64,000 nucleotides of DNA from a bacterium. GTDB lineage: Bacteria > UBA10199 > 2-02-FULL-44-16 > JAAZCA01. The stretch spans positions 248,001 to 312,000 of the forward strand of contig JAJZQH010000002.1 of NCBI GenBank assembly GCA_021810905.1, read 5' to 3'. Shown here piece after piece: positions 1-64,000 of this stretch. Both the position numbers and the translations under genes were made by a program. The notes below the pieces were generated by a model. The model was not told the DNA's origin and did no database searches. It saw nothing but the letters and a program-made list of their open reading frames with translations. The first letter of the stretch is position 1; each line of letters opens with the position of its first letter.

Positions 1-1
1 C

Positions 2-2698
2 GGTTATACCATCCACGACCTCTCCATCGTCTCCACAAAGCCGCCGTTTCAGGGGATGCCTGTAATACAGGCGAAGACGATCAACGGCTCTCTCTCTTTT
101 CCGGCGCTCTTGCGCGGAAAGATAGATACCGCGGTTGAGATGCGGGACGTGGCGGTCGATATACGCATGGCATCCGGGATCAGCAATCTGGGGATGATCA
201 TGGGAATCGAATCCGCTCCGTCTGGAGCGGAAGCGATATCAGTGCCTCCAGCTGCCGCTCCTGCGGCAAGCGGGGCGATGCCGCAGGGCGCTGAACCAAA
301 GCTGGAATCGATTCCCTCGATGCCCGCACCTGCAATAGAGATGAAGGTCGAGGAGGGCCAGCAACTCCAGCCTGGAACGGCGCAAGCGCCAGCACCGCTG
401 CAACCTGCGATGCGGGCAATGCCTGCGCCAGCGCCGATAGTACAGCAGCAGACGCTCCCGGCGATACCAGCACCAACTCCAGTTCCAGCTCCAACTCCAT
501 CAACGATTCCAGCTCCGCCTGCTACAACTACGACTCCCGAGCCGGCGCCAGCCCTGACTCAGCCGACTCCTCCAGCGCCGTCAATTCCTGGGGCAGTACC
601 TGCGACGCCGCCCGTTCCGACTCCGTCACCGGCCCCAACTGTTCCCGGACTATTGCCTCCAGCGCCCGCTAAGCCCGAACCGGCAGCACCTCTTGGGCCG
701 CCGGCTTCGGAGTTGATAAAGGAATTCATACTGCGCACGGCCCTGGCCGATCAGCCGGGCGCAGCAGCAGCTCCGGTCAAGGAGGAGAAACGGCTGATCA
801 TCAGATCGGTCGAAGCAGTGCGTGGCCGCATAACTGTAACTCCAGAGGGCGATGCTCCGCCCGTGACGATCGATAACGTATCGCTCGCTGCAAAGAACAT
901 CAGCGGGGAGGGTGGATTTATAGCTGATGTGCGGATCACCGGCGCATTCGGAGGCGCGAGACAGCCAAATATAAGCGCCGAGGGGCGTGTGGAAATCGAT
1001 GGCGCACGAAAAGAATTCACGGCAAAGGGGCTCAAACTCTTTATCAACGGCGCTCAATTGGCCGCGGACTTCGCCATGAACTACGGCGTAGCGCCTGCGT
1101 CTTTCGACATCCACGTCGCAACGCCGGATCTCAACCCGGCCGCATTCCAGCCTTTCTTGCCGTTCATGGGCGGCAGGCTTCCGATGGGGCTTTCGTGGCA
1201 GGGAGTTGTGGCGACGGATATCTCGTTCAAGGGCACGCGCGACGCGGGAGAGATCGGCGTGCAGATAGACGCCGGCAGCGCGCGCATCTCTTCAGGCGGA
1301 ATGTTTTCAAAGGAGGCTGGCTTGCCGTTCAAGGCGACGGCTACACTGCTTTCAAAGCCCGAGGCCTTCACAATATCCCAGTGCACGCTCGCGTTCGGCG
1401 ACGACAACATCAACATGAGTGGAGAAATACTGCGCGACGACGTGCTCACCGCAAGGCTATTGGCCGGAGGCCGCGGCCTCAAGCTCACTTCCATACGTTC
1501 GTTCTTTCCATGGCTCGCAAGCGCCGGCGCGCTTGAAGGCGTGGATGCGGACGTATCCGTAGAGGGGCCGCTCAATTCCGATGCGCCTCTTGCGATGGAG
1601 GGTAAATTCACCGCCGCAAAGGCCGAGGTGGCGGGCATAGCGCTCACGGAGGCCAGCGCCGCGTTCTCGCGCGAGGGCGAGGCGATGACGTTTAGCGCCT
1701 TGCGCGGCACGTACGCCGGGGGAACGCTCTCCGGCAACGGATCGATAGCATTTGGCGAAAATCTTAAGCTCGATTTCGACGCTGTCGTAGACGGGATCGA
1801 GGCGGCGGAGATACCGACGCTGCATGGGGCGCTCTCAGGCAAGGCCTCGATAGTTGCGAAGGCTGCAAGCGAAGGTCCTGACGGCGTCGCGCTCGCCAAA
1901 AATCTCGTGCTCTCCGGTTCGCTCGTAATGCCGGAGGGCAAGATATCTTCGTTCGACGGCGCCGGCGGCGTTTTTGCCGCAGATACATGGAAGGCGATCG
2001 AGGAGCTCACCCACGTGGCGCCTGAAGACGCTACGGCTAAGAAGCTCGCGTCCGCTTCGAGCGACGTTGCTGATTTCAAGGCGTCGTTCGAGAGCAAGCT
2101 CGATACGCTCTCTTCAGGCGAGATCGACTGGCATCAGCCGCTCTATTCCGCGAAGCTCGCTGCTTCAATCGCGCCGTCGGGCAAAATCGACGGCAGCGGT
2201 ATCGTCAAGCTCTCCAAGGATATCGCCGTGCAGCTGATTCGCGATGCAGCGGCGCAGAAGCTGCTGCTCGAGAGCGACGGCGAGCTGGCAATTCCTGTGA
2301 CTGCCGGCGGCGCGATAACGGCTCCGAAATTGTCTTCGGACAAGGTCAAGCTCGCATCCGATGTCGAGCAGAGGTCAAAGGCGCCGGAGGTCGTGCAGCC
2401 GCCTGCAGCAGCAGAAGAGAAACCCAAGGCAACGGCGCCCAAAGAGACAAAACCGAAAGAGACGAAGCCGGCTGAGAAACCTGCAGCCGCAAAGCCGGCG
2501 GTACCCGCAAAGGCCGCGCAGCCTGAGAAACCGGCAGCGCCGGAGAACAAACCAGCGGCCGTGGCCCCGAAGAAGGAAGATAAACCCGCCGCGGCGCCAG
2601 CCCCCGCTCCAGCTACAAAGCAGGGCGTAAAGAAGGCTGCCCCTAAGCAGAAAAATCAGGACGAAGAGGACATATTAAAGGTTATAATAGGAAAATGA
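2..2698 (+). CDS. AsmA-like protein, 5' end outside window
   Basis: The reading frame is open to the left edge of the window, so the gene is partial; the first ATG inside is at 56. The visible protein has a short N-terminal piece, a long Pro/Ala/Thr-rich linker (about residues 65-225 counted from 56), a beta-rich stretch of about 550 residues typical of AsmA C-terminal regions (repeated SGxIxx strands, several 'GSL' and 'GKI' turns), and a Lys/Ala/Pro-rich tail ending in an acidic/basic patch. AsmA-type proteins span the periplasm and are linked to phospholipid transport or outer-membrane assembly; that role is inferred from the family. The very long proline-rich insert is unusual. Family call is moderate; the exact subfamily is not clear. 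Confidence 0.65.
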   Translation, partial: GYTIHDLSIVSTKPPFQGMPVIQAKTINGSLSFPALLRGKIDTAVEMRDVAVDIRMASGISNLGMIMGIESAPSGAEAISVPPAAAPAASGAMPQGAEPKLESIPSMPAPAIEMKVEEGQQLQPGTAQAPAPLQPAMRAMPAPAPIVQQQTLPAIPAPTPVPAPTPSTIPAPPATTTTPEPAPALTQPTPPAPSIPGAVPATPPVPTPSPAPTVPGLLPPAPAKPEPAAPLGPPASELIKEFILRTALADQPGAAAAPVKEEKRLIIRSVEAVRGRITVTPEGDAPPVTIDNVSLAAKNISGEGGFIADVRITGAFGGARQPNISAEGRVEIDGARKEFTAKGLKLFINGAQLAADFAMNYGVAPASFDIHVATPDLNPAAFQPFLPFMGGRLPMGLSWQGVVATDISFKGTRDAGEIGVQIDAGSARISSGGMFSKEAGLPFKATATLLSKPEAFTISQCTLAFGDDNINMSGEILRDDVLTARLLAGGRGLKLTSIRSFFPWLASAGALEGVDADVSVEGPLNSDAPLAMEGKFTAAKAEVAGIALTEASAAFSREGEAMTFSALRGTYAGGTLSGNGSIAFGENLKLDFDAVVDGIEAAEIPTLHGALSGKASIVAKAASEGPDGVALAKNLVLSGSLVMPEGKISSFDGAGGVFAADTWKAIEELTHVAPEDATAKKLASASSDVADFKASFESKLDTLSSGEIDWHQPLYSAKLAASIAPSGKIDGSGIVKLSKDIAVQLIRDAAAQKLLLESDGELAIPVTAGGAITAPKLSSDKVKLASDVEQRSKAPEVVQPPAAAEEKPKATAPKETKPKETKPAEKPAAAKPAVPAKAAQPEKPAAPENKPAAVAPKKEDKPAAAPAPAPATKQGVKKAAPKQKNQDEEDILKVIIGK

Positions 2699-2708
2699 GG
2701 GCTGCTTC

Positions 2709-2776
2709 GGTCACCCTCACCCTTCCCTCTCCCCTCAAGGGAGAGGGTGGCGGAAACCCCGCAGCAAGCTGCGGGG
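2709..2776. repeat. Two adjacent intergenic hairpins
   Basis: CCCTCTCCC (2725-2733) pairs with GGGAGAGGG (2739-2747), and CCCCGCAGC (2757-2765) pairs with GCTGCGGGG (2768-2776). There is no T-run, so a rho-independent terminator is not evident. The first hairpin is of the dispersed 'CCTCTCCC...GGGAGAGG' type seen in many bacterial intergenic regions. Confidence 0.6.
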
Positions 2777-2804
2777 AATCATCAGATTGAACGGGGGCGA
2801 TGGC

Positions 2805-3710
2805 ATGGCTGATGGGGGGAGGCGACGGCTGCTGCTCGGGGAATATCTGCCCGCGATATTGATGATAGCGGCCATGGCCGCGGCCGCTCTCTCAGCCGGG
2901 ATCATACAGCGATGCGCGGTGCCTACGAAGGCGCCAGCGCCAGAGGCAGCAGCCAGGCCAACACCCGAGGTCGAAGCCGAACCGGTCACCGAGGTGGAGA
3001 TAGAGGTCAACATCCCCGCTACCGAGATGACCCTCTTCGAGGGCGGCGCCCCGCTTTTCCGCAGGCGCGTGGCCATAGGACAGGGCGTCTATCCCACGCC
3101 GGAGCAGGAGTCGGCGATAAAGCGCATCGAGTGGAATCCCTGGTGGTTCCCTCCGCCTGAGGCCTCGTGGGCAAAGGGCGCCAAGCCTACGCCGCCCGGA
3201 CCGGGCAATCCGCTCGGACTTGTGAAGATGCCCCTCTCTTCGGAGATATTGTTTCACGGAACGAACAAGGATTGGTCGGTTGGGAGACCCGCGTCTCACG
3301 GCTGCATGCGCATGCACAACAGCGACGTCTCCGAGCTGGCATGGTATCTCCAGGAGCGTTTTTCCGAGAAGCGCGATCCCGCGCTTCGAGAGCTTTATGC
3401 AAAGAACCGCGGCACCACTTATCGCGTTGAACTCACCACGCAAATTCCGGTGCGCCTCTTCTATCGGCCCGTCATGGCCAGAAATGACGTGCTCACGTTT
3501 TATCCAGATCATTACAACAGGGTCGCAGGCAGGAAGAAGGCGGCCATCATCACAGAACTGATCCGCGCCGGCTTTGACATCTCTAACATGGACGACGCGG
3601 TCGTCGATGGGCTGGCTACTTCGTGGCCTACGGGAACGCAGGTTCCGATCGAGAGGATTGTCATGGAAAGACATCCGCCGGAATTGCACGAGGCGGCGAG
3701 TTGCGAGTGA
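2805..3710 (+). CDS. L,D-transpeptidase (YkuD/ErfK family)
   Basis: Likely makes or edits 3-3 crosslinks in peptidoglycan, or attaches proteins to it, in the periplasm. The catalytic signature SHGCMRM is present, with the nucleophile Cys at about residue 173 counted from the upstream ATG at 2787, preceded by a conserved His in a LFHGT-like strand. An N-terminal membrane helix (about 20 hydrophobic residues) is followed by an Ala/Pro/Glu-rich linker, so the enzyme is probably anchored by its N terminus. I prefer the ATG at 2805, which sits 8 nt after GGGGG; 2787 is the alternative. It lies 20 nt upstream of the subtilase gene, so the two may be co-transcribed. Confidence 0.85.
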   Translation: MADGGRRRLLLGEYLPAILMIAAMAAAALSAGIIQRCAVPTKAPAPEAAARPTPEVEAEPVTEVEIEVNIPATEMTLFEGGAPLFRRRVAIGQGVYPTPEQESAIKRIEWNPWWFPPPEASWAKGAKPTPPGPGNPLGLVKMPLSSEILFHGTNKDWSVGRPASHGCMRMHNSDVSELAWYLQERFSEKRDPALRELYAKNRGTTYRVELTTQIPVRLFYRPVMARNDVLTFYPDHYNRVAGRKKAAIITELIRAGFDISNMDDAVVDGLATSWPTGTQVPIERIVMERHPPELHEAASCE

Positions 3711-3730
3711 CGCGATAACAAGGGGGAAAC

Positions 3731-6049
3731 ATGAACTTCAATCGAATGCTGTGGTTTAGAGTTGCACTGGTTGTTGTGATTGCAGCATGCCTTACGACGT
3801 CGGCCGCGTCTGCGGGAGAGATCGATCTGCTCGGCCGGTCCATGATTCGCAACCTCTCTGGAGAAAATCCGCATTCGTGGGTGAAGGCGTCCGAGAGCGT
3901 CGGAGGCAGCGTCTATTTACCCTGCCTCATAAAGACTGCGGATGCTGAGACTACGGTTCGCGCGATAGAAGATGCGGGCGGCGAGGCGAAAACGCTCTAC
4001 GGAGCCGCTTCAAATTCGCAGACTATACTCACCGCGCGTCTGCCGGTAGACGCGGTCACGGGAATTGCGGCGCGCGAAGAAGTGGTGGCGCTTGAAGTCT
4101 CGGTTCCTCTCTCTGCCAAGATGGACACCGCGCGGCACTACAGCGCCGTGGACGTGGTGCAGTCAGGCTCGGCGCTCGGCATCGCATACAAGGGTAAGAA
4201 CGTGGTCGTGGGCGCAGTCGACGACACCCTCGATTACGGCAATACTGATTTCATCAACGCCGACGGAGTGACGCGCGTGCAGTATCTGCAGGAGACCACC
4301 GGAACGAGCGTCGTCGAGTGTAAACACGCGGCGGTCGTGAACAACAGCTGCGCCATAACGGACAACGGGCAGGGCGGCAACCACGGCACGCACGTCACCG
4401 GAATCGCGGCCGGCTCAAACGCCACGTATACCGGCGTTGCGCCTGAGGCCGACATCATGTTCATTTTCAACTCCGCGGCTGACGCAGATCCGGCTGGCGC
4501 TTTCGCCACTGCCGTGCTCGACGGCGTGTCCACCATCTTTTCCAAGGCGGACATAATCGACAAACCCGCGGTCGTGAACTTAAGCCTCGGCACGTCCATA
4601 GGCGCTCATGACGGAACGTCGTTGTTGGAAGAAGGTCTTTCCAATCTCTCCGCAGCAAAGGGCGGAAGGATAATTGTGAACGCAGCCGGCAACGAGCAGG
4701 TGATACGGGCCGCCATGCCCGATGCGATCCGCTCGCACGTGGGCGGAATACACGCTCCGATATCCGCGCCAGCAGGCGAGAGCCGCGGATGGAGGATCGG
4801 GGTATGGAACGGCAGCGGCGCTGCCTCGGCGTTTACCGGCGGAACGCTGGCGGATGTCTGGCTCGACGCGGGGCAGAAGGATTCCTGCTCAATCGCCGCA
4901 TTCGCATATTCACAGGGCAGACAGACCACGGACTTCACGTTCCCCGGTCTTGTCTCGACCGACAATGCATCGTTCGCTACCGGAAACGTGGCCTTCGCAA
5001 CCGACACGCCGGCGCCGGTCACGGCCACCGACGGCTCGGTGACTGCGACTCTTGAAGTGAACGCGTCGGATGTGCGCAATACCAAGCCTCACGCCACAAT
5101 ACTGTTTTCACCCAATGCCGCATCGTCTGCACTTGGGCTTCAAAAACTCTGGTTCGACGTGGTCATCCGCTCGACCGGCGGTGCCGCGTGCAGCGGACAT
5201 ATGTGGCTCTACTATGATTTCGTATTCTACCACGATTTCCTCACAGGCATGGCCGGCACGGGCCATGACGTGGCAAATGGCGCCGTGAACGCAGGTTACG
5301 CGCTCGCGGATGGCGACAGCCAGTACACGACGACGATACCAGCGACAGCAAAAGGTGTGATAGCGGCTGGAAGCTATATGCCGCCGAAGCCAATTGATAC
5401 GGCATCGAGCAAGTGGACGGCCGACGACGGCAATACCTATGATCAGTCCGATCTCAATGCCCCTGGCGGGACCGGCTCCGTTACAAACGATCTCTCGGGG
5501 TTCTCGAGCCTGGGGCCCACGGCAGACGGCAGGATAAAGCCGGACGTGGTTGCGCCTGGCGAACCGATAATATCCACCAAGGCGCGCGGTGCAGCGATAT
5601 CCAGTTCGCTGACTGTTGGAGGCTCGCACTTCAAGGACGCGGGGACATCGATGTCATCGCCTCACGTCTCGGGCATCGTGGCGCTTTTGCTCCAGCGCAA
5701 TAATACCCTCACCGTCGATCAGGTGAGGACCGCGCTCAAGACAGGCGCGCACACGGACGGCATGACTGCAAAGACGCCGGACGCCGCAAACAGCTACGGA
5801 GCAGGCAAGGTGGATGCGGCTGCAGTGCTGCTCTCAGTGGCTCCGGATACTTCTCTCTATCACGGCACCGGGGATCTGGATGGAGGCGGCGGCGGAAGCA
5901 GCAGCTGTTCGCTGGCAAACTCTGCTGAAAGCGCAGCATCGGCACATGCGTGGATGATTGCCTGTGCGTTCATTACAACGGTAGCGGCTGTGGGCCTTAT
6001 CCGCCGACGGGCGCGGCGAGCGGGATGCTCTCTACGAACTCCTTGCTGA
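3731..6049 (+). CDS. Secreted subtilisin-like protease (S8) with Cys-TM-Arg sorting tail
   Basis: Serine protease of the subtilase family, exported by an N-terminal signal peptide (hydrophobic core ending near SAASA). An inhibitor I9-like pro-region precedes the catalytic core. Triad candidates: Asp164 in GAVDDTLDYG, His218 in NHGTHVTGIAAG, Ser640 in GTSMSSPHVSG. The usual DTG around the Asp reads DDT here. A large insert, probably a beta-sandwich, separates His and Ser. The C terminus has a Gly/Ser linker, SSCSL, a membrane helix and an Arg cluster, like JDVT-CTERM or MYXO-CTERM sorting signals, which suggests surface anchoring after processing. AGGGGG precedes the ATG. Its last 53 nt overlap the convergent DUF4340 gene. 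A second subtilase with the same layout lies at 28370-30511. Confidence 0.9.
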   Translation: MNFNRMLWFRVALVVVIAACLTTSAASAGEIDLLGRSMIRNLSGENPHSWVKASESVGGSVYLPCLIKTADAETTVRAIEDAGGEAKTLYGAASNSQTILTARLPVDAVTGIAAREEVVALEVSVPLSAKMDTARHYSAVDVVQSGSALGIAYKGKNVVVGAVDDTLDYGNTDFINADGVTRVQYLQETTGTSVVECKHAAVVNNSCAITDNGQGGNHGTHVTGIAAGSNATYTGVAPEADIMFIFNSAADADPAGAFATAVLDGVSTIFSKADIIDKPAVVNLSLGTSIGAHDGTSLLEEGLSNLSAAKGGRIIVNAAGNEQVIRAAMPDAIRSHVGGIHAPISAPAGESRGWRIGVWNGSGAASAFTGGTLADVWLDAGQKDSCSIAAFAYSQGRQTTDFTFPGLVSTDNASFATGNVAFATDTPAPVTATDGSVTATLEVNASDVRNTKPHATILFSPNAASSALGLQKLWFDVVIRSTGGAACSGHMWLYYDFVFYHDFLTGMAGTGHDVANGAVNAGYALADGDSQYTTTIPATAKGVIAAGSYMPPKPIDTASSKWTADDGNTYDQSDLNAPGGTGSVTNDLSGFSSLGPTADGRIKPDVVAPGEPIISTKARGAAISSSLTVGGSHFKDAGTSMSSPHVSGIVALLLQRNNTLTVDQVRTALKTGAHTDGMTAKTPDAANSYGAGKVDAAAVLLSVAPDTSLYHGTGDLDGGGGGSSSCSLANSAESAASAHAWMIACAFITTVAAVGLIRRRARRAGCSLRTPC

Positions 6050-6971
6050 GCAGATAGATCTCGTCATCTCCGGGTATCCTTGCCGGATAGCTGCCGTCCG
6101 AAGCAGCTGGGAAGATCTCTAGCGAGATCGATTTTCCGTTTATGTCGGTTATCGAGATCGTGATCTGCGGTTTTGCAAGCTTGAGATCTTCCGAATCCTC
6201 CTGGAAGCCGGACGCGCGCACGGCGCAGAGAATTGCCGCATCCTTCTGCGCTTTTGCGCCATCGATTGTGCCGCCGGAGGTATCGGTCAGCTGCCATGAG
6301 CCGCTTGCATCTCTCGTCATGCCCCACGCGCCATTTGCGGATTCGACTTTTACCGCAGCGAGATCCTTTGGCTCGAAGACCCATATCTTGCGGTCGCGCC
6401 AGTCCTGCGCGCTCGGAGAGAATGCGCCGGTCATCGGCCGCCGCACCAGATATACCGTATCGCCTGACGCGCGCTTGATGTAACTGCTCGCGAGATCCGG
6501 TCCGTTCTTGCCGATCACTACGTCGACGATCGGCTTGTCGTCGGCTCCGATGAGCCGGACCGAAAGCCCGGTTGCGTCCACCTGATAGAGGGAACTCTTC
6601 TGGGGGTTTGAGGACACGGCTAGTCCCTCGCCCAAACCGCCGAAGCTCCCGAGCGCGCTCGCTATGCGCGAGCTGTCCGCCCGATACCATCTTGCGGGCG
6701 GAGGCTCCCGCCCCTCTTTTTCCAGGAGCTGTTTGCGCAGCGGAGCCGTCATTTCAGAGACGCGCCATCTCTTGCCCTGCCGTTCGAGAACAGCTCCGTC
6801 CATGAGCTGACTCACTTCAACGCGCATCACTTTTTCGCTGTCGAATCCCGGAGAAAACGTGCCCTCACCCACGTCGTTCACGCGCGGCGTCTCCGGCCTC
6901 TCAACGGCGAGGACGACGAGGGCAGCGACGATGACAGCCGCAAGATAGATCAACGGACGTTTGTTTTTCAT
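5997..6971 (-). CDS. DUF4340 domain protein of Gld-like ABC operon
   Basis: Last gene of the minus-strand ABC operon; starts 19 nt after the GldG-like gene. It begins MKNKRPLIYL with one N-terminal membrane helix, followed by a soluble beta-rich domain with repeated motifs such as 'VYLVRRP' and 'DIYLLSKE' near the end, as in DUF4340 proteins. Members are regularly found next to GldG/GldF-type ABC genes in non-gliding bacteria; the biochemical role is unknown. The frame extends further upstream to 7064, but the ATG at 6971 gives a clean membrane anchor. The 3' end overlaps the subtilase gene on the other strand. Confidence 0.75.
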   Translation of the reverse strand: MKNKRPLIYLAAVIVAALVVLAVERPETPRVNDVGEGTFSPGFDSEKVMRVEVSQLMDGAVLERQGKRWRVSEMTAPLRKQLLEKEGREPPPARWYRADSSRIASALGSFGGLGEGLAVSSNPQKSSLYQVDATGLSVRLIGADDKPIVDVVIGKNGPDLASSYIKRASGDTVYLVRRPMTGAFSPSAQDWRDRKIWVFEPKDLAAVKVESANGAWGMTRDASGSWQLTDTSGGTIDGAKAQKDAAILCAVRASGFQEDSEDLKLAKPQITISITDINGKSISLEIFPAASDGSYPARIPGDDEIYLLSKEFVESIPLAAPVGG

Positions 6972-6990
6972 AAGGTGTAATGAGAAAATA

Positions 6991-8559
6991 TTACGCTGCC
7001 CTTCCATATTCCCGTGCCGCCGCGCGCCTGTGCCTGCGGCGCAGCGCAAATGCCATCGCACCAATCACTGCCAGCAGCAGCGGGCCGGCGGCGAGATTTG
7101 CATACCTCAGGAAAACGCGTGCGCCGTCGGGCATGACGGCTATGGGGCGGCTGGTCTCTTCTCTTGAACGTATGCCTATCAGCACGTCTCCCATCGCAAA
7201 GAGATCCAGCACGTTCTGGAAGAGCGCGGCGTTCTGCGGGAAGGTCTGCAGAAAGCGATCGTTCATCCAGTGCGAAGATCCCGCGACGAAGATGCGCGCG
7301 CCTTCGGCGCTCTCTACCTTTGCCTCACGGCCGCCAGGCGCCGGGCGGCCGGCTCCTCCGAAATAACTCTTGAACGGACCGGTGAGCATCGCGGCGAGAA
7401 TCCTGGAGCCGCGAGCGCCGGAGCGCAGCGCTGCATTCGCCGACTGGGGTTCGAGATTCGCGTCCTTGCCCGGAATCGTAGCCGAGTTATCTGTTGACGC
7501 CGCGACTGCCGTGGCACTTCCGGAGTTCTGCGCATCCGGGTTCAGCGCGAGCGGAGAATCCCAGGGGAATACGATCGACTGGAGATTTGCCGTGACCGGA
7601 TTAGCGGAATCGAGGCCGCTCTTTCGCACCTCCACCCAGTAAGGATACGGCACGTGATACGTGACAACGCCTCCTGAGAACGCGGCCATTGCGTTCTGCT
7701 CGTCGAGCACCAGAGAATCCTCGACCGTGGCGCCGTAGTTCATGACGAGGTCCGCTGCCTCCGTGTTTACAGGGGTCAGCGAAAGTTCTTTGCCCAGCTC
7801 CCAGCGATCGACGAGGGCGATGATCCTTCCTCCGGCCATGAGGTACTGATCCAGCGCAAAGAGTTCGTCATCATCGAGCTTTCGCGGAGAGACCAGCACT
7901 ACCGCGGAGTAATGTTCGGGCGTGAGCTCGGAAAGCATCTGCGCCTCGACGTCGGAGATCTTGTAACGCCGCGACAGGAAATCCTTGATGATTTTGAAGC
8001 CGGAGCCGTCGTTTACATCTTTCGGCCCCCACCACGCGATATTCTTCAACTCCTTTGATGATACGTTGACCAGGGCCTCGGCCAGCTCGTATTCGAGGTT
8101 CGCCGCGTCCTGAACGACGGGTATGACCTGCTGCTTGTCCCCGTACATCACCGCTATTCCGAGATAGATTTTTGCCACTTCCTGCTTGTCCTGATTGATC
8201 ACGTTGAGCTGAACCGGCGGAATGCCGAGCAGCTGTGCGCGCTGCTCTTCCATCGAAGAAGAGCCTGGATCCACGTGTTCGATCTGAAGGCGCGTGCCGG
8301 CAGCGCGCTTGAATTCGTCGAGCAGGTCTTCCACGTCGCGGCTCATCGGCTCAAGGGCGGGCGGCATCTCCCTGGTGAAGTAGACGCGTATCGTAGCCAC
8401 GTCCTCGAGTCTGGCTAGGATTTTTTTAGTGGAATCGGAGAGCGTGTAGATGCCATTTTCAGTGATGTCCGCGCGAAACGGATGCCTCGCAGCCAGATAG
8501 TTGACGAGCGCGATAGCGATGAGCAGGGCAGCAACTGTAATGAGAGAATTGATCTTCAT
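6991..8559 (-). CDS. GldG-like ABC transporter auxiliary protein
   Basis: 522 residues with an N-terminal membrane helix (ITVAALLIAIALVNYLAA), a large extracytoplasmic domain with the ABC_transp_aux/GldG pattern (RADITENGIYTLSDSTKKIL near the start, DLLDEF after it), and a C-terminal membrane helix followed by an Arg-rich tail. In the Gld systems this subunit pairs with an ABC-2 permease and an ATPase. The start ATG at 8559 is one base away from the stop of the permease gene, so translation is probably coupled. Substrate unknown. Confidence 0.8.
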   Translation of the reverse strand: MKINSLITVAALLIAIALVNYLAARHPFRADITENGIYTLSDSTKKILARLEDVATIRVYFTREMPPALEPMSRDVEDLLDEFKRAAGTRLQIEHVDPGSSSMEEQRAQLLGIPPVQLNVINQDKQEVAKIYLGIAVMYGDKQQVIPVVQDAANLEYELAEALVNVSSKELKNIAWWGPKDVNDGSGFKIIKDFLSRRYKISDVEAQMLSELTPEHYSAVVLVSPRKLDDDELFALDQYLMAGGRIIALVDRWELGKELSLTPVNTEAADLVMNYGATVEDSLVLDEQNAMAAFSGGVVTYHVPYPYWVEVRKSGLDSANPVTANLQSIVFPWDSPLALNPDAQNSGSATAVAASTDNSATIPGKDANLEPQSANAALRSGARGSRILAAMLTGPFKSYFGGAGRPAPGGREAKVESAEGARIFVAGSSHWMNDRFLQTFPQNAALFQNVLDLFAMGDVLIGIRSREETSRPIAVMPDGARVFLRYANLAAGPLLLAVIGAMAFALRRRHRRAAAREYGRAA

Positions 8560-8560
8560 T

Positions 8561-9277
8561 TTATCTGCGCGCCTTGGTCTTGAGCACCTGAAGATTCAAG
8601 TACATAAAGAATCCGATTATTGAGACGTAATAGACGATATCCCTGCTGTCGATCACGCCGCGCGAAATCGACATGAAGTGCGTGCCGAGTCCGAGATACT
8701 GCGCTGCCTGCGAGGCGAGCCCAACGGCGCCGCCTACGATCAGCGGCGTGCCTATGATGAGCAGCAGAAAACAGAGCGCCACGCCGCCTATGAACGCGAT
8801 GATCTGATTGTCGGTGAGCGCAGAGACGAACAGCCCAACGGCGAGGTATGCGCCGCCAAGGAAGATAAGCCCCAGATAGCCTCCTATTACGGGTCCCCAG
8901 TCCATGTATCCCACGAGGCCGACCGTGAATGCGGCAGGGAGCGTGAGAATAAGGGCCGCGGCGATTAGCATCAGCGCCGCGCTGAATTTCCCCGCGACGA
9001 TCTGGATATCGCGCAGGGGGAGAGTAAAGAGGATCTCCAGCGTGCCTAGTTTTCGTTCCTCGGCCCATTTGCCCATGGAGACCGCGGGCACGAAGAAGAG
9101 GAAGATCCACGGCATCATGTCAAAGAAGATGCGCATGTCCGCCTGTCCTACGAGGAAGAAGGTGCGGAAGAAGATCCAGTTCACGGCTACGAGAAACGTA
9201 ACGAGATAGACGTATGCGATCGGGCTCGTGAAGTAGGCCCTGAATTCGCGCCATGCGATGGTCCATAGGGTATTCAT
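8561..9277 (-). CDS. ABC-2 type permease (GldF-like)
   Basis: About 238 residues with six predicted membrane helices and the WREFRAYFTSPIAY start typical of ABC-2/GldF permeases; a MGKWAEERKLGTLE motif follows helix 2, as in NosY/GldF proteins. I chose MNTLW at 9277; the frame runs upstream to 9346, but that extension crosses the GTAC repeat and does not look like protein. It sits between the ATPase and the GldG-like subunit, forming a complete membrane ABC module whose substrate is not predictable. Confidence 0.85.
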   Translation of the reverse strand: MNTLWTIAWREFRAYFTSPIAYVYLVTFLVAVNWIFFRTFFLVGQADMRIFFDMMPWIFLFFVPAVSMGKWAEERKLGTLEILFTLPLRDIQIVAGKFSAALMLIAAALILTLPAAFTVGLVGYMDWGPVIGGYLGLIFLGGAYLAVGLFVSALTDNQIIAFIGGVALCFLLLIIGTPLIVGGAVGLASQAAQYLGLGTHFMSISRGVIDSRDIVYYVSIIGFFMYLNLQVLKTKARR

Positions 9278-9300
9278 GGTAATAACATTGTCTTCATGTG

Positions 9301-9409
9301 GTACTTTGGTACTTTGGTACTTTGGTACGTTGGTACAAAACATCATTGACGCTAAGATGTATCATTGATTCGAGTACCAACGTACTAACGTACTAACGTA
9401 CTAACGTAC
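9301..9409. repeat. Inverted repeat with 8-bp word arms (GTACTTTG / GTACTAAC)
   Basis: Left arm 9301-9336 is GTACTTTG three times, then GTACGTTG and GTAC. Right arm 9374-9409 is GTACCAAC, then GTACTAAC three times and GTAC. The arms are inverted and match at 30 of 36 positions; the 37-nt loop is unremarkable. The right arm contains the TAG stop of the ABC ATPase gene (9393-9395), so the repeat forms the 3' end of that gene and the spacer before the permease gene. Confidence 0.85.
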
Positions 9410-10343
9410 TATTCTCAGTTGTCGTCAATTCCCGAAATACCTCTTCCAGCGATGCGCTCTCTCGCGTCAGTTCCGACAGAGGCATGTCGTTGGCCGCCGC
9501 CCAGCGGAATATATCCTCAGCGCGATCCGCGCCGTCTCCGGAGAGCACGAATCGCTGCCGTTCGTCGTCTTGATTCGAAAGCCATCCCGTGATCGCAAGC
9601 CCTGCGAGCTTTGCGATCTCTTTTTCCACGCGTTCTCGCGCTGCACGCGCACACACCGTGTATTGCGCTGCCTTGCCGCTGCTCTTGAGCAGCTCGCTTA
9701 TCGTGCCGTGGCCCACGAGCTTTCCCGCGCTGATGATAAGCGCGCGCGAGCATGTGGCTTCGACCTCCTGAAGTATATGCGTCGACAGGATGACAGTGCG
9801 CCTGCGTCCGATCTCTTTTATGAGATCGCGTATTTCTACGATCTGGTTCGGATCGAGCCCGGAGGTCGGTTCGTCGAGTATGAGGATCGGAGGCTTATGG
9901 ATCATCGCGGCGGCGAGCCCCACTCGCTGGCGATACCCTTTGGAAAGTTCGCCGACCGAGCGGCCGGCGACGTCTTCGAGCCCGCATGTGGAGATCATCT
10001 CCTCCAAGCGGCCCTTGCGGTCCGCCGCCGGAATTTCGCGCAGGCTTGCGATGTACGAAAGATACTCCGTGACTTCGAGATCGGTGTACAGCGGAGCGTT
10101 TTCCGGCAGATATCCGATGCGCCGCCGCGTCTCGATGGAGTCTCTGTTCGAGGGGATGCCGTCCACTGTGACGCTGCCTGCATCCGCGGCGAGATAGCCC
10201 GTGATGATGCGCATCGTGGTCGTCTTGCCGGCGCCGTTTGGACCCAGAAGTCCCACGACCTCGCCGGCAGCAACTTCGAACGACACGCCGTCCACCGCGC
10301 GCACATTGCCGAACCGTTTTTCGAGGTGTTCAACGCAGATCAT
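9393..10343 (-). CDS. ABC transporter ATP-binding protein (GldA-like)
   Basis: First gene of the operon. Walker A GPNGAGKTT (residues 34-42), signature LSKGYRQR (133-140) and Walker B LILDEPT (154-160) are intact, followed by a His-loop in 'LSTHILQEV'. A C-terminal extension of about 90 residues is typical of ABC-2 exporters. It powers the permease and works with the GldG-like and DUF4340 subunits. The promoter should lie above 10343, next to the nested palindromes. Confidence 0.9.
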   Translation of the reverse strand: MICVEHLEKRFGNVRAVDGVSFEVAAGEVVGLLGPNGAGKTTTMRIITGYLAADAGSVTVDGIPSNRDSIETRRRIGYLPENAPLYTDLEVTEYLSYIASLREIPAADRKGRLEEMISTCGLEDVAGRSVGELSKGYRQRVGLAAAMIHKPPILILDEPTSGLDPNQIVEIRDLIKEIGRRRTVILSTHILQEVEATCSRALIISAGKLVGHGTISELLKSSGKAAQYTVCARAARERVEKEIAKLAGLAITGWLSNQDDERQRFVLSGDGADRAEDIFRWAAANDMPLSELTRESASLEEVFRELTTTENSTLVR

Positions 10344-10397
10344 GATCGCGCGATTGTAGGCACGCGAGACGCGATGTCAAGGGCGTGGCGGACAGCG

Positions 10398-10729
10398 TGT
10401 CATCATCGCCGGCCTGAGGATTCTTCACGGCTCCGAGGCTAGCGCTCACACACCTGCGTCGCAGAGCGGTCCGACATGCCTTCCCTCGTCGCTGGCGCAC
10501 TTCGCTCGCTACTCGTCGCCAAAAAGCCGTTAGCGTCAAAAACGCGACTTGGAGATCCTCCTTCGTCGGCTTCCAAGTCGCGACGCCAATCGACTTTTTG
10601 ACTCCTCATACGCTCGTCTCGTAAACGCGCCTTTACGCTCCTCCGGGAAGGCATGTCGGACCGCTCTGCGACAAAGACGGTTCGCTGCGCCAGTCGCCGC
10701 GAAGAATCCTCAGGCCGGCGATGATGACA
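10398..10729. repeat. Nested palindromic element A (332 nt), no gene
   Basis: Outer arms 10398-10426 and 10701-10729 are perfect 29-nt inverted repeats. Inside them, 10458-10485 and 10645-10672 are perfect 28-nt inverted repeats. Deeper still, GTCAAAAA/TTTTTGAC and GCGACTTGGA/TCCAAGTCGC (10544-10553, 10572-10581) form the central hairpins. Several frames are open through it, but their translations are Arg/Ser-rich and not protein-like. It could be a structured RNA, a bidirectional terminator array or a palindromic mobile element. See findings. Confidence 0.85.
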
Positions 10730-10788
10730 GAGTGCTTTGCCAGCTGTGCGGAGCCGTGTGATCAAAGGTGAAAAATTGCGTAGATAGC

Positions 10789-11166
10789 AGCCATATCGGT
10801 TCTGGCGCCTTTGATGACACATGGCCTGCGGAATCTCTTGCCGGGCGACTCGCGAAGAGAGCCGTCTTTGTCGGCTCCCCGGAGCGCGGTACCCACGCTC
10901 CGGGATTTCAGCATTAGATGAACCATACTGTATGAAGGTCAGTGGTTGCCGGTCGTGCCTGAGGAGAAGTCCGAGATGCACGACGCCGAGGCTGTTCGAG
11001 CCTGCGAAAGCGTGGTTTTTAGTGGTAAAGGCTTCTTTTGCTTTAGCAGGCGAGTTCCGAGGCGAGGCAACCCGAGACCGTTACAAAGACGTGCGAACGG
11101 AGCGTCGGAGTCCGGCAAGAGATTCCGCAGGCCATGTGTCGCCCATTGCGCCAGAACCGATATGGC
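10789..11166. repeat. Nested palindromic element B (378 nt), no gene
   Basis: Arms 10789-10844 and 11112-11166 are inverted. There is an outer perfect match of about 20 nt (10789-10808), a short mismatched part, and an inner perfect match of 29 nt (10816-10844 with 11112-11140). The interior contains a strong small hairpin (GGAGCG / CGCTCC around 10875-10895). It lies only 60 nt from element A, so the whole gap 10344-11245 is palindromic DNA. No coding sequence is supported. Confidence 0.8.
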
Positions 11167-11245
11167 TGATATCTGTGCACCGAACCTGTGAATTGGGCAC
11201 GGATTCGAATTGCGTCTCGGGGCGCTTTCTGGTACGTGGCCGCGC

Positions 11246-12244
11246 ATGATAATTGGACTTACTGGAAAGAACGGGTCGGGCAAGGGGGAAGCCGCGCGGT
11301 TTCTCACGGAGAGCGGCTATGAGTATTACTCGCTCTCCGATATCCTCCGCGAGGAGTTGACGGCGCGCGGGCAGCAGGTTACGCGCGAGCGGCTCATCTC
11401 CATAGGCAATGAGCTGAGAGCTGCGCACGGCGCGGGAGCGCTGGCGGAGCGCACGCTGGCAAAGCTCGGCGCCGAGGCGCATGCGGTCGTCGATTCCATA
11501 CGAAATCCGTTCGAAGTAGAAGCGTTGCGCCGCCGCAGGGACTTTCACCTGCTCTCCATCGATGCGGAGCCGGAGGTGCGCTTCGAACGCGTGAAGGCGC
11601 GAAGGCGCGAAGGCGATCCCGACACGTACGAGGCGTTTCTGGAGGTGGAGGCGCGCGAGGCACAGACCCCCGACCCGACCACGCAGCAGATGAACCGCAC
11701 CGCGGAGATGGCCGATGCAGTCGTGTTCAACAACGGTACTGTGGAGGAGCTGCGCGATCAGGTGCGCCAGGTAGTGCAGGCGCTCGCGGCGAACCAGCAG
11801 AGGCCCGGCTGGGACGAATACTTCATGGATATAGCGAGGGTCGTGGCGCTGCGTGGCAACTGCATAAAGCGCAAGATCGCCGCGGTCATCGTGCGGGATC
11901 GCCGCATCATCTCCACAGGCTACAACGGCACTCCGCGCGGGATCACCAACTGCAGCGAAGGCGGGTGCCCGCGCTGCAACCACTTCGGTGCGTCTGGCGA
12001 GAAGCTGGACGAGTGCCTCTGCTCTCACGCCGAAGAGAACGCCATCGTGCAGGCCGCATATCACGGCGTCTCCATCAAGGGCGGCACGATCTACACGACG
12101 TATTCGCCCTGTCTCATCTGCACGAAAATGATCATCAACTCAGGTCTCATGGAAGTCGTCTACGACAAGGCCTACACCATAGCAGACGTCCCGCTCAGGC
12201 TACTCAAGGAAGCCGGGATAGTGGTAAGGCAGATTCAGTCCTGA
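11246..12244 (+). CDS. Fused nucleoside-phosphate kinase-like / dCMP deaminase
   Basis: The N-terminal part (about residues 1-175) is a P-loop kinase-like domain opening with IIGLTGKNGSGKGEAA (Walker A 7-14) and resembling dephospho-CoA or adenylate-type kinases. The C-terminal part (about 185-332) is a dCMP deaminase with zinc ligands in the CSHAEENAI box and the PCLIC box, plus the additional Cys/His cluster CPRCNHF of the dCMP-deaminase subfamily. It converts dCMP to dUMP for dTTP supply; the kinase half may phosphorylate a nucleotide precursor. The ATG at 11246 puts the P-loop at its usual place; an upstream ATG at 11210 is less likely. It lies alone after the palindromes. Confidence 0.85.
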   Translation: MIIGLTGKNGSGKGEAARFLTESGYEYYSLSDILREELTARGQQVTRERLISIGNELRAAHGAGALAERTLAKLGAEAHAVVDSIRNPFEVEALRRRRDFHLLSIDAEPEVRFERVKARRREGDPDTYEAFLEVEAREAQTPDPTTQQMNRTAEMADAVVFNNGTVEELRDQVRQVVQALAANQQRPGWDEYFMDIARVVALRGNCIKRKIAAVIVRDRRIISTGYNGTPRGITNCSEGGCPRCNHFGASGEKLDECLCSHAEENAIVQAAYHGVSIKGGTIYTTYSPCLICTKMIINSGLMEVVYDKAYTIADVPLRLLKEAGIVVRQIQS

Positions 12245-12356
12245 GGCCCGGATTTTTCTTTTTGCGGTTGCACTTCTAAGTCGAGCGCATTATTAGACAT
12301 TCCGTCGTATCAGTTATAAAAACTGACAATTCACAAAACAACATAGGGGGGTCCAC

Positions 12357-14033
12357 ATGGCTAAGAGATTATGCAAGGCGATCGCGGCGGTGGCATTTAT
12401 CGCCTCTGTCGCAGCATGCGGCGGCGGTGACAGTGGTGGAGGTGGTGGAGGCGGCACGGATGTCAACGCATGCGGCACGACGACGCAGGGTTGTGTGACC
12501 GGCAACGTGGTCGACGCGGCAAACAACAACGCGGCGATTCCCAACGCCACGCTCTCGATCGGCGGCGGTGCGGCGATCAACGCAAACGCTCAGGGCTATT
12601 TCTTCTCAAGTGGCATTGAAAAGGGTACGAACCTCTCCGCATGCTTCTCCGCAACGGGCTACGTCACGCGCTGCCGTAACATCGACGTGATGGGCGGACA
12701 GGTCCTTTCCATGACGCCCACGCAGCTCATGCCGGCCTCCGCCGATAAGACGCTCAACGCGGTCGGCGGTACCATCAATAACAAGGCGGCATTCACCGAT
12801 CCAAACGCCGGCGGTCTCACTGTCGTAGCCGGCGATCTGTGCGATACGAACGGCAATCCAGTGGCAGGCAACGTCGTGTGCAACCTCTCGCCGATCGACG
12901 TGTCGCAGGCCTCTGGTACTGCCAACTCACGGCAGCTCGCCTTTGGTAACTTCCGCGGGACCGACCTCACGAGCGCGACGCAGCAGCTGGAGACCGGCGG
13001 CATGATGGATATCGTGTGCAAAGACGGCACGGGCGCGAAGGTCAATGTCTGCTCCGGCAAGACGGTCACAATCGACGTCCCGATCTACGCCAACTGCGCA
13101 GCTCAGCCAGCCACGATGCCTTCATGGGGGTTCAACGAAACAACCGGCCTCTGGGAGCAGAAACCCGCCGCGTATGACTTTGTAAAGACGTGCGGCACGG
13201 ATGCCACGGACAGCTATTATCGCGGCAAGGCAGACCACTTCTCTCCCTGGAACTGCGACATGCCGATCCAGACCACCTGCCTGAACGGCAAAGTGACCAG
13301 CGACGGCACAACGCCGGTTGGCGGGGCGCTCGTCGAATGCACAGGCACTGATTATCAGGGCGATTCGTCGACCTACTCGGCTGCCGACGGCACGTTCTGC
13401 GTCCCGGTCAAGGCAGGCGGCGCATACTCATGCATAGCGAAGAAGGGCGCATTCGTCGCTACCGCGGCGACCGGCGTGGCGCCTGCCGCTGCTGCGCAGT
13501 GCGGCGGCTCCGGTTGCGGCGATCTGGGCACGTTTACGCTCACGGATCCGCTGATGCGCACGATACTCACGTGGGGCGCGCTGCCTTCGGATCTGGATTC
13601 TCACTTCGTTGGAGCGGGCGTGCACGTCTGGTACAGCGACAAGGACTTGCTGACCAAGGGGTCGCTCACAGGGGCTCCGTTTGTCGAGCTCGATACGGAT
13701 GACACGGATTCGTTCGGCCCGGAGATCACCACGGTCGTACCGAATGTCGCCGCAGGCACATATACCTTCTGCGTGCATAATTTCTCCGGCGAAGCCGCTG
13801 GTCCGATCGCTGCGTCCGGCGCCAAGGTAAACGTCATCACTTCGACCGCCATCAACAAGATCTGGGACGTGCCCACTTCGAATCCAAGCAACTTCAACGT
13901 GTGGCGCGTATATTCGGTGGTGCTCGATCCAAGCAACTCAGATCCCGCGAAGAAGATAGTGATCACCGAGATCAATGACTTCGTGGATGCCCCTGGCGGC
14001 AACGTCGAATCAGTCTGCGTTCCGAAGGCCTGA
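12357..14033 (+). CDS. Large lipoprotein with carboxypeptidase-regulatory-like repeats
   Basis: Lipobox VAAC follows a short signal peptide, then a Gly-rich linker (GGGDSGGGGGGG). The body of 558 residues contains two 'GxVxD...P(V/I)xxAxLxxxxxG' segments (GNVVDAANNNAAIPNATLS near residue 44 and GKVTSDGTTPVGGALVEC near 310), which look like carboxypeptidase-D regulatory/Ig-like folds, and a C-terminal domain with a DxDSH motif (about residue 410, 'LPSDLDSHFVG') of a type often seen in secreted adhesin-like proteins. Many cysteines suggest disulfides. AGGGGG precedes the start. Surface or periplasmic structural role is inferred only. Confidence 0.75.
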   Translation: MAKRLCKAIAAVAFIASVAACGGGDSGGGGGGGTDVNACGTTTQGCVTGNVVDAANNNAAIPNATLSIGGGAAINANAQGYFFSSGIEKGTNLSACFSATGYVTRCRNIDVMGGQVLSMTPTQLMPASADKTLNAVGGTINNKAAFTDPNAGGLTVVAGDLCDTNGNPVAGNVVCNLSPIDVSQASGTANSRQLAFGNFRGTDLTSATQQLETGGMMDIVCKDGTGAKVNVCSGKTVTIDVPIYANCAAQPATMPSWGFNETTGLWEQKPAAYDFVKTCGTDATDSYYRGKADHFSPWNCDMPIQTTCLNGKVTSDGTTPVGGALVECTGTDYQGDSSTYSAADGTFCVPVKAGGAYSCIAKKGAFVATAATGVAPAAAAQCGGSGCGDLGTFTLTDPLMRTILTWGALPSDLDSHFVGAGVHVWYSDKDLLTKGSLTGAPFVELDTDDTDSFGPEITTVVPNVAAGTYTFCVHNFSGEAAGPIAASGAKVNVITSTAINKIWDVPTSNPSNFNVWRVYSVVLDPSNSDPAKKIVITEINDFVDAPGGNVESVCVPKA

Positions 14034-14056
14034 TGCAGTTAATAGGTGCGTTAACG

Positions 14057-14087
14057 ACCGGCCGCCCAAAAGGCGGCCGGTTTTTTT
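14057..14087 (+). terminator. Rho-independent terminator
   Basis: ACCGGCCGCC (14057-14066) pairs with GGCGGCCGGT (14072-14081), with a loop of five bases and then TTTTTT. It ends the transcript of the large lipoprotein gene. Confidence 0.93.
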
Positions 14088-14126
14088 CTGTTGCACCTCG
14101 CGGGCCTGCGGGACTATTGAGCCCGC

Positions 14127-14489
14127 ATGACGACAAAACCTTCCAAAGAGCTGAAATCCTTTCCAAATCCCAACCCCGGTCGCGACTATATCATTGAGTT
14201 CGACTGCCCAGAATTTACCTGCCTCTGCCCCATGACCGGGCAGCCCGACTTCGCACATTTTTCCATCAGATATACGCCAGCCGAACTCTGCGTTGAGCTC
14301 AAGTCGCTCAAGCTCTACCTCTGGAGCTATCGCGACGAGGGCGCATTCCACGAGGCCGTGACCAACCGCATACTCGACGATCTGGTGGCAGCGATTCAGC
14401 CGCGTTGGATGGAGATAAAGGGCACGTTCAACGTGCGCGGCGGCATTGCAACTTCAGTCACAGCCACGCATGGAAGTCGGGCCTCTTAA
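14127..14489 (+). CDS. queF: NADPH-dependent 7-cyano-7-deazaguanine reductase
   Basis: Reduces preQ0 to preQ1 in queuosine biosynthesis. At 120 residues it is the short unimodular QueF type. The motif [14 protein letters not shown] carries the nucleophile Cys and the catalytic Asp; the substrate-binding '[20 protein letters not shown]' segment is conserved. It stands alone between two lipoprotein genes, with no other queuosine gene intact nearby; a QueG-like fragment lies far away at about 47.5 kb. Confidence 0.95.
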
Positions 14490-14548
14490 AGGCATTGAAT
14501 ACCCTCGATGCACGTGATAATAATGTAAATAAACAAGGGGGAATAACT

Positions 14549-15274
14549 ATGAAAAAAGTGCTGAGTGGCGTTGTCGCAGTTGCCGCATCATCAATGCTGT
14601 TGGCCGCATGCGGGGGTAGCGGCGGAGGCGGCGGTGGTGGATTGCCAGCGGCGGAGGTGACGAAGGTCTATCAGCTCAACCAGGAAGGGGATGCGCTGAA
14701 GAAGGCGGTACAAGGGTTGATTGAAACGCTCTCGACCGCAGGCCAGTGCGTGCCAGGCACGCAGGTAGCTATCGATACGGGTGAAGTGGCATGTTCGGAC
14801 AGCGGAACCACCAGGATTCATGGGATGGTGGATTGCACCGTAACGACGAACGTCGGCGCTACAACGATCACGATCAATTCAGTCACCGCCACGCTCACGG
14901 CTACGGGCTGCGTTGAGACGGTAACCCTGGGCGCCGACGGGATTACCTACAACGTGTTGCAGCAGGGTACATCCACACAGTTCGCATTCGGCAACGGTAC
15001 CACGATTACGGTCGAGACGACGAATCCGCCGACGATTACGGTCAACGGCTCGGCAGTGGCCAGCTTCGGCTCCGAGACGCTGACTTATACCGCGCAAGGG
15101 GCTTCCGGTCCCACCACTGCTACCATGAGCTATACGCAGCACTTCACGTTCAACAATGCATCGATTTCAGGGGGGCAAGGAGGGCTGACCTGCGCCGCCG
15201 ACACCGTCACTGTGACGGAGAGCGGAAACAGCGGGACCTGCACCGTATCATCGGAATGCGACACTTGTTCGTAA
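14549..15274 (+). CDS. Putative lipoprotein, Cys-rich end
   Basis: 241 residues. Signal peptide with lipobox LAAC, then GGSGGGGGGG. The body is Thr/Val-rich and likely beta-structured, and it ends with a Cys-rich tail (GTCTVSSECDTCS). AAGGGGG precedes the ATG; a longer frame upstream overlaps queF and is not credible. The next gene codes for a shorter lipoprotein with the same style of start and Cys-rich end, so the two may be distant paralogues. No family recognised. Confidence 0.75.
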   Translation: MKKVLSGVVAVAASSMLLAACGGSGGGGGGGLPAAEVTKVYQLNQEGDALKKAVQGLIETLSTAGQCVPGTQVAIDTGEVACSDSGTTRIHGMVDCTVTTNVGATTITINSVTATLTATGCVETVTLGADGITYNVLQQGTSTQFAFGNGTTITVETTNPPTITVNGSAVASFGSETLTYTAQGASGPTTATMSYTQHFTFNNASISGGQGGLTCAADTVTVTESGNSGTCTVSSECDTCS

Positions 15275-15350
15275 GTGATTATTTTTCCGCTTACTTGAAA
15301 CGGCAGCCTGTGAGTGTGTCGTTTGATGAGATTACACAAAAGGGGGAAAT

Positions 15351-15842
15351 ATGAAGAGAGTGCTTGTATGTCTGGCGTTGTCCGCGACGGTTCTTGCCGC
15401 CGCATGTGGGGGCAGCGGAGGGAGCAGCGATAACTGCCCAGCTGCAAAGACCGCTATGCTGCAGTCTTTCGAAGCATTCGGTACCCTGGCTCAGGATCCC
15501 GCGATTCAGCAATGCATACAGTTGCAGCAGACAAATTGTCCCTGTCCTGGCGGCGGAACCGCGGTGGCGAACATAGCTCAGCTGACCCTCACTCTTACCA
15601 GCTGCAAGGATGCCAACGGCAATACATTCAGCGGCGTGTTTACCTTCAGCCCTGATATGGTGACCCTTAGCGCCGATGTGCCGGTTTTCGGCTCTTGCAC
15701 GAACGGCACGGCCTCGGATATTCATGCGGGGACCGGTTGCGGCGGCACGATCAGCGGCACCTGCAGCGGTGCAAACGTCAGTTGCGATGTCGTAGACGAT
15801 CCGAATCAACCCGGCTCCTGCACGCTCAATTGCTCGTGCTGA
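15351..15842 (+). CDS. Small Cys-rich putative lipoprotein
   Basis: 163 residues with lipobox LAAAC followed by GGSGGSS. At least 13 cysteines, including CPC, CGG and a C-terminal CTLNCSC, suggest several disulfides in the periplasm. AAAAGGGGG precedes the ATG. Similar in layout to the lipoprotein 77 nt upstream. Function unknown. Confidence 0.75.
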   Translation: MKRVLVCLALSATVLAAACGGSGGSSDNCPAAKTAMLQSFEAFGTLAQDPAIQQCIQLQQTNCPCPGGGTAVANIAQLTLTLTSCKDANGNTFSGVFTFSPDMVTLSADVPVFGSCTNGTASDIHAGTGCGGTISGTCSGANVSCDVVDDPNQPGSCTLNCSC

Positions 15843-15869
15843 CGGCTGTGGAAATAAATGTTGAGTCCA

Positions 15870-15900
15870 AAGGCCCCCATGTCATATGCATGGGGGCCTT
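15870..15900 (+). terminator. Strong hairpin, probable terminator
   Basis: AAGGCCCCCATG (15870-15881) and CATGGGGGCCTT (15889-15900) form a perfect 12-bp stem between the lipoprotein gene and tRNA-Arg. The T-run after it is poor, so termination efficiency is uncertain. Confidence 0.65.
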
Positions 15901-15903
15901 GTT

Positions 15904-15977
15904 GCGCCCGTAGCTCAGTGGATCAGAGCATCTGACTTCGGATCAGAGGGCCGCGGGTTCGAATCCTGCCGGGCGCG
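15904..15977 (+). tRNA. tRNA-Arg (anticodon TCG)
   Basis: Complete cloverleaf: acceptor GCGCCCG/CGGGCGC, D stem GCTC/GAGC, anticodon stem TCTGA/TCAGA around loop CTTCGGA (anticodon TCG), T stem GCGGG/CCTGC with loop TTCGAAT. Discriminator G; CCA is not encoded. Confidence 0.95.
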
Positions 15978-15980
15978 CAA

Positions 15981-16095
15981 AAATTTGGCTGCGCCAAATT
16001 TTAAACGACGAACGAAGAACGTGAACGAATTACGGTAGTAAGGGATTTCGAATGGCGCCAAATTTCGTTCTTCGTTCACGTAATTCGTTCTTCGG
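15981..16095. repeat. Word-repeat palindromic region between tRNA-Arg and purC
   Basis: A 9-bp hairpin AAATTTGGC/GCCAAATTT (15981-16001) is followed by permuted words GAACGAA, GAACGTG and GAATTACG on the left (about 16005-16034) and their inverse complements on the right (about 16062-16095), where GCCAAATTT also recurs. The arms are imperfect because the words are shuffled. No gene fits here. Confidence 0.7.
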
Positions 16096-16110
16096 GTATG
16101 GAGGCCACAC

Positions 16111-16978
<868 letters not shown>

Positions 16979-16989
<11 letters not shown>

Positions 16990-17449
16990 TGCCGCTCCGT
17001 ACCACAGAAGACGCGCATGCGTTGATTGCTGATTCCGCGTCGGGCATCTGGCGCACGCCTTTGATCTCCCACGTGTTGATTCCGAAGACCGGTTTTCCAA
17101 GATTGAGCGCCATCGAGATCTCGGTGAGCGTGCCGTAGGCGCCGCCCACGGCGATCAGCGCATCTGCGGTATGCGCGATGATCGCGTTGCGCGCGAAACC
17201 CATGTTCGTAGCGATCGGGATCTGCACGTGCGCGTTCGCGCGCGACGAATCGCCATGTGGCAAAATTCCCACGACGGCGCCGCCAGCTTCTGACGCCCCT
17301 TTTGAAGCGGCCTCCATGACTCCGCCCAGCCCCCCTGTGACGAGCACCCAGCCTCGCTCAGCGACAAGCCTTCCAACATGTTCCGCGGCCGCGGCTTCTT
17401 CTGAGGACGCGCTTGACGTTCCTATCACTGCAACGATTGTTTTTTTCAT
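16979..17449 (-). CDS. LOG/TIGR00725-family protein (nucleotide-binding Rossmann fold)
   Basis: 156 residues with [14 protein letters not shown] and [11 protein letters not shown], the two hallmark boxes of the lysine-decarboxylase-like (LOG) superfamily. Members hydrolyse nucleoside 5'-monophosphates or bind nucleotides; the TIGR00725 branch is uncharacterised. Its ATG overlaps the stop of the DUF362 gene by one base (TGATG), so translation is coupled. Placed back to back with purC. Confidence 0.85.
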
Positions 17450-18597
17450 CAGCGCCTCCGCGTGCGCAGACTCGATAGCCAGCCAAACAGTTTAAGAGCC
17501 CGACTTTTTTTGATATCGACGGCCTTTTGAGGGCAGATTTCGTGACAGCAGAAGCACTGTATGCAGGCCTCGTCGTCGATGAGCGGAACCGAATCAACCG
17601 CTTTTCGATCGATCGCAGCGACCGGGCACGCGTCGATACAGAGCAGGCAGCGCACGCAGCGCGCCTCATCGATTACGGGTTGAGCCCGCATCGAGGACCA
17701 TATCCTTGCGGCGACGAATTTCGATATCCACCAGTCGCGCATTCCGCGCGTGTAGGTGACGGGGAGTGTAAATTTTTTCGGTCGAAGCGAATCCAGGCCG
17801 TCGCCCGCGATTTCGATTCGCTCATCATCATCCCACAGCCCGAGCCGCTTTGCCGCGGCGAGCGTATCGAGTTCCTTTGGATCGAGTCCTATAAGCGCGC
17901 AGCACGCGGCATCCAGCGACTGCACGTCTGTGCCGGCTGCTATTACGCCCAGATCCACGAGATCGCCAGCGGACGGTCCGTTGCCGTCCATTGCAACGAT
18001 GCCGTCTATAATAGTGAGAGCGGGTTTTACGATCCCGGCCGTGCGAGCGACCACTTCGGCAAATTCCGCGAGCGTCTTGCACTCGCGATGCAGCCGAGTC
18101 TTCTGCATCCCGTTTATGCAGCCGTAGAGGTTTTTCGCCGCAAGCGTGAGTATCGTGAGTCCGTGCGTCTTGAATTTGGGGAGATTGACAACTATGTCCG
18201 CGTCGAGAACTGCGCGCGCGATAAAGAGCCCTCCGTTCGTTACACTCCCGCCCGCCTCGAAGCGCTCCTCGGCAAGGCCAGCCTCCATGCACGCCGCGCG
18301 CATGCCCGTGGCTTCCCACGTGCGCTCAAGCGGATAGACGCCATTGGGGCTGTCGCCTGCTGATACCGAGGCGCCAGCCTGTTTGAAGATGCGGCCAACG
18401 GCAGCTACGAACGCGGGATGAGTAGTGACGCCCATCTCGGGCGGATAGGCGCCGAGCATGTTTGGCTTGAGCAGCACGCGCGCGCCGTGCGCGGCGGCAA
18501 GATCGAACCCGCACAGCTCGATAGAGCGGCGGATCGCCCTCTCGAGCGACTGCGGCTCGTAATTTTTCTGCGCCACGAACGCCACTCTATGTGACAT
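17449..18597 (-). CDS. DUF362 protein with C-terminal 2x[4Fe-4S] ferredoxin domain
   Basis: Residues 1-300 match the DUF362 pattern (RVLLKPNMLG, PKFKTHGLTILTLAAKNLYG, DAVVAMDG-like box). The C terminus holds two 4Fe-4S motifs, CVRCLLCIDACP and CIQCFCCHEICP. Probably an iron-sulfur oxidoreductase or maturation factor; the reaction is unknown. First gene of a two-gene minus-strand operon with the LOG-like protein. Confidence 0.85.
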   Translation of the reverse strand: MSHRVAFVAQKNYEPQSLERAIRRSIELCGFDLAAAHGARVLLKPNMLGAYPPEMGVTTHPAFVAAVGRIFKQAGASVSAGDSPNGVYPLERTWEATGMRAACMEAGLAEERFEAGGSVTNGGLFIARAVLDADIVVNLPKFKTHGLTILTLAAKNLYGCINGMQKTRLHRECKTLAEFAEVVARTAGIVKPALTIIDGIVAMDGNGPSAGDLVDLGVIAAGTDVQSLDAACCALIGLDPKELDTLAAAKRLGLWDDDERIEIAGDGLDSLRPKKFTLPVTYTRGMRDWWISKFVAARIWSSMRAQPVIDEARCVRCLLCIDACPVAAIDRKAVDSVPLIDDEACIQCFCCHEICPQKAVDIKKSRALKLFGWLSSLRTRRR

Positions 18598-18645
18598 GCG
18601 TCCATCATACGTGCGCGGTAGTGAAAGGCAAGTGATGCCAGCAAT

Positions 18646-18732
18646 GCCAGTAACGCGAGAAACGCCAGCAAAGCCAGCAACGAAAACCGCCCTTGTTTGT
18701 CACGCGTTGCTGGCGTTTCTCGCCTTGCTGGC
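18646..18732. repeat. GCCAGCAA-type palindrome, copy 1
   Basis: Left arm 18646-18671 and right arm 18707-18732 are inverted and nearly identical; both are made of words such as GCCAGCAA and GCGAGAAACG. The left half (18646-18682) matches 21480-21516 at about 35 of 37 positions, so this is a dispersed family. It sits in the divergent gap between the DUF362 and N-acetyltransferase genes. Confidence 0.8.
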
Positions 18733-18786
18733 GGTATTCAGTGCAAACCACTTGCGGGTGTCGGTGGATGGCTGTATGCACGCCGC

Positions 18787-19605
18787 ATGCGGATGCAGGA
18801 TTACAGCGACGTTGCGCGGGATTTTCTGCGGATCGCAGGCGTTGTCCCGGCGCGTCCGGATCTGCCGTATCTGGCGCGGCTTGCGAGGGCGTTCGGCAGG
18901 CTGCCATATGAGAACTTAACCAAGATATTGCGCGCCGCTACGTACGAAGAACCTGATAATCGCCTGCGCACGCCGGATATAGTACTTGCGGATCATCTGG
19001 ACCTCGGCGCCGGCGGTACGTGTTTCTCGCTCACGAATTTTTTCGAACAAGTTTTGAGATTCGCAGGCTTCGATGCCGCACCCGTGCTCTGCGACCGCTC
19101 ATACGGCGCTGAAACGCACTGTGCGCTCATAGTGAACGCGGAGGGCCGGAGATATCTCGTTGATCCAGGTTATCTGATCGAGGCCCCGATAGAGATCCCC
19201 GCGCGAGGCGAGTCCGTGCAGCAGGGAAGCTCGTGCACAGTTCGGCTCAGGAGGCTCGGGGAATCGAGCCAGCTCATGCTGATCACGGAAAATTCGGGCA
19301 AGGCGAAGGTCCGCTACCGCATGCGCGATCTTCCGGCAACGCCGCAGCGGTTTCTCGATCGATGGATAGATTCGTTCGACTGGGCAATGATGCGGCATAT
19401 GTGCGTATCGCGCAACGAAGCCGACGGGCTGCTCTTCATGCGCGACGGCGCAGTGCGCAAAATAGTGGGCAGCGATGAGAGGCGCGGCAGAATCGACGAT
19501 TCGTTTGCCAATGAGGTGCAGCGTACATTTGGAATCGATGCGCGCGTAGTATCGATGGCGCGCGAAGCAGTGGTCAAGATACGGGATGAATTCAGAGGTT
19601 CTTGA
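18787..19605 (+). CDS. Arylamine N-acetyltransferase family protein
   Basis: Counted from the ATG at 18787, the catalytic triad reads Cys79 in GGTCFSL, His111 in THCALIV and Asp126 in YLVDPGY. The N-terminal RLPYENLTKIL helix and the 272-residue length fit the family. These enzymes move acetyl or larger acyl groups from CoA to amines. The frame is open upstream to 18697, but that part crosses the palindrome. The next gene follows without a gap. Confidence 0.85.
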   Translation: MRMQDYSDVARDFLRIAGVVPARPDLPYLARLARAFGRLPYENLTKILRAATYEEPDNRLRTPDIVLADHLDLGAGGTCFSLTNFFEQVLRFAGFDAAPVLCDRSYGAETHCALIVNAEGRRYLVDPGYLIEAPIEIPARGESVQQGSSCTVRLRRLGESSQLMLITENSGKAKVRYRMRDLPATPQRFLDRWIDSFDWAMMRHMCVSRNEADGLLFMRDGAVRKIVGSDERRGRIDDSFANEVQRTFGIDARVVSMAREAVVKIRDEFRGS

Positions 19606-20130
19606 ATGCAGAATCACACATACGTAAAACCCGTGGTCGGCGTTCTCTCGCCGCGTCCGGATATTTTGGGCGCAGTGCTCGATGCGCTGGCTCAGCGGTT
19701 CGGGCCCGCCGATTGCACAAGTGAATGGCGCGCATTTGATCACACTCGCTACTATGAGAATGAGATGGGCGCCGGCCTCATGCGCTGTTTTGTATCGTTC
19801 GCAAAGTTAGTGCCCGCCGAGGACGCTGCGGAGTTCAAGCGCTTTGCCATGGAGGTTGAGGCGCGCTTCTCCGACGAAGGCCGGCGCATCGTCAACATAG
19901 ACCCTGGCTACGTGGATTCCTGCAAGCTCGTGTTGATCTCCGGCAAGCACGGCGGCCACAAAATACCGGTAGCGCCGGGCGTGTTTGCAGATTTGCTGCT
20001 CTGGTATGACAAGGGCTGGAAGGCGATGCCCTGGGCCTTCCCGGACTTCCGCGACGGCGGCCACTTCCCCGCGTTTACAAAGATGCGCAACCTCTACAAG
20101 GCGCAGATCAGGGCGCTCTCGGTTCCATAA
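19606..20130 (+). CDS. DUF4416 family protein
   Basis: 174 residues matching the DUF4416 pattern: KPVVGVLSP at the start, YYENEMG, IDPGYV and 'YKDQIR'-like end (YKAQIRAL). It begins directly after the stop of the N-acetyltransferase gene, so they are co-transcribed. Function unknown; these proteins are common in deltaproteobacteria and related phyla. Confidence 0.85.
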   Translation: MQNHTYVKPVVGVLSPRPDILGAVLDALAQRFGPADCTSEWRAFDHTRYYENEMGAGLMRCFVSFAKLVPAEDAAEFKRFAMEVEARFSDEGRRIVNIDPGYVDSCKLVLISGKHGGHKIPVAPGVFADLLLWYDKGWKAMPWAFPDFRDGGHFPAFTKMRNLYKAQIRALSVP

Positions 20131-20190
20131 CTACGGTGCTCTAATGGGTTCGTTGCCGCAAAGTATGCGGGGCTCGGCGGGAAGAGCGCG

Positions 20191-20604
20191 TTACTGTGGA
20201 GCGAGTTTGCTCAGCGTGATTACGAGGCCGCGGCGCTTGTCGTCGCGGACTTCCATTGAGTAGCGGTCCGCGGCCAGACTGCGCACGTCCGCTTCAAGGT
20301 TCTCGGCGGAACCGGCGAGTGCGCCGAAGAATTCGATATGTTTCTGGCTTTCAAACGAAGGGATGAGGCTCTTTACGGAAGGGAGGCGCGTGAGATTCTT
20401 TCTTATCACCTGGACGTCGCCGGCGTCTCTTGTGCCGAGTATTATGAGAGTGAACGGAGTGGTCTGGGACTGATACGATGAAGCGCTGGGAGCCGCCGCC
20501 GGAGCTGCTTCGTCTTCGGTCTGGGCGCTGGCCGCGGCTGCGCACGCGAGCGAGAGTGCTGCGACCAGCACAGATAATAAGGCGTTGCGGAGAGATGATT
20601 TCAT
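20191..20604 (-). CDS. Exported protein of unknown function
   Basis: 137 residues with a clear signal peptide (hydrophobic core, then AAASAQ). The mature part after an Ala/Pro/Ser linker has a small alpha/beta pattern resembling 'interaction of two betas with a helix' folds (FTLIILGTRDAGDVQVIRKNL). Its ATG overlaps the stop of the upstream gene by four bases (ATGA). Confidence 0.7.
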   Translation of the reverse strand: MKSSLRNALLSVLVAALSLACAAAASAQTEDEAAPAAAPSASSYQSQTTPFTLIILGTRDAGDVQVIRKNLTRLPSVKSLIPSFESQKHIEFFGALAGSAENLEADVRSLAADRYSMEVRDDKRRGLVITLSKLAPQ

Positions 20605-20828
20605 GAGTCCTGCACCGAGAGGGATTCGATGCGCTCGATCTCGAGTTTGACGCTGTTCACCCCGTCCGAGATCCGGATCGTACCATCGTCGGCGTCCACA
20701 TTTTCAAGAGTTCCAGTATAGACGATGCCAAAGGCCAGCACCTCAACCTTTTTTCCCTTGGCGTCCATGAGGCCCTGAATCAGGCCATCCTCGTCAATGG
20801 AAACCTCGATATCGAATACTTCCTTCAT
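20601..20828 (-). CDS. Small acidic protein of unknown function
   Basis: 75 residues starting MKEVFDIEVSI, with alternating beta-strands and conserved-looking GxVYTGTLE and 'VKLEIERIESL' segments, which suggests a small beta-barrel (Sm-like is possible). Coupled by ATGA overlap to the exported protein downstream. A longer in-frame start at 20864 lacks support. Confidence 0.65.
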   Translation of the reverse strand: MKEVFDIEVSIDEDGLIQGLMDAKGKKVEVLAFGIVYTGTLENVDADDGTIRISDGVNSVKLEIERIESLSVQDS

Positions 20829-20902
20829 TGTGCCGGCTCTATCCGATGGCAACATAGCGGTCAAGGGCCATGACCGTCCGGTTCGAAGTGATACTTTTAC
20901 GT

Positions 20903-20989
20903 CCCCCTCCTTTTAAGGAGGGGCTGGGGGAGGTAGATCTCGAGTTTTCCAAGATCTACCTTCCCTATCCCTCCCTTAAAAGGGAGGGG
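20903..20989. repeat. Intergenic inverted repeat (CCCTCC / AGATCT type)
   Basis: CCCCTCCTTTTAAGGAGGGG is itself palindromic, and the run ending AGGTAGATCT (to 20940) pairs with AGATCTACCTT from 20951, followed by a second CCCTCCCTTAAAAGGGAGGG palindrome. It fills the gap before the PilZ gene. No T-run typical of a terminator. Confidence 0.75.
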
Positions 20990-21089
20990 ATTTGAAATCC
21001 AGGGCGCAAAATATCAACTATAGGGAAGTCCCAAAAAACGAGGCAACTTTTTTTGACGGGCGCCGATACAGTATCAGGGTGGAGTGAAA

Positions 21090-21458
21090 ATGGTTGCAAG
21101 GTCGGAACACATGAGATTATACCGTGGCGTGGATATGCTTGAGAAGCGCAGATACGGACGCCTTCCTGTAAACCTTCCCGTTATCCTGCGGCACGGAGGG
21201 AGGATAATCCCTGCTACCGCCCTCAATCTCAGCTGTGGAGGGATGTGCCTCAAGATCGAGGAGCGCGATCTTTGCGATGACCATCCGGTGGAAGTAATTT
21301 TCGATCTTGGTGAGGATCAGCGCGACATCTCAATGCGCGGCCAGATCACCCGCGTAGAAGATGCGGGCTCATCGGCCTGCGTAGGCATTCAGTTCACCAA
21401 CCTCTTTTCTCTGAGTCACAAGACGGTCCAGCAGTATCTGAACAAGAACCTTAACTGA
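21090..21458 (+). CDS. PilZ domain protein
   Basis: About 122 residues forming a stand-alone PilZ domain. The c-di-GMP-binding signature is present as RRYGRLP (RxxxR) and NLSCGGM ([D/N]xSxxG). Binds cyclic di-GMP and passes the signal to a partner, often a motility or secretion machine. GGTGGAG lies 5 nt before the ATG at 21090; a GTG at 21084 is the alternative. Confidence 0.85.
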   Translation: MVARSEHMRLYRGVDMLEKRRYGRLPVNLPVILRHGGRIIPATALNLSCGGMCLKIEERDLCDDHPVEVIFDLGEDQRDISMRGQITRVEDAGSSACVGIQFTNLFSLSHKTVQQYLNKNLN

Positions 21459-21477
21459 CCCACCAGTAACCCAAACA

Positions 21478-21592
21478 GCGCCAGCAACGCGAGAAACGCC
21501 AGCAAAGCAAGCAACGCGTGATAGCATGGAAATCCTTCCGAGGAGCTTTCGCGTTGCTTGCCTTGCTTGCCTTGTTTACGTTGCTGGCGCCG
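21478..21592. repeat. GCCAGCAA-type palindrome, copy 2
   Basis: Left arm 21478-21518 and right arm 21550-21592 are inverted, about three quarters identical, and built of words GCCAGCAA, GCAAGCAA and GCGAGAAACG. Related to the copy at 18646-18732. It lies between the convergent PilZ and acyltransferase genes and may serve as a terminator in both directions. Confidence 0.75.
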
Positions 21593-21597
21593 TTGTC

Positions 21598-23265
21598 TTA
21601 CGTTGGGACCGATTCGGCTACACGGCCCTTGAAGGCCAATAGCTCTGCTCGCGGTGCAAAGTCCAGCATGAGCCGGACGAATTCGTTCAGATATGCGCGC
21701 CATTTGTCAGGTTTGCATGCGTATATGGCGTCGAGAATCGCGTGGGCGAGATAGTCGTCTCCACGCCACGGCTTCATGGCCAGCGATATCTCCTCGAGCT
21801 CGAGCGGCTCAAGCATGCTGCGGATATCCTCGAAGAATCGTCTTTCAAGTGTGGCGTGCACGTGGGCCGCGGACTTAAGCGTCACGTCGATACGAGAGTG
21901 CAGCTGTTCCACGAACTCGTCATACTGCGTAGATATTTCGGATGTCTGCGCCGGGCGTATTATGATCGGTTCTCCCACGTTCAGCCGCATCGAGGCGTAT
22001 GCTTTGATTTTGATGCTGCCCTTCGGGCATGCGATTCCCGTTCCCGAGAGGGCTACGGGCAGCAGTCTCACGTTCTGCTTGATGCCGCGTTCTTCAAGCG
22101 CCTGCGCCGTCTGGACCGCTATGTGCGCCGCGCCTTTTTTAAGGTGCTTGCCGTCGTCTTTGATGCGCGCCCGAGTCCCCACTGTATAATACGCGGAATC
22201 TATCCTCTCGCGCTTATGGTTGACGCATGGAACCGCCCTGGTTCCCTGCGGGAATATCGCCAGATCCACGTCTCCCGTTGAGAGCATCTCGGCCGCTTTA
22301 GCTCCGATGAGCTTCGCGCTATCGCGGCTGCCGCTTCTCTCCACGAAAATCATGCCCAGAGCTTCCGCCACGCGGCCGATTCCCAGCACGCTGTAGTAGA
22401 ACGGGTTGTCGCGGAAATGATCCTTGGCAACCAGAAAGGTCGGGAGGCAGCGGGATGGGACTTCGGTATCGTCCACTTGCGGTCTTGCCGCGAGAGCCAC
22501 CGCGGCCAGCGCGAAATCGAGATAGCTTGCATGCGTGAAGAGAAAGATATCCAGGCCGGCGTCATTCTGGAGTCGCTCGCGGCCGCTCACGCTTACTTGC
22601 GCACGGCTCAGTTCCGCGGCGCGGCCCGCCCACACCAGCGCCAGTGCCGATGCCGTCTTCCTTAATGCGGAGTTCTCGAAATTTTTTGCGGAGAGAAGTA
22701 TGAGCCTCGCGATCCATACGGTGCTCCATACTCCTCGCATGAGGGCGCTCCACCAGTGCCACGACCCGCTTGCGGAACTGAAGTCCATGTTCGTGTGATC
22801 GATGGTTTGAAAAGGTCTCTCCGGAAACACATGCCTGAGTGCGCCGGACGCACACAGCATGTGATCGAAGAACTCGCGCGGATGAATGCCGGGCCATCGA
22901 CTCGCGAATTCAACGAGCTTGAGGTGTCCCCGCCTTCGGAAGCAGCGCTGTGAGAAACAGAGCGCGATAAGCGCCACTGCGATGAGAGAGGCGGCGCCTT
23001 TCTCCCAGTCGGAGAGTTCGATCGCCCTTACCGCCTGCCATATGGCGAAAAGCGCCAGGTATGGCGCCGCGAGAAAATCCCTTGGCAGCATCGCAACGTG
23101 TTCCCACTGGCCGAATCTGCGGTTGAGCTTCATGAAATAACGGCCTCCGTATTCGAACGGCGCCGTTGCGATTCGCACGATGGGGATGAGAAAGAGAGCG
23201 AGCAATAATGGGGCTAACCACAGCCTTAGTTCGAAGATATCATCCGCGTACTCGACCCATTCCAT
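21598..23265 (-). CDS. Membrane acyltransferase (PlsC-like)
   Basis: 555 residues. The N-terminal third holds three to four membrane helices. The acyltransferase core follows with the HX4D motif HASYLD (His245, Asp250), the FVERSG box (308-313) and FPQGTR (338-343), as in 1-acylglycerol-3-phosphate acyltransferases. It probably acylates a lysolipid or glycerol phosphate at the inner membrane. The long N-terminal part is unusual for the family. It starts 4 nt after the stop of the upstream gene, so the two form an operon. Confidence 0.85.
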   Translation of the reverse strand: MEWVEYADDIFELRLWLAPLLLALFLIPIVRIATAPFEYGGRYFMKLNRRFGQWEHVAMLPRDFLAAPYLALFAIWQAVRAIELSDWEKGAASLIAVALIALCFSQRCFRRRGHLKLVEFASRWPGIHPREFFDHMLCASGALRHVFPERPFQTIDHTNMDFSSASGSWHWWSALMRGVWSTVWIARLILLSAKNFENSALRKTASALALVWAGRAAELSRAQVSVSGRERLQNDAGLDIFLFTHASYLDFALAAVALAARPQVDDTEVPSRCLPTFLVAKDHFRDNPFYYSVLGIGRVAEALGMIFVERSGSRDSAKLIGAKAAEMLSTGDVDLAIFPQGTRAVPCVNHKRERIDSAYYTVGTRARIKDDGKHLKKGAAHIAVQTAQALEERGIKQNVRLLPVALSGTGIACPKGSIKIKAYASMRLNVGEPIIIRPAQTSEISTQYDEFVEQLHSRIDVTLKSAAHVHATLERRFFEDIRSMLEPLELEEISLAMKPWRGDDYLAHAILDAIYACKPDKWRAYLNEFVRLMLDFAPRAELLAFKGRVAESVPT

Positions 23266-23269
23266 GATA

Positions 23270-24238
23270 TCAGGTGCTCCTTTTTGCCTGAGCGTTTTTC
23301 TGCTCGGTGTTCTGCGGCTTAAGTGGCGAGAGCTGATAGTGGAAGGAGAGTTCGACGGGTTTCCGGCCTATCCGGAACTGTTCTTTACCCAAGCGCTGGG
23401 AGATGCGGCTGGCAAGGGACTCGGCCGCGCCCTGCTGGGTTTCGTAGATGGTCGTGATTATCCCCTTGTCGCTCAAAGACATTACCATGTCGATCGGATA
23501 TCTGACCAGGGATCGGACGTAATGTTCGATCTGTTCAACCAGGTGCTCGCTCTTCTTTATGCCGAAGCGCTTTCTGACCATAGCATAATTGATGATGGAG
23601 ATATCGTACTTGAAGGTCTCATGTCCGTACTGCAGCATCGCGGGTGTCTCCTGCAATGCCGGCAGTACTATATGATACGTGGGGTGATTCTGCTTGGGGA
23701 CGTCCGCCCAGAGTTGTCCATGCTGTCTCCTGATTATCTCCTTGCATTCGGCAAGAGATGAGAGGCCATTTTCATCAGGTTGTTTTTCAAACAGTGTCTG
23801 AAGAAACGCATTGGCTTCCATCTCGCCCATATGTTTGTCGGCCCCAGAGAGGCTTATCTCCACGCCGGGGCTGCTGCGCAGCACAAATTCCTTCAGATTT
23901 ATAAAAATGCGGCTGCCTCGCGGGGAGCGACGCACGAGCCGATTTATGAGCTTTGTAAAGGCAAGCGCTATTTGATCAGGTTCTCCCCAGGCATGCGGCA
24001 ACAACTGCTCAGCGGCGATGTGATAGCTCACCTGCCTGCTTAGAAAGAGCATGTCCTGCGCCATAAGCACCCGCCGCAGCAGGTCGAGTGAGTCAAAGAA
24101 GCAGGAGTGTTCTTCTGGAGGCGGCCATGAAGGAGGGGGCGTTTTCAAGACCTTCCGTGGCTTTGCGCGAGCAGGCTTCCTGGTCTTTTTTAACCCGATC
24201 GGCCGGGCCTTCCGTGGTTTTGTTTTTTTGCGATGCAT
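23270..24238 (-). CDS. Degenerate histidine-kinase ATPase / GGDEF-like protein
   Basis: A very basic N terminus (Lys/Arg/Pro-rich, residues 1-35) precedes a domain shaped like a histidine-kinase ATP-binding domain: 'EPDQIALAFTKLINRLVRRS' lies where the N box normally reads DQ...NLLxNA, and GLSSLAECKEIIRRQHGQLW resembles the G2 box. The catalytic Asn and glycines are missing. The last third (about 215-300) follows the GGDEF pattern ('FGIKKSEHLVEQIEHYVRSL', 'SDKGIITTIYE') without GGDEF itself. Probably a non-catalytic signalling or scaffold protein. Co-transcribed with the acyltransferase; divergent from the APWCGHC lipoprotein. Confidence 0.6.
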   Translation of the reverse strand: MHRKKTKPRKARPIGLKKTRKPARAKPRKVLKTPPPSWPPPEEHSCFFDSLDLLRRVLMAQDMLFLSRQVSYHIAAEQLLPHAWGEPDQIALAFTKLINRLVRRSPRGSRIFINLKEFVLRSSPGVEISLSGADKHMGEMEANAFLQTLFEKQPDENGLSSLAECKEIIRRQHGQLWADVPKQNHPTYHIVLPALQETPAMLQYGHETFKYDISIINYAMVRKRFGIKKSEHLVEQIEHYVRSLVRYPIDMVMSLSDKGIITTIYETQQGAAESLASRISQRLGKEQFRIGRKPVELSFHYQLSPLKPQNTEQKNAQAKRST

Positions 24239-24398
24239 GGAAAGCGTGTTTAATACAAAAGTCGCACAAAAACAAGGGCAACGGCTGGGGCACTGGTTTC
24301 GCGAACATATTGAAATACTCAGAGAATATTCCCTTTCCTAATTTCACAAAATTATTGCGCCCGCTTTTTCAAGCGGCTCAGTATCCGCGCGAGGTCTA

Positions 24399-24454
24399 AT
24401 TTCGTCAATTTAATGACGCATACGACAGTATTTATGACAAATTATTGACGAAAT
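24399..24454. promoter_or_regulatory. Inverted repeat upstream of sigma54-type promoter
   Basis: ATTTCGTCAAT (24399-24409) and ATTGACGAAAT (24444-24454) are perfect inverse complements 34 nt apart. They lie roughly 100-160 nt upstream of the expected transcription start of the APWCGHC lipoprotein gene, where an enhancer-binding protein would act. The rest of the gap 24239-24530 is AT-rich and has no gene that I can support. Confidence 0.5.
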
Positions 24455-24532
24455 GCATTGAATCGTGACAGCGGCAAAAAATTTTTCAACTATTTTTTAA
24501 ATAGTTATCGACTTTATTATTATACGACTAAT

Positions 24533-24548
24533 TGGCACATCCCTTGCT
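24533..24548 (+). promoter_or_regulatory. Sigma54 (RpoN) -24/-12 promoter
   Basis: TGGCAC-N5-TTGCT is an exact match to the sigma54 consensus, with the GG and GC dinucleotides at the right distance. It lies 72 nt before the ATG of the lipoprotein gene, which has AAGGAGG in front of it. Confidence 0.75.
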
Positions 24549-24619
24549 ATATTTAAGCCTTCGTAAGGTCACAAAAAACGAACGAATGTTAAACTAACCA
24601 CCATATCAAGGAGGAAAAA

Positions 24620-25438
24620 ATGAGGGAAAAGGGGCTTGGTCTGTTCGTCTGTCTTCTTTCGATTGCAGCTATTTGTGTGGGATGCGGCGCATCAGTTGGT
24701 GATCCGACCGAAGATGGCATAAAACCCGATGTTTATGTGCTCTATGATCCCGCTAACATCGAGACGGGCGGTCTGTCCGATATGGATCTCAACGTAAGTC
24801 TGGCAGTATCCGGAGCATTGACTTCCTATGCAAGCGTGGAGAACAAGTCCGAGTCTGTAACCTTAATCGTAAAACCGATTTCGATCGTCGATGTCGATCC
24901 TGTGCAGGCGCCTTGGTGTGGACATTGCGGGAGCGATGTCTACGACGCCTCAGCCACTTCTGTGACCAAGGACCTCTCTACAATATTCGAGCCGATACCG
25001 ATTAAAGTAGTCATCGATCCCATTGTTGATGTGGGTGACATACAGGCGCCCTGGTGCGGACACTGTGTAAATCCGCTTACTAAATCTCTGGATATTGTTC
25101 CGCTCGCAGTGCGGGTTACCGTCTTACCGGTAGTAGATGACGCTTCGGCCCCCTGGTGTGGGCACTGCAACACGCCGTTGGATTTCGTACTGACTCCGGA
25201 TTCCATAAGCACCTCTACCAACAAAGGTCTGACTTCAATTTCAACGTCGCCATTATCCTCTACTCTCACGCCGGTCATATCCGAATCCGAAGTTCTGGCG
25301 CCCTGGTGCGGCCATTGTACGTCTCCTATCGATATCATAGTGGCGCCCGGGGACCTCATAACCGGATCGAGCATATCAAAATCGATAGATGGGAATGTCG
25401 AGATGATAGAGGTGGGTTATGATGTGGCGCCGCTCTGA
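24620..25438 (+). CDS. Lipoprotein with four APWCGHC (PDI-type) motifs
   Basis: 272 residues. Signal peptide with lipobox CVGC. The motif APWCGHC, identical to the active site of protein disulfide isomerases, occurs four times at residues 97-103, 143-149, 177-183 and 227-233. There is no thioredoxin fold around it: the stretches between motifs are short (27-43 residues), beta-prone, and rich in Val/Ile/Pro/Asp/Ser (for example IPIKVVIDPIVDVGDIQ). At DNA level the four motifs differ only at silent positions. Each motif follows a hydrophobic strand and precedes a polar turn, as if four small repeats each display one CGHC. A redox or metal-binding role in the periplasm is likely but unproven. 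Driven by a sigma54-type promoter, with a strong terminator after it. Confidence 0.8.
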   Translation: MREKGLGLFVCLLSIAAICVGCGASVGDPTEDGIKPDVYVLYDPANIETGGLSDMDLNVSLAVSGALTSYASVENKSESVTLIVKPISIVDVDPVQAPWCGHCGSDVYDASATSVTKDLSTIFEPIPIKVVIDPIVDVGDIQAPWCGHCVNPLTKSLDIVPLAVRVTVLPVVDDASAPWCGHCNTPLDFVLTPDSISTSTNKGLTSISTSPLSSTLTPVISESEVLAPWCGHCTSPIDIIVAPGDLITGSSISKSIDGNVEMIEVGYDVAPL

Positions 25439-25471
25439 CGCGACGTTTTCCAGCGTTGGTCTATGAACATG

Positions 25472-25518
25472 AAATGAGGGGCAGCGCAGAAAGGTTTTAA
25501 TCCGCTGCCCCTCATTTT
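25472..25518 (+). terminator. Rho-independent terminator
   Basis: AAATGAGGGGCAGCG (25472-25486) pairs with CGCTGCCCCTCATTT (25503-25517) and ends in T-rich sequence. Monocistronic end of the APWCGHC lipoprotein transcript. Confidence 0.9.
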
Positions 25519-25647
25519 ATGTGCTTTGCTCGCAGCTTGTTTAAGACTATGCCGATCAAAGAAGAGGGACCGCGCTTGGAGCGTTGACAGCCAACACCTT
25601 TTCCACTAGACCTCCGTCGCCTTTGAAGTGCAGCCGGAACGGCCGTG

Positions 25648-25662
25648 CGGGACCGTGAGGTC
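25648..25662 (+). other. Short partial copy of tRNA-Pro
   Basis: CGGGACCGTGAGGTC is shared with the anticodon arm and variable region of tRNA-Pro (25758-25772), 110 nt downstream. It may be a decayed tRNA remnant. The gap 25519-25707 otherwise contains nothing I can name. Confidence 0.35.
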
Positions 25663-25697
25663 TCAAATAGATGCCTTTGTTGGATGAGTGCACTTGA

Positions 25698-26228
<531 letters not shown>

Positions 26229-26340
26229 CTTCCAAGTGCTCTACGCCGCCGGCGTTCATTATGTGTTGCTGTATGCCATTTTCACCTAATTAAATAAATT
26301 TTCTTGACCACAATACCTAAATAATTTAAGTACCGTCGCC

Positions 26341-26829
26341 ATGATCGACCAGATCGATATCGCGCTGCTGGAGGTGCTTCAGAAACAGGCGCGCACCAAG
26401 CGCAACGAGCTCGCGGAGGCCACGGGGCTTTCGATCCCAGCGATCAGCGAGCGGCTCAAGAAGCTGGAAGAGGGCGGGATCATCCGCAGCTACGGCGCAT
26501 GGGTCAATCCAAGGGCCTTAGGCTTTGATGTCGCCGCGTTCATATTCGTGACCGTCGATTCATCAAAACACTATCGCTCGTTCCTGCAGCGCGTCCACGG
26601 GCAGGATGAAATTCTGGAGTGCCACGCCATCACGGGCCGCGGCACGCACCTGCTCAAGGTTCGCACCCGCAACACCGAGTCGCTCGAGAAGCTTCTTTCG
26701 CGCATACAGTCGTGGGATGGCGTCATGCAGACGATGACGAGCGTCGTTCTCTCTTCGCCCAAGGAGAGCTCCTACATTCCGCTTGCAGCGCAGCACCCCG
26801 TCGTAACTAAGAATTCAAAGGGAGGCTAG
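26341..26829 (+). CDS. Lrp/AsnC family transcriptional regulator
   Basis: 162 residues. N-terminal winged helix-turn-helix (RNELAEATGLSIPAISERLKK), then the RAM/AsnC ligand-binding domain. Lies between glnB and glnA and may regulate glnA in response to an amino acid. The upstream gap is AT-rich (26270-26335), with TTGACC and TAAGTA as possible promoter elements. No unusual features. Confidence 0.9.
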   Translation: MIDQIDIALLEVLQKQARTKRNELAEATGLSIPAISERLKKLEEGGIIRSYGAWVNPRALGFDVAAFIFVTVDSSKHYRSFLQRVHGQDEILECHAITGRGTHLLKVRTRNTESLEKLLSRIQSWDGVMQTMTSVVLSSPKESSYIPLAAQHPVVTKNSKGG

Positions 26830-26888
26830 GGCGCGCTTGATGTGATGATACGATAACTTTTTTTAACATCCACAAAAAGGAGAGGAAT

Positions 26889-28301
26889 ATGGCGATTTCG
26901 AAGGCGCTCAGCATGGCGGAACAGCACAAGGCGAAGATGGTGGATTTCAAGTTCGTGGATTTCCCGGGCGTGTGGCAGCACTTTTCGGTTCCGGTCTCCG
27001 AACTTGACGAGAGTTCGTTTGAGGAGGGCTTTGGCTTCGACGGTTCCTCCATTCGCGGCTGGCAGCCTATACACGCATCGGACATGCTCATCATTCCGGA
27101 TCCAAAGACCGCGGTCATGGACCCGTTCATGGCCGAACAGACGATGTCGTTCATCTGCAATATCGTGGACCCGATCACCAAGGAGCCGTATTCGCGCGAT
27201 CCCAGGCACATCGCGCAGAAGGCGGAGAGCTACCTGCGCTCCACCGGCATCGCCGACACCGCGTTCTTCGGCCCCGAGGCGGAGTTCTTCATCTTCGATC
27301 ACATCGCGTTCGACCAGACGCCGAACGGCGGTTTCTATCGCATCGATTCAGTGGAGGGCCGCTGGAACAGCGGTTCGGAATGCGAGCAGAATCTCGGCTA
27401 CAAGCCGCGCTACAAGGAAGGCTACTTCCCGGTATCGCCCACCGACAGCCAGCAGGACCTGCGCACTGAAATGGTCATGGAGATGGAGAAGGTCGGCATT
27501 CACGTCGAGTGCCAGCATCACGAAGTGGCCACCGCGGGCCAGGCCGAGATCGATATGCGTTTCTCACCGCTCTGCGAGAGCGGCGACAAGCTCCTCTGGT
27601 TCAAATATATCGTCAAGAACGTGGCGAGGAGGCACAACAAGACCGTCACCTTTATGCCCAAGCCCATCTTCGAGGACAACGGCTCGGGCATGCACGTGCA
27701 CGTGTCGCTCTGGAAGGGCGACAAGCCGCTATTTGCCGGCGACCGCTACGGCGGGATGTCCGAGATGGCGCTCTATTTCATCGGCGGAATCATCAAGCAC
27801 GCCCGCGCGCTTTCCGCGTTCTGCAACCCGACGACGAACTCCTACCGCAGGCTGGTTCCGGGATACGAGGCTCCGATCAACCTCGCGTATTCGAGCCGCA
27901 ACCGTTCGGCCGCTGTGCGAATCCCAATGTATTCGTCGAGCCCCAAGTCCAAGCGGGTCGAGTTCCGCACGCCCGATCCGTCGTGCAACGGCTATCTCGC
28001 GTTTGCGTCGATACTCATGGCAGGGCTCGACGGAGTTGCAAACAAGATCGATCCCGGCAAGCCGCTCGACAAGAACATCTACAAACTCTCTCCTGAAGAG
28101 CTCAAGGACGTCGCTCACGCCCCGGCCTCGCTCGATGAAGCCCTCAAGGCGCTGGAGAACGATCACGCCTTCCTGCTCAAAGGAGACGTTTTCACTCAGG
28201 ACGTGATCGACACGTGGATCGATTATAAGATGACGGAAGAGGTGAATCCGATGAGGCTGAGGCCCGTGCCGTATGAGTTCAGCCTGTACTACGATATCTA
28301 A
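26889..28301 (+). CDS. glnA: Glutamine synthetase, type I
   Basis: 470 residues. [12 protein letters not shown], the [11 protein letters not shown] metal-binding box, the KP-rich ATP loop ([17 protein letters not shown]) and the NRSAAVRIP glutamate loop are present. Tyr398, in NIYKLSPEE, aligns with the adenylylation site of the beta-type enzyme. Forms glutamine from glutamate and ammonia. AGGAGAGG precedes the ATG. Confidence 0.98.
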
Positions 28302-28318
28302 TCTGCGGAATAAATAAT

Positions 28319-28375
28319 AAGACCCCGCGTGTGCGCGAGCCGAGTAAAAAATGCGCAACGCGGGGTTTCTTATTG
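28319..28375. terminator. Bidirectional terminator between glnA and subtilase 2
   Basis: GACCCCGCGT (28321-28330) pairs with ACGCGGGGTT (28358-28367), with A- and T-rich flanks on both sides, so it can end both convergent transcripts. Confidence 0.8.
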
Positions 28376-30511
28376 TCGTATGGATGCGCGCCTGCGGGCG
28401 ACCGCAGCGGCACAGGCGGATGCGGCGATCATGAGGAATTCAATAGCGGATCCTGCTCCGGCTGGCGCCAGGGGAACCATGGCGCAACTCGATTTACCCG
28501 TCGACTCATCGGCAGGAGGAGTCGCGACGGATCCGTTGACGTTGAATGAGCCTGACGCCGCGCCGTTCACCGCTATCTCCATGGTCTTGAGCGCGTCCAG
28601 CTTTCCGTAGCCCCACCTGTCGTTAGGCACAGCTCCCATGTACGAATCTACGTACGCGCCCTGCGTCAGGAATTTTTTCACGTCATCCTGAGTGAAATTG
28701 GAATTGGCCTGGAACATGAGCGCAATCGTTCCAGATACGAACGGCGCTGCCATGCTCGTGCCGGCCTGCAGGAAGTGGCGGCCGTCGTCCATGATGGTTT
28801 GCGAGCTGACCGATGCGCTCGACGAAAGTGTTGAGGCTATCATTCCGCCTGGCGCAGCTATCTCAGGCTTCGTGCCCGTCAGATCTGGCGCTGCGGTCGG
28901 GCCTGCGCTGGAGAAATTGAGTATCGAGCCAAGTTCCTGGCCGCTGAAGTTCCACGTGATCGAGCCGGAGGTCCAGCTGTTGCGCGTGGTGTAACCGGCG
29001 ACCGCGATGACGTCCGCTGATGTCGCTGGAATGGCTATGTTCTTTGCGCGGTCGCCTGAGATGAATTCATAAGCGTGGCGGCTTTTTCCGGAGACAGAGG
29101 TAAACTGAATGGATTTCGATGGCTTGTCCGGGAAGAGCCAGGCATCGAACGAGCCTTTTCCGGATACGATCAGGTCGAAGCTGTAATTCTCGGGATTCGC
29201 GAGCGACGGATCGAGGATGATGCGGATGCCGACGTGCTGCTTTCCGTTGAGCACGGACGTTGTTTCGGTCGCGTTGATCTTGTATTTGATCATGCCCCCA
29301 AGGAAAGACCCGGAGAGATTTCCGCCGGACGATACCATATCCGATGTTTCAAGAGGCGAAGATTTTGGTTCGCCTTCATTAACGGAAAGACCTATGGAGA
29401 GCTTGCCGGCCGTGTCGCCCCACAGGTCGATGTAATATATCCGATCGCTGGTGAGGCTCCTGATCACGAAATTTGTAGCCGCCGTCGAGTCGTTTACGCT
29501 GAAGCCAGCATGGATGCCGGTGTAGGTGGAGTCGGAGGAGTACTCATTGCCGGCCGCCGCGACGAGCGATCTGCCGGCGTAACCCTTGACGAGCCCGCTC
29601 AAGCATTCTTCGAAGAGCGACGTGCCGTCGTGCGCTCCGATGTGCGTGCCGAGGCTTAAGTTGGCTACCGCTGGCATGCCCATCTTCTCCGCCTTGGCGA
29701 AGACGTAATACGCAGCATCGCAGATCTTCGTGGAAAAAATCGCATCCGCATAGCCGGATTCAAGATCGAGGCTGGCATCGTATTTTACCATGATGATGTT
29801 GGCGTCAGGAGCGACCCCGCCGTATTTTTCATCCCTGCCCGCCGCTATGCCGGCGACGTGCGTGCCGTGCGCGTCGGTGTCGTTCATGGGGCACGAACCG
29901 TTAGCGATGGACTGAGACAGGCATTCGGTACCGTAGCTGTCGCTTATTTCAGCAGGGGCCGATCCGCCTCTGCGCGTCTGATCCCAGATCGCCAGAATGC
30001 GGCTCTTGCCGTTTGCATCGAGAAAATCTTCGTGCCTGTAATCGATGCCCGTATCTACGATTCCAACTATTACGCCGCTGCCGGTATATCCGGAGGGGAG
30101 GGATCCTCCCTCGCGAACTTCCGTAACGTTGATCTCCTGAGTTGCCACGTCGTTGGATTTCTCAATCGGCTTTGCCGCCTCTATGAAGATAACTTCGTCG
30201 GAGTTCGCGATGTCGGCGATTTTATCGTTGGGGATGGTTGCTGTTACGATTCGGCCCACAACTGCGTGGACGCTGCCGCCATCTGCCCGGACACTGGCGG
30301 CCGTCTTCTCCGCGTCGTCAGTCTTTATGAATACGTCAGCAGGACTCCCCTTATCGGGAGTCGGCGGAATTACGCTGATGGAGAGCGCCTTGGCAGGTGC
30401 GGATTCGGCTGCGGTGTCGAGATAAGGATCGATCTTTGTCTGCGCGTATGAAGCGGCGGCAGCAAAGATGAGATACACCAGTGCAACGATCTGGAATGTC
30501 CGTTTTTTCAC
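28370..30511 (-). CDS. Secreted subtilisin-like protease (S8) with Cys-TM-Arg sorting tail
   Basis: About 713 residues from a GTG start (30511) that gives a clean signal peptide (IVALVYLIFAAAASYAQ) and has a GAGGG upstream; the frame stays open to 30667 but that extension is not export-like. Triad: Asp153 in VDTGIDY, His215 in AHGTHVAGIAAG, Ser586 in GTSMAAPFVSG. An I9-like pro-region (about 45-120) precedes it and a beta-rich insert lies between His and Ser. The C terminus has SSCAM (Cys676), a membrane helix and RRR, again like JDVT-CTERM/MYXO-CTERM signals. Shares the segment NLSLGTxIGAHDGTSLxEE with subtilase 1, so the two are paralogues. Confidence 0.9.
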   Translation of the reverse strand: MKKRTFQIVALVYLIFAAAASYAQTKIDPYLDTAAESAPAKALSISVIPPTPDKGSPADVFIKTDDAEKTAASVRADGGSVHAVVGRIVTATIPNDKIADIANSDEVIFIEAAKPIEKSNDVATQEINVTEVREGGSLPSGYTGSGVIVGIVDTGIDYRHEDFLDANGKSRILAIWDQTRRGGSAPAEISDSYGTECLSQSIANGSCPMNDTDAHGTHVAGIAAGRDEKYGGVAPDANIIMVKYDASLDLESGYADAIFSTKICDAAYYVFAKAEKMGMPAVANLSLGTHIGAHDGTSLFEECLSGLVKGYAGRSLVAAAGNEYSSDSTYTGIHAGFSVNDSTAATNFVIRSLTSDRIYYIDLWGDTAGKLSIGLSVNEGEPKSSPLETSDMVSSGGNLSGSFLGGMIKYKINATETTSVLNGKQHVGIRIILDPSLANPENYSFDLIVSGKGSFDAWLFPDKPSKSIQFTSVSGKSRHAYEFISGDRAKNIAIPATSADVIAVAGYTTRNSWTSGSITWNFSGQELGSILNFSSAGPTAAPDLTGTKPEIAAPGGMIASTLSSSASVSSQTIMDDGRHFLQAGTSMAAPFVSGTIALMFQANSNFTQDDVKKFLTQGAYVDSYMGAVPNDRWGYGKLDALKTMEIAVNGAASGSFNVNGSVATPPADESTGKSSCAMVPLAPAGAGSAIEFLMIAASACAAAVARRRASIRQ

Positions 30512-30581
30512 CCTAACCCTCGGCTCTATTAAACTTATCGGCAGGTTTTTGAATTTGTTGCGCCATATTTGCCTGCTCGGC

Positions 30582-30625
30582 AAAGAAAAAAACAACCCCC
30601 GGAAACGACGTGTTTCCGGGGGGTT
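30582..30625 (-). terminator. Rho-independent terminator of the MFS gene
   Basis: CAACCCCCGGAAAC (30593-30606) and GTTTCCGGGGGGTTG (30611-30625) form a stem with one bulged G. Read on the minus strand it is followed by TTGTTTTTTTC, and it lies 26 nt past the MFS stop. Confidence 0.9.
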
Positions 30626-30650
30626 GAGGGCGCTACTGAAACGTTCATTC

Positions 30651-31919
30651 TTAAGATTGCCCGGCAAGTGCAGGCTTGCGGCAACATCCGCCCGCGACGT
30701 GGTGCGGAGGTTTTACTATCGCGGCGAGGGCTGCGGCGATGAGGCAGATCGCTGCCGCTATGGCAAACGCCCAGAAATAGGAGCCGAAGAGGTCCCAGAG
30801 TCTGCCTGCCAGGATTGGCATGGCGATCCCGCCCACGCCGTAGGATGTGAACAGGGCGCCGTAGTTCGCGCCTAGGTTCTTGGTGCCGAAGGACTCGGCG
30901 GTTGCCAGAGGGAATAGCGCGAAGTTTCCGCCGAAGTTGAATCCGATCCAGCATGCAGCAACCACAAGCCCTATCTCCGATGAGCTCACCCTGTGGGCCG
31001 CGATCAGCATGATCGCCTGCAGGAAGGTCATGAGAGTTATCGCGCGGCGAGCGCCGATCTTCTGCGATATGGAGCCCCAGACTATGCGGCCGAGCCCGTT
31101 GAAGAGCGCGAGCAGCCCAAGCGCAGAAGCGGCGGTGGAGGCGGAAAGCCCGCATACCTGCTCGCCAAAGTGCTTCAGGCAACCGATTACCATGAGTCCG
31201 GCGCCAGAGGAGAAGACGAAGGCCATCCAGAGCATCCAGAACTGGCTGGTGCGCGCGCATTCGCTCTGCGTGAAATCCTCGGCAGTGGGAGCTGCTGTGG
31301 CTGCGGCAGGGGGCTGCCAGCCGGCCGGTTTCCAGCCTTGCGGCGGGTTGGAGAGCAAAAGCGATCCCGCCACAACTGCAACCGCAAAGATGATACCGAA
31401 TATCGTGAACGTGCCATTCACGCCGTGCGTCGCTATGAGCCCGCCCCAATCGCCAGCCAGCTTCACAAATATGAAGGCGCCTGCGCCGAAGCCCGCCACC
31501 GCAAGCCCGGTGACGAAACCCTTGAGATCCGGGAACCACTTGACGCACGCGGCGATCGGACAGACATAGCCGAGACCTATTCCCGCGCCGCCAACTACGC
31601 CCAGGAGCAATAACAGGGTCCAGAAATTCGTGCCGCCGATCGTTCCTGCGAGGATATAGCCCAGGCCCAGCGTGATTCCGCCGATCAAGGCCACCTTCCT
31701 GGGCCCTATCTTATCCTGCCACCTGCCGGCGAGGATCATCGTGATGGCAAACGTGGCGAGCCCCGCTGAGAAGATCGCCTGGGCCTGAGTGGCCGAGAAG
31801 GCGAAGGCGCCGTTCGGGTCCTGAAGGGCCTTTGTGAAGGCTCCCCAGGCGTAGATCGCGCCAAGGCAGAGCTGTACGAGTAGCGCCCCGATAACTACCA
31901 ACCACCTCTTCTTTTCCAT
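30651..31919 (-). CDS. OFA-type MFS transporter (oxalate/formate antiporter family)
   Basis: 422 residues with 12 predicted membrane helices. The N terminus (QLCLGAIYAWGAF), the RWQDKIGPRKV loop between helices 2 and 3, and the YVCPIAACVKWFPDLKGF segment are hallmarks of the OFA subfamily. Moves a small monocarboxylate or dicarboxylate; the substrate cannot be told. The C terminus carries HHVAGGCCRKP. Divergent from the DsbA-like lipoprotein gene across about 250 nt. Confidence 0.85.
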   Translation of the reverse strand: MEKKRWLVVIGALLVQLCLGAIYAWGAFTKALQDPNGAFAFSATQAQAIFSAGLATFAITMILAGRWQDKIGPRKVALIGGITLGLGYILAGTIGGTNFWTLLLLLGVVGGAGIGLGYVCPIAACVKWFPDLKGFVTGLAVAGFGAGAFIFVKLAGDWGGLIATHGVNGTFTIFGIIFAVAVVAGSLLLSNPPQGWKPAGWQPPAAATAAPTAEDFTQSECARTSQFWMLWMAFVFSSGAGLMVIGCLKHFGEQVCGLSASTAASALGLLALFNGLGRIVWGSISQKIGARRAITLMTFLQAIMLIAAHRVSSSEIGLVVAACWIGFNFGGNFALFPLATAESFGTKNLGANYGALFTSYGVGGIAMPILAGRLWDLFGSYFWAFAIAAAICLIAAALAAIVKPPHHVAGGCCRKPALAGQS

Positions 31920-32172
31920 TATATACTCCTTTGTTTGGCGGCTATCAGACTGCAGTCAAAACCATCGGTATCGCAAGGTTGAGGCCGACAGCCGAAAGCT
32001 TCATTTTGTGGGCGGCTTCTTACGACCGGGGACTAAATGTGTCAATGGCGTTCACGGTTCGTGCCCGCCGAAGGCCTGCATGAACTTTTCGTTGCAACGA
32101 TGGTTTATGCGATGCTAGTCTTCCGGAAACTTTTTGAGCGCCGAAAAAAGCGCAGCAGCGAAAGGGGGATTC

Positions 32173-33195
32173 ATGAAGAGGTTTATCGTAATCGCGGTCG
32201 CGGTCATATTAACGGCGGCGACGGCGGGTTGCTCAAAGCCCACCAAGGTCACCGCCGCGCCGGCTACTTCAGACGCCGGTGTTGCCGCCATAGTCAATGG
32301 CACGCCTATTACAATGAAGGATCTCGACGACGCGTCCAAGAACCAGCTCGCAAAGGTCGACACGGAGATCTACCAGATCAAAAAGCGTACGCTCGATGGC
32401 CTGGTCGAGAGCAAGCTCATAGAAGAAGCGGCGAAGAAGAAGGGTGTATCCACCGAGAAGTTCATGGATGAGGAAGTGAACTCAAAGGTCAAGGAACCCA
32501 CCGAAGACGAGATCAAAGCCCTGTATGACGCGCGCAAAGGCGCCATCAACAAGACCTACGAAGAGGTAAAGGGCCAGATCGCACAATACCTCAAGCAGAA
32601 CCGGATGGCGCAGGCCAAGGGCGATCTGATGGCCCGTCTCCGTCAGGAGGGCAAGGTCGAGATCAAGCTGGAACCGCCGCGCGTTGAAATCGACACGAAG
32701 GGCGCCGCGTCCGTTGGCGATGATAACGCAAAGGTGACGATAGTGGAGTTTTCCGATTATCAGTGCCCGTTCTGCAAGCGCGTGCGCCCCACGATCTGGC
32801 GCCTTGTGGACGAATACAAAGGAAAGGTGCGCTACGTGTTCATGGATTTCCCGCTCTCTTTCCACAACAACGCCAAGAAGGCTGCTGAAGCCGCCCATTG
32901 CGCAGGCGATCAGGGCAAGTACTTCGAATTCAACCGCAAGATCTTCGACAATCAGGAAAAAATCAGCGTTGATGATTTGAAGGGCTACGCCAAGCAGTTG
33001 CAGCTCGACACGAAGAAATTCGACAAATGCCTCGACTCCGGCGAACACACAAAGGACGTGGAAGAGTCCATCAAGAAAGGTTCGTCGGTTGGCGTATCAG
33101 GCACGCCCGCGTATTTCATCAACGGGATAATGCTCTCCGGCGCGATGCCGTATGAATCGTTCAAGGAGATCATAGATTCGGAGTTGAACAGATAA
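32173..33195 (+). CDS. Lipoprotein with SurA-N-like and DsbA-like domains
   Basis: 340 residues. Lipobox ATAGC after a signal peptide. Residues about 30-150 resemble the N-terminal domain of SurA/PrsA chaperones (AAIVNGTPITMKDLDD), and residues about 180-335 are a DsbA-type thioredoxin domain with CPFC (Cys198, Cys201) and the cis-Pro loop VSGTPAYFING. It probably folds or reduces/oxidises exported proteins in the periplasm. AAAGGGGG precedes the ATG; the longer start at 32134 is not needed. Confidence 0.85.
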   Translation: MKRFIVIAVAVILTAATAGCSKPTKVTAAPATSDAGVAAIVNGTPITMKDLDDASKNQLAKVDTEIYQIKKRTLDGLVESKLIEEAAKKKGVSTEKFMDEEVNSKVKEPTEDEIKALYDARKGAINKTYEEVKGQIAQYLKQNRMAQAKGDLMARLRQEGKVEIKLEPPRVEIDTKGAASVGDDNAKVTIVEFSDYQCPFCKRVRPTIWRLVDEYKGKVRYVFMDFPLSFHNNAKKAAEAAHCAGDQGKYFEFNRKIFDNQEKISVDDLKGYAKQLQLDTKKFDKCLDSGEHTKDVEESIKKGSSVGVSGTPAYFINGIMLSGAMPYESFKEIIDSELNR

Positions 33196-33198
33196 TCA

Positions 33199-33256
33199 AG
33201 GCTCAAAGCCGAAAGTTGAAAGCTCAAAGTAAATCGTTTACTTTGGGCTTTCTCTT
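33199..33256 (+). terminator. Terminator built of repeated CTCAAAG/GAAAG words
   Basis: AAAGCTCAAAGTAAA (33219-33233) pairs with TTTACTTTGGGCTTT (33237-33251) with one G-T wobble, then CTCTTTT. The stem is preceded by near-repeats of GGCTCAAAG and CCGAAAG. Confidence 0.8.
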
Positions 33257-33329
33257 TTGCACTGAATGGACGACGTCTCGCCCGCAGATATGATGGATGG
33301 CCGGTGGGAAATTTCAGGTGAGGTAGATC

Positions 33330-34610
33330 ATGCTCGACACAAAGTTTATCCGCGACAACCTTGAAGCGGTCCGTGCGAACTGCGCAAACCGCAACGTGCG
33401 TGTGGATCTCGATCGCTTCATCGCACTTGAGGAGGAGCGCAGGGCAAAGATCACCGCGCTCGAGGAAATCCGCCGCCTGCAGAACGAGACTGCCGAGAAG
33501 ATGCGCGGCAAGATGGATCAACCGGAGCGCGAGAGGCTCATAGCGCTGGGAAGAGAGCTCAAGCAGCAGGCCCAGGAGGCCGACGACGCCGCAAAGGCAG
33601 CCGAGGCGTCGCTCACGGAGATCGTTCGACAGATTCCCAACATGACGCATCCGGATTCGCCCGTCGCAAAGGACGAATCCGGCAATAGAGAGATAAGAAA
33701 ATGGGGCGAGCCCACGAGATTCGATTTCAAGCCGCTCGACCACGTGCAGCTCGGCGAGAAACTGGAGCTGATAGATTTCGATTCCGGCGCAAAGGTGACC
33801 GGCCAGAAGTTCTACTATCTAAAGAACGAGGCGGTCCTGCTCGAGAACGCGCTCGTCGCATACTCGCTGCACCTGCTGCGCGCTCACGGCTTCGTGCCTA
33901 TCATGACGCCGGACCTCGCGCGCGAGTCGGTTCTCGACGGTATAGGTTTCAATCCGCGCGGCGCGGAGACGCAGATTTACTCGGTAGCCAACACTGACCT
34001 CTGCCTCATCGCCACGGCCGAGATCACGCTCGGCGGAATGCTCGCCGACGCGATACTCGATGAATCGAAGCTGCCGATGCGCTACGTAGGCGTGTCGCAC
34101 TGCTTCCGCACGGAGGCGGGCGCCGCTGGCCGCGAGTCAAAGGGCCTGTATCGCGTGCATCAGTTCACGAAGATCGAAATGTTCGCGTTCACGTCGCCCG
34201 AAAAATCAGAGGCGATGCACGAGGAATTCGTGGGCCACGAGGAGAGGCTCTTTCAGGGCCTGGGCATTCCATATCGCGTGGTGGATATATGCACCGGAGA
34301 TCTGGGCGGGCCCGCGTACCGCAAGTACGACCTCGAGGCGTGGATGCCCGGCCGAGGCGAGCACGGTGATTACGGCGAAGTCACCTCTACGTCCAACTGC
34401 ACCGACTACCAGGCGCGAAGGCTGGGCATTCGCTTTAAGCGGGAGGGCGAGAAGAAGCCGATCTACGTGCACATGCTGAATGGAACGGCGATAGCGGTGA
34501 GCCGCGCGCTCATCGCCATCCTCGAGAATTACCAGCAGAAGGATGGGGGCATCATGATTCCGCCCGCATTGAAACCGTACATGGGAGGCGTTGAAAAGAT
34601 CGTGCGTTAG
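33330..34610 (+). CDS. serS: Serine-tRNA ligase
   Basis: 426 residues. N-terminal coiled-coil arm (about 25-115) and class II catalytic core with motif 2 (CFRTEAGAAGRESKGLYRVHQF) and motif 3 (HMLNGTAIAVSRALIAILEN). TAEITLGGML is the seryl-AMP loop. GTGAGGT precedes the ATG. Length and motifs are standard. Confidence 0.97.
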   Translation: MLDTKFIRDNLEAVRANCANRNVRVDLDRFIALEEERRAKITALEEIRRLQNETAEKMRGKMDQPERERLIALGRELKQQAQEADDAAKAAEASLTEIVRQIPNMTHPDSPVAKDESGNREIRKWGEPTRFDFKPLDHVQLGEKLELIDFDSGAKVTGQKFYYLKNEAVLLENALVAYSLHLLRAHGFVPIMTPDLARESVLDGIGFNPRGAETQIYSVANTDLCLIATAEITLGGMLADAILDESKLPMRYVGVSHCFRTEAGAAGRESKGLYRVHQFTKIEMFAFTSPEKSEAMHEEFVGHEERLFQGLGIPYRVVDICTGDLGGPAYRKYDLEAWMPGRGEHGDYGEVTSTSNCTDYQARRLGIRFKREGEKKPIYVHMLNGTAIAVSRALIAILENYQQKDGGIMIPPALKPYMGGVEKIVR

Positions 34611-34690
34611 TGCGACCGTCCGATCGTACCTCGTGCGATCGTTAAACTATTACGAACGCACGGTCGGACAGTCGGACGATCGCACGAAGA
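34601..34690. repeat. Word-repeat palindrome after serS (GTGCGATCG / GGTCGGAC)
   Basis: On the left GTGCGACCGTCCGATCG and CGTGCGATCG, on the right GCACGGTCGGAC, AGTCGGACGATCGCACGA, in inverse orientation. The arms share most words but in shuffled order. It occupies the whole gap between serS and the next small gene. Confidence 0.7.
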
Positions 34691-34697
34691 GGTATTT

Positions 34698-34895
34698 ATG
34701 CAGCACAAGGTCAAAATCGTAGAGGCGACTAGCCCGTATGACCTCGAGAAGCGCATCAACGACGCGATCGCGGATCCTGATGTGCGCGGTTTTGAGGTGG
34801 TGGACGTGAAGACCAACGTGACGCAGATGCCGGGTGCAAAGGTCTCGCGCGGCGGGATGTTCTATCTCTCTTCGATCTTGTTCAGGAAGCAGTGA
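34698..34895 (+). CDS. Small conserved-looking protein
   Basis: 65 residues with a compact beta-alpha-beta pattern (HKVKIVEATSPYDLEKRIND, then VRGFEVVDVKT and GGMFYLSSILF), similar in outline to the Cse60-type or DUF2758-like small proteins. AGAGG precedes the ATG. Function unknown; the family link is a guess. Confidence 0.65.
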   Translation: MQHKVKIVEATSPYDLEKRINDAIADPDVRGFEVVDVKTNVTQMPGAKVSRGGMFYLSSILFRKQ

Positions 34896-34906
34896 AATAA
34901 AATCCA

Positions 34907-35032
34907 GGGGACCTCTAAGAACCGCCCATCTGCTGCGTTGCCCTCCTTCGGCACGGCCTGCGACGTACTTCAAGTACGACTCGGCCGGCCTCGGTCGGGC
35001 GCCTTGCATCTGGGCGGTTCTTAGAGGTCCCC
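34907..35032. repeat. 126-nt palindromic element with 22-nt perfect arms
   Basis: Arms 34907-34928 and 35011-35032 are perfect inverse complements; the centre has a second hairpin (CGTACTT / AAGTACG around 34973). It sits exactly between two convergent genes. Elements of this look (CTGCGTTGCC ... GGGCGCCTTGCATC) are spread through many proteobacterial genomes, so it is probably REP-like. Confidence 0.85.
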
Positions 35033-35037
35033 TCCAG

Positions 35038-35760
35038 TTAAAACCGGTACGCAAATTCGAGGCCCGGGCCGTTGTTCATGGTCGGGATCAATGCGATATT
35101 TTCGAATCTCTTCTGATGGAACCACGCGCTGCCCCAGCCAATGGCCGCACCCCATGCCGCGCCGAAGACTACGTCCGAGACGTTGTGGACGTTCGCATCT
35201 ATGCGGGAGAAGCTGACGGCCGCCGCGGCCAGAAACGCAGGCACGCCTGCCGCCGGTCCGTACATGGTCTGGAGCACCGATGCCGCGGCAAAGCAGCGCG
35301 CCGCGTGCGCAGAGGGAAAGCCGTAGTTTCCGCCGTTAGGCCGCTGGCGACTGAATGCGAGTTTGAGCCCCCCGACCGACGCCTCCGTCAGAACGAGAGC
35401 CTCGACCATCGCCTCGCCGGTGAGGGCGGGTTTTTCCGCGTGCGCCAGTTTGCTGATTCCGAAGAGGAGCACGGCCGCGGAATCGACCGCATACGCGCTG
35501 CCGGCATGGTCGGCAATGGAATCGAACTTTCCCAGGTCGCCGCCGTTCTTGTAGTGGTTTGCCACGCGCTGATCGAGCTGCGTCAGCTCAGCTGCGGCGA
35601 TCGATCCTCCGAGTATGACGAATGCGGGCCAGTACGCGAAGGTGTAACGGATATCGTTGCCGAAGTGCTTGAACGTGGTTGTGACGACGTTGTCCGCGCG
35701 CGCAGGCGCTGGCAGGAGCAGTGCGGCGATCAACGCAAGAACTGGAAGGATGCTGCGCAT
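35038..35760 (-). CDS. PAP2-family phosphatase, exported
   Basis: 240 residues. Signal peptide ending APARAD, then several hydrophobic helices. The PAP2 phosphatase signature is present: KLAFSRQRP, FPSAHAA (PSGH variant with Ala) and SRIDANVHNVSD. Probably dephosphorylates a lipid phosphate such as undecaprenyl pyrophosphate or phosphatidate. The Gly-to-Ala change in the PSxH motif occurs in other members. Confidence 0.88.
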   Translation of the reverse strand: MRSILPVLALIAALLLPAPARADNVVTTTFKHFGNDIRYTFAYWPAFVILGGSIAAAELTQLDQRVANHYKNGGDLGKFDSIADHAGSAYAVDSAAVLLFGISKLAHAEKPALTGEAMVEALVLTEASVGGLKLAFSRQRPNGGNYGFPSAHAARCFAAASVLQTMYGPAAGVPAFLAAAAVSFSRIDANVHNVSDVVFGAAWGAAIGWGSAWFHQKRFENIALIPTMNNGPGLEFAYRF

Positions 35761-35874
35761 CGGGGGTTCATCGCAGATATGATGAACTACGACAAGCAGT
35801 AAATAGGTCCGGGATTTTGATTTGCGCTGGCCTCAGAAATGAGGGAATATCGCCCAAATCGATAGGGGGGTATT

Positions 35875-37650
35875 ATGAAGGGATATGTCATCGCATTCGT
35901 AGCGCTATGTCTCTGTTCGATATGTGCGTCTCATTCCTATGCCGCCGACCGCGTGGAGTTCATACTCGACGTCAGCGGCTCCATGAAGGCGATGGTCGGC
36001 ACGGAGAAGAAGATAGACGCTGCGCGAAACGCCCTGACCGCGGCCATAGCGGAAACGCCCGAGGGCAGCATCGCGGCCCTGCGCCTCTACGGTCATCGCG
36101 TTCCCAACGACAGGAAAGCGGAGAGCTGCAAGGACTCCGAACTCGTCATCCCGTTCGGCCCGATCAATAAACAGCAATTTCTGGCGGTGCTCAACCTGGC
36201 CCAGCCTCTGGGACAGACGCCGATAGCATATTCGCTGCAATTGGCCGGTCAGGACTTCGGCGCAGTGGGCGACGAAAACGCCACGATCATCCTCGTGAGC
36301 GACGGAGAGGAGACCTGCGGCGGCGACGCCGTCGCAGTGGCAAAGGAGCTCATGGCCAAGGGTCTCAAGCTCAAGGTCAATACCATCGGATTCAACGTGG
36401 ACGCCAAGGCGCGCGCTCAGCTTATGGCGCTGGCCGCCGCCACCGGCGGCGTCTATCGCGACGCGAGCGACGCCGCAGGTCTCGCGGCCTCGCTCAAGGA
36501 GATGTCGAAGCAGTCGTTCCTCGTCGAGAAGAAAAAGGCCGAATACGGCGAGCCGATAAAGGGAGGCGATTCCTACGAGACCGCGGTGCCTCTGGAATCC
36601 GGCAAGCTCTACAGCCTCTCGCACCATCAGCGAAAGAATGAGTACGATTATTTCTATGCGGATCTGACGCCAGGACAGGAGTTGAAGGGGACGCTGCAGA
36701 CGGGCGATCAGGGCGTAGAAATAAGCGGGGATAAAATTTCAGCGAGTCAGTATCCATATGCGGGAATGGAGATCCACAACTCCGCGCACCAGAAGGTCGC
36801 CGGAGAGGTCATCATCGGCAACCGCAGCGCGACAAAGACCATGTCGTTCATCGCGGGTGCTGGTCAGGGCGGACGTTACTACGTGCTGCTTGGAAATACG
36901 TATGACGCGCAGAGCAAGGACTCGCCGTTCAAGATCGAAGTCATCGAACACTTTGACGCGGGTACCAAACAGGACGCGCCGGAGAGCGATAAGGATGCGC
37001 TCAGGATCACAGCCGGCGACTATGCCGGTTTCCTTGGGCCCGGCGACATGGTCGATGCGTATCGCTTCAGCACGACGCCCGGCGGCGTCTACGAAATCAA
37101 GGCGCGTCCCTCAAACGACAAGGTAAAGATCAAGCTCACCGTTACCGACAGCGACGGCGTAGTGATCGGCTCGCAGACCGCTCCGAATGAAGGCGCGGCC
37201 GTGCGCATCGATTCTCTAGCAGTCACGAAGGGCGGCGATATCTTCGTGAAGATCGAGAGCGTATATTCTTCGATACCGCCCACCGATTATACGTTCTCGA
37301 TAAAGCCTGCCGGCGAAGCTGCAGCCGCGCAGCCTGCCGCAGGTGAACAGCCGGCACAGCCTTCTGAGCCTGCGGCGCAGCCGGTGCAGGAAGGTGCTGC
37401 GGTACCGCCGCCGGCGCCTGCCGAGGCCGCGGCGCAGGCCATTGCAGCGGCGGAAGTCCCGGCGCCTGCTGTGCCAATTGCGGCTGCGGCTGTCACGAAT
37501 ATCGCGCAGGTCGCGGGCATCATCAACATGCTGCCCACGAGCGAGGGCGCGAAGTTCTATCTCATGTATTCGGTGGCGCCGTTCGGTGCGGGCCTGCTCA
37601 TCGGCTTGATCTGGGGATTCCTCAAAGGCCGCAAGCGCCGCGCCTCTTGA
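35875..37650 (+). CDS. VWA domain protein, exported, membrane-anchored at C terminus
   Basis: 591 residues. Signal peptide, then a von Willebrand A domain (about 28-215) with MIDAS residues DVSGSM (32-37), a Thr loop and 'VSDGEETCGG'. Two beta-sandwich domains follow (about 225-480), similar to each other ('GDSYETAVPLESGKLYSL', 'LRITAGDYAGFLGPGDMVDAYRF'), as in bacterial PPC-like domains. Then a Pro/Ala linker and one C-terminal membrane helix with GRKRR after it. It may bind a surface or cell-wall ligand. AGGGGGG precedes the ATG. Confidence 0.85.
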   Translation: MKGYVIAFVALCLCSICASHSYAADRVEFILDVSGSMKAMVGTEKKIDAARNALTAAIAETPEGSIAALRLYGHRVPNDRKAESCKDSELVIPFGPINKQQFLAVLNLAQPLGQTPIAYSLQLAGQDFGAVGDENATIILVSDGEETCGGDAVAVAKELMAKGLKLKVNTIGFNVDAKARAQLMALAAATGGVYRDASDAAGLAASLKEMSKQSFLVEKKKAEYGEPIKGGDSYETAVPLESGKLYSLSHHQRKNEYDYFYADLTPGQELKGTLQTGDQGVEISGDKISASQYPYAGMEIHNSAHQKVAGEVIIGNRSATKTMSFIAGAGQGGRYYVLLGNTYDAQSKDSPFKIEVIEHFDAGTKQDAPESDKDALRITAGDYAGFLGPGDMVDAYRFSTTPGGVYEIKARPSNDKVKIKLTVTDSDGVVIGSQTAPNEGAAVRIDSLAVTKGGDIFVKIESVYSSIPPTDYTFSIKPAGEAAAAQPAAGEQPAQPSEPAAQPVQEGAAVPPPAPAEAAAQAIAAAEVPAPAVPIAAAAVTNIAQVAGIINMLPTSEGAKFYLMYSVAPFGAGLLIGLIWGFLKGRKRRAS

Positions 37651-37753
37651 AGCGCGACAAGAAAACCATCCAAAACCATCAAACGGACGAAAATTGTGCT
37701 CTTCGAAACGTTTCGGAGCATCGGGGTGAAATCCCACAACCAAAGGAGCGCAT

Positions 37754-38506
37754 ATGTCCGACAACGACAGCTTTAAACCCCACGTTATGCTCGGAGCAGG
37801 ATGGATCCCCATTGCCCCGGTCTTCCATTCCTTCAGCGGGCTCGACCAGAAGGACCTCTCCGTCCCGCCGCATCCGGACGACGTCGCCACGGGCGGACGT
37901 ACGGAACCGATCCGGCTGACGGAAGATTACCCCATCGCCTATTGCTGGCAGAACCTGTACCTCGATGCAGGCGTCTACCTGAGCCCGGAACTGCGCATCC
38001 GCAACCGGTTCTCGCTTTTTTCCAACGATCCCGTGGTCTTGCTGTCAGGCGATGTCAACGCGAGCAACCCGACGAAAGAAGGCCCCTACATCTCCGCGCT
38101 TCCTCCCTATAACAGGCAGCGCTATACATCGCAGCACGATGCCTATACCTTTGTCTCCGTGGGCAAAGCCTACAGCGATTCGCTGGATCTCGAAAAACTG
38201 GTCCCTCTGGGAGAGGACGGAAGCCTCTCGCTTCAACTCGGCCCGGCGGTCACCGCGATCCAGCACCACTTTGGCTGGGATCGATATGCATCGGTGGAAT
38301 TCGCATCGAGCTCCTATCATATCTACCCCGGCCTGCATGCAGGCGTCGGGATCCTCGCCGACATGACCCGGGATGGGGCCAGGGAGAGCGGCCCGCACCT
38401 GGCCGATCACCTGGGCAACCTCTCGCTCACCCTCGGGTTCAGCAAGGACGCGCCAGTGATCATGCTGAGCGCTTCCCTGGTCTTCGGCGGCGAGGTCGTA
38501 TTTTAG
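37754..38506 (+). CDS. Unknown protein, beta-barrel-like C terminus
   Basis: 250 residues with an AAAGGAG site. No signal peptide is visible, but the sequence has alternating amphipathic strands (PVIMLSASLVFGGEVVF) and ends in Phe, as in outer-membrane barrels. It begins MSDNDSFKPHVMLGAGWIPIAP. If it is a barrel, export would need an unrecognised start; otherwise it is a cytoplasmic protein of unknown function. Confidence 0.55.
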   Translation: MSDNDSFKPHVMLGAGWIPIAPVFHSFSGLDQKDLSVPPHPDDVATGGRTEPIRLTEDYPIAYCWQNLYLDAGVYLSPELRIRNRFSLFSNDPVVLLSGDVNASNPTKEGPYISALPPYNRQRYTSQHDAYTFVSVGKAYSDSLDLEKLVPLGEDGSLSLQLGPAVTAIQHHFGWDRYASVEFASSSYHIYPGLHAGVGILADMTRDGARESGPHLADHLGNLSLTLGFSKDAPVIMLSASLVFGGEVVF

Positions 38507-38522
38507 AGATTAAAGGTGCCAG

Positions 38523-38565
38523 GCAACGATGAAGCCGCATAACCATTCGTTATCGTTGCATTTTG
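38523..38565 (+). terminator. Hairpin between convergent genes
   Basis: GCAACGAT (38523-38530) pairs with ATCGTTGC (38552-38559) and ATTTT follows. Weak but well placed for the end of the 37754 gene. Confidence 0.55.
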
Positions 38566-38612
38566 GTTGCTCCGTCTGAACCGCTTTTGTGAACGGCTTC
38601 GGATTTAGCGGA

Positions 38613-39854
38613 TCACGGCTTTGACAGCAGGGAGGTAACGCGGAATTGTTTTTCGATCAGCCACCTTGTAAATGCCTCGGTATCGTTTCCGAGCGCGGCG
38701 CGCTTGAGCTCTTCATCCAGCCCCCACAGCCCTCGGACCTCCGCGCGAATTTCCGGCTGCGCCTGAGCATCTCGACACAGGTATGGAAAATTTTTGCGAA
38801 CGTCTCTGAGGCTCGCCTCATATTCGGGACTTCCTCTATCCAAACTCAGCATCTCTTTGGAAATCGAGGCGAGGGGCCTTGAGGGATTGGCGGCGAAATA
38901 TCGTTGAATGAGGCGCATGAGAAATTCGGGAAGAGGTCCCAGCGCATTTCGCGTGGCAAAATGCCTCGCTTCATCGTTGAGCGTATCGAGAAATTTCCTT
39001 TCGTAGTCTTTTTCGGATTCAGAGACGGCGTGAATATCGAAGACCCTGAAGCGTCGAGTTGCCGTATCAAACATCACGTTGTGACCACCGGTAAAAGATA
39101 CATCGGACAAGAAGAGGCCTTCTCGGTAACATCCATCGATAATTTCAAATGCATCGTCAACCAGCTGCCCAATCAGCGCGCTATCTTCCTGCAATGCCGC
39201 GCAATAGGGGCCCAGCTCCAGACCTTCAACGTATTCGATGCCAACGATATCGCTGATCTCGAAATATATTCTCGGCAGGATTTTTTTAAGGACCGCATGT
39301 GATGCCTGCATCGCAGGCGTATCATGCCCGTCGCGCTTCAACACGACCTTGAACGTTTCGCCGCCGGGAAGGAAATGTTCGACGATAACGACCGGCTGCT
39401 GCTTCCCCTTTCGATAGGGAGGCAACAATCGGTATTTGATGTCATCCAATTCACCCTCGCTGAGAAAACTGTTTCTGTCGGAGCAAATCGCGTGGTAGGC
39501 CTTGACTGCAATGTCTATCACAGACTTTTCGTTAGCTGCGATCAACTGCGCGACGGCTCCGGCGCTCGTCAACCCTTCGTCAGGGGCTTTCGGCGGATGA
39601 ATCCGTCTGGCAGCGATTCCCCCCTGCATGAGCTGACCGGGGCAAAGGGCTTTGAATTGAGATCCAGAAGGGTCCAGGAAGGAATCGTTGTCGCCGAGAT
39701 GGGTGTGATCTGCGCCGGGGTATTCGCCGATGCCTTCGAGTTGCAGCTCCTGGGCATCCGCATCCACCTCGGCAATCGTATCCTCTCCGCCCTCTTGAGC
39801 CATGAGGGCGGTATCAGCACCGGCTACTCCCGGAGGGAGATTGACGCGCGTCAT
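38613..39854 (-). CDS. Divergent protein-kinase-like protein
   Basis: 413 residues. After an acidic N terminus (residues 1-100) the sequence follows a kinase fold: 'PVVIVEHFLPGGETFKVVLKRDG' (glycine-poor loop and possible Lys), a hinge-like VEGLELGPYC, then LFLSDVSFTGGHNVMFDTATRRFRVFDIHAVS, where GGHNVMFD would be the catalytic loop with Asn and DIH stands in place of DFG. The catalytic Asp is replaced or shifted. It may be a pseudokinase or an aminoglycoside-kinase-type enzyme. GAAGGA precedes the start. Divergent from the peptide/radical SAM operon. Confidence 0.55.
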   Translation of the reverse strand: MTRVNLPPGVAGADTALMAQEGGEDTIAEVDADAQELQLEGIGEYPGADHTHLGDNDSFLDPSGSQFKALCPGQLMQGGIAARRIHPPKAPDEGLTSAGAVAQLIAANEKSVIDIAVKAYHAICSDRNSFLSEGELDDIKYRLLPPYRKGKQQPVVIVEHFLPGGETFKVVLKRDGHDTPAMQASHAVLKKILPRIYFEISDIVGIEYVEGLELGPYCAALQEDSALIGQLVDDAFEIIDGCYREGLFLSDVSFTGGHNVMFDTATRRFRVFDIHAVSESEKDYERKFLDTLNDEARHFATRNALGPLPEFLMRLIQRYFAANPSRPLASISKEMLSLDRGSPEYEASLRDVRKNFPYLCRDAQAQPEIRAEVRGLWGLDEELKRAALGNDTEAFTRWLIEKQFRVTSLLSKP

Positions 39855-40104
39855 AAGAGAATCCTTCTTGATCGCATATGCTTCTCAATTGATTATCGGC
39901 GTTCTTGCGAAAAAGTTGCGGGAATATATTAACAACCACATGTCCTTGAACCGATGCGTTGGCAACATCGAGGTATCGATAGACCGTGGCGTTGTTCTGA
40001 TTTCAGTGCACGATATGTTCTGAATTCCGGATTTCCGAACACGGACAGTCAGCCTCTATTTTCACTTGAACCAAATAAATCAAATAGTTGCGCCGATCTA
40101 TGTG

Positions 40105-40121
40105 TTGGCGCGATCATTGCA
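40105..40121 (+). promoter_or_regulatory. Sigma54-type promoter for peptide/radical SAM operon
   Basis: TGGCGC-N5-TTGCA (with TTGGC at -24) matches the sigma54 -24/-12 pattern except for G instead of A at one position. It lies 115 nt before the methyltransferase ATG. The rest of the 39855-40236 gap contains only a short frame (39802-40023) that I do not believe; a weak TTCCGG/CCGAA palindrome at about 40023-40037 could be an activator site. Confidence 0.6.
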
Positions 40122-40236
40122 ATATGAATTATCATGAATTAGTTCGAGAACAGTGACATCTCTCAAAGGCATTATTTCAAATACGTTGTTTCATTGAAGG
40201 CATTCATCATCATGACTGCCTTGGAAGGATGGATTT

Positions 40237-41256
40237 ATGAGCATGATTCAATCTATGCGCGGCATGATCGGAGATATGTACGCTGTTTATGCCATCGACC
40301 TGGGAGTGGAATTGGGTCTTTTCGATGAACTGGCTGCTTCCGAAGAACCGGTCGACATCAGGGAACTCGCCGAGAGAGCCGATTGTCGGGCAAACGATGA
40401 CATGCTTCACGGATGGATGAGGGCGGTACAGGCGGCGGGTATCGTGAATGTGGATGAAAACAACCGCGTCTCCTTTCAAGGGGGTTGGCGGGAAGCCCTT
40501 ACGGACCCCACGAGCACCGAATACGTGGCGACATTGCCGAGATGCTATATCGCCCTGGCAGAGGCGTATCCTCGGTTCGCGGAGCTCTTTCGGGAAGGCA
40601 AGTCTCTCCCCTGGCAGAAGCTGGGAAAATCGGTCGTTGAAGATATTTCAGCGGACAGTCTGCGCGCGGCGAATTTCTTCATCAAGGCCGTCGTTCCCAG
40701 GGTGCCTGGCCTTCGCGAGAAGCTCGAAAACGGGGCTCGCGTGTGCGACGTCGGTTGCAGTGCCGGCCATATGACGATCAGGCTCGCGGAAGCGTTTTCA
40801 TCGGCCCGATTCGTCGGAATTGATCCGTGGCAGGACGCGATCGACCTCGCGAAACAGCACGCAGCGGAACACGGCGTCGCAGATCGCGTGACGTTTCAAA
40901 TGCAGTGTGCGAGCGAGCTGCCTGGCGGTACCTATGATATCGTGCTGCTCAATGACGTGCTCCATGAAATGGATCAGGGCTTGAGAGTCAAGGCATTGCA
41001 CGCCATTTGCGGTTCGCTCCGCAAGGGCGGGGGATTGTTCTTCTCCGACCCGATCGCCCCGGCAGCACACTCGGATTTTCTGAAGCCGTCGTCGCGAGTG
41101 CCTTCCATCACGCTCTTTTTCGAGACGCCGTTCGGCGCAAAAGTGCATACGAGGCTCGAACTCGAACGGTTCCTGCGGGAAGCCGGGTTTGGCGCGCCCA
41201 CGGAAATCGAATCAACCGATACCGATATCTGCGTCTATCTGGAGCCGGTTCGCTGA
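40237..41256 (+). CDS. SAM-dependent methyltransferase with N-terminal winged-helix domain
   Basis: 339 residues. The N-terminal part (about 1-95) is a dimerisation/winged-helix module as in O-methyltransferases, and the C-terminal part is a class I fold with SAM motif I VCDVGCSAGHMTI, then the acidic VGIDPWQ and the LNDVLHEMD motif. First gene of the operon; GGAAGGA lies before the ATG. It may methylate the peptide encoded next, or another small molecule. Placed 41 nt before the peptide gene. Confidence 0.8.
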   Translation: MSMIQSMRGMIGDMYAVYAIDLGVELGLFDELAASEEPVDIRELAERADCRANDDMLHGWMRAVQAAGIVNVDENNRVSFQGGWREALTDPTSTEYVATLPRCYIALAEAYPRFAELFREGKSLPWQKLGKSVVEDISADSLRAANFFIKAVVPRVPGLREKLENGARVCDVGCSAGHMTIRLAEAFSSARFVGIDPWQDAIDLAKQHAAEHGVADRVTFQMQCASELPGGTYDIVLLNDVLHEMDQGLRVKALHAICGSLRKGGGLFFSDPIAPAAHSDFLKPSSRVPSITLFFETPFGAKVHTRLELERFLREAGFGAPTEIESTDTDICVYLEPVR

Positions 41257-41297
41257 AGCAGTCCCGGCACGATGCTGAAACCATACAGGAGGGCGAA

Positions 41298-41471
41298 ATG
41301 AAAGATCGTTCCAGGAAAGTGAAGGAAGTGCAGGAGAGCCAGCGGGATCCGTTAGGCCTCGACTGCGGCATGCGGAAGAACATCGTCCGCAGGATCGTCG
41401 TGGGCGGCGTCGCAGCTGCAGTTACCCTGACGCCGCTCGTCGTCTTTGGATGCACAGTGAAATTCAGATAG
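41298..41471 (+). CDS. Candidate peptide precursor (57 aa)
   Basis: A small frame with AGGAGGG before the ATG. The N-terminal half is polar and basic (MKDRSRKVKEVQESQRD), then DPLGLDCGM, then RR-IVVGG (Arg31-Arg32, Gly36-Gly37) and a hydrophobic end with FGC (Cys52) and TVKFR. It resembles either a leader-core precursor with a double-Gly site, a Tat-like signal, or a short lipoprotein signal that would leave only a six-residue mature peptide. It lies between a methyltransferase and a radical SAM/SPASM enzyme, which fits a ribosomally made, modified peptide. Not yet a known family. Confidence 0.6.
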   Translation: MKDRSRKVKEVQESQRDPLGLDCGMRKNIVRRIVVGGVAAAVTLTPLVVFGCTVKFR

Positions 41472-41524
41472 AAGGCTTGCGGCCAGACCACCTTGGCTGC
41501 GGGGAGATTCGGGTTTTCATCACT

Positions 41525-42682
41525 ATGCTCTATAAACTTCAGTGCCAGGGAGTCGAATATACCTATGACCCGAACCGGAATAGAATTCTGGACGGTCACG
41601 GCAGAAAGGTCCGGCGACTGGACCGCGAGTCTGTTGATGCGGAAATGCCCTCCGGGGACCTCATATTCGTCGAGCTCACGAGGGCGTGCAATTTAATGTG
41701 CTCCTACTGCTATCTCGGCGCCGCGCAGACGAACTCTCCGGTCGAAGCATCGAACGACCATAAATTCGTATCGATCACGAAGAAATTGAATGAACTGCTG
41801 CGCGGCCGCAAAGAAGCCACAATCGCCTTTTATGGAGGCGAGCCGCTCCTGGAGTTCGACCTGTTGCGACGGATCGTCGAATTTTGCGACCGGATGATGG
41901 TGAACGAGGGATATCGGCTGACATACGGCATCGTCACCAATGGGACACTCCTGGACGACCGCACGGTTTCATATCTCATCGACAGACATTTTTTAGTCGT
42001 GATCAGCCTGGATGGAGATCCGGAAACCATGCTCCTGAATCGAAACGTGAGGGACGTGGATCGGATTGAGGCGGCGATTCAAATCTTCGCCGACCGCGGA
42101 CTTCACGCCGATGTGCTGGCTACGATGCAGCAAGCGAATGCCGCGGCCTTCCGGAAGAATATCCGCTATCTGCTCCACCTGCCCATCAAGAGTGTGAAAT
42201 TCATTGCGTGCGATTCCCCTTGCGCCAGCAAAACGCTTCACGCGGCGCAGGCTAAAGATTTCTGCGCCGCATATGAAGAGATCGTATCGGAGTTGCTGGC
42301 GGAAAAAAAGTTCGAGGAACTCAGGAAGCTCTCGGAGCTCATCGCGGTCGTCCGCAAGATCGATTACGGGAAAGCGATCGCAAGCCATTGCGGCTACGGA
42401 AGCAAAGTGCTTGCCGTATCGCAGGATGGAGAGATTTATCCCTGTCCTTCATTTCTGGGGAATACCGACTATCGCATTTCAGAAGGGGTCGTGAAATATC
42501 CGCCTCACGATCTTCGCAAATGCGGCGATTGCATAGCGCACAGCACGTGTCGGGGCAGTTGCCATTATACCAACTACGTCGCCTCCGCGTGCGCGGATGG
42601 CGGGAAGGAGGCCAAGTGTATCATCGCGAGACGAATGACGAAGCTGGCGCTTCAAACCTATCTTGAATTGTACATAAGGTGA
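41525..42682 (+). CDS. Radical SAM/SPASM enzyme, probable peptide maturase
   Basis: 385 residues. CNLMCSYC (Cys55, Cys59, Cys62) is the radical SAM cluster motif, followed by the GGEPLLEF box. The C terminus has the SPASM pattern: EIYPCPSF, then KCGDC, HSTCRGSCH and a final CxxxxxxxxC, which should hold auxiliary 4Fe-4S clusters. Peptide maturases of this type crosslink or epimerise RiPP precursors; anSME-like sulfatase maturation is an alternative. Start chosen at 41525, since the 41450 ATG would overlap the peptide. Next gene starts 12 nt later. Confidence 0.8.
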   Translation: MLYKLQCQGVEYTYDPNRNRILDGHGRKVRRLDRESVDAEMPSGDLIFVELTRACNLMCSYCYLGAAQTNSPVEASNDHKFVSITKKLNELLRGRKEATIAFYGGEPLLEFDLLRRIVEFCDRMMVNEGYRLTYGIVTNGTLLDDRTVSYLIDRHFLVVISLDGDPETMLLNRNVRDVDRIEAAIQIFADRGLHADVLATMQQANAAAFRKNIRYLLHLPIKSVKFIACDSPCASKTLHAAQAKDFCAAYEEIVSELLAEKKFEELRKLSELIAVVRKIDYGKAIASHCGYGSKVLAVSQDGEIYPCPSFLGNTDYRISEGVVKYPPHDLRKCGDCIAHSTCRGSCHYTNYVASACADGGKEAKCIIARRMTKLALQTYLELYIR

Positions 42683-42694
42683 TCGAGGGAGAAA

Positions 42695-43894
42695 ATGAGA
42701 CGTCTTTACAGAAAAGAGATCAGCGGTTCTGTTCCGTCGAGCATCGTGTCATTGATGATTGTGACGCTGGCGTTCCTTGCCGGCCTCACATGCGCGGGAC
42801 CCGCGAGCGCCGCTGACAAGATACCCGTGCTCAATATCGCGCTCATTCATACGTATTCGAAGGCCGATCCCCTCTGTTACGATCCTTACGGCAAAAGCCT
42901 GCTCAATGGCGTGGAAATGGCGTGGGATGATTTCAAGCGGCAAAACGCGCCATTGGGTTTCGACGTCCGGTTCGTCAAATATGACCTAGGCGACAGCAAG
43001 ATGAAGGCGATGGAGATGATGGACGAAGCGGACCGGGACGGGGCCGTTGCGGCGCTCGGCTATATCTGCTCGGACCTCGCGCTGCTCGGAGGGAAACGGG
43101 CCCAGGAGTTGAAGATTCCAATGGTGACGCCCACGGCAACCGACGATCGCGTTGCCGACATCGGCGATTATCTCTTCACGGCGATCTTCAAGAATTCCGA
43201 GCAGGGAGAGGCACTCGCCAGATATGCGGCGCTCGATCTCAAAAAAAAGAAGACGCTCGTGATCTCCGCGGTCGATTGCGCCTTCTGCACGTCGCTTGCG
43301 GATTCGTACGAACGCTCGTTCAAACGGCTCGGCGGCAGCATCACCGGTGAACTCAAGATCCTCACGTCGGAGCGCAATTTTGAGTCCGTGATCAAAGAGG
43401 CGGGATCGCTCGATTATGATTCGGTGTTGCTCGCTAACTACGCGATACAAATCGCAGGAATCATCGCCGAGTTCCTCAAGAGCGGAAAGGATGTCGTTTT
43501 CCTCGGCGGCGATTCGTGGGTCTGGACGGAGAGATTTCATGAAATCGTCGGAGACCGGGACTTCGAGGGTTATTCTATCGCCGGCTGGGTCCCGGAGTTT
43601 CCGACGAAGAAGTCGAAAGATTTTGTTGCGAACTATCGCCGCAGATACAAAGAAAACCTGGTCGATACCGCCGCCCACAGTTACGACGCCGCTACGATTT
43701 TGTTCAACGCGATAAAAAACGCTGTCGCCTGCGACCGGCAACATATCAAAACGGCATTGTATAGGATTGGAACCTATCATGGTGTCAGCGGTCAGCACAT
43801 CTTCAACGGACGCAACTGGCCCAAACATTCCTTTGTGCTGTTGAAGAATACCAACAAGGAACAGAAGATAGTTCGGTTGATCGAGCCACAATGA
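42695..43894 (+). CDS. Periplasmic binding protein (branched-chain amino acid type)
   Basis: 399 residues with a signal peptide (core LMIVTLAFLAGL, then ASAAD). It has the two-lobed fold of type 1 binding proteins: PVLNIALIHTYSKAD start, NGVEMAWDDF, PMVTPTATDD, and the SYDAATILFNAI helix near the end. No ABC permease or ATPase is nearby. Its TGA overlaps the ATG of the kinase gene (ATGA), which suggests that the two form a sensor pair like LuxP/LuxQ. Confidence 0.85.
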   Translation: MRRLYRKEISGSVPSSIVSLMIVTLAFLAGLTCAGPASAADKIPVLNIALIHTYSKADPLCYDPYGKSLLNGVEMAWDDFKRQNAPLGFDVRFVKYDLGDSKMKAMEMMDEADRDGAVAALGYICSDLALLGGKRAQELKIPMVTPTATDDRVADIGDYLFTAIFKNSEQGEALARYAALDLKKKKTLVISAVDCAFCTSLADSYERSFKRLGGSITGELKILTSERNFESVIKEAGSLDYDSVLLANYAIQIAGIIAEFLKSGKDVVFLGGDSWVWTERFHEIVGDRDFEGYSIAGWVPEFPTKKSKDFVANYRRRYKENLVDTAAHSYDAATILFNAIKNAVACDRQHIKTALYRIGTYHGVSGQHIFNGRNWPKHSFVLLKNTNKEQKIVRLIEPQ

Positions 43895-45645
43895 AACTCT
43901 CTCATCAAATAAGCATCGTCGTGTTCGGCATCATTGCCGTGTTCATCGCTATGGGAATAGCGCTGAACAACTGGTATGCCAGAATCCAAACCGAAAAAAA
44001 CCTGGTCGCGACGACCGGGTCGCTCATCGCGTCATTCCGCAGCGACGGCGACCAGATCATGGCCAACATGATCCTCCAGCAGACGGACGGGCTGAGATTG
44101 TACCTCGAACAAATGAAGCTCCGTGACCAGTTGCTGGAGGCGGTGATCGTTACGGATCGGCAATTTGAGGCCGAGACGAGCGCGAAACCGTGCCTCGCGA
44201 TGTTTCGCGATTCTGATACCTGCATCGAGAGCAACGGCCGTCGCTACGTCCTCTATAACCGATTGCGCTATGGCAACGTGGAGCTCGGGTATCTCAAGAG
44301 GGTGTATGCCGTAGCGGGCGAGAAATTATTTACGCCGATGCATATGCGATATCTGGCGATTATTTTCATCCCCCTCATCGTCGCGATCTTCATCGCCGTC
44401 TCGCGGGTGCTCAACCGCATGGTCGTCAAACCTCTGAGGGAACTCTGCGACAGCATCCAACCGCTCAAGAGAGGAAAATTCGACATCCGTATCTCATCGC
44501 CTAAATCCCATGAGCTGAGAGTCCTGATCCAGAATATCGACATGATCCTCAGGGAATTGCGGCGACATCAGGAAGAGCGCGCGCTCATTGAAGAGGGGAG
44601 GCGAAAGCAGGAGACCTCAGCCGCGCTGGCCGAAGCAGCCGCTCAGGTGGCCCACGACATGCGCTCGCCCCTTTCCGTGCTCAAGGCGTATCTCGGTTCT
44701 GCGGCGCCGAAGCGCGAAGACGACGTGGAGTGTGCCGCTGCGGCAGAGCGCAGCGTTAACAAATTGTTGCATATGGCCGACGATCTTGTCGACTACGCCA
44801 AGGCCTCGAAAATAGATCGCTCGAGAAGGAGCCGATTGAAAGAGATGCTCGAGAACGCGATTGCCGAAGTCAGAAACAAGGCCGAGGAAAAGGGCGTTTC
44901 GGTCGGTTACCATATGGACACCGCATTCTGCGTTGACGCCGATGAGTACCGGATGGAGCGCGTATTCGTCAATCTCGCCGACAATGCTATTCAGGCGTGC
45001 GATCGCGGCGGTTCTGTGACGATCGAGGCGTCTGCGGAACGCGATACGTCGCTCGTCATCAGGGTGTCGGATGATGGCAGAGGAATTGCTCCCGAGTATA
45101 GGCAGAGGATCTTCGACAGTTTTTTCACGAAAAACAAAAAAGGCGGCACCGGCCTCGGGCTTTCCTATTGCAAGCAGGTGGTCGAGGCGCATGGCGGCAC
45201 CATCGAAGTGATGAGCGAGGTGGGAAGCGGATCGACGTTTACGATCCGCATACCCGACTGCATCGTCTCCGATGCGGACGCGCGTATGGATGTGGATGAG
45301 CCTAATATAAACTGCGCCGGTCGCAAATTCGTGCTGATCGACGACAATTCCGACATCAGGCTTCGCTGGCGCAGGATCGTGGAGCAATCTGGCGGCAAAG
45401 TCCTCTGCGAAGCAGATTCATACGAATCCCTGGTCAAGAACGAAGGCTTGAACGTCGATGACGCGGACGTCGCTATCGTCGATTACAACTACGACGGCTC
45501 CTGCAAGACCGGCATCGATGTCATATCCTACCTCAAGAAGCGCGGCCTCGAGGATATCTATCTCTGCACGGGGCATGCCGGCGACGCCGATATTTGCAGG
45601 GCTGCGCTGGCGGCCGGCGCGGTCTCGGTCATCATGAAGGAGTAG
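43891..45645 (+). CDS. Hybrid sensor histidine kinase
   Basis: 584 residues. Two membrane helices (about 7-27 and 152-172) around a periplasmic sensor region, then HAMP, HisKA with phospho-His255 in AHDMRSPLSVL, an HATPase domain with NLADNAIQA (N box), DDGRGIA and GTGLGLSYC, and a C-terminal receiver domain with Asp531 in VAIVDYNYDG and the Lys in IMKE. Co-translated with the binding protein. It would report ligand-bound state to a response partner that is not in this window. Confidence 0.93.
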   Translation: MKLSHQISIVVFGIIAVFIAMGIALNNWYARIQTEKNLVATTGSLIASFRSDGDQIMANMILQQTDGLRLYLEQMKLRDQLLEAVIVTDRQFEAETSAKPCLAMFRDSDTCIESNGRRYVLYNRLRYGNVELGYLKRVYAVAGEKLFTPMHMRYLAIIFIPLIVAIFIAVSRVLNRMVVKPLRELCDSIQPLKRGKFDIRISSPKSHELRVLIQNIDMILRELRRHQEERALIEEGRRKQETSAALAEAAAQVAHDMRSPLSVLKAYLGSAAPKREDDVECAAAAERSVNKLLHMADDLVDYAKASKIDRSRRSRLKEMLENAIAEVRNKAEEKGVSVGYHMDTAFCVDADEYRMERVFVNLADNAIQACDRGGSVTIEASAERDTSLVIRVSDDGRGIAPEYRQRIFDSFFTKNKKGGTGLGLSYCKQVVEAHGGTIEVMSEVGSGSTFTIRIPDCIVSDADARMDVDEPNINCAGRKFVLIDDNSDIRLRWRRIVEQSGGKVLCEADSYESLVKNEGLNVDDADVAIVDYNYDGSCKTGIDVISYLKKRGLEDIYLCTGHAGDADICRAALAAGAVSVIMKE

Positions 45646-45695
45646 GGCGTCCGGCTTAAGACGCATCGAGGCAGTGGGCCTTTGTTCGCGCGAGC

Positions 45696-46193
45696 TCACT
45701 CGACAAAAAAGGCCGGATGGAACGTTATCTTTCCTTTTGGACATCCTTTATCAAAGGGCAACACGAGGAGATTTTCCGGAGGGACCCCGTCGCAAAAGAA
45801 CTCCGGGCAACTTTTAAAGCCGAACCGTTCGTAATAACGAGGTTCGCCGACGAGCACGCACCCGTGCGCGCCGAGTTCCCTGATTCGATCCAGTCCGCTC
45901 TGGAGGAGCGCCGAGCCTATTCCCGCGTTTTGATTTTGCGGCAGCACGGAGATCGGCCCGAGTCCGTACCAGCTCGTGCTGCCGTCGGAGATCTCCACGG
46001 GCGAAAAAGCTATGTGCCCAACGACAGCTCCATCGATGACGCAGACGAGTGATACGGCCAGAGCGTTCGCCTCGCGAAGCGCGTCGATGACCCGGTGTTC
46101 GTTGTGCGTACCGTGAGGGCAGTCCTTGAACGCGATCTGCGTGATCTCTGCAATGCGCGCGCGATCGACTGCTGTCTCCGATCGAATGATCAT
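45696..46193 (-). CDS. GNAT N-acetyltransferase (YhbS-like)
   Basis: About 165 residues starting MIIRSETAVDRARIAEI, the usual YhbS-type start. The acetyl-CoA loop is PQNQNAGIGSALLQ, followed by GEPRYYERFGF. Two upstream in-frame ATGs (46211, 46202) are possible. Substrate unknown. Confidence 0.85.
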   Translation of the reverse strand: MIIRSETAVDRARIAEITQIAFKDCPHGTHNEHRVIDALREANALAVSLVCVIDGAVVGHIAFSPVEISDGSTSWYGLGPISVLPQNQNAGIGSALLQSGLDRIRELGAHGCVLVGEPRYYERFGFKSCPEFFCDGVPPENLLVLPFDKGCPKGKITFHPAFFVE

Positions 46194-46429
46194 CGTCTTC
46201 ATTCCCTCCATTGCCTCAGTTGGCTACCAGGCTGACCGAGCGAGGGAAAGTGCCTTCTGAGTCAACACCGCCTGGATGCTCCATCTCGGCCGGAAACTCG
46301 CACTTTACAAATGGCCTCACCCATTATAGCAAATCACGAAATCGGTGGGTCTACGGAGGAAAAAATACAACTTGAGTATTCCGAAGGTTGGTGACTATAA
46401 TATTAATGAAGTCAATGAGTTGATCTGCT

Positions 46430-46474
46430 CCCCGTCGGACTTGCCGAAAGGCCTCTGACGGGGTATTGTTTTTT
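46430..46474 (+). terminator. Terminator-like hairpin in leader of NYN gene
   Basis: CCCCGTC (46430-46436) pairs with GACGGGG (46457-46463), with a small inner GCC/GGC stem, then TATTGTTTTTT. It is only 12 nt before the NYN start, so it may be an attenuator or the end of an upstream transcript. Confidence 0.6.
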
Positions 46475-46485
46475 AGAGACCAAAA

Positions 46486-47130
46486 ATGCCGAAAGAACCT
46501 GAAATTAAGCGTACTTATGTTTTTGTAGACGGCCAGAACCTGTTTCATGCGGTCAAGGATGCCTTTGGGTACACATATCCCAATTATGACGTCAAACGCT
46601 TGTCCGAAGCGGTATGTTCCGCCAGAGGGCTGTCCATTGAGAAGATTTTCTTCTATACGGGTGTTCCGGAAGCGAGCGACGACGAAAAATGGAATTCATT
46701 CTGGAATGCGAAGCTTGCAAACATGGGGCGGACGGGTATTAACACCTTCAGCCGTGCGCTGCGCTATCGAAACCAGAATGTGAAACTGCCGGATGGGTCC
46801 GTTTTCACAACCTTGGTGGCCCAGGAAAAAGGAATCGACGTACGAATCGCGCTCGATATCGTGCGATTTGCGCGAGAAGGCTTTTACGACGTTGCTCTGG
46901 TGTTCAGCCAGGACCAGGACCTTTCGGAAGTCGCCGATGAAATCAAGTCGATTTCAAAAGATCAGAAGCGCTGGATCAAAGTTGCGTGCGCCTATCCGGT
47001 GAGCCCCACGTATAGCAACAGGCGAGGAATCAACGGAACCGAATGGGTCAAGATAGACCGAGAGACGTACAATAGTTGTATCGATATGAGGCGCTACGGA
47101 AAGGAAAACAAAAAAGATGTGCTTCCCTGA
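46486..47130 (+). CDS. NYN-domain (PIN-like) putative ribonuclease
   Basis: 214 residues. The fold is LabA/DUF88-like: YVFVDGQNLFHAVKD at the start (catalytic Asp/Asn), KGIDVRIALDIVRF, and LVFSQDQDLSEVADE with the second acidic cluster. These are metal-dependent RNases or regulatory nucleases. It lies next to tRNA-Ser at the edge of the accessory region. Function in defence or tRNA processing is possible but not shown. Confidence 0.88.
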   Translation: MPKEPEIKRTYVFVDGQNLFHAVKDAFGYTYPNYDVKRLSEAVCSARGLSIEKIFFYTGVPEASDDEKWNSFWNAKLANMGRTGINTFSRALRYRNQNVKLPDGSVFTTLVAQEKGIDVRIALDIVRFAREGFYDVALVFSQDQDLSEVADEIKSISKDQKRWIKVACAYPVSPTYSNRRGINGTEWVKIDRETYNSCIDMRRYGKENKKDVLP

Positions 47131-47241
47131 GGATAGAAGCGCGGCGCCTGCCTTTGCCGGCATTGGTCTTTACAAATGACCGATTGCACTATAGTTAAGC
47201 ATGGTTGCAGAGTTGAAACGAAAGTTTTGAAAAAAAGCGCC

Positions 47242-47331
47242 GGAGGGGTGGGAGAGTGGCCGATTCCAGCTGCCTGCTAAGCAGTTGCACCTTAACAGGT
47301 GCCGCGAGTTCGAATCTCGCCCCCTCCGCCA
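47242..47331 (+). tRNA. tRNA-Ser (anticodon GCT)
   Basis: Class II tRNA with a long variable arm: acceptor GGAGGGG/CCCCTCC, anticodon loop CTGCTAA (GCT), variable stem around CACCTTAACAGGTG, T loop TTCGAAT. Discriminator G and an encoded CCA (47329-47331). Confidence 0.95.
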
Positions 47332-47338
47332 ACTACGA

Positions 47339-47370
47339 AGCCTCGCTCAACGCGGGGCTTTGTTTTTTTT
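47339..47370 (+). terminator. tRNA-Ser terminator
   Basis: GCCTCGC (47340-47346) pairs with GCGGGGC (47352-47358) with one G-T pair, then TTTGTTTTTTTT. Confidence 0.88.
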
Positions 47371-47455
47371 GAGTTATATGTCGTGAGCTGACCCTGGAAA
47401 GCACGGAGTATACCTATATGATCGAGCACGATATCGAGGACTCCATTCGGAGTTT

Positions 47456-47761
47456 TGCGGCAGGATCGGAAGCCTGATCACGAGCGCGAAGATCAAATCG
47501 AGGCAGCGTCCCAAGGAGGAATGCTGTTCATACAAATACGATGGATCATGCAAGGCGTGTCTTGGCAAGTGCGCTGTTGGCGCGCTCGCCGAAGACGGAC
47601 TCGATAAGCACGCCTGCTACGGGGTTTGTCTGAAAAACGAACGGCTGTGGGAAAACATCGGAAAGGCCGACGTCTGCGGCAAATGCACGTGCGGAGTTCC
47701 ATGCAGCTTCACAAATCCAGTATCAAATTTATCCATTGGTCACCTTTCCCGCCCATCCTGA
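47456..47761 (+). pseudogene. 5'-truncated QueG-like 4Fe-4S protein fragment
   Basis: This frame encodes about 100 residues that match the C terminus of epoxyqueuosine-reductase-like iron-sulfur proteins: RIGSLITSAKI, YDGSCKACLGKCAVGAL, KHACYGVCL and ADVCGKCTCGVPCSF. The start and the rest of the protein are missing, and the upstream frame is not coherent. The first copy of the ATCCATT repeat overlaps its end (47728-47784). It is a decayed remnant placed directly downstream of tRNA-Ser. Confidence 0.7.
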
Positions 47762-47784
47762 TTCGGTTGCGGTGGAAGTGGGAG
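47728..47784. repeat. Dispersed 60-nt repeat, copy 1
   Basis: Shares TTTATCCATT, CCCATCC and GATTxGxTTGCxGTGxAAxTGG with the copies at 47832-47892 and 49079-49149. Confidence 0.7.
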
Positions 47785-47831
47785 GAAGTTCCTTGCTGAA
47801 ATCTGATTCTGGCAGAATTCGTGGATAAATA

Positions 47832-47892
47832 TTTATCCATCCATCAACTATCCCGGCCCATCCCGATTTGATTGCAGTGAAAGTGGTCTGAG
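47832..47892. repeat. Dispersed 60-nt repeat, copy 2
   Basis: Same repeat as copy 1: TTTATCCATCC, GGCCCATCCCGATTTGATTG and CAGTGAAAGTGG. The rest of 47762-47991 holds nothing else identified. Confidence 0.7.
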
Positions 47893-47991
47893 TTTTTCCT
47901 TGAATATTAAGCGCCTCACTCCCTAGTATATGCGGTATAACAACATAACTGATGACTAAACAACAATGACAGCGGGAAAGGAAGGTTTCGT

Positions 47992-49005
47992 ATGCTTCCC
48001 ATTCTTGTTACGGGACCGGCAGGAAATACAGGACAAATCATCGTCGACCAACTTCTCGAGCTCGACGTGCCGTTCGTCGCGATGACGCACAATATAGAGC
48101 GCGCAGAGGAGTTCGAAGCCAGTGGGATACCGGTTCGCTATGGAAATTTCGACGATCCATCGAGCCTCGACGAAGCGCTGAAAGGCATAGGCACGGCCTA
48201 TCTCGTGTGTACCCCCGATGATTCTCTTTTCGATCGCGAAAGCAACTTCATCAAAGCGGCAGAGAGAGCCGGATTGAGTCACGTCTTATACCATTCAGCA
48301 CATTTGGCACACACTCATTCTCCGTCCCCAAACCTGAAGAACCACGGCAGAATAGAAGAACTCCTTCAAGAATCTGCGCTGCCGCACACGATCATTCGCC
48401 CTGGCGGCTATATGCAGACGTGGACCGTCTTTACATGGGCACTGCTCACGGGAAGAAAGGACTTTGGAGTTCTCTCCATGCCGGGAGGCGATGGAAAGAT
48501 ACCGCTCTTGGATGTGCGCGATCTCGCCAAGGCTATGATGAAAGTGCTCCTGGAACCCGAACAACACCTCGACAAGACGTATGTCATTACTGGTCTCGTA
48601 TCGATGGGGTATGCCGAACACGCCGAAATTTGGTCCAGGGTCCTCGGAAAGCCGGTGGAATACCTCCCGTCCTCGGAAGAACAGTTCAAATGGGTCATGA
48701 AGGCACTTGGTAGCGGCGAAGGAGCCGCAGCCGAACACGTGTTCCAAATCTTTCGCTGGCAGCGTGCAGGAGAATTGGCCAAAGTCTATCCGGGGCTTGA
48801 AGAGCTTGGCATTCCGTTCACGCCCTTTGAAGACTTTGCACGCGACTGGGTTGAGGGCCTGACCAGAGGCGGCAATTCCTTTGAGCAACATGATTCACCC
48901 CGTGTGAGAATGATGAACAAGATTTTTCTTGAGATGGTAGCCGCGCGCCGTACCACCAAAAGCGTTTGGGAATCTGCCAGGACGTTTCTCGGCAGCAGGA
49001 AATGA
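47992..49005 (+). CDS. NmrA-like NAD(P)-binding protein
   Basis: 337 residues. Rossmann start PILVTGPAGNTGQ, then 'GNFDDPSSLDEAL' and 'IRPGGYMQTW', as in NmrA/SDR-type proteins that act as redox sensors or NAD(P)H oxidoreductases. The catalytic Tyr is not certain. AGGAAGG precedes the ATG. The gene is flanked by copies of the 60-nt repeat, suggesting a mobile or duplicated unit. Confidence 0.85.
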   Translation: MLPILVTGPAGNTGQIIVDQLLELDVPFVAMTHNIERAEEFEASGIPVRYGNFDDPSSLDEALKGIGTAYLVCTPDDSLFDRESNFIKAAERAGLSHVLYHSAHLAHTHSPSPNLKNHGRIEELLQESALPHTIIRPGGYMQTWTVFTWALLTGRKDFGVLSMPGGDGKIPLLDVRDLAKAMMKVLLEPEQHLDKTYVITGLVSMGYAEHAEIWSRVLGKPVEYLPSSEEQFKWVMKALGSGEGAAAEHVFQIFRWQRAGELAKVYPGLEELGIPFTPFEDFARDWVEGLTRGGNSFEQHDSPRVRMMNKIFLEMVAARRTTKSVWESARTFLGSRK

Positions 49006-49078
49006 TAAGGCACGCAAACCTCCCCTTTTTCCTCAGGAATCGGGACGATCAGAAGTCGTACAGTAGTATGGAGTGATA

Positions 49079-49149
49079 TTTATCCATTGATCGTCTATTC
49101 CAATCATCCCAGCCCATTCCGATTTGATTGCAGTGAAAATGGGAGGGGG
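49079..49149. repeat. Dispersed 60-nt repeat, copy 3
   Basis: TTTATCCATTGATC, CCCAGCCCATTCCGATTTG and ATTGCAGTGAAAATGG match copies 1 and 2 with a short insertion. It lies downstream of the NmrA-like gene. Confidence 0.7.
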
Positions 49150-49221
49150 ATATAGAGGCATCGCCATTGGGCGGGGCCTTGTTGTTGTGTGTTCATTGCT
49201 AATTAGTATGAGGTTTTTGCT

Positions 49222-50322
49222 ATGCCCAGTAAGGATATGTATAATATGGAAAAGGATATAAAAAATAATTTAACGAGCGCTCAAAGGACCCTACCTCTTT
49301 CTCTGCATATTGATCCAGGGTTTGTTCATCGAAGAAAGATTGAGACGATGCTTGGTGCAAATGGAATTGCGCTAATAAATGAAATGATTTCGAAAATACC
49401 TCCACAAGTTCTGGATTGGCAAAAACAAGTTCAAATAGATCATATCTATACACGAGTATTTCTTAAATGGAGCGAGCATGTAGGAGTTAAATCATTATTG
49501 GAGCTCTTGAGCGATCAATCTGACAGATGTTTCGTATCCATTGTTGAACTTTCAGAATGCGTAGGCAACATTTATACCGATAGTAGGGTTCATAATGATG
49601 TTGTGCTACGCAATTGCGATTCAAAAGTTATTCTAGAATATTCTACTAAATGGGTCTCAGGGGATACATTAAAATCCTATCTATCACAGGGCAGTGATAA
49701 CATCGCTGTTAGCGCAGAATTATTTAAAAAAGATACAAGCACCCTATATTTTCATCCAATCATAATGGGCTTCCCCTGGCCCGAAGGCGAAGTTGATTTT
49801 TTACCTGAATGGTTTGCAAGTGAATTCTACCATGTGTTTATTGACGATATTGATGAGTTTTCAAATGTTAAGGATATTCAGGTCAGTGGTGATGAATGGC
49901 TTATAATGAAGTCAATTTCGGAGGCAGCGTTCAAAAGATGTTTAGGAGAAATCCTGAACGATAGAACCAAGAAGGATTGGGGAGGTGAAAATTCAGATCA
50001 CTTTTCGACTCATTTGCATCTTAATGGTAGACGAGTCATCGGGGCCTTCTTATTAAAAGGACCAGCTAAGTTTGAACCAATGAATCTTAACAATCTTGGC
50101 AAGAATAACGATCAAATCAACCGCCTTGCCAAGGAGCCGGCTGACCTATTAATTGTGCAGCATTGTCATGATATTGAGCCCGCTGTACACGAAACATTGA
50201 GAGCATTTGCCGTCCAACCGGGACGACCACGAAACTATTGTTTAATTGATGGTAGGGACTCTTATCGTTTACTCAAAGCGTACAATAAAATTGACGATGC
50301 ACTGTCTTACAGCCAAAGCTGA
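49222..50322 (+). CDS. Unknown protein of AT-rich pair, possibly nuclease-like
   Basis: 366 residues, clearly more AT-rich than the neighbours. No clear homology. The C-terminal third has RRVIGAFLLKGPAKFEP (274-280 GAFLLKG), KNNDQINRLAKEPADLLIVQH and YCLIDGRDSYRLLKAYN. This order (a strand ending in xLKG, then a Q/H-rich strand) recalls PD-(D/E)XK-type nuclease cores, but the acidic residues are not certain. The stop is 14 nt before the cyclase-like gene, so an operon is likely. It may be the effector of that gene. Confidence 0.55.
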   Translation: MPSKDMYNMEKDIKNNLTSAQRTLPLSLHIDPGFVHRRKIETMLGANGIALINEMISKIPPQVLDWQKQVQIDHIYTRVFLKWSEHVGVKSLLELLSDQSDRCFVSIVELSECVGNIYTDSRVHNDVVLRNCDSKVILEYSTKWVSGDTLKSYLSQGSDNIAVSAELFKKDTSTLYFHPIIMGFPWPEGEVDFLPEWFASEFYHVFIDDIDEFSNVKDIQVSGDEWLIMKSISEAAFKRCLGEILNDRTKKDWGGENSDHFSTHLHLNGRRVIGAFLLKGPAKFEPMNLNNLGKNNDQINRLAKEPADLLIVQHCHDIEPAVHETLRAFAVQPGRPRNYCLIDGRDSYRLLKAYNKIDDALSYSQS

Positions 50323-50336
50323 GACTTAGCGTTGCA

Positions 50337-51362
50337 ATGGATGGGATAATAGTATGGATGGAAATTATGACTGAACGAAGAGACATATTTGAATATGAAG
50401 ACGAGCTTAAACAAGGGTTTTATCTGGTTGGACTTGTTGATATTCTTGGGCAGAAGGAAAAACTGGCTGAAGTTGACAAGATCAGTGTAGATAATCCCGA
50501 GGAGTTTACAAAACAACTCATTGAAGTATGGCGCCCAATTCAAAGATTAAGAGCTGTATTTCATGAAACGTATACATCTTTTTTAGATCATCGAAAACAA
50601 GATGCCTTAAAAGAATCTTTAACGGGGCCAGAAAAAGATATTTATGAATACTTTCAGAGTCCACCAGAAATCAAATTTCAAGGTTTTTCAGATACAGTAG
50701 TTTTCTATGTTGATTTGTCGAACGATAATAAATGCTTACCTATTACCGCGGTCTTATTGTCACTAATAGCTTGTAGCGCAGCGATATCAACATTAATGGC
50801 TATGGGCCATTCACTTCGTGGCGGTATTGATGTTGGTCGAGCAGCGAAATTGTACAAAAATGAAATCTACGGTCCTCCCTTAGTCTGCGCCCATCACCTG
50901 GAAAGTAAAAAAGCAAAGTGGCCAAGAATCCTGATCGGTGCTGGCCTCATTGGTTATCTGCGCGCTGCTCTTAACACCAATGATAGTGACTTCTCAGCCT
51001 TAGAGCCCGGCCAAGAGAAACTAGTTGCCAACTATCTATCTTTTGGATCCCAACTTAAAAGAGAACATCCCGACGCTTTTCCAAAATATGTAAATCTTAT
51101 TAGAAACGATGCTGAGCTTTGCCGTCGCCTTATCGCTCGGGACGTTGATCAGGATTTCATGTTGGATTATTTGGGGGAGTTTATTTCAACATTATTATCC
51201 AAATTACCCAAGCATGACTCTGGTAAACTTTTTCAAATGGCGTCTAGCTTTGCTGCAAGTGAACGGGAAAGGTTTCACAAATTAGGAGATGACAAATTGT
51301 ATCCGAGATATATCAAGCTTTGTGATTACATAGAATCACGCTCCTCTTTCTGGAAAACCTGA
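50337..51362 (+). CDS. Class III nucleotidyl-cyclase-like protein (PycC type)
   Basis: 341 residues; ATGs at 50358 and 50367 are alternatives, the latter after GGATGG. It carries the pattern of PycC-type pyrimidine cyclases and related class III cyclases: VGLVDILG (Asp35), GFSDTVVFYVD (Asp119), LRGGIDVG (160-167), EIYGPPLVCAHHLESKKAKWPRILI with the substrate-side LES and PR. The two Asp residues would bind the metal ions. Such proteins make cyclic nucleotides as antiphage alarms. Here it is paired with an unknown gene. AT-rich, likely acquired. Confidence 0.65.
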   Translation: MDGIIVWMEIMTERRDIFEYEDELKQGFYLVGLVDILGQKEKLAEVDKISVDNPEEFTKQLIEVWRPIQRLRAVFHETYTSFLDHRKQDALKESLTGPEKDIYEYFQSPPEIKFQGFSDTVVFYVDLSNDNKCLPITAVLLSLIACSAAISTLMAMGHSLRGGIDVGRAAKLYKNEIYGPPLVCAHHLESKKAKWPRILIGAGLIGYLRAALNTNDSDFSALEPGQEKLVANYLSFGSQLKREHPDAFPKYVNLIRNDAELCRRLIARDVDQDFMLDYLGEFISTLLSKLPKHDSGKLFQMASSFAASERERFHKLGDDKLYPRYIKLCDYIESRSSFWKT

Positions 51363-51393
51363 GTTTGAATAGTTGTTCAACAATACATAGACG

Positions 51394-52431
51394 GGGGTCA
51401 AGTCTTGACATTGTAAAGGATGTTACGACAGACGATATTTGTCTTGTCGGTGAGGTCCTTATCCCAGCCAAGCCTTGTTTTAAAACGCTCAAACGCCTTG
51501 GCTATCGTATATTCGCTCTCAACGCAAAAAACCCTGGCGATCTCCGAATGTGTTCGACCTGTCAATTTCCTGACCAGATATATCGCCATCAGACGCGCTT
51601 CATTCCCTTGACCCGGGCGCTTGTCCCGAAGTCCGCTCACTGACATATCGTACGCAAACGCAACAGACGACATAACGTCATTCCATTTTACCTTTGGCCG
51701 GGGTTGCCTGTGCTTTACAGATATTTCTTTGTCCTTCTTTTTCTTCGGGCCGACGAAGTTGTCATAAACCCAGTCCCTGAAACCCTCAGCGCCGATCACA
51801 ACCGTGTCTTTCTGCATTGCATTTTTGAACTCCTCAGTTACTCCAGCGCGGACGAATTTATCAAATTCCACGACCGCTCGATCCCTGTCCCTGCCAAAAT
51901 ATCCCAATACCTCGTCCGTCGTCAGCCAGCCCTCTTTCTTCTCAGACTGCAAATATGCCCGATGACTGCTCCACACATAGGTTCCGGGATGACGCGCCAA
52001 ACCAGCATCCACAGGATTCATGTGAATATATCGAGCAACCTGCAGAAGATATTCATCCTTATCCACGAGCTTTGCCCTGTAACGCCCCTTGAACAGCGGG
52101 CCGTCCGTCCTGTTCGCTTTGTTGAATTTCTGGGTGTAGACCCCATTGAGATGCCGCATGGCGCGCGCCAGTCCCAGTTCAGGCGTGTGGACGAGAAGGT
52201 GGTAATGATTGTCCATCAGTGCATAGGCGTGCACCTCGATGCGAAATGTCTCGACAGTTTCACTGAGAATGGAGAGGAACTGACGCCAGTCCTTTGAAGT
52301 GAGATAGGTCCTGCGGCGGCCAAGACCACGATTCATAACGTGATACCATGCCCCGGGATACTCGATTCTTAGCGGTCGTGCCACGTCTGAACCGCTACCT
52401 GCAAACCTCTACTATGTCAAGACTTGACCCC
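51394..52431 (-). mobile_element. RAYT element with 18-bp palindromic ends
   Basis: Perfect 18-nt inverted repeats (51394-51411 and 52414-52431, GGGGTCAAGTCTTGACAT on the left) bracket the transposase gene. Each end is itself a palindrome (GTCAAG-T-CTTGAC). The left end overlaps the stop codon of the gene. This is the layout of REP-associated tyrosine transposases, but here the ends form a complete element. Confidence 0.8.
51398..52384 (-). CDS. REP-associated tyrosine transposase (Y1_Tnp, RAYT)
   Basis: 328 residues. The HUH-type motif is NHYHLLV, and GPLFKGRYRAKLVDKDEYL with VARYIHMNPV carries the catalytic Tyr region. The C terminus (LTGRTHSEIARVFCVESEYTI) resembles a DnaA-like helix-turn-helix. 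It binds the palindromic ends and moves or copies short repeats. ORF is intact. Confidence 0.9.
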   Translation of the reverse strand: MARPLRIEYPGAWYHVMNRGLGRRRTYLTSKDWRQFLSILSETVETFRIEVHAYALMDNHYHLLVHTPELGLARAMRHLNGVYTQKFNKANRTDGPLFKGRYRAKLVDKDEYLLQVARYIHMNPVDAGLARHPGTYVWSSHRAYLQSEKKEGWLTTDEVLGYFGRDRDRAVVEFDKFVRAGVTEEFKNAMQKDTVVIGAEGFRDWVYDNFVGPKKKKDKEISVKHRQPRPKVKWNDVMSSVAFAYDMSVSGLRDKRPGQGNEARLMAIYLVRKLTGRTHSEIARVFCVESEYTIAKAFERFKTRLGWDKDLTDKTNIVCRNILYNVKT

Positions 52432-52435
52432 GTTA

Positions 52436-52462
52436 CTTAGCAGGCAGCTTGAATCGGCCACT
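52436..52462 (-). other. tRNA-Ser fragment, inverted copy
   Basis: 26 of 27 nt match tRNA-Ser positions 47255-47281 (D arm to anticodon loop) in opposite orientation. It ends at TAAC just beyond the right end of the RAYT element, so the element may have landed next to, or cut, a tRNA-Ser copy. Confidence 0.7.
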
Positions 52463-52514
52463 GCCCCTGCTGAGCGCCTGGGCGGATTCGCAGCGTGAGT
52501 CTGGGCGCGTCGCA

Positions 52515-52652
52515 TCAGTGGACTTCGCCGCCCTTATCCACATCGCTTTTTGGGAGCATCTCCTCTGGCGCGCCTTGAAGAGGACGGACGTCACGAACTC
52601 CGCGAAGCGTGAACAGCCCGCAGATCGTTGCGACGATTACTCTCTTCATCAT
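52515..52652 (-). CDS. Possible 45-aa peptide gene or remnant
   Basis: A frame from ATG 52652 with GGGGG before it (the same style as the exported proteins of this genome) encodes MMKRVIVATICGLF and a polar end. It may be a short exported peptide or a truncated lipoprotein gene. Low confidence. Confidence 0.3.
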   Translation of the reverse strand: MMKRVIVATICGLFTLRGVRDVRPLQGAPEEMLPKSDVDKGGEVH

Positions 52653-52661
52653 GGTCCCCCA

Positions 52662-53279
52662 TTAAGTCTTCCGCATTTTATCCAGCAACCGTTCAATGAA
52701 CGTGCGCTTATCGTCGTGAATACATTGCCCGCGTTCCCGCAGAAGCCACCTTAATGCCGTAGATTCTTCATCGCACAGCATAAAAAACGTCATCATAAAC
52801 GCATTTTGCCCTTTGCCTGTTTCGAGTTTTGTAAGGGTCGCCTGCGTCGTGCCAAAGAGCAATGCAAAATCGCGTTGATTGAGACCGATTCTCTCACGAA
52901 AGTTTTTGAGTTTTTCCGCTGAATACGATCGCGGCGTTCTTTCGAAGACAAATGTAGAAGGGCCTCTGCGGCCAATGGCCGTGAGGAGCACAAGCGGATC
53001 GTCTTCTTTTGCTGAAATCCCCCATTGTCTGCAATAATCTTCATACGCAGGATTCTCACGCGATGGTATGCGATCTGCGAGTGACGGAAAAAACTTCTTG
53101 CTTGAGAAAGATTCCTTCCAAAGCGGAAATTCGGGACCCAAGGCGACACTTTTTTTGAGGCGCCGGTATTTCTTATCATATGCAAAATGAAACAGTCCGC
53201 GTTCCCTCCAGATGTTCCCTACAAAAATGCGCCGTGAGGCAATCTGGCTGAATACATCAATTTTATTGTCTTTCGACAT
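52662..53279 (-). CDS. HipA N-terminal-like domain fused to XRE HTH
   Basis: 205 residues. The first 110 resemble the HipA N-terminal lobe (GLFHFAYDKKY, LGPEFPLW, FFPSLADRIPSRE), and the rest is an XRE-type DNA-binding domain (RERIGLNQRDFALLFGTTQATLTKLE). This fuses what are two genes in HipBST systems (HipS and HipB). It overlaps the kinase gene upstream by 17 nt. Confidence 0.7.
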   Translation of the reverse strand: MSKDNKIDVFSQIASRRIFVGNIWRERGLFHFAYDKKYRRLKKSVALGPEFPLWKESFSSKKFFPSLADRIPSRENPAYEDYCRQWGISAKEDDPLVLLTAIGRRGPSTFVFERTPRSYSAEKLKNFRERIGLNQRDFALLFGTTQATLTKLETGKGQNAFMMTFFMLCDEESTALRWLLRERGQCIHDDKRTFIERLLDKMRKT

Positions 53280-53802
53280 ATGTTTTTAAATCTCCATAGC
53301 GCGTTGTTACGAGTTTTGCGATTGCAGCCCTCATCTCCTTTGATAAAGATTGCGACTCGCTTATGTATTCCTGAATTTTATCGAGCGACAGAGCTTCGTA
53401 GAAGGACCGTGCGATTTCAATGACGCCAAGTCGTTTCAATTCATCCAGGTATTCCGTCATTTCCGGCTCGCGCGAACCGTGCGTCCAGATCTTGCCTTTG
53501 GGCGCGAATGTCGCCTTGAGGATGTTTCCGGATTCAAGTCCAAGCGACGACGGATTATCGTAGATGGGAGTCAATCGTCTTCCGCGGGAAGTTTCGATAA
53601 AAGCAATATTTCTTCCATGTCTGTCGTGGTTTCCGATCAAGGCGTCAAAGAGGAGCATGCGAAAAAACATCTCTACATCTGCTGCCGAATTGGTTTCCCT
53701 ATATATAGCATTGCTTATTTCTTCGACATTATAATGTTCAGATCCTGATTTCAGATAGTGATAGATATGGTTGAGCGTTGCATGATGCTGATATTTGTCC
53801 AT
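53263..53802 (-). pseudogene. Truncated HipA/HipT-like kinase
   Basis: About 179 residues from ATG 53802, with the frame open back to a TTG at 53841 and a stop at about 53886. It keeps the catalytic core DALIGNHDRHGRNIAF (Asp60, Asn65) and PIYDNPSSLG (Asp82), but the N-terminal half with the ATP-binding loop is missing. Upstream in frame are HipA-like residues (GELAFVSRNF), then a perfect palindrome. It is either a 5' truncated pseudogene or an odd short toxin paired with the HTH/HipA-N protein. Confidence 0.6.
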
Positions 53803-53848
53803 AAAGTTCCGCGAGACAAAAGCCAGTTCCCCCTTTCCAATTTATTGT

Positions 53849-53891
53849 GACTAAGATATATGTCGCATATATAATGACATATATCTTAGTC
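53849..53891. promoter_or_regulatory. Perfect 16-bp palindrome before Hip-like genes
   Basis: GACTAAGATATATGTC (53849-53864) and GACATATATCTTAGTC (53876-53891) are perfect inverse complements with an 11-nt AT-rich loop. It is a candidate operator for the HTH protein, or the mark of an insertion that cut the kinase gene. Confidence 0.65.
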
Positions 53892-54073
53892 AAGAATATT
53901 TCAAAACCACGCCTCCCAAGCCCCCATATGGGCAAAACATATAGATCTTTTCCTCGTAATCCGGCATTCAGGGTCGGCACTCATTCCCACAGATTCGGCG
54001 TCCCGAAATACGCGTGAGACGTCATGTTTGCCTTTTCCATGAAATACGTGTCAACGCGAACATGGAGCTCTTG

Positions 54074-54871
54074 ATGTCGAATGATCGCCAATACATGCTG
54101 CCGGAACCGTCCGATGGCTATGCCTCGAAGTATTTTGACGCCCTCCTTTCGGACGAAACCCATGGCATAGTGCCGTTTGCATGGCGCCGTAGTGACGAAG
54201 GATATGAGCTGTTCTTCTCCGATATTAATGAGCAGCGTAAGGTCGATGCGCTGAATATTATTCACAAGCTGCACGCTGAAGATCGCGACAGAAGAATCAT
54301 TCTCTATTCGCTCAAACCGATTTCGCCTTCAACGTTGCGAGAGTTCGAATCAGACGAAGCATATATGAAATTGATATGCTTCGGAACTACGTGTGTGAAA
54401 GCCGAACCGGCTGCAAGTTCAAATGGCAGCACGATCACCGTCGTCGATCATTATGACCCTCGACTGGATGAGGAACTCCGGAAGAAATTTGTCGGCGACC
54501 GTCGTCTGTACCTCGAAGATGAAAGAATGCGCAGAGTCCACGAATGGGAGATGTATGAGGATTTCAGCGAGATAGCAGATCAGTGTGAGCACCGATACGT
54601 CATATATAATGATGAACTCGTGGGATACATATGCGGCATGCCTCTGTCAGCTGACGTCTGGGGAAAGGAATTTTTTCTTATTGCCGCCGTGTGGATAGTC
54701 GAAATAGCGGATAGCCAGGTGCGTTCATGCGTGAAGGAGGCCATCGATCGCTGGATGAAGAGCAAACCGTTTCCGCAGGCAGCCGCGATCTACGCCAATA
54801 ATCCGATATCAGTGCGTTTTTTTGCCAAACGCGGATTCGAACCCTTTTTTCTGAGAATCATTCCCTGGTAA
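54074..54871 (+). CDS. GNAT-like acetyltransferase
   Basis: About 265 residues. The C-terminal half (YVIYNDELVGYICG, then AAIYANNPISVRFFAKRGFEPF) is a GNAT fold with the typical 'NPISxRFFxKxGF' end; the N-terminal part has no known domain. GGAG lies 6 nt before the ATG at 54074. A GTG at 54014 opens a longer frame. Substrate unknown. Confidence 0.65.
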   Translation: MSNDRQYMLPEPSDGYASKYFDALLSDETHGIVPFAWRRSDEGYELFFSDINEQRKVDALNIIHKLHAEDRDRRIILYSLKPISPSTLREFESDEAYMKLICFGTTCVKAEPAASSNGSTITVVDHYDPRLDEELRKKFVGDRRLYLEDERMRRVHEWEMYEDFSEIADQCEHRYVIYNDELVGYICGMPLSADVWGKEFFLIAAVWIVEIADSQVRSCVKEAIDRWMKSKPFPQAAAIYANNPISVRFFAKRGFEPFFLRIIPW

Positions 54872-54949
54872 CAGATCGTGATGCGGCATTTCCAGCGGGC
54901 TCCACGACATGGGGGCCGATGCGGTCGGTCTGTTTTTAGACAAATAAAC

Positions 54950-54996
54950 TTGACAAAAAGAATAATATATTATACCTAATGTCTAGTTAATTAGAC
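54950..54996 (+). promoter_or_regulatory. Promoter and operator of the XRE/membrane pair
   Basis: TTGACA (54950-54955) with an AT-rich -10 area around 54970-54978, then the near-palindrome GTCTAGTTAATTAGAC (54981-54996) at the expected start of transcription. It is a likely autoregulation site of the XRE protein. Confidence 0.55.
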
Positions 54997-55013
54997 TTCA
55001 TGGAGAGAGATCC

Positions 55014-55241
55014 ATGGCCAGGACACAGGGGAAGCTCAACATCGTCAACAAGCTGCACGTGCTCCGGGCGGAGAGGCGCATGACCCAGGAGCAGCTCGCG
55101 GCGGAAATCGGCGTCACGCGGGCAACGATCGTTGCCATCGAGGGAGGGGATTACAACCCCTCGCTCGAGCTCGGCTTTCGGCTCGCGCGTTTTTTTGAAA
55201 CGGACATCCAGGACATCTTTTCCGTCAAGGAGGGAAAATGA
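55014..55241 (+). CDS. XRE-family HTH regulator
   Basis: 75 residues, one helix-turn-helix domain (MTQEQLAAEIGVTRATIVAIEGG). The stop overlaps the start of the membrane protein gene (ATGA). This small-regulator plus membrane-protein layout is common in bacteria with DUF2178-type partners. Confidence 0.88.
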   Translation: MARTQGKLNIVNKLHVLRAERRMTQEQLAAEIGVTRATIVAIEGGDYNPSLELGFRLARFFETDIQDIFSVKEGK

Positions 55242-55852
55242 AAATCTTCGATAGAATCGTCCTCAAGGTTTTTCTCTACGGCCTGCCCCTGGTGATAACG
55301 GGGGGTATCGCCTTCAGCTATTACGATGTCCGCACGATCGAGAGCCAGCCATACGCAATACAACTGCTGTACAACGCCTATGGCTTTATGATGGGTTGCT
55401 GGATGCTCTTCTCGCTCTACCTGAGCGCGCGGCTTGTCTTCTCAGCCGCATTTCGCGAAGCGACCTTGAGCAGGCTGGCGTTTATGCGCGAACGGGACGA
55501 ACGAGAGATGCAGATGAGCGGGATGGCGACCAAGACGAGCTTCCTCACGACGCTCGCCCTGCTCATCTGCCTATTGTGCCTCTCCGTGCTCAACGTTCAG
55601 ATCTATCGCGTCACCCCGGATCAGGCGATCGGCGGTAAAACCGGCATGGTATCGCTGAATCTCAAAATGAATTTCACAGACACAGAAGAGGCGCGCGCCA
55701 GGACTCCACTCCCGGACGCCGCAAAGATTTCAAAAATATATCTCTCCTTCAACGGGATTGGGCTCTCAAAGGAGTCCATCATCCTGATCCTGATTCTCTG
55801 GCAGCTGCTTTCCTACAATTACGTCATGCGAAGGCAGGGATGTCGGACTTGA
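55238..55852 (+). CDS. Membrane protein paired with XRE regulator
   Basis: 204 residues with four predicted membrane helices (about 9-27, 45-70, 100-118 and a C-terminal one near 185). Overlaps the regulator by four bases. Its last codons lie in the duplicated segment that begins at about 55836. Function unknown. Confidence 0.75.
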   Translation: MKIFDRIVLKVFLYGLPLVITGGIAFSYYDVRTIESQPYAIQLLYNAYGFMMGCWMLFSLYLSARLVFSAAFREATLSRLAFMRERDEREMQMSGMATKTSFLTTLALLICLLCLSVLNVQIYRVTPDQAIGGKTGMVSLNLKMNFTDTEEARARTPLPDAAKISKIYLSFNGIGLSKESIILILILWQLLSYNYVMRRQGCRT

Positions 55853-56011
55853 TGAATCGCGCCTGGAAGGGCACAAAGTTCGGCCTCGGCTCGTGAATGC
55901 GGGAGAACGTAAAAAACAGCGCAACATTTCCCCCTGGCCGCCGAATATGATGACAACCCGCCGCGCGGCTTGGGAATTGACCGCTCGCGCGCCTATTACT
56001 ATTGAGGCTCC
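55836..56011 (+). repeat. Duplicated leader, copy 1
   Basis: The sequence upstream of the unknown gene (from AGGGATGTCGGACTTG, including CGCAACATTTCCCC and the ATTACTATTGAGGC just before the ATG) is repeated at 59301-59478. Confidence 0.8.
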
Positions 56012-57529
56012 ATGCTTGCCGCACCCATTCTCCATCTCGGCGCTCTGCCCTGCGAGCTCTCCTGCGAGGAGCTCGCCGATAACTACGGCCCCAAGACTGC
56101 CGGAGTCATCGATCCGCTGGAGACGCTGCCGGAGGAATCGCCCGTCCCTTGGCTCGTTCTGGAACGGATAGTCCTGCCGCCGAAATCCCGCGGCCGCGTC
56201 TCGGAGGAAGACCTCAAACAAATATTTGAAGAGATCGTCGGCAGTTGCGACGGTCCCAGGCCGTGGTTCGCAAGGAGCACAGAGCTGAAAGAGCAGTCCG
56301 GCAGAAATCATTCACCGGAATTTTACGTCGATCCAAATGACAAGCGCGGAAGCTTCCGCGATTTTCAAGATACGGTCAAAGCCATGCGCGAGGGCAACCC
56401 GGACATGGGCGTGCTCCTCATGCCGATGGTCGGGGAATGGAGCGTGCTCGCCGGCGGGGCGCAAGCGTTTGGCGCGGAGATCGTGAGTTTTGCAGCGGAT
56501 ACCGTGAATCCCTTCAGGCCGAGCGAGATGCACATGGCGTTCGCGCACGGGCTTGGCATGGGTGCGGTCGGCGCTGGACGTGATGCCGTGCGCGTGACCG
56601 CGGATCGAGAGAGCGGTAAGATCACCTTCTTCGGCAATCTGGATGAACGGGTCATGAGGTGCGTAGCCGGAAGCACCGCGAGACCGGTCGATTCGTATTC
56701 TTACAGGCAGAAGAAGCGGTATTTTTTCGATCCGCAAACGAAACGGATTGAATCGAAGAATCTTAGTTTGGATTATTTCATTACTGCTTTCATTAGCCGA
56801 CAATTGATCGACGACGGCGTGCTTCGGCTTGAACAACCAGGCGAGTCGTTCCTGGAAAAACTGCTCGGACAGACTCCGTTCGGAAATCCGGCGATGCTCT
56901 CAAATCTCGTGAGCATCCTGCAATTCATCCATGCGCGAAAGGGACGGAGCCAGATCGAAGGCGCGTTTTTGAATCGCACGGCCCCGTATCCGTATCTCTA
57001 TCAGCACATCACGCCGCCCCCTTCACCGGAACTCGCGCGCGATATCGCCCCTCTTGAGCGGCACATCTATTCGGACATGGTGATAGGGTGCGGTTCTTTT
57101 GAAGGACCTCTCGTCTGGTATCTGGGAGATGAAGAGCGCGACTTGAGAAATTTAACAAGCGTGGACGCGGCATTTGCCGGCTCGAGTTATATCCTTCTCG
57201 GAGCTCACACGCGCGAAATCATCAACTCCACACCGCATTGTCTACATCGCATATCGGAAGATTGGCTCAACGCATCGGGGCACGCGATCACGCTCATGCG
57301 CGAATGGATGCAGGAGCATCCAGAGCGCGCCATGACGATCGCCGAACGCGCGCGCGTCGAGGGCAAGAATACCGGCGGCTGCCGCGTGATCGCGGGCAGA
57401 CGCGGAAAGACGGATTTTCGCGGAACCGTGGTCGTCTTCGACAAGGCGCGCCTCGACTCCAACGGCCGCGAGATGGCCGTGGAGATTTCAAGCAAGCGAA
57501 GCTTGTCTTATTTACTCTTCGGGATGTGA
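56012..57529 (+). CDS. Unknown protein, intact copy of a duplicated gene
   Basis: 505 residues, no recognised family. Features: Glu/Pro-rich N terminus (PGxEESPVPW), the segment GPRPWFARSxxLxxQSG, a conserved-looking block MREGNPDMGVLLMPMVGE, and a C-terminal block TIAERARVEGKNTGGCRVIAG with 'RLDSNGREMAVEI'. A second copy lies at 59479-60701. A cytoplasmic structural or enzymatic role cannot be judged. Confidence 0.75.
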   Translation: MLAAPILHLGALPCELSCEELADNYGPKTAGVIDPLETLPEESPVPWLVLERIVLPPKSRGRVSEEDLKQIFEEIVGSCDGPRPWFARSTELKEQSGRNHSPEFYVDPNDKRGSFRDFQDTVKAMREGNPDMGVLLMPMVGEWSVLAGGAQAFGAEIVSFAADTVNPFRPSEMHMAFAHGLGMGAVGAGRDAVRVTADRESGKITFFGNLDERVMRCVAGSTARPVDSYSYRQKKRYFFDPQTKRIESKNLSLDYFITAFISRQLIDDGVLRLEQPGESFLEKLLGQTPFGNPAMLSNLVSILQFIHARKGRSQIEGAFLNRTAPYPYLYQHITPPPSPELARDIAPLERHIYSDMVIGCGSFEGPLVWYLGDEERDLRNLTSVDAAFAGSSYILLGAHTREIINSTPHCLHRISEDWLNASGHAITLMREWMQEHPERAMTIAERARVEGKNTGGCRVIAGRRGKTDFRGTVVVFDKARLDSNGREMAVEISSKRSLSYLLFGM

Positions 57530-57573
57530 CACGGCAATTCTGTGATATGGAGCGATGAAAAGCTAAAAAGCTA

Positions 57574-57639
57574 TAAGACGGAGCAAAGTTATTCAATAAT
57601 ATCGAGAAGTTGGAGTCTCCGAAATTTTGCTCCGTCTTA
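57574..57639. repeat. 14-bp hairpin arms between convergent genes
   Basis: TAAGACGGAGCAAA (57574-57587) and TTTGCTCCGTCTTA (57626-57639) are perfect inverse complements, a likely terminator in both directions. Confidence 0.75.
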
Positions 57640-57673
57640 CGACGGTTTTCAACGGGGTTACAATCGTCGTGCG

Positions 57674-59209
57674 CTAGAACGCCTGGCTCGTCTTAAAGAG
57701 GAAGCGCATGCCCTCGCCGCCATAGGCGAGTTCCGCGCGGAACAGGAAGTAATTGCTCGTCCGCATGCGCAGGCCCGCGCCGCCCGAGTAGCGAAAGTGT
57801 TTGAAGGAAAAGTCCGCGGGTCCGTGAAAGACGCGCCCGGTATCGAAGAAGAAGTCGCCGTCGAGGAAGCGCCAGATCGGATAGCGGTATTCGACGTTGA
57901 AGACGGCCCGGCCCGTGTCGTGGAACCGGCCGGCCGCAAAACCCCTAGCGGGCGAGTTCACGTCGAACGTCGCGAGCCGGAAAAAGGGGACGCCCTCGGC
58001 TCCGGTGCCGTGCTGCATGATCCAGGAGGTGCGGAATGCGAGCACGTGCCGCGGCAGCCACGCGCGGATGAACTGCTCCACGTTCACCCGCCATTCGAAG
58101 TAGTCCTGCCGGGTCGAACCGAGTCCTTGAAAATACTCGACCGCTACCTCGCGCCGCCCGCCGCGTTCCGGGGCGGCCGTGGCGTCGCGGTCGTCGTGGA
58201 GCAGGCGGAACCCCATGTCCGCATAGACGAGCTGCTTGTCGAAGCCCGCGAGATCGGAGCTCGGGAAGAGCTGATCTACCGAGGGCGATTCGTTTCCGGT
58301 GCCGGAGGAGTCGGCGATGATGCGGAACGAGGTCCGAATGAAGAGATTCGAGAGCGGCTCGTAGCCCACTTCGCCGCCGGCCTGCAGCTCATCGAGCTGA
58401 TAGTGCGCCTCGTCGCTGCGGCTCGTGGTCGGCCCCACGCCGTAGAACTGCGCGGAGCCGAGGTGAGTGATATTGGTGCCGAGCGCCAGGGATACTGGGC
58501 GGTCCGCGATCATCGCGATGTCCGGCTTGCCGAGCGTGAACTCGCCGCGCTGGTCGAGGTTGACGTGCACGACGTAACTCGCGTTGAGGCGCCAGTTCTT
58601 CTCCCCCAGATCGTAGTGCCTGATGCCGATGCCGCCGCCGAATCCGGAGCCGAATCCCAGTTCCAGTTTGGGATAGATCCAGAACGTCCGCTCGTCGTTG
58701 GAGCAGATCTCCACGGTCTTCCGGATGACGCCCTCCTGAATGAGAAAATGCCCGAGCACCGCGAAGGGCCACGTGATCGCGCGGCCGATGTACGTCGGCA
58801 CGTTCAGGAAATCGCGCGCGATCTTGCCCCCGGTCGACCGTGGTTGCTCCGCTGCGTCATCGATCGTCCAGATGTTGCCTTTCTGGTAGTGCTTGGCGAC
58901 GGATTCGATCTCGATCTCGATCTCATCGACCGTCTGGTCGACGCGGCACGCGCGGTCGTCCTCCTTGCACGCGCGTTTCTTTTTTGGCGCCTTGTACTTC
59001 GTAGGCCGCGGAGAACGTTTGGCGGGCGAGGGGGACGGACGGATCTCCTGGCTCGCGCGCGCTGGCGGACGCGAGCCCTTCGGAAAGGCGCCAGCCTCTC
59101 CAGGAAGCACGCTCGCGAGGAAGAGCAGACCGGCAGCGAACGCGGCGGCGCGGAGAACGAGGCGACGCTTCGGTAAGGAATTCGGTTGAAGAGAGGGAAT
59201 GCTCATCAT
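57674..59209 (-). CDS. Omp85/surface-antigen-like outer-membrane barrel
   Basis: 511 residues. Signal peptide, a basic Pro/Lys-rich linker (about 45-90), then a beta-barrel with the Omp85 signature SPARGFAAGRFHDTGRAVFNVEYRYPIW and a C-terminal Phe. No POTRA domain is obvious. Members insert or translocate proteins or lipids in the outer membrane. It sits inside the duplicated region, between the two copies of the unknown gene. Confidence 0.85.
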   Translation of the reverse strand: MMSIPSLQPNSLPKRRLVLRAAAFAAGLLFLASVLPGEAGAFPKGSRPPARASQEIRPSPSPAKRSPRPTKYKAPKKKRACKEDDRACRVDQTVDEIEIEIESVAKHYQKGNIWTIDDAAEQPRSTGGKIARDFLNVPTYIGRAITWPFAVLGHFLIQEGVIRKTVEICSNDERTFWIYPKLELGFGSGFGGGIGIRHYDLGEKNWRLNASYVVHVNLDQRGEFTLGKPDIAMIADRPVSLALGTNITHLGSAQFYGVGPTTSRSDEAHYQLDELQAGGEVGYEPLSNLFIRTSFRIIADSSGTGNESPSVDQLFPSSDLAGFDKQLVYADMGFRLLHDDRDATAAPERGGRREVAVEYFQGLGSTRQDYFEWRVNVEQFIRAWLPRHVLAFRTSWIMQHGTGAEGVPFFRLATFDVNSPARGFAAGRFHDTGRAVFNVEYRYPIWRFLDGDFFFDTGRVFHGPADFSFKHFRYSGGAGLRMRTSNYFLFRAELAYGGEGMRFLFKTSQAF

Positions 59210-59300
59210 GAGTCGTCGGCTGTACGCGGGCGTTTGAACGCCTGCCCGGTTCGGGGGCGACGGAGAATATCTGCATCGAATTCACTTATAACGCAACAGA

Positions 59301-59478
59301 AGGGATGTCTGACTTGCTGAATCGCGCCTGGAATGGCCCAAAGCTCGGCCTCGGCTCGGGAATGCGGGGGAACGTAAAAAACTGCGCAACATTTCCCCAT
59401 GGCCGCCGAATACGATGCCATCACGCCGCGCGGTTTAATATATTGACTGCGCCGGGCATGCATTACTATTGAGGCATC
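59301..59478 (+). repeat. Duplicated leader, copy 2
   Basis: Matches 55836-56011 with scattered changes; it includes the 3' end of the membrane protein gene in copy form and the ATTACTATTGAGGC box before the ATG. Confidence 0.8.
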
Positions 59479-60701
59479 ATGGCTGCCACATCTATTCCCT
59501 ATCTCGGCGCTCCGCCAGGCGGACTCTCGTATGAGGAGCTCGTAGAGGACTACGGCCCTGAGGCGGCAGGTATAGTCGACCCGCTGATCGCGCTGCAGGA
59601 GGAGTCGCCGGTTCCCTGGTTTGTCCCGGATGCGATCGGGCTGCCGCCGTTATCCCGCGGCGACGTCACAGCGAAAGATCTCGAAGAGGTCTTCGAAGAA
59701 ATTTCCGACGGCTACGTCAAGCCGAGGCCGTGGTTCGCCACAGGCTCCGGTCTTAACGATCAATCCGGTTGCAACGGCCCGGCGCCATTTTACGTGGATC
59801 CGAAGAACAGGCGCAAAAGTCTGAGCGAGTTTCAGAATACCGTCGAAGCCATGCGCGAGGGAAATACGGACATGGGCGTGCTCCTCATGTCTATGGTCGG
59901 AGAGCGGAGAGTGCTCAGCACGTCTATTGCCGGCGAACTGATCGTGTTCGGCGCGGAGATCGTGAGTTTTTCAGCGGAGACGGTCCATTCCGACCGACAG
60001 ACGCAGATGCGCATCGCTTTCGTGCAGGGGCTCGGCATCGGGGCCGCGGAAGCGGGGAAGGATGCGGTGCAGGTCACCGTGGATCGAAAGAGCGGCAAAA
60101 TCACCTCCTTCGACCACGCGGACGAGCAGATCGTGGCGGATTCCGGCGAGGGCGCCGTGCAGGTGACAGAACCGATTGAGTACCGGCAGAAGCATCAGTA
60201 TTTTTTCGATCCTAAAACCAGGCGGATCGAATCGCGTCTTCTGGATACGAAATATTTTTACTCATGCAAAACCGATCAGCTCATCGACGACGGCGTGCTC
60301 AGATACGCAATGAATGATGAACGTAATTCAGACAAATTGCTGGGCCGGACTCCGTTCGGAGATCCAGCGATGCTTTCGAATCTCATCAGCGTTCTGCAAT
60401 ATGTCCACGGACGAAGGGGACCGAGCCGGATCGGAGGCGCGTTTTTACACCGAAGGGCTCCCTATCCGTATCTCTATCTCTATCAGTCCATCTCGCCGCC
60501 GCCACTGGTTGAGCTGGCGCGCGATGCCGCCCCGCTCACGCCATGACTATCGCTGAAGGCGTGCGTCTCATGGACAAGAATCCCTCCATTGGGGTGATCG
60601 CCGGCATCCGTGGCAAGACCGATGGGGGAGGCGCCGTTGTAGTTTTTGAAAAAGCGCGCCTCGACTCCAACGGCCGCGAGGTGGCAGTGGAAATAAAGTG
60701 A
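59479..60701 (+). pseudogene. Second copy of the unknown gene, with internal deletion and frameshift
   Basis: From ATG 59479 the protein follows the intact copy (56012-57529) up to DAAPLTP, where it stops at 60546. The downstream frame (from about 60543) then resumes with MTIAEGVRLMDKNPS and RLDSNGREVAVEIK to a stop at 60701. About 115 codons are missing compared with the intact copy, and the frame is broken at the junction. It is a recent relic of duplication, unless a frameshift product is made. Confidence 0.7.
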
Positions 60702-60725
60702 AATAAATCCTGCCTTATCGAATCT

Positions 60726-63700
60726 TCAGTCGAATCGGTTTTCGGAGAGATATTTTCTGGCAGCGTCGGCAAAGGGCTTCATCTCGCTCTCTTCCGCCAG
60801 TTCGATGCATTTCTTGAGAAATGATCGGCCCAGCTCAGCCGTCTCGCCTTCGCCGCGCGAGAGAAAGCAGCCCGCCTGCAGATGGGCGTTCACCGCATAA
60901 TCCTTTGCAAAGTTCGGGTTTACGACCTCAATGGCCCGCGTAAAGCTCTTGCGAGCGCGCTGGTGGCGTCCGCGCAGCCAATAAAATATTCCCTCGTCGA
61001 CCAACGCGGCGGACAGCAGCTCATGTCCGAATTTTCCCATGCGGAAGGAAAGCTTGAGAAGCTTCTTCACCCGCTCGATGAGGGACTTTTTTTCATCCTC
61101 GTTCATCTGCGGGGAGACATCCAGTTGCATAAGTAAGGTGCGACAGAGCAGGTGATAGCAGTATCGGTTGTACCGGGAACTCCAGCCGAGTTCCTCGATC
61201 GTCTTTTCGGAGAGTTCAAGATATCGCTGCGCCTGCAAATAGTCCTCTTTGAGGAGAAAGGCGTTCCCCATGTTGGCATAGGCGGAGGAGAGGCTCAGAT
61301 TGTCACCGCCCTTGATGCAGATGGCGATTGAACGGCCGAGATGCTCTATGGCCTTGTCGAAATCTCCCAATAATGCATCGCACGAACCGATGACGTTGAG
61401 CATCCCCTTTGTCATCTGTTCCGAACCGGCGCGTTCGAGGAGCTGAAGTCCTTCTTCGCACAGCGACATCGATTTCCGGAGGAAACCCTGGTTTCGCAGC
61501 GCTCCGGCGACGTGGACTATCGCCATGCCAACGTAGGACATGTCGCCGGACTCAATGAGTAGATCGCGAGCTTGATAAGCATGCTGCATTGCTTCGGTCT
61601 GCCGCATCACCTGAAAGAGGCCGGCGGCGTACAGCAGATGCGCGACGCCGAGATGCCAGGGTGAATTCAATCGAGTCGCTATCGTCAGGGCCTTCTGGCA
61701 GAAAAAATCCATCGCCTTCGGAAACAAACCCATGACCCCGTACATGAGACCGATGATGGCGTAGCCGTGCGCGCTTTCGGGCGTGTCGCCGATCTTCTCG
61801 GCGATGTTGACCGCGCGGATGCCGCAGAGCAGGCCCTCCTTCGGATTCACGAAGAACTGCATCATGCTGAGCCGCGTATAGGAGTCGCACAACTCGATGA
61901 GGCGGGCCCGCGCGTCATCCGATAGACGCCTCCGGATCATAAATGGAAATGTCCTGTACAGCATATGCCGAGCGGCGGCGCCTAGCAGAAAGGCCCATCG
62001 AATAAGCGGTTTCCTTGCGCGGCGATGCCCGAGAAACCTGACTGCGTTCCAGATCTGATCGATTGCCCCCTGGATATCGCCTTTGTGAAAAAACAGATAT
62101 GCGATCTTTCGGGAGAGCCGCGCTTTTTCGATAGGGGTGACCGTTGAAGCCAGGATCTCGTTGAAACATTTCCGCGCCTCACTGTAACGCCCCGTGAGCG
62201 AGTAGAGATCTCCCATATCCTCAAGGATCTGGAATCGCTGAACGCCGTCGGTGCCGATGCGCGCAAGCAGCTGAAGCGCGCGTTCGTAGAATTGAATGCC
62301 CTGATGATTTGCATAGGCCTTCTTGGCCTGTTTCCCCGCGGCCAGGCTGTAGATCAGCGCCTTCTTCTGTCCTGCCTCTCCGGAATGCCAGTAATGGTGG
62401 GCGAGATCTCCAAGAAATTGCGAACGCTTTTCGCCGCACCAGGACTCGATCGCTTCGGCGACGGCCAGATGAAGCGCCGCTCGGCGCTCTTCAGAGAGAT
62501 GACCGTAGAGGAATAAGCGGAGATTATCGTGGCTCACGCGGTAGAGCAGGTCGCGTCCGGGCACTTCTACCGCGAGCCGTTGTTTCTGGAGATGTGCAAG
62601 AGAACGGTAGAGGTCGCTGTGCGCTATGCCTGCGATATGCTCCAGGATGCGCGGCGACAGCGGTTGACCATGGATGGCCAGGATATCGAGGACGGTCCGC
62701 GTCTCTTCGGGAAGCAGCTCCATGCGGTGCAAAAAAACTGCCGCCATGCCTTCAGGGATCGCGATATCTTCTATCTTCACGGCGGCCCATCGCCCTTCCT
62801 TGATCGTAACTGAACCGCTCGACACCAGCGCCCGCATCAGTTCTTCGATGAAGAAAGGATTGCCCTGGGTCTCTTCCATCATGCGATCAACGAAATCGTC
62901 CGGAGGCGCCTCGATGCCGAGCATGGAGCCGATGAGCACGCTTGACTGATCCCGGCTCAGGGGCTCCAGTTTTACCTCCAGCATTTCGTTTCGCATCCGC
63001 ATTTCAGAGATGAATTGTTCGATCGGCCTGCCGGAGATCTCATCGTCGCGGCAACTTCCAAATAGCGCCAGCGAACATGTGTGTCCGCCCTGCTTCCTCT
63101 GTATCAACCTCAGCGCGAGATTCGTGATGATGTTCACGGCGCCCGGGGGCGCCCACTGCAGGTCGTTGATGTAGCAGGCGCAGGGAGTCACGTCCGCCAG
63201 TGCTACGAGGAATTCGCTCACGCGCTCGACGAGCCGCAATCGCTCCAGGTTTGAATCCGGAAGGCACGGAGACGGCTCGATGTGTTTTCGGATGGCGAGC
63301 CGTGGATGGACTTTGACCAGTTCGGGGCCGTATCGCGCGATGAGATCCGGCAATTTCAAATTTTCGGCAAGGGGAACCGCGGCTTCGAGTATCTCCGCTA
63401 TGGGCTGATATTCCGAAACCCCGCCTTCGTAACAATTCCCCTTCAGAAACCGGATGCGCGACAGCTGCCCGTGCTGTTTGAGTTCCTGCATCAATCGGGA
63501 TTTTCCAATGCCGCTTTCGCCCAGGACAAGCGCGACGGCCGGACATTCTCCGAGGTGCATGGCCTGCCTCGCCATGAACGATTCGAGCGCCTCGAGCTCG
63601 TGTTCGCGGCCGGTGAAACGGCTCGATAGCACGTAACTTTCCCGCGTCTCTTCGGTCTCGATGTCGAATGAAAAACCGCCGCCGCGGTTTATCTCTTCGA

Positions 63701-64000
63701 TCACGGCATTGGCCGAACGAAACCGGTCGGATGGCTGCTTTGCGCAGAGACGCATAACCATTTCACGCAACCAACGCGGTGTACGCTTCTCGACCTCCGC
63801 CTCAAAGATGATGGGGGCGCGGTGATGCAACTCTATGAGATCGGTGAGCGACTCCGCGTGGAACGGCGTGTGACGGTTGAGCAGCTGGTAGATCATGATG
63901 CCCAGCGAATAGAGGTCGGCCCGGTGGTCGATTTCGGCGTCAGCGTCGGTGAGCTCCGGCGCCATGAACTGAGGCGTGCCGCGGACGCGTCCGGCGGAGC
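60726..64000 (-). CDS. Ser/Thr protein kinase-AAA ATPase-TPR protein, 5' end outside window
   Basis: The frame is open to the right edge, so the gene is partial. The visible start is the kinase activation segment (RVRGTPQFMAPEL) and its C-lobe (DLYSLGIMIYQLLNRHTPF). A linker leads to an AAA_16-type ATPase (from FTGREHELEALE; P-loop VLGESGIGKSRL) and then about 600 residues of TPR-like helical repeats. This is the large transcription- or development-type signalling ATPase/TPR layout known from Myxococcota and related groups. Phosphorylation substrate unknown. Confidence 0.9.
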   Translation of the reverse strand, partial: SAGRVRGTPQFMAPELTDADAEIDHRADLYSLGIMIYQLLNRHTPFHAESLTDLIELHHRAPIIFEAEVEKRTPRWLREMVMRLCAKQPSDRFRSANAVIEEINRGGGFSFDIETEETRESYVLSSRFTGREHELEALESFMARQAMHLGECPAVALVLGESGIGKSRLMQELKQHGQLSRIRFLKGNCYEGGVSEYQPIAEILEAAVPLAENLKLPDLIARYGPELVKVHPRLAIRKHIEPSPCLPDSNLERLRLVERVSEFLVALADVTPCACYINDLQWAPPGAVNIITNLALRLIQRKQGGHTCSLALFGSCRDDEISGRPIEQFISEMRMRNEMLEVKLEPLSRDQSSVLIGSMLGIEAPPDDFVDRMMEETQGNPFFIEELMRALVSSGSVTIKEGRWAAVKIEDIAIPEGMAAVFLHRMELLPEETRTVLDILAIHGQPLSPRILEHIAGIAHSDLYRSLAHLQKQRLAVEVPGRDLLYRVSHDNLRLFLYGHLSEERRAALHLAVAEAIESWCGEKRSQFLGDLAHHYWHSGEAGQKKALIYSLAAGKQAKKAYANHQGIQFYERALQLLARIGTDGVQRFQILEDMGDLYSLTGRYSEARKCFNEILASTVTPIEKARLSRKIAYLFFHKGDIQGAIDQIWNAVRFLGHRRARKPLIRWAFLLGAAARHMLYRTFPFMIRRRLSDDARARLIELCDSYTRLSMMQFFVNPKEGLLCGIRAVNIAEKIGDTPESAHGYAIIGLMYGVMGLFPKAMDFFCQKALTIATRLNSPWHLGVAHLLYAAGLFQVMRQTEAMQHAYQARDLLIESGDMSYVGMAIVHVAGALRNQGFLRKSMSLCEEGLQLLERAGSEQMTKGMLNVIGSCDALLGDFDKAIEHLGRSIAICIKGGDNLSLSSAYANMGNAFLLKEDYLQAQRYLELSEKTIEELGWSSRYNRYCYHLLCRTLLMQLDVSPQMNEDEKKSLIERVKKLLKLSFRMGKFGHELLSAALVDEGIFYWLRGRHQRARKSFTRAIEVVNPNFAKDYAVNAHLQAGCFLSRGEGETAELGRSFLKKCIELAEESEMKPFADAARKYLSENRFD

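Follow-up and report, generated by a model that had tools for sequence, protein, structure and literature searches.

A sigma54-associated bacterial operon with a small peptide, a radical SAM/SPASM enzyme, and a binding protein–kinase pair lacking a transporter

Gene content and promoter of the operon

The window analyzed here, a 64-kb stretch of bacterial DNA (G000:C9:248001-312000) to whose numbering the coordinates of the operon refer, contains five genes on the same strand at 40237-45645, encoding a SAM-dependent methyltransferase, a 57-aa peptide, a radical SAM/SPASM enzyme, a periplasmic type 1 binding protein (SBP), and a hybrid histidine kinase. The genes are separated by short gaps or overlap, as the original prediction had described, and lie behind a plus-strand sigma54 −24/−12 promoter-like site, TGGCGCGATCATTGCA (40106..40121), which reads TGGCGCG-N4-TTGCA and, with a score of 15.2 of 15.9, is the second best in the 64 kb. 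All of these genes except that of the peptide have Pfam matches (methyltransferase, radical SAM, Peripla_BP_6, and HisKA-HATPase-receiver). The first of these (40237..41256, plus strand) encodes a 339-aa protein matching PF13847 (6e-20) and, weakly, a Dimerisation domain. No gene for an ABC permease or ATPase, an exporter, a peptidase, an NtrC-type regulator, or an HPt protein was found in the operon.

None of the other genomes searched has the exact order of the five genes, which is thus known once; recurrence in other genera was one of the checks set by the original prediction. The literature searched, mostly that outside subscription journals, yielded no description of a system with these genes, in line with the claim that the set belongs to no named system. 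A divergent 413-aa open reading frame (ORF) without a Pfam match adjoins the operon (38613-39854, minus strand), and another strong sigma54-like site, TGGCACATCCCTTGCT, occurs at 24533, about 90 bp upstream of an ORF at 24620-25438.

The small peptide and the radical SAM/SPASM enzyme

The 57-aa peptide (MKDRSRKVKEVQESQRDPLGLDCGMRKNIVRRIVVGGVAAAVTLTPLVVFGCTVKFR; 41298..41471, plus strand) comprises a basic N-terminal part and, by hydropathy, one hydrophobic helix, with Cys52 and the residues TVKFR at its end. The AGGAGGG Shine-Dalgarno (SD) site, a strong one, Cys23, Gly36-Gly37, and Cys52 are all present as predicted. In codon usage the peptide gene resembles the genes in the window, falling at the 54th percentile of real gene fragments, a score that just 2% of non-coding open frames reach; when the region was shuffled, 1.2% of the shuffled sequences contained an ATG-initiated ORF of 50 aa or more preceded by an SD site of this kind. 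The peptide has no Pfam match, and its ORF overlaps the longest ORF of the radical SAM enzyme, which opens at 41450. A search of 60 genomes returned chance-level matches only, so that the conserved, alignable homologue on which the original prediction had counted was not found; one match, on contig C41 of genome G033, was discarded as lying within a porin-like ORF. The locus closest to the operon, that of G033, does carry a small peptide gene, however: its 44-aa product shares with the 57-aa peptide a basic N-terminal part, a single hydrophobic helix, and a Cys close to the C terminus, followed by TVKFR in the window and by KH in G033, the two sequences having no convincing alignment. On the simplest reading, the short Cys-containing tail would face the periplasm and be modified and released, a candidate fate for the peptide.

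The radical SAM/SPASM enzyme (PF04055, 2.6e-14; 385 aa) is probably encoded at 41525..42682 on the plus strand, since a start at 41525 matches the usual start of the radical SAM domain better than does that at 41450. As claimed, it carries the radical SAM motif CxxxCxxC, as CNLMCSYC, together with the full seven-Cys SPASM pattern (C-x-G-x4-C, C-x2-C-x5-C-x3-C, C), the Pfam SPASM model itself scoring 14.3 bits against a cutoff of 21.5. The best NCBIfam models (PapB, 142 bits; nif11, 120; QHNDH, 106; SCIFF, 95) all remain far below their cutoffs. Assignment as a PapB ranthipeptide maturase (NF047865; 142.3 bits against 340) was rejected, as was that as a SCIFF maturase (TIGR03974; 94.6 bits against 425), the peptide having two Cys residues whereas a SCIFF precursor requires six. 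The window thus has in common with these systems a radical SAM core with SPASM and an adjacent small peptide gene, but not their family-level scores or Cys-rich precursor patterns. Grouping with sulfatase maturases, which would have spoken against the original prediction, was not observed either: the anaerobic sulfatase maturase model (TIGR03942) scores 79.6 bits against a cutoff of 349 and is exceeded by eight other models, mostly of peptide maturases, and the nearest solved structure, 5wgg—which we take to be the SCIFF maturase CteB—ranks ahead of the sulfatase-maturating enzymes 4k36 and 4k37. No relative was found in 385 genomes at E ≤ 1e-30 or in genome and viral contig collections, and matches among plasmids are only 23-27% identical. 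These best models, the nearest structure, and the lack of close relatives in the genomes searched make the protein an orphan among SPASM enzymes, of peptide-maturase type.

The binding protein–kinase pair and its relatives

The SBP (42695..43894, plus strand; 399 aa; PF13458, 3e-34; predicted model with a pLDDT of 71) is nearest to amino-acid binders and contains a conserved pair of cysteines, C195-x-x-C198. A family with this CxxC invariant was found in 6 of about 440 genomes, the six coming from three phyla, and the screen consisting of a profile search of 385 genomes and further searches, one of which largely re-sampled the same genomes. The members are those of the window, G033, G028, and G045, all of the same class, and of G088 and G261, from other phyla. 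In the 385-genome search, the six scored between 1e-177 and 1e-110, and ordinary branched-chain amino acid SBPs 1e-67 and weaker; of three among the best weaker matches, two lie in normal ABC operons, the third, in G372, having no obvious transporter genes nearby. Neither the profile in the phyla of G261 and G088, which yielded no new member, nor a three-member alignment against a genome contig collection, which returned only the two loci already known, enlarged the family.

The original prediction of a binding protein without a transporter and joined by ATGA to a hybrid kinase is borne out in the window and extends to the relatives. ABC importer genes are absent from the operon and from the examined flanks of the other five loci, and the family was accordingly rejected as SBPs of ABC importers, for which an adjacent permease and ATPase are required. 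In loci with examined flanks the SBP adjoins a kinase, except in G028, where a related kinase is encoded 5 kb upstream. The CxxC pair is kept in all six SBPs, and two sensor cysteines in the five kinases aligned. The other neighbors vary among methyltransferase, GNAT, SDR, amidohydrolase, dipeptide ligase, radical SAM, and EamA exporter genes. In the nearest locus, from a groundwater Deltaproteobacteria MAG (G033, JACPAJ010000062.1; SBP 45% identical), genes for an NtrC regulator, the 44-aa peptide, a GNAT, and an amidohydrolase precede the SBP, and the kinase follows with the same ATGA overlap; the bacterium of the window is related to such uncultured groundwater "Deltaproteobacteria". The order in G088 (JAHFAK010000131.1) is NtrC regulator, methyltransferase, SDR, SBP, and kinase; G261 has an EamA exporter, radical SAM, SBP, kinase, NtrC regulator, and GNAT; G045 has a shikimate-kinase-like gene, SBP, kinase, and a CofH/MqnC-type radical SAM; and G028 has an LAL-type ATP-grasp (dipeptide) ligase, GNAT, EamA fused to a radical SAM-like domain, and SBP, after which the contig ends. 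The GNAT, EamA, and radical SAM parts are homologous between G028 and G261, in a different gene order. The pair therefore recurs in other genera and phyla beside genes that modify small molecules or peptides (one neighborhood being cut by a contig end), and the receptor pair is kept while the enzymes are swapped—as would be expected if the enzymes make the ligand.

The kinase (43891..45645, plus strand; 584 aa; PF00512, PF02518, PF00072) consists of a two-Cys periplasmic sensor, HisKA, HATPase, and a short receiver. A fold search with the predicted model of the sensor (pLDDT 74) gave no PDB match at E < 0.001. The receiver (45600-45645) ends directly after its conserved Lys (SVIMKE), as does that of the G002 kinase (SVIQKV), so that neither has the last helix. 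By similarity the protein is a mosaic, its sensor matching the G033 kinase and its core that encoded on contig C15 of the same genome as the window (44% identical over 383 residues, phosphotransfer helix included). Among 46 genomes of the class, the window and C15 kinases are by far the top matches, ahead of G002 (1e-123) and then 1e-72; because the query profile was itself built from these two sequences, it is their distance from the next matches that is telling. The C15 locus comprises a perfect sigma54 site, an NtrC regulator (46% identical to that of G033), a methyltransferase, an SBP, and the hybrid kinase. Its regulator is the likely partner of the window kinase, given the similarity of the cores and the distance to those next matches.

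Three TGTTC/GAACA half-sites (39993, 40016, and 40037; 39993..40041, without assigned strand), 69-113 bp upstream of the sigma54 site, form a candidate NtrC-type enhancer. The motif was read from palindromes at C15 and G033; in the four other upstream regions, to which the count is confined (window, two of G002, and G088), nine half-sites occur against 2.6 expected (P = 0.0014), mostly at −68 to −113. Since TGTTC was chosen after inspection of two promoters, this enrichment is no more than suggestive of an enhancer for an NtrC-type regulator common to the window and related promoters. TGAGACT palindromes occur upstream of a sigma54 site in G045 (L038:5548-5610) and of the EamA operon of G261 (L071:8100-8125), possibly the enhancer type of the other branch.

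Autocrine signaling and its alternatives

The best of several readings, in which we place roughly even confidence, is that the operon is an autocrine signaling unit with feedback through an NtrC regulator and sigma54. The methyltransferase and radical SAM/SPASM enzyme, with the 57-aa peptide as their probable substrate, would make a small amino-acid-like or short-peptide signal that reaches the periplasm and is captured by the SBP; the loaded SBP would activate (or inhibit) the paired kinase, which would pass phosphate to an NtrC-type regulator, most likely that of C15; and the regulator, binding the TGTTC half-sites, would drive the operon with sigma54, closing a loop whose sign may be either. 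The operon genes and their recurrence in relatives are firmly established. The autocrine reading is favored by the placing of the SBP–kinase family beside varied synthesis genes, with ordinary ABC operons below the score gap; by the EamA exporter, which is fused to a radical SAM domain in G028 and neighbors one in G261, the two loci also having homologous GNATs; by the peptide-like ORF of G033; by NtrC regulators beginning just behind sigma54 sites in G033 and G088, and by that of C15 in the same genome; by the kinase-core match and shared half-sites; and by the SBP's nearness to amino-acid binders. Counting against it are the single occurrence of the exact operon, with no exporter or peptidase in it; the lack of a detectable sigma54 promoter in G261 and the downstream position of that in G045; the presence of a peptide gene at only two of the six SBP loci; the distance of the C15 SBP (19% identical); and the possibility that the neighboring enzymes consume the sensed compound rather than make it. 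Of the original prediction that the peptide is modified, exported, and sensed, the recurrent transporter-less pair, the peptide of G033, and the peptide-maturase-like enzyme have held up, and the gene order, the peptide homologue, and the lipobox have not; beyond it go the NtrC regulator that the operon probably shares with another locus of the genome, the half-sites found at several promoters, and the wider enzyme-swapping family.

Alternatively, the pair may detect an environmental amino acid or peptide, from nutrients or neighbors, and induce a modified peptide or metabolite that is itself no signal. The SBP's resemblance to amino-acid binders suits this, as does the Pseudomonas syringae triad AatJ-AauS-AauR, which senses Asp/Glu (PMC7386598); the lack of uptake genes in examined flanks, unlike in aat/aau, and makers that differ per locus beside a kept receptor, which changing self-made ligands fit better, leave it somewhat unlikely. 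Also unlikely is a role of the peptide as a small membrane or regulatory protein, with the radical SAM enzyme acting on a free amino acid or other substrate: the scarcity of such peptides at the SBP loci and the dipeptide ligase standing in its place in G028 would agree with this, but the nearest SPASM enzymes are peptide maturases and the peptide directly precedes the enzyme's gene. GNATs, methyltransferases, and EamA proteins, all present in these loci, are common in detoxification, and the pair could sense a toxic amino-acid-like compound and induce modifying enzymes (methyl and acetyl transfer) and efflux (EamA) in self-protection; the peptide gene, radical SAM/SPASM enzyme, and dipeptide ligase, however, speak for the building of compounds and not their removal, which renders this improbable. 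That the product is a lipopeptide pheromone released from the signal peptide of a lipoprotein, as is enterococcal cAD1, is very improbable and was rejected, since, although the peptide is likewise short and hydrophobic with a C-terminal Cys and LVVFGC at Cys52 loosely fits the lipobox-like end originally noted, a conserved lipobox is required and the G033 peptide has ATSAIC there, only five residues follow Cys52, and there is no lipoprotein body.

Known systems resemble the autocrine arrangement in part. Vibrio LuxPQ-LuxU-LuxO, which serves AI-2 quorum sensing, likewise pairs a periplasmic binding protein with a hybrid kinase and uses sigma54 with an NtrC-type regulator, on which several kinases converge (PMC5394107), but LuxP belongs to another SBP family, LuxS lies outside the operon, and no peptide or radical SAM is involved; the window operon, with a Peripla_BP_6 protein and neither HPt nor NtrC gene, was rejected as a LuxPQ-type receptor. 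AatJ-AauS-AauR is similar in that the SBP is needed for kinase output and the regulator activates its own locus, but is tied to an ABC importer and host Asp/Glu (PMC7386598), whereas the window has biosynthetic genes and no importer. Mechanistically, the window operon resembles both and belongs to neither, and quorum sensing proper, judged from gene order and promoters, would be a candidate function. Streptococcal SHP/Rgg with RaS-RiPP operons (tryglysin) also ties radical SAM peptide products to cell–cell signaling, but through a cytoplasmic Rgg receptor, in Gram-positive bacteria, and with a signal peptide separate from the RiPP (PMC8092268).

A kept sensor with swapped makers suggests an undescribed kind of bacterial signaling. 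More tentatively, the operon may stand for a new class among the autoinducer systems of Gram-negative bacteria. Its signal would be a ribosomal peptide that a radical SAM/SPASM enzyme and a methyltransferase bring to maturity and that a CxxC SBP and hybrid kinase sense, with sigma54 feedback, and relatives would alter the signal by swapping makers (GNAT, dipeptide ligase, SDR). If so, the CxxC SBP with the two-Cys kinase would be a sequence handle for self-made signals of uncultured bacteria, signal makers could be named by their position beside the receptor, Gram-negative bacteria would link radical SAM peptide chemistry with the sensing of signals in the periplasm, and the role of orphan SPASM peptides would be testable within one operon.

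Autocrine signaling is further favored by a parallel locus in a sister genus of the same family (G002), with a methyltransferase, an SBP_bac_5 protein, another methyltransferase, and a kinase of the same core (43% identical to that of the window), followed by a perfect sigma54 site, a radical SAM/SPASM enzyme nearest DynA (166 bits), and a 95-aa peptide. The two radical SAM enzymes are only 23% identical, so that the combination recurs, not the sequence. The His/Asp-rich peptide (SHSDHDKHDNGHEAHSDHDAHDNHMDRD; L122:8210-7923, minus strand), with a strong AAGGAGG SD site and directly 3′ of the enzyme gene, is a candidate RiPP precursor. It is followed by an uncharacterized ORF of 283 aa and by another that may encode an S41-type peptidase but has no family match. 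On the same contig (C80 of G002), a 9-aa ORF, MTPCRESGK (L122:14530-14460, minus strand), has a perfect SD site; its SD/start segment (TTAAGCTA) can pair with the downstream TAGCTTAA, after which comes a strong hairpin just 5′ of the methyltransferase gene, and this leader pairing and hairpin may possibly exert translational control.
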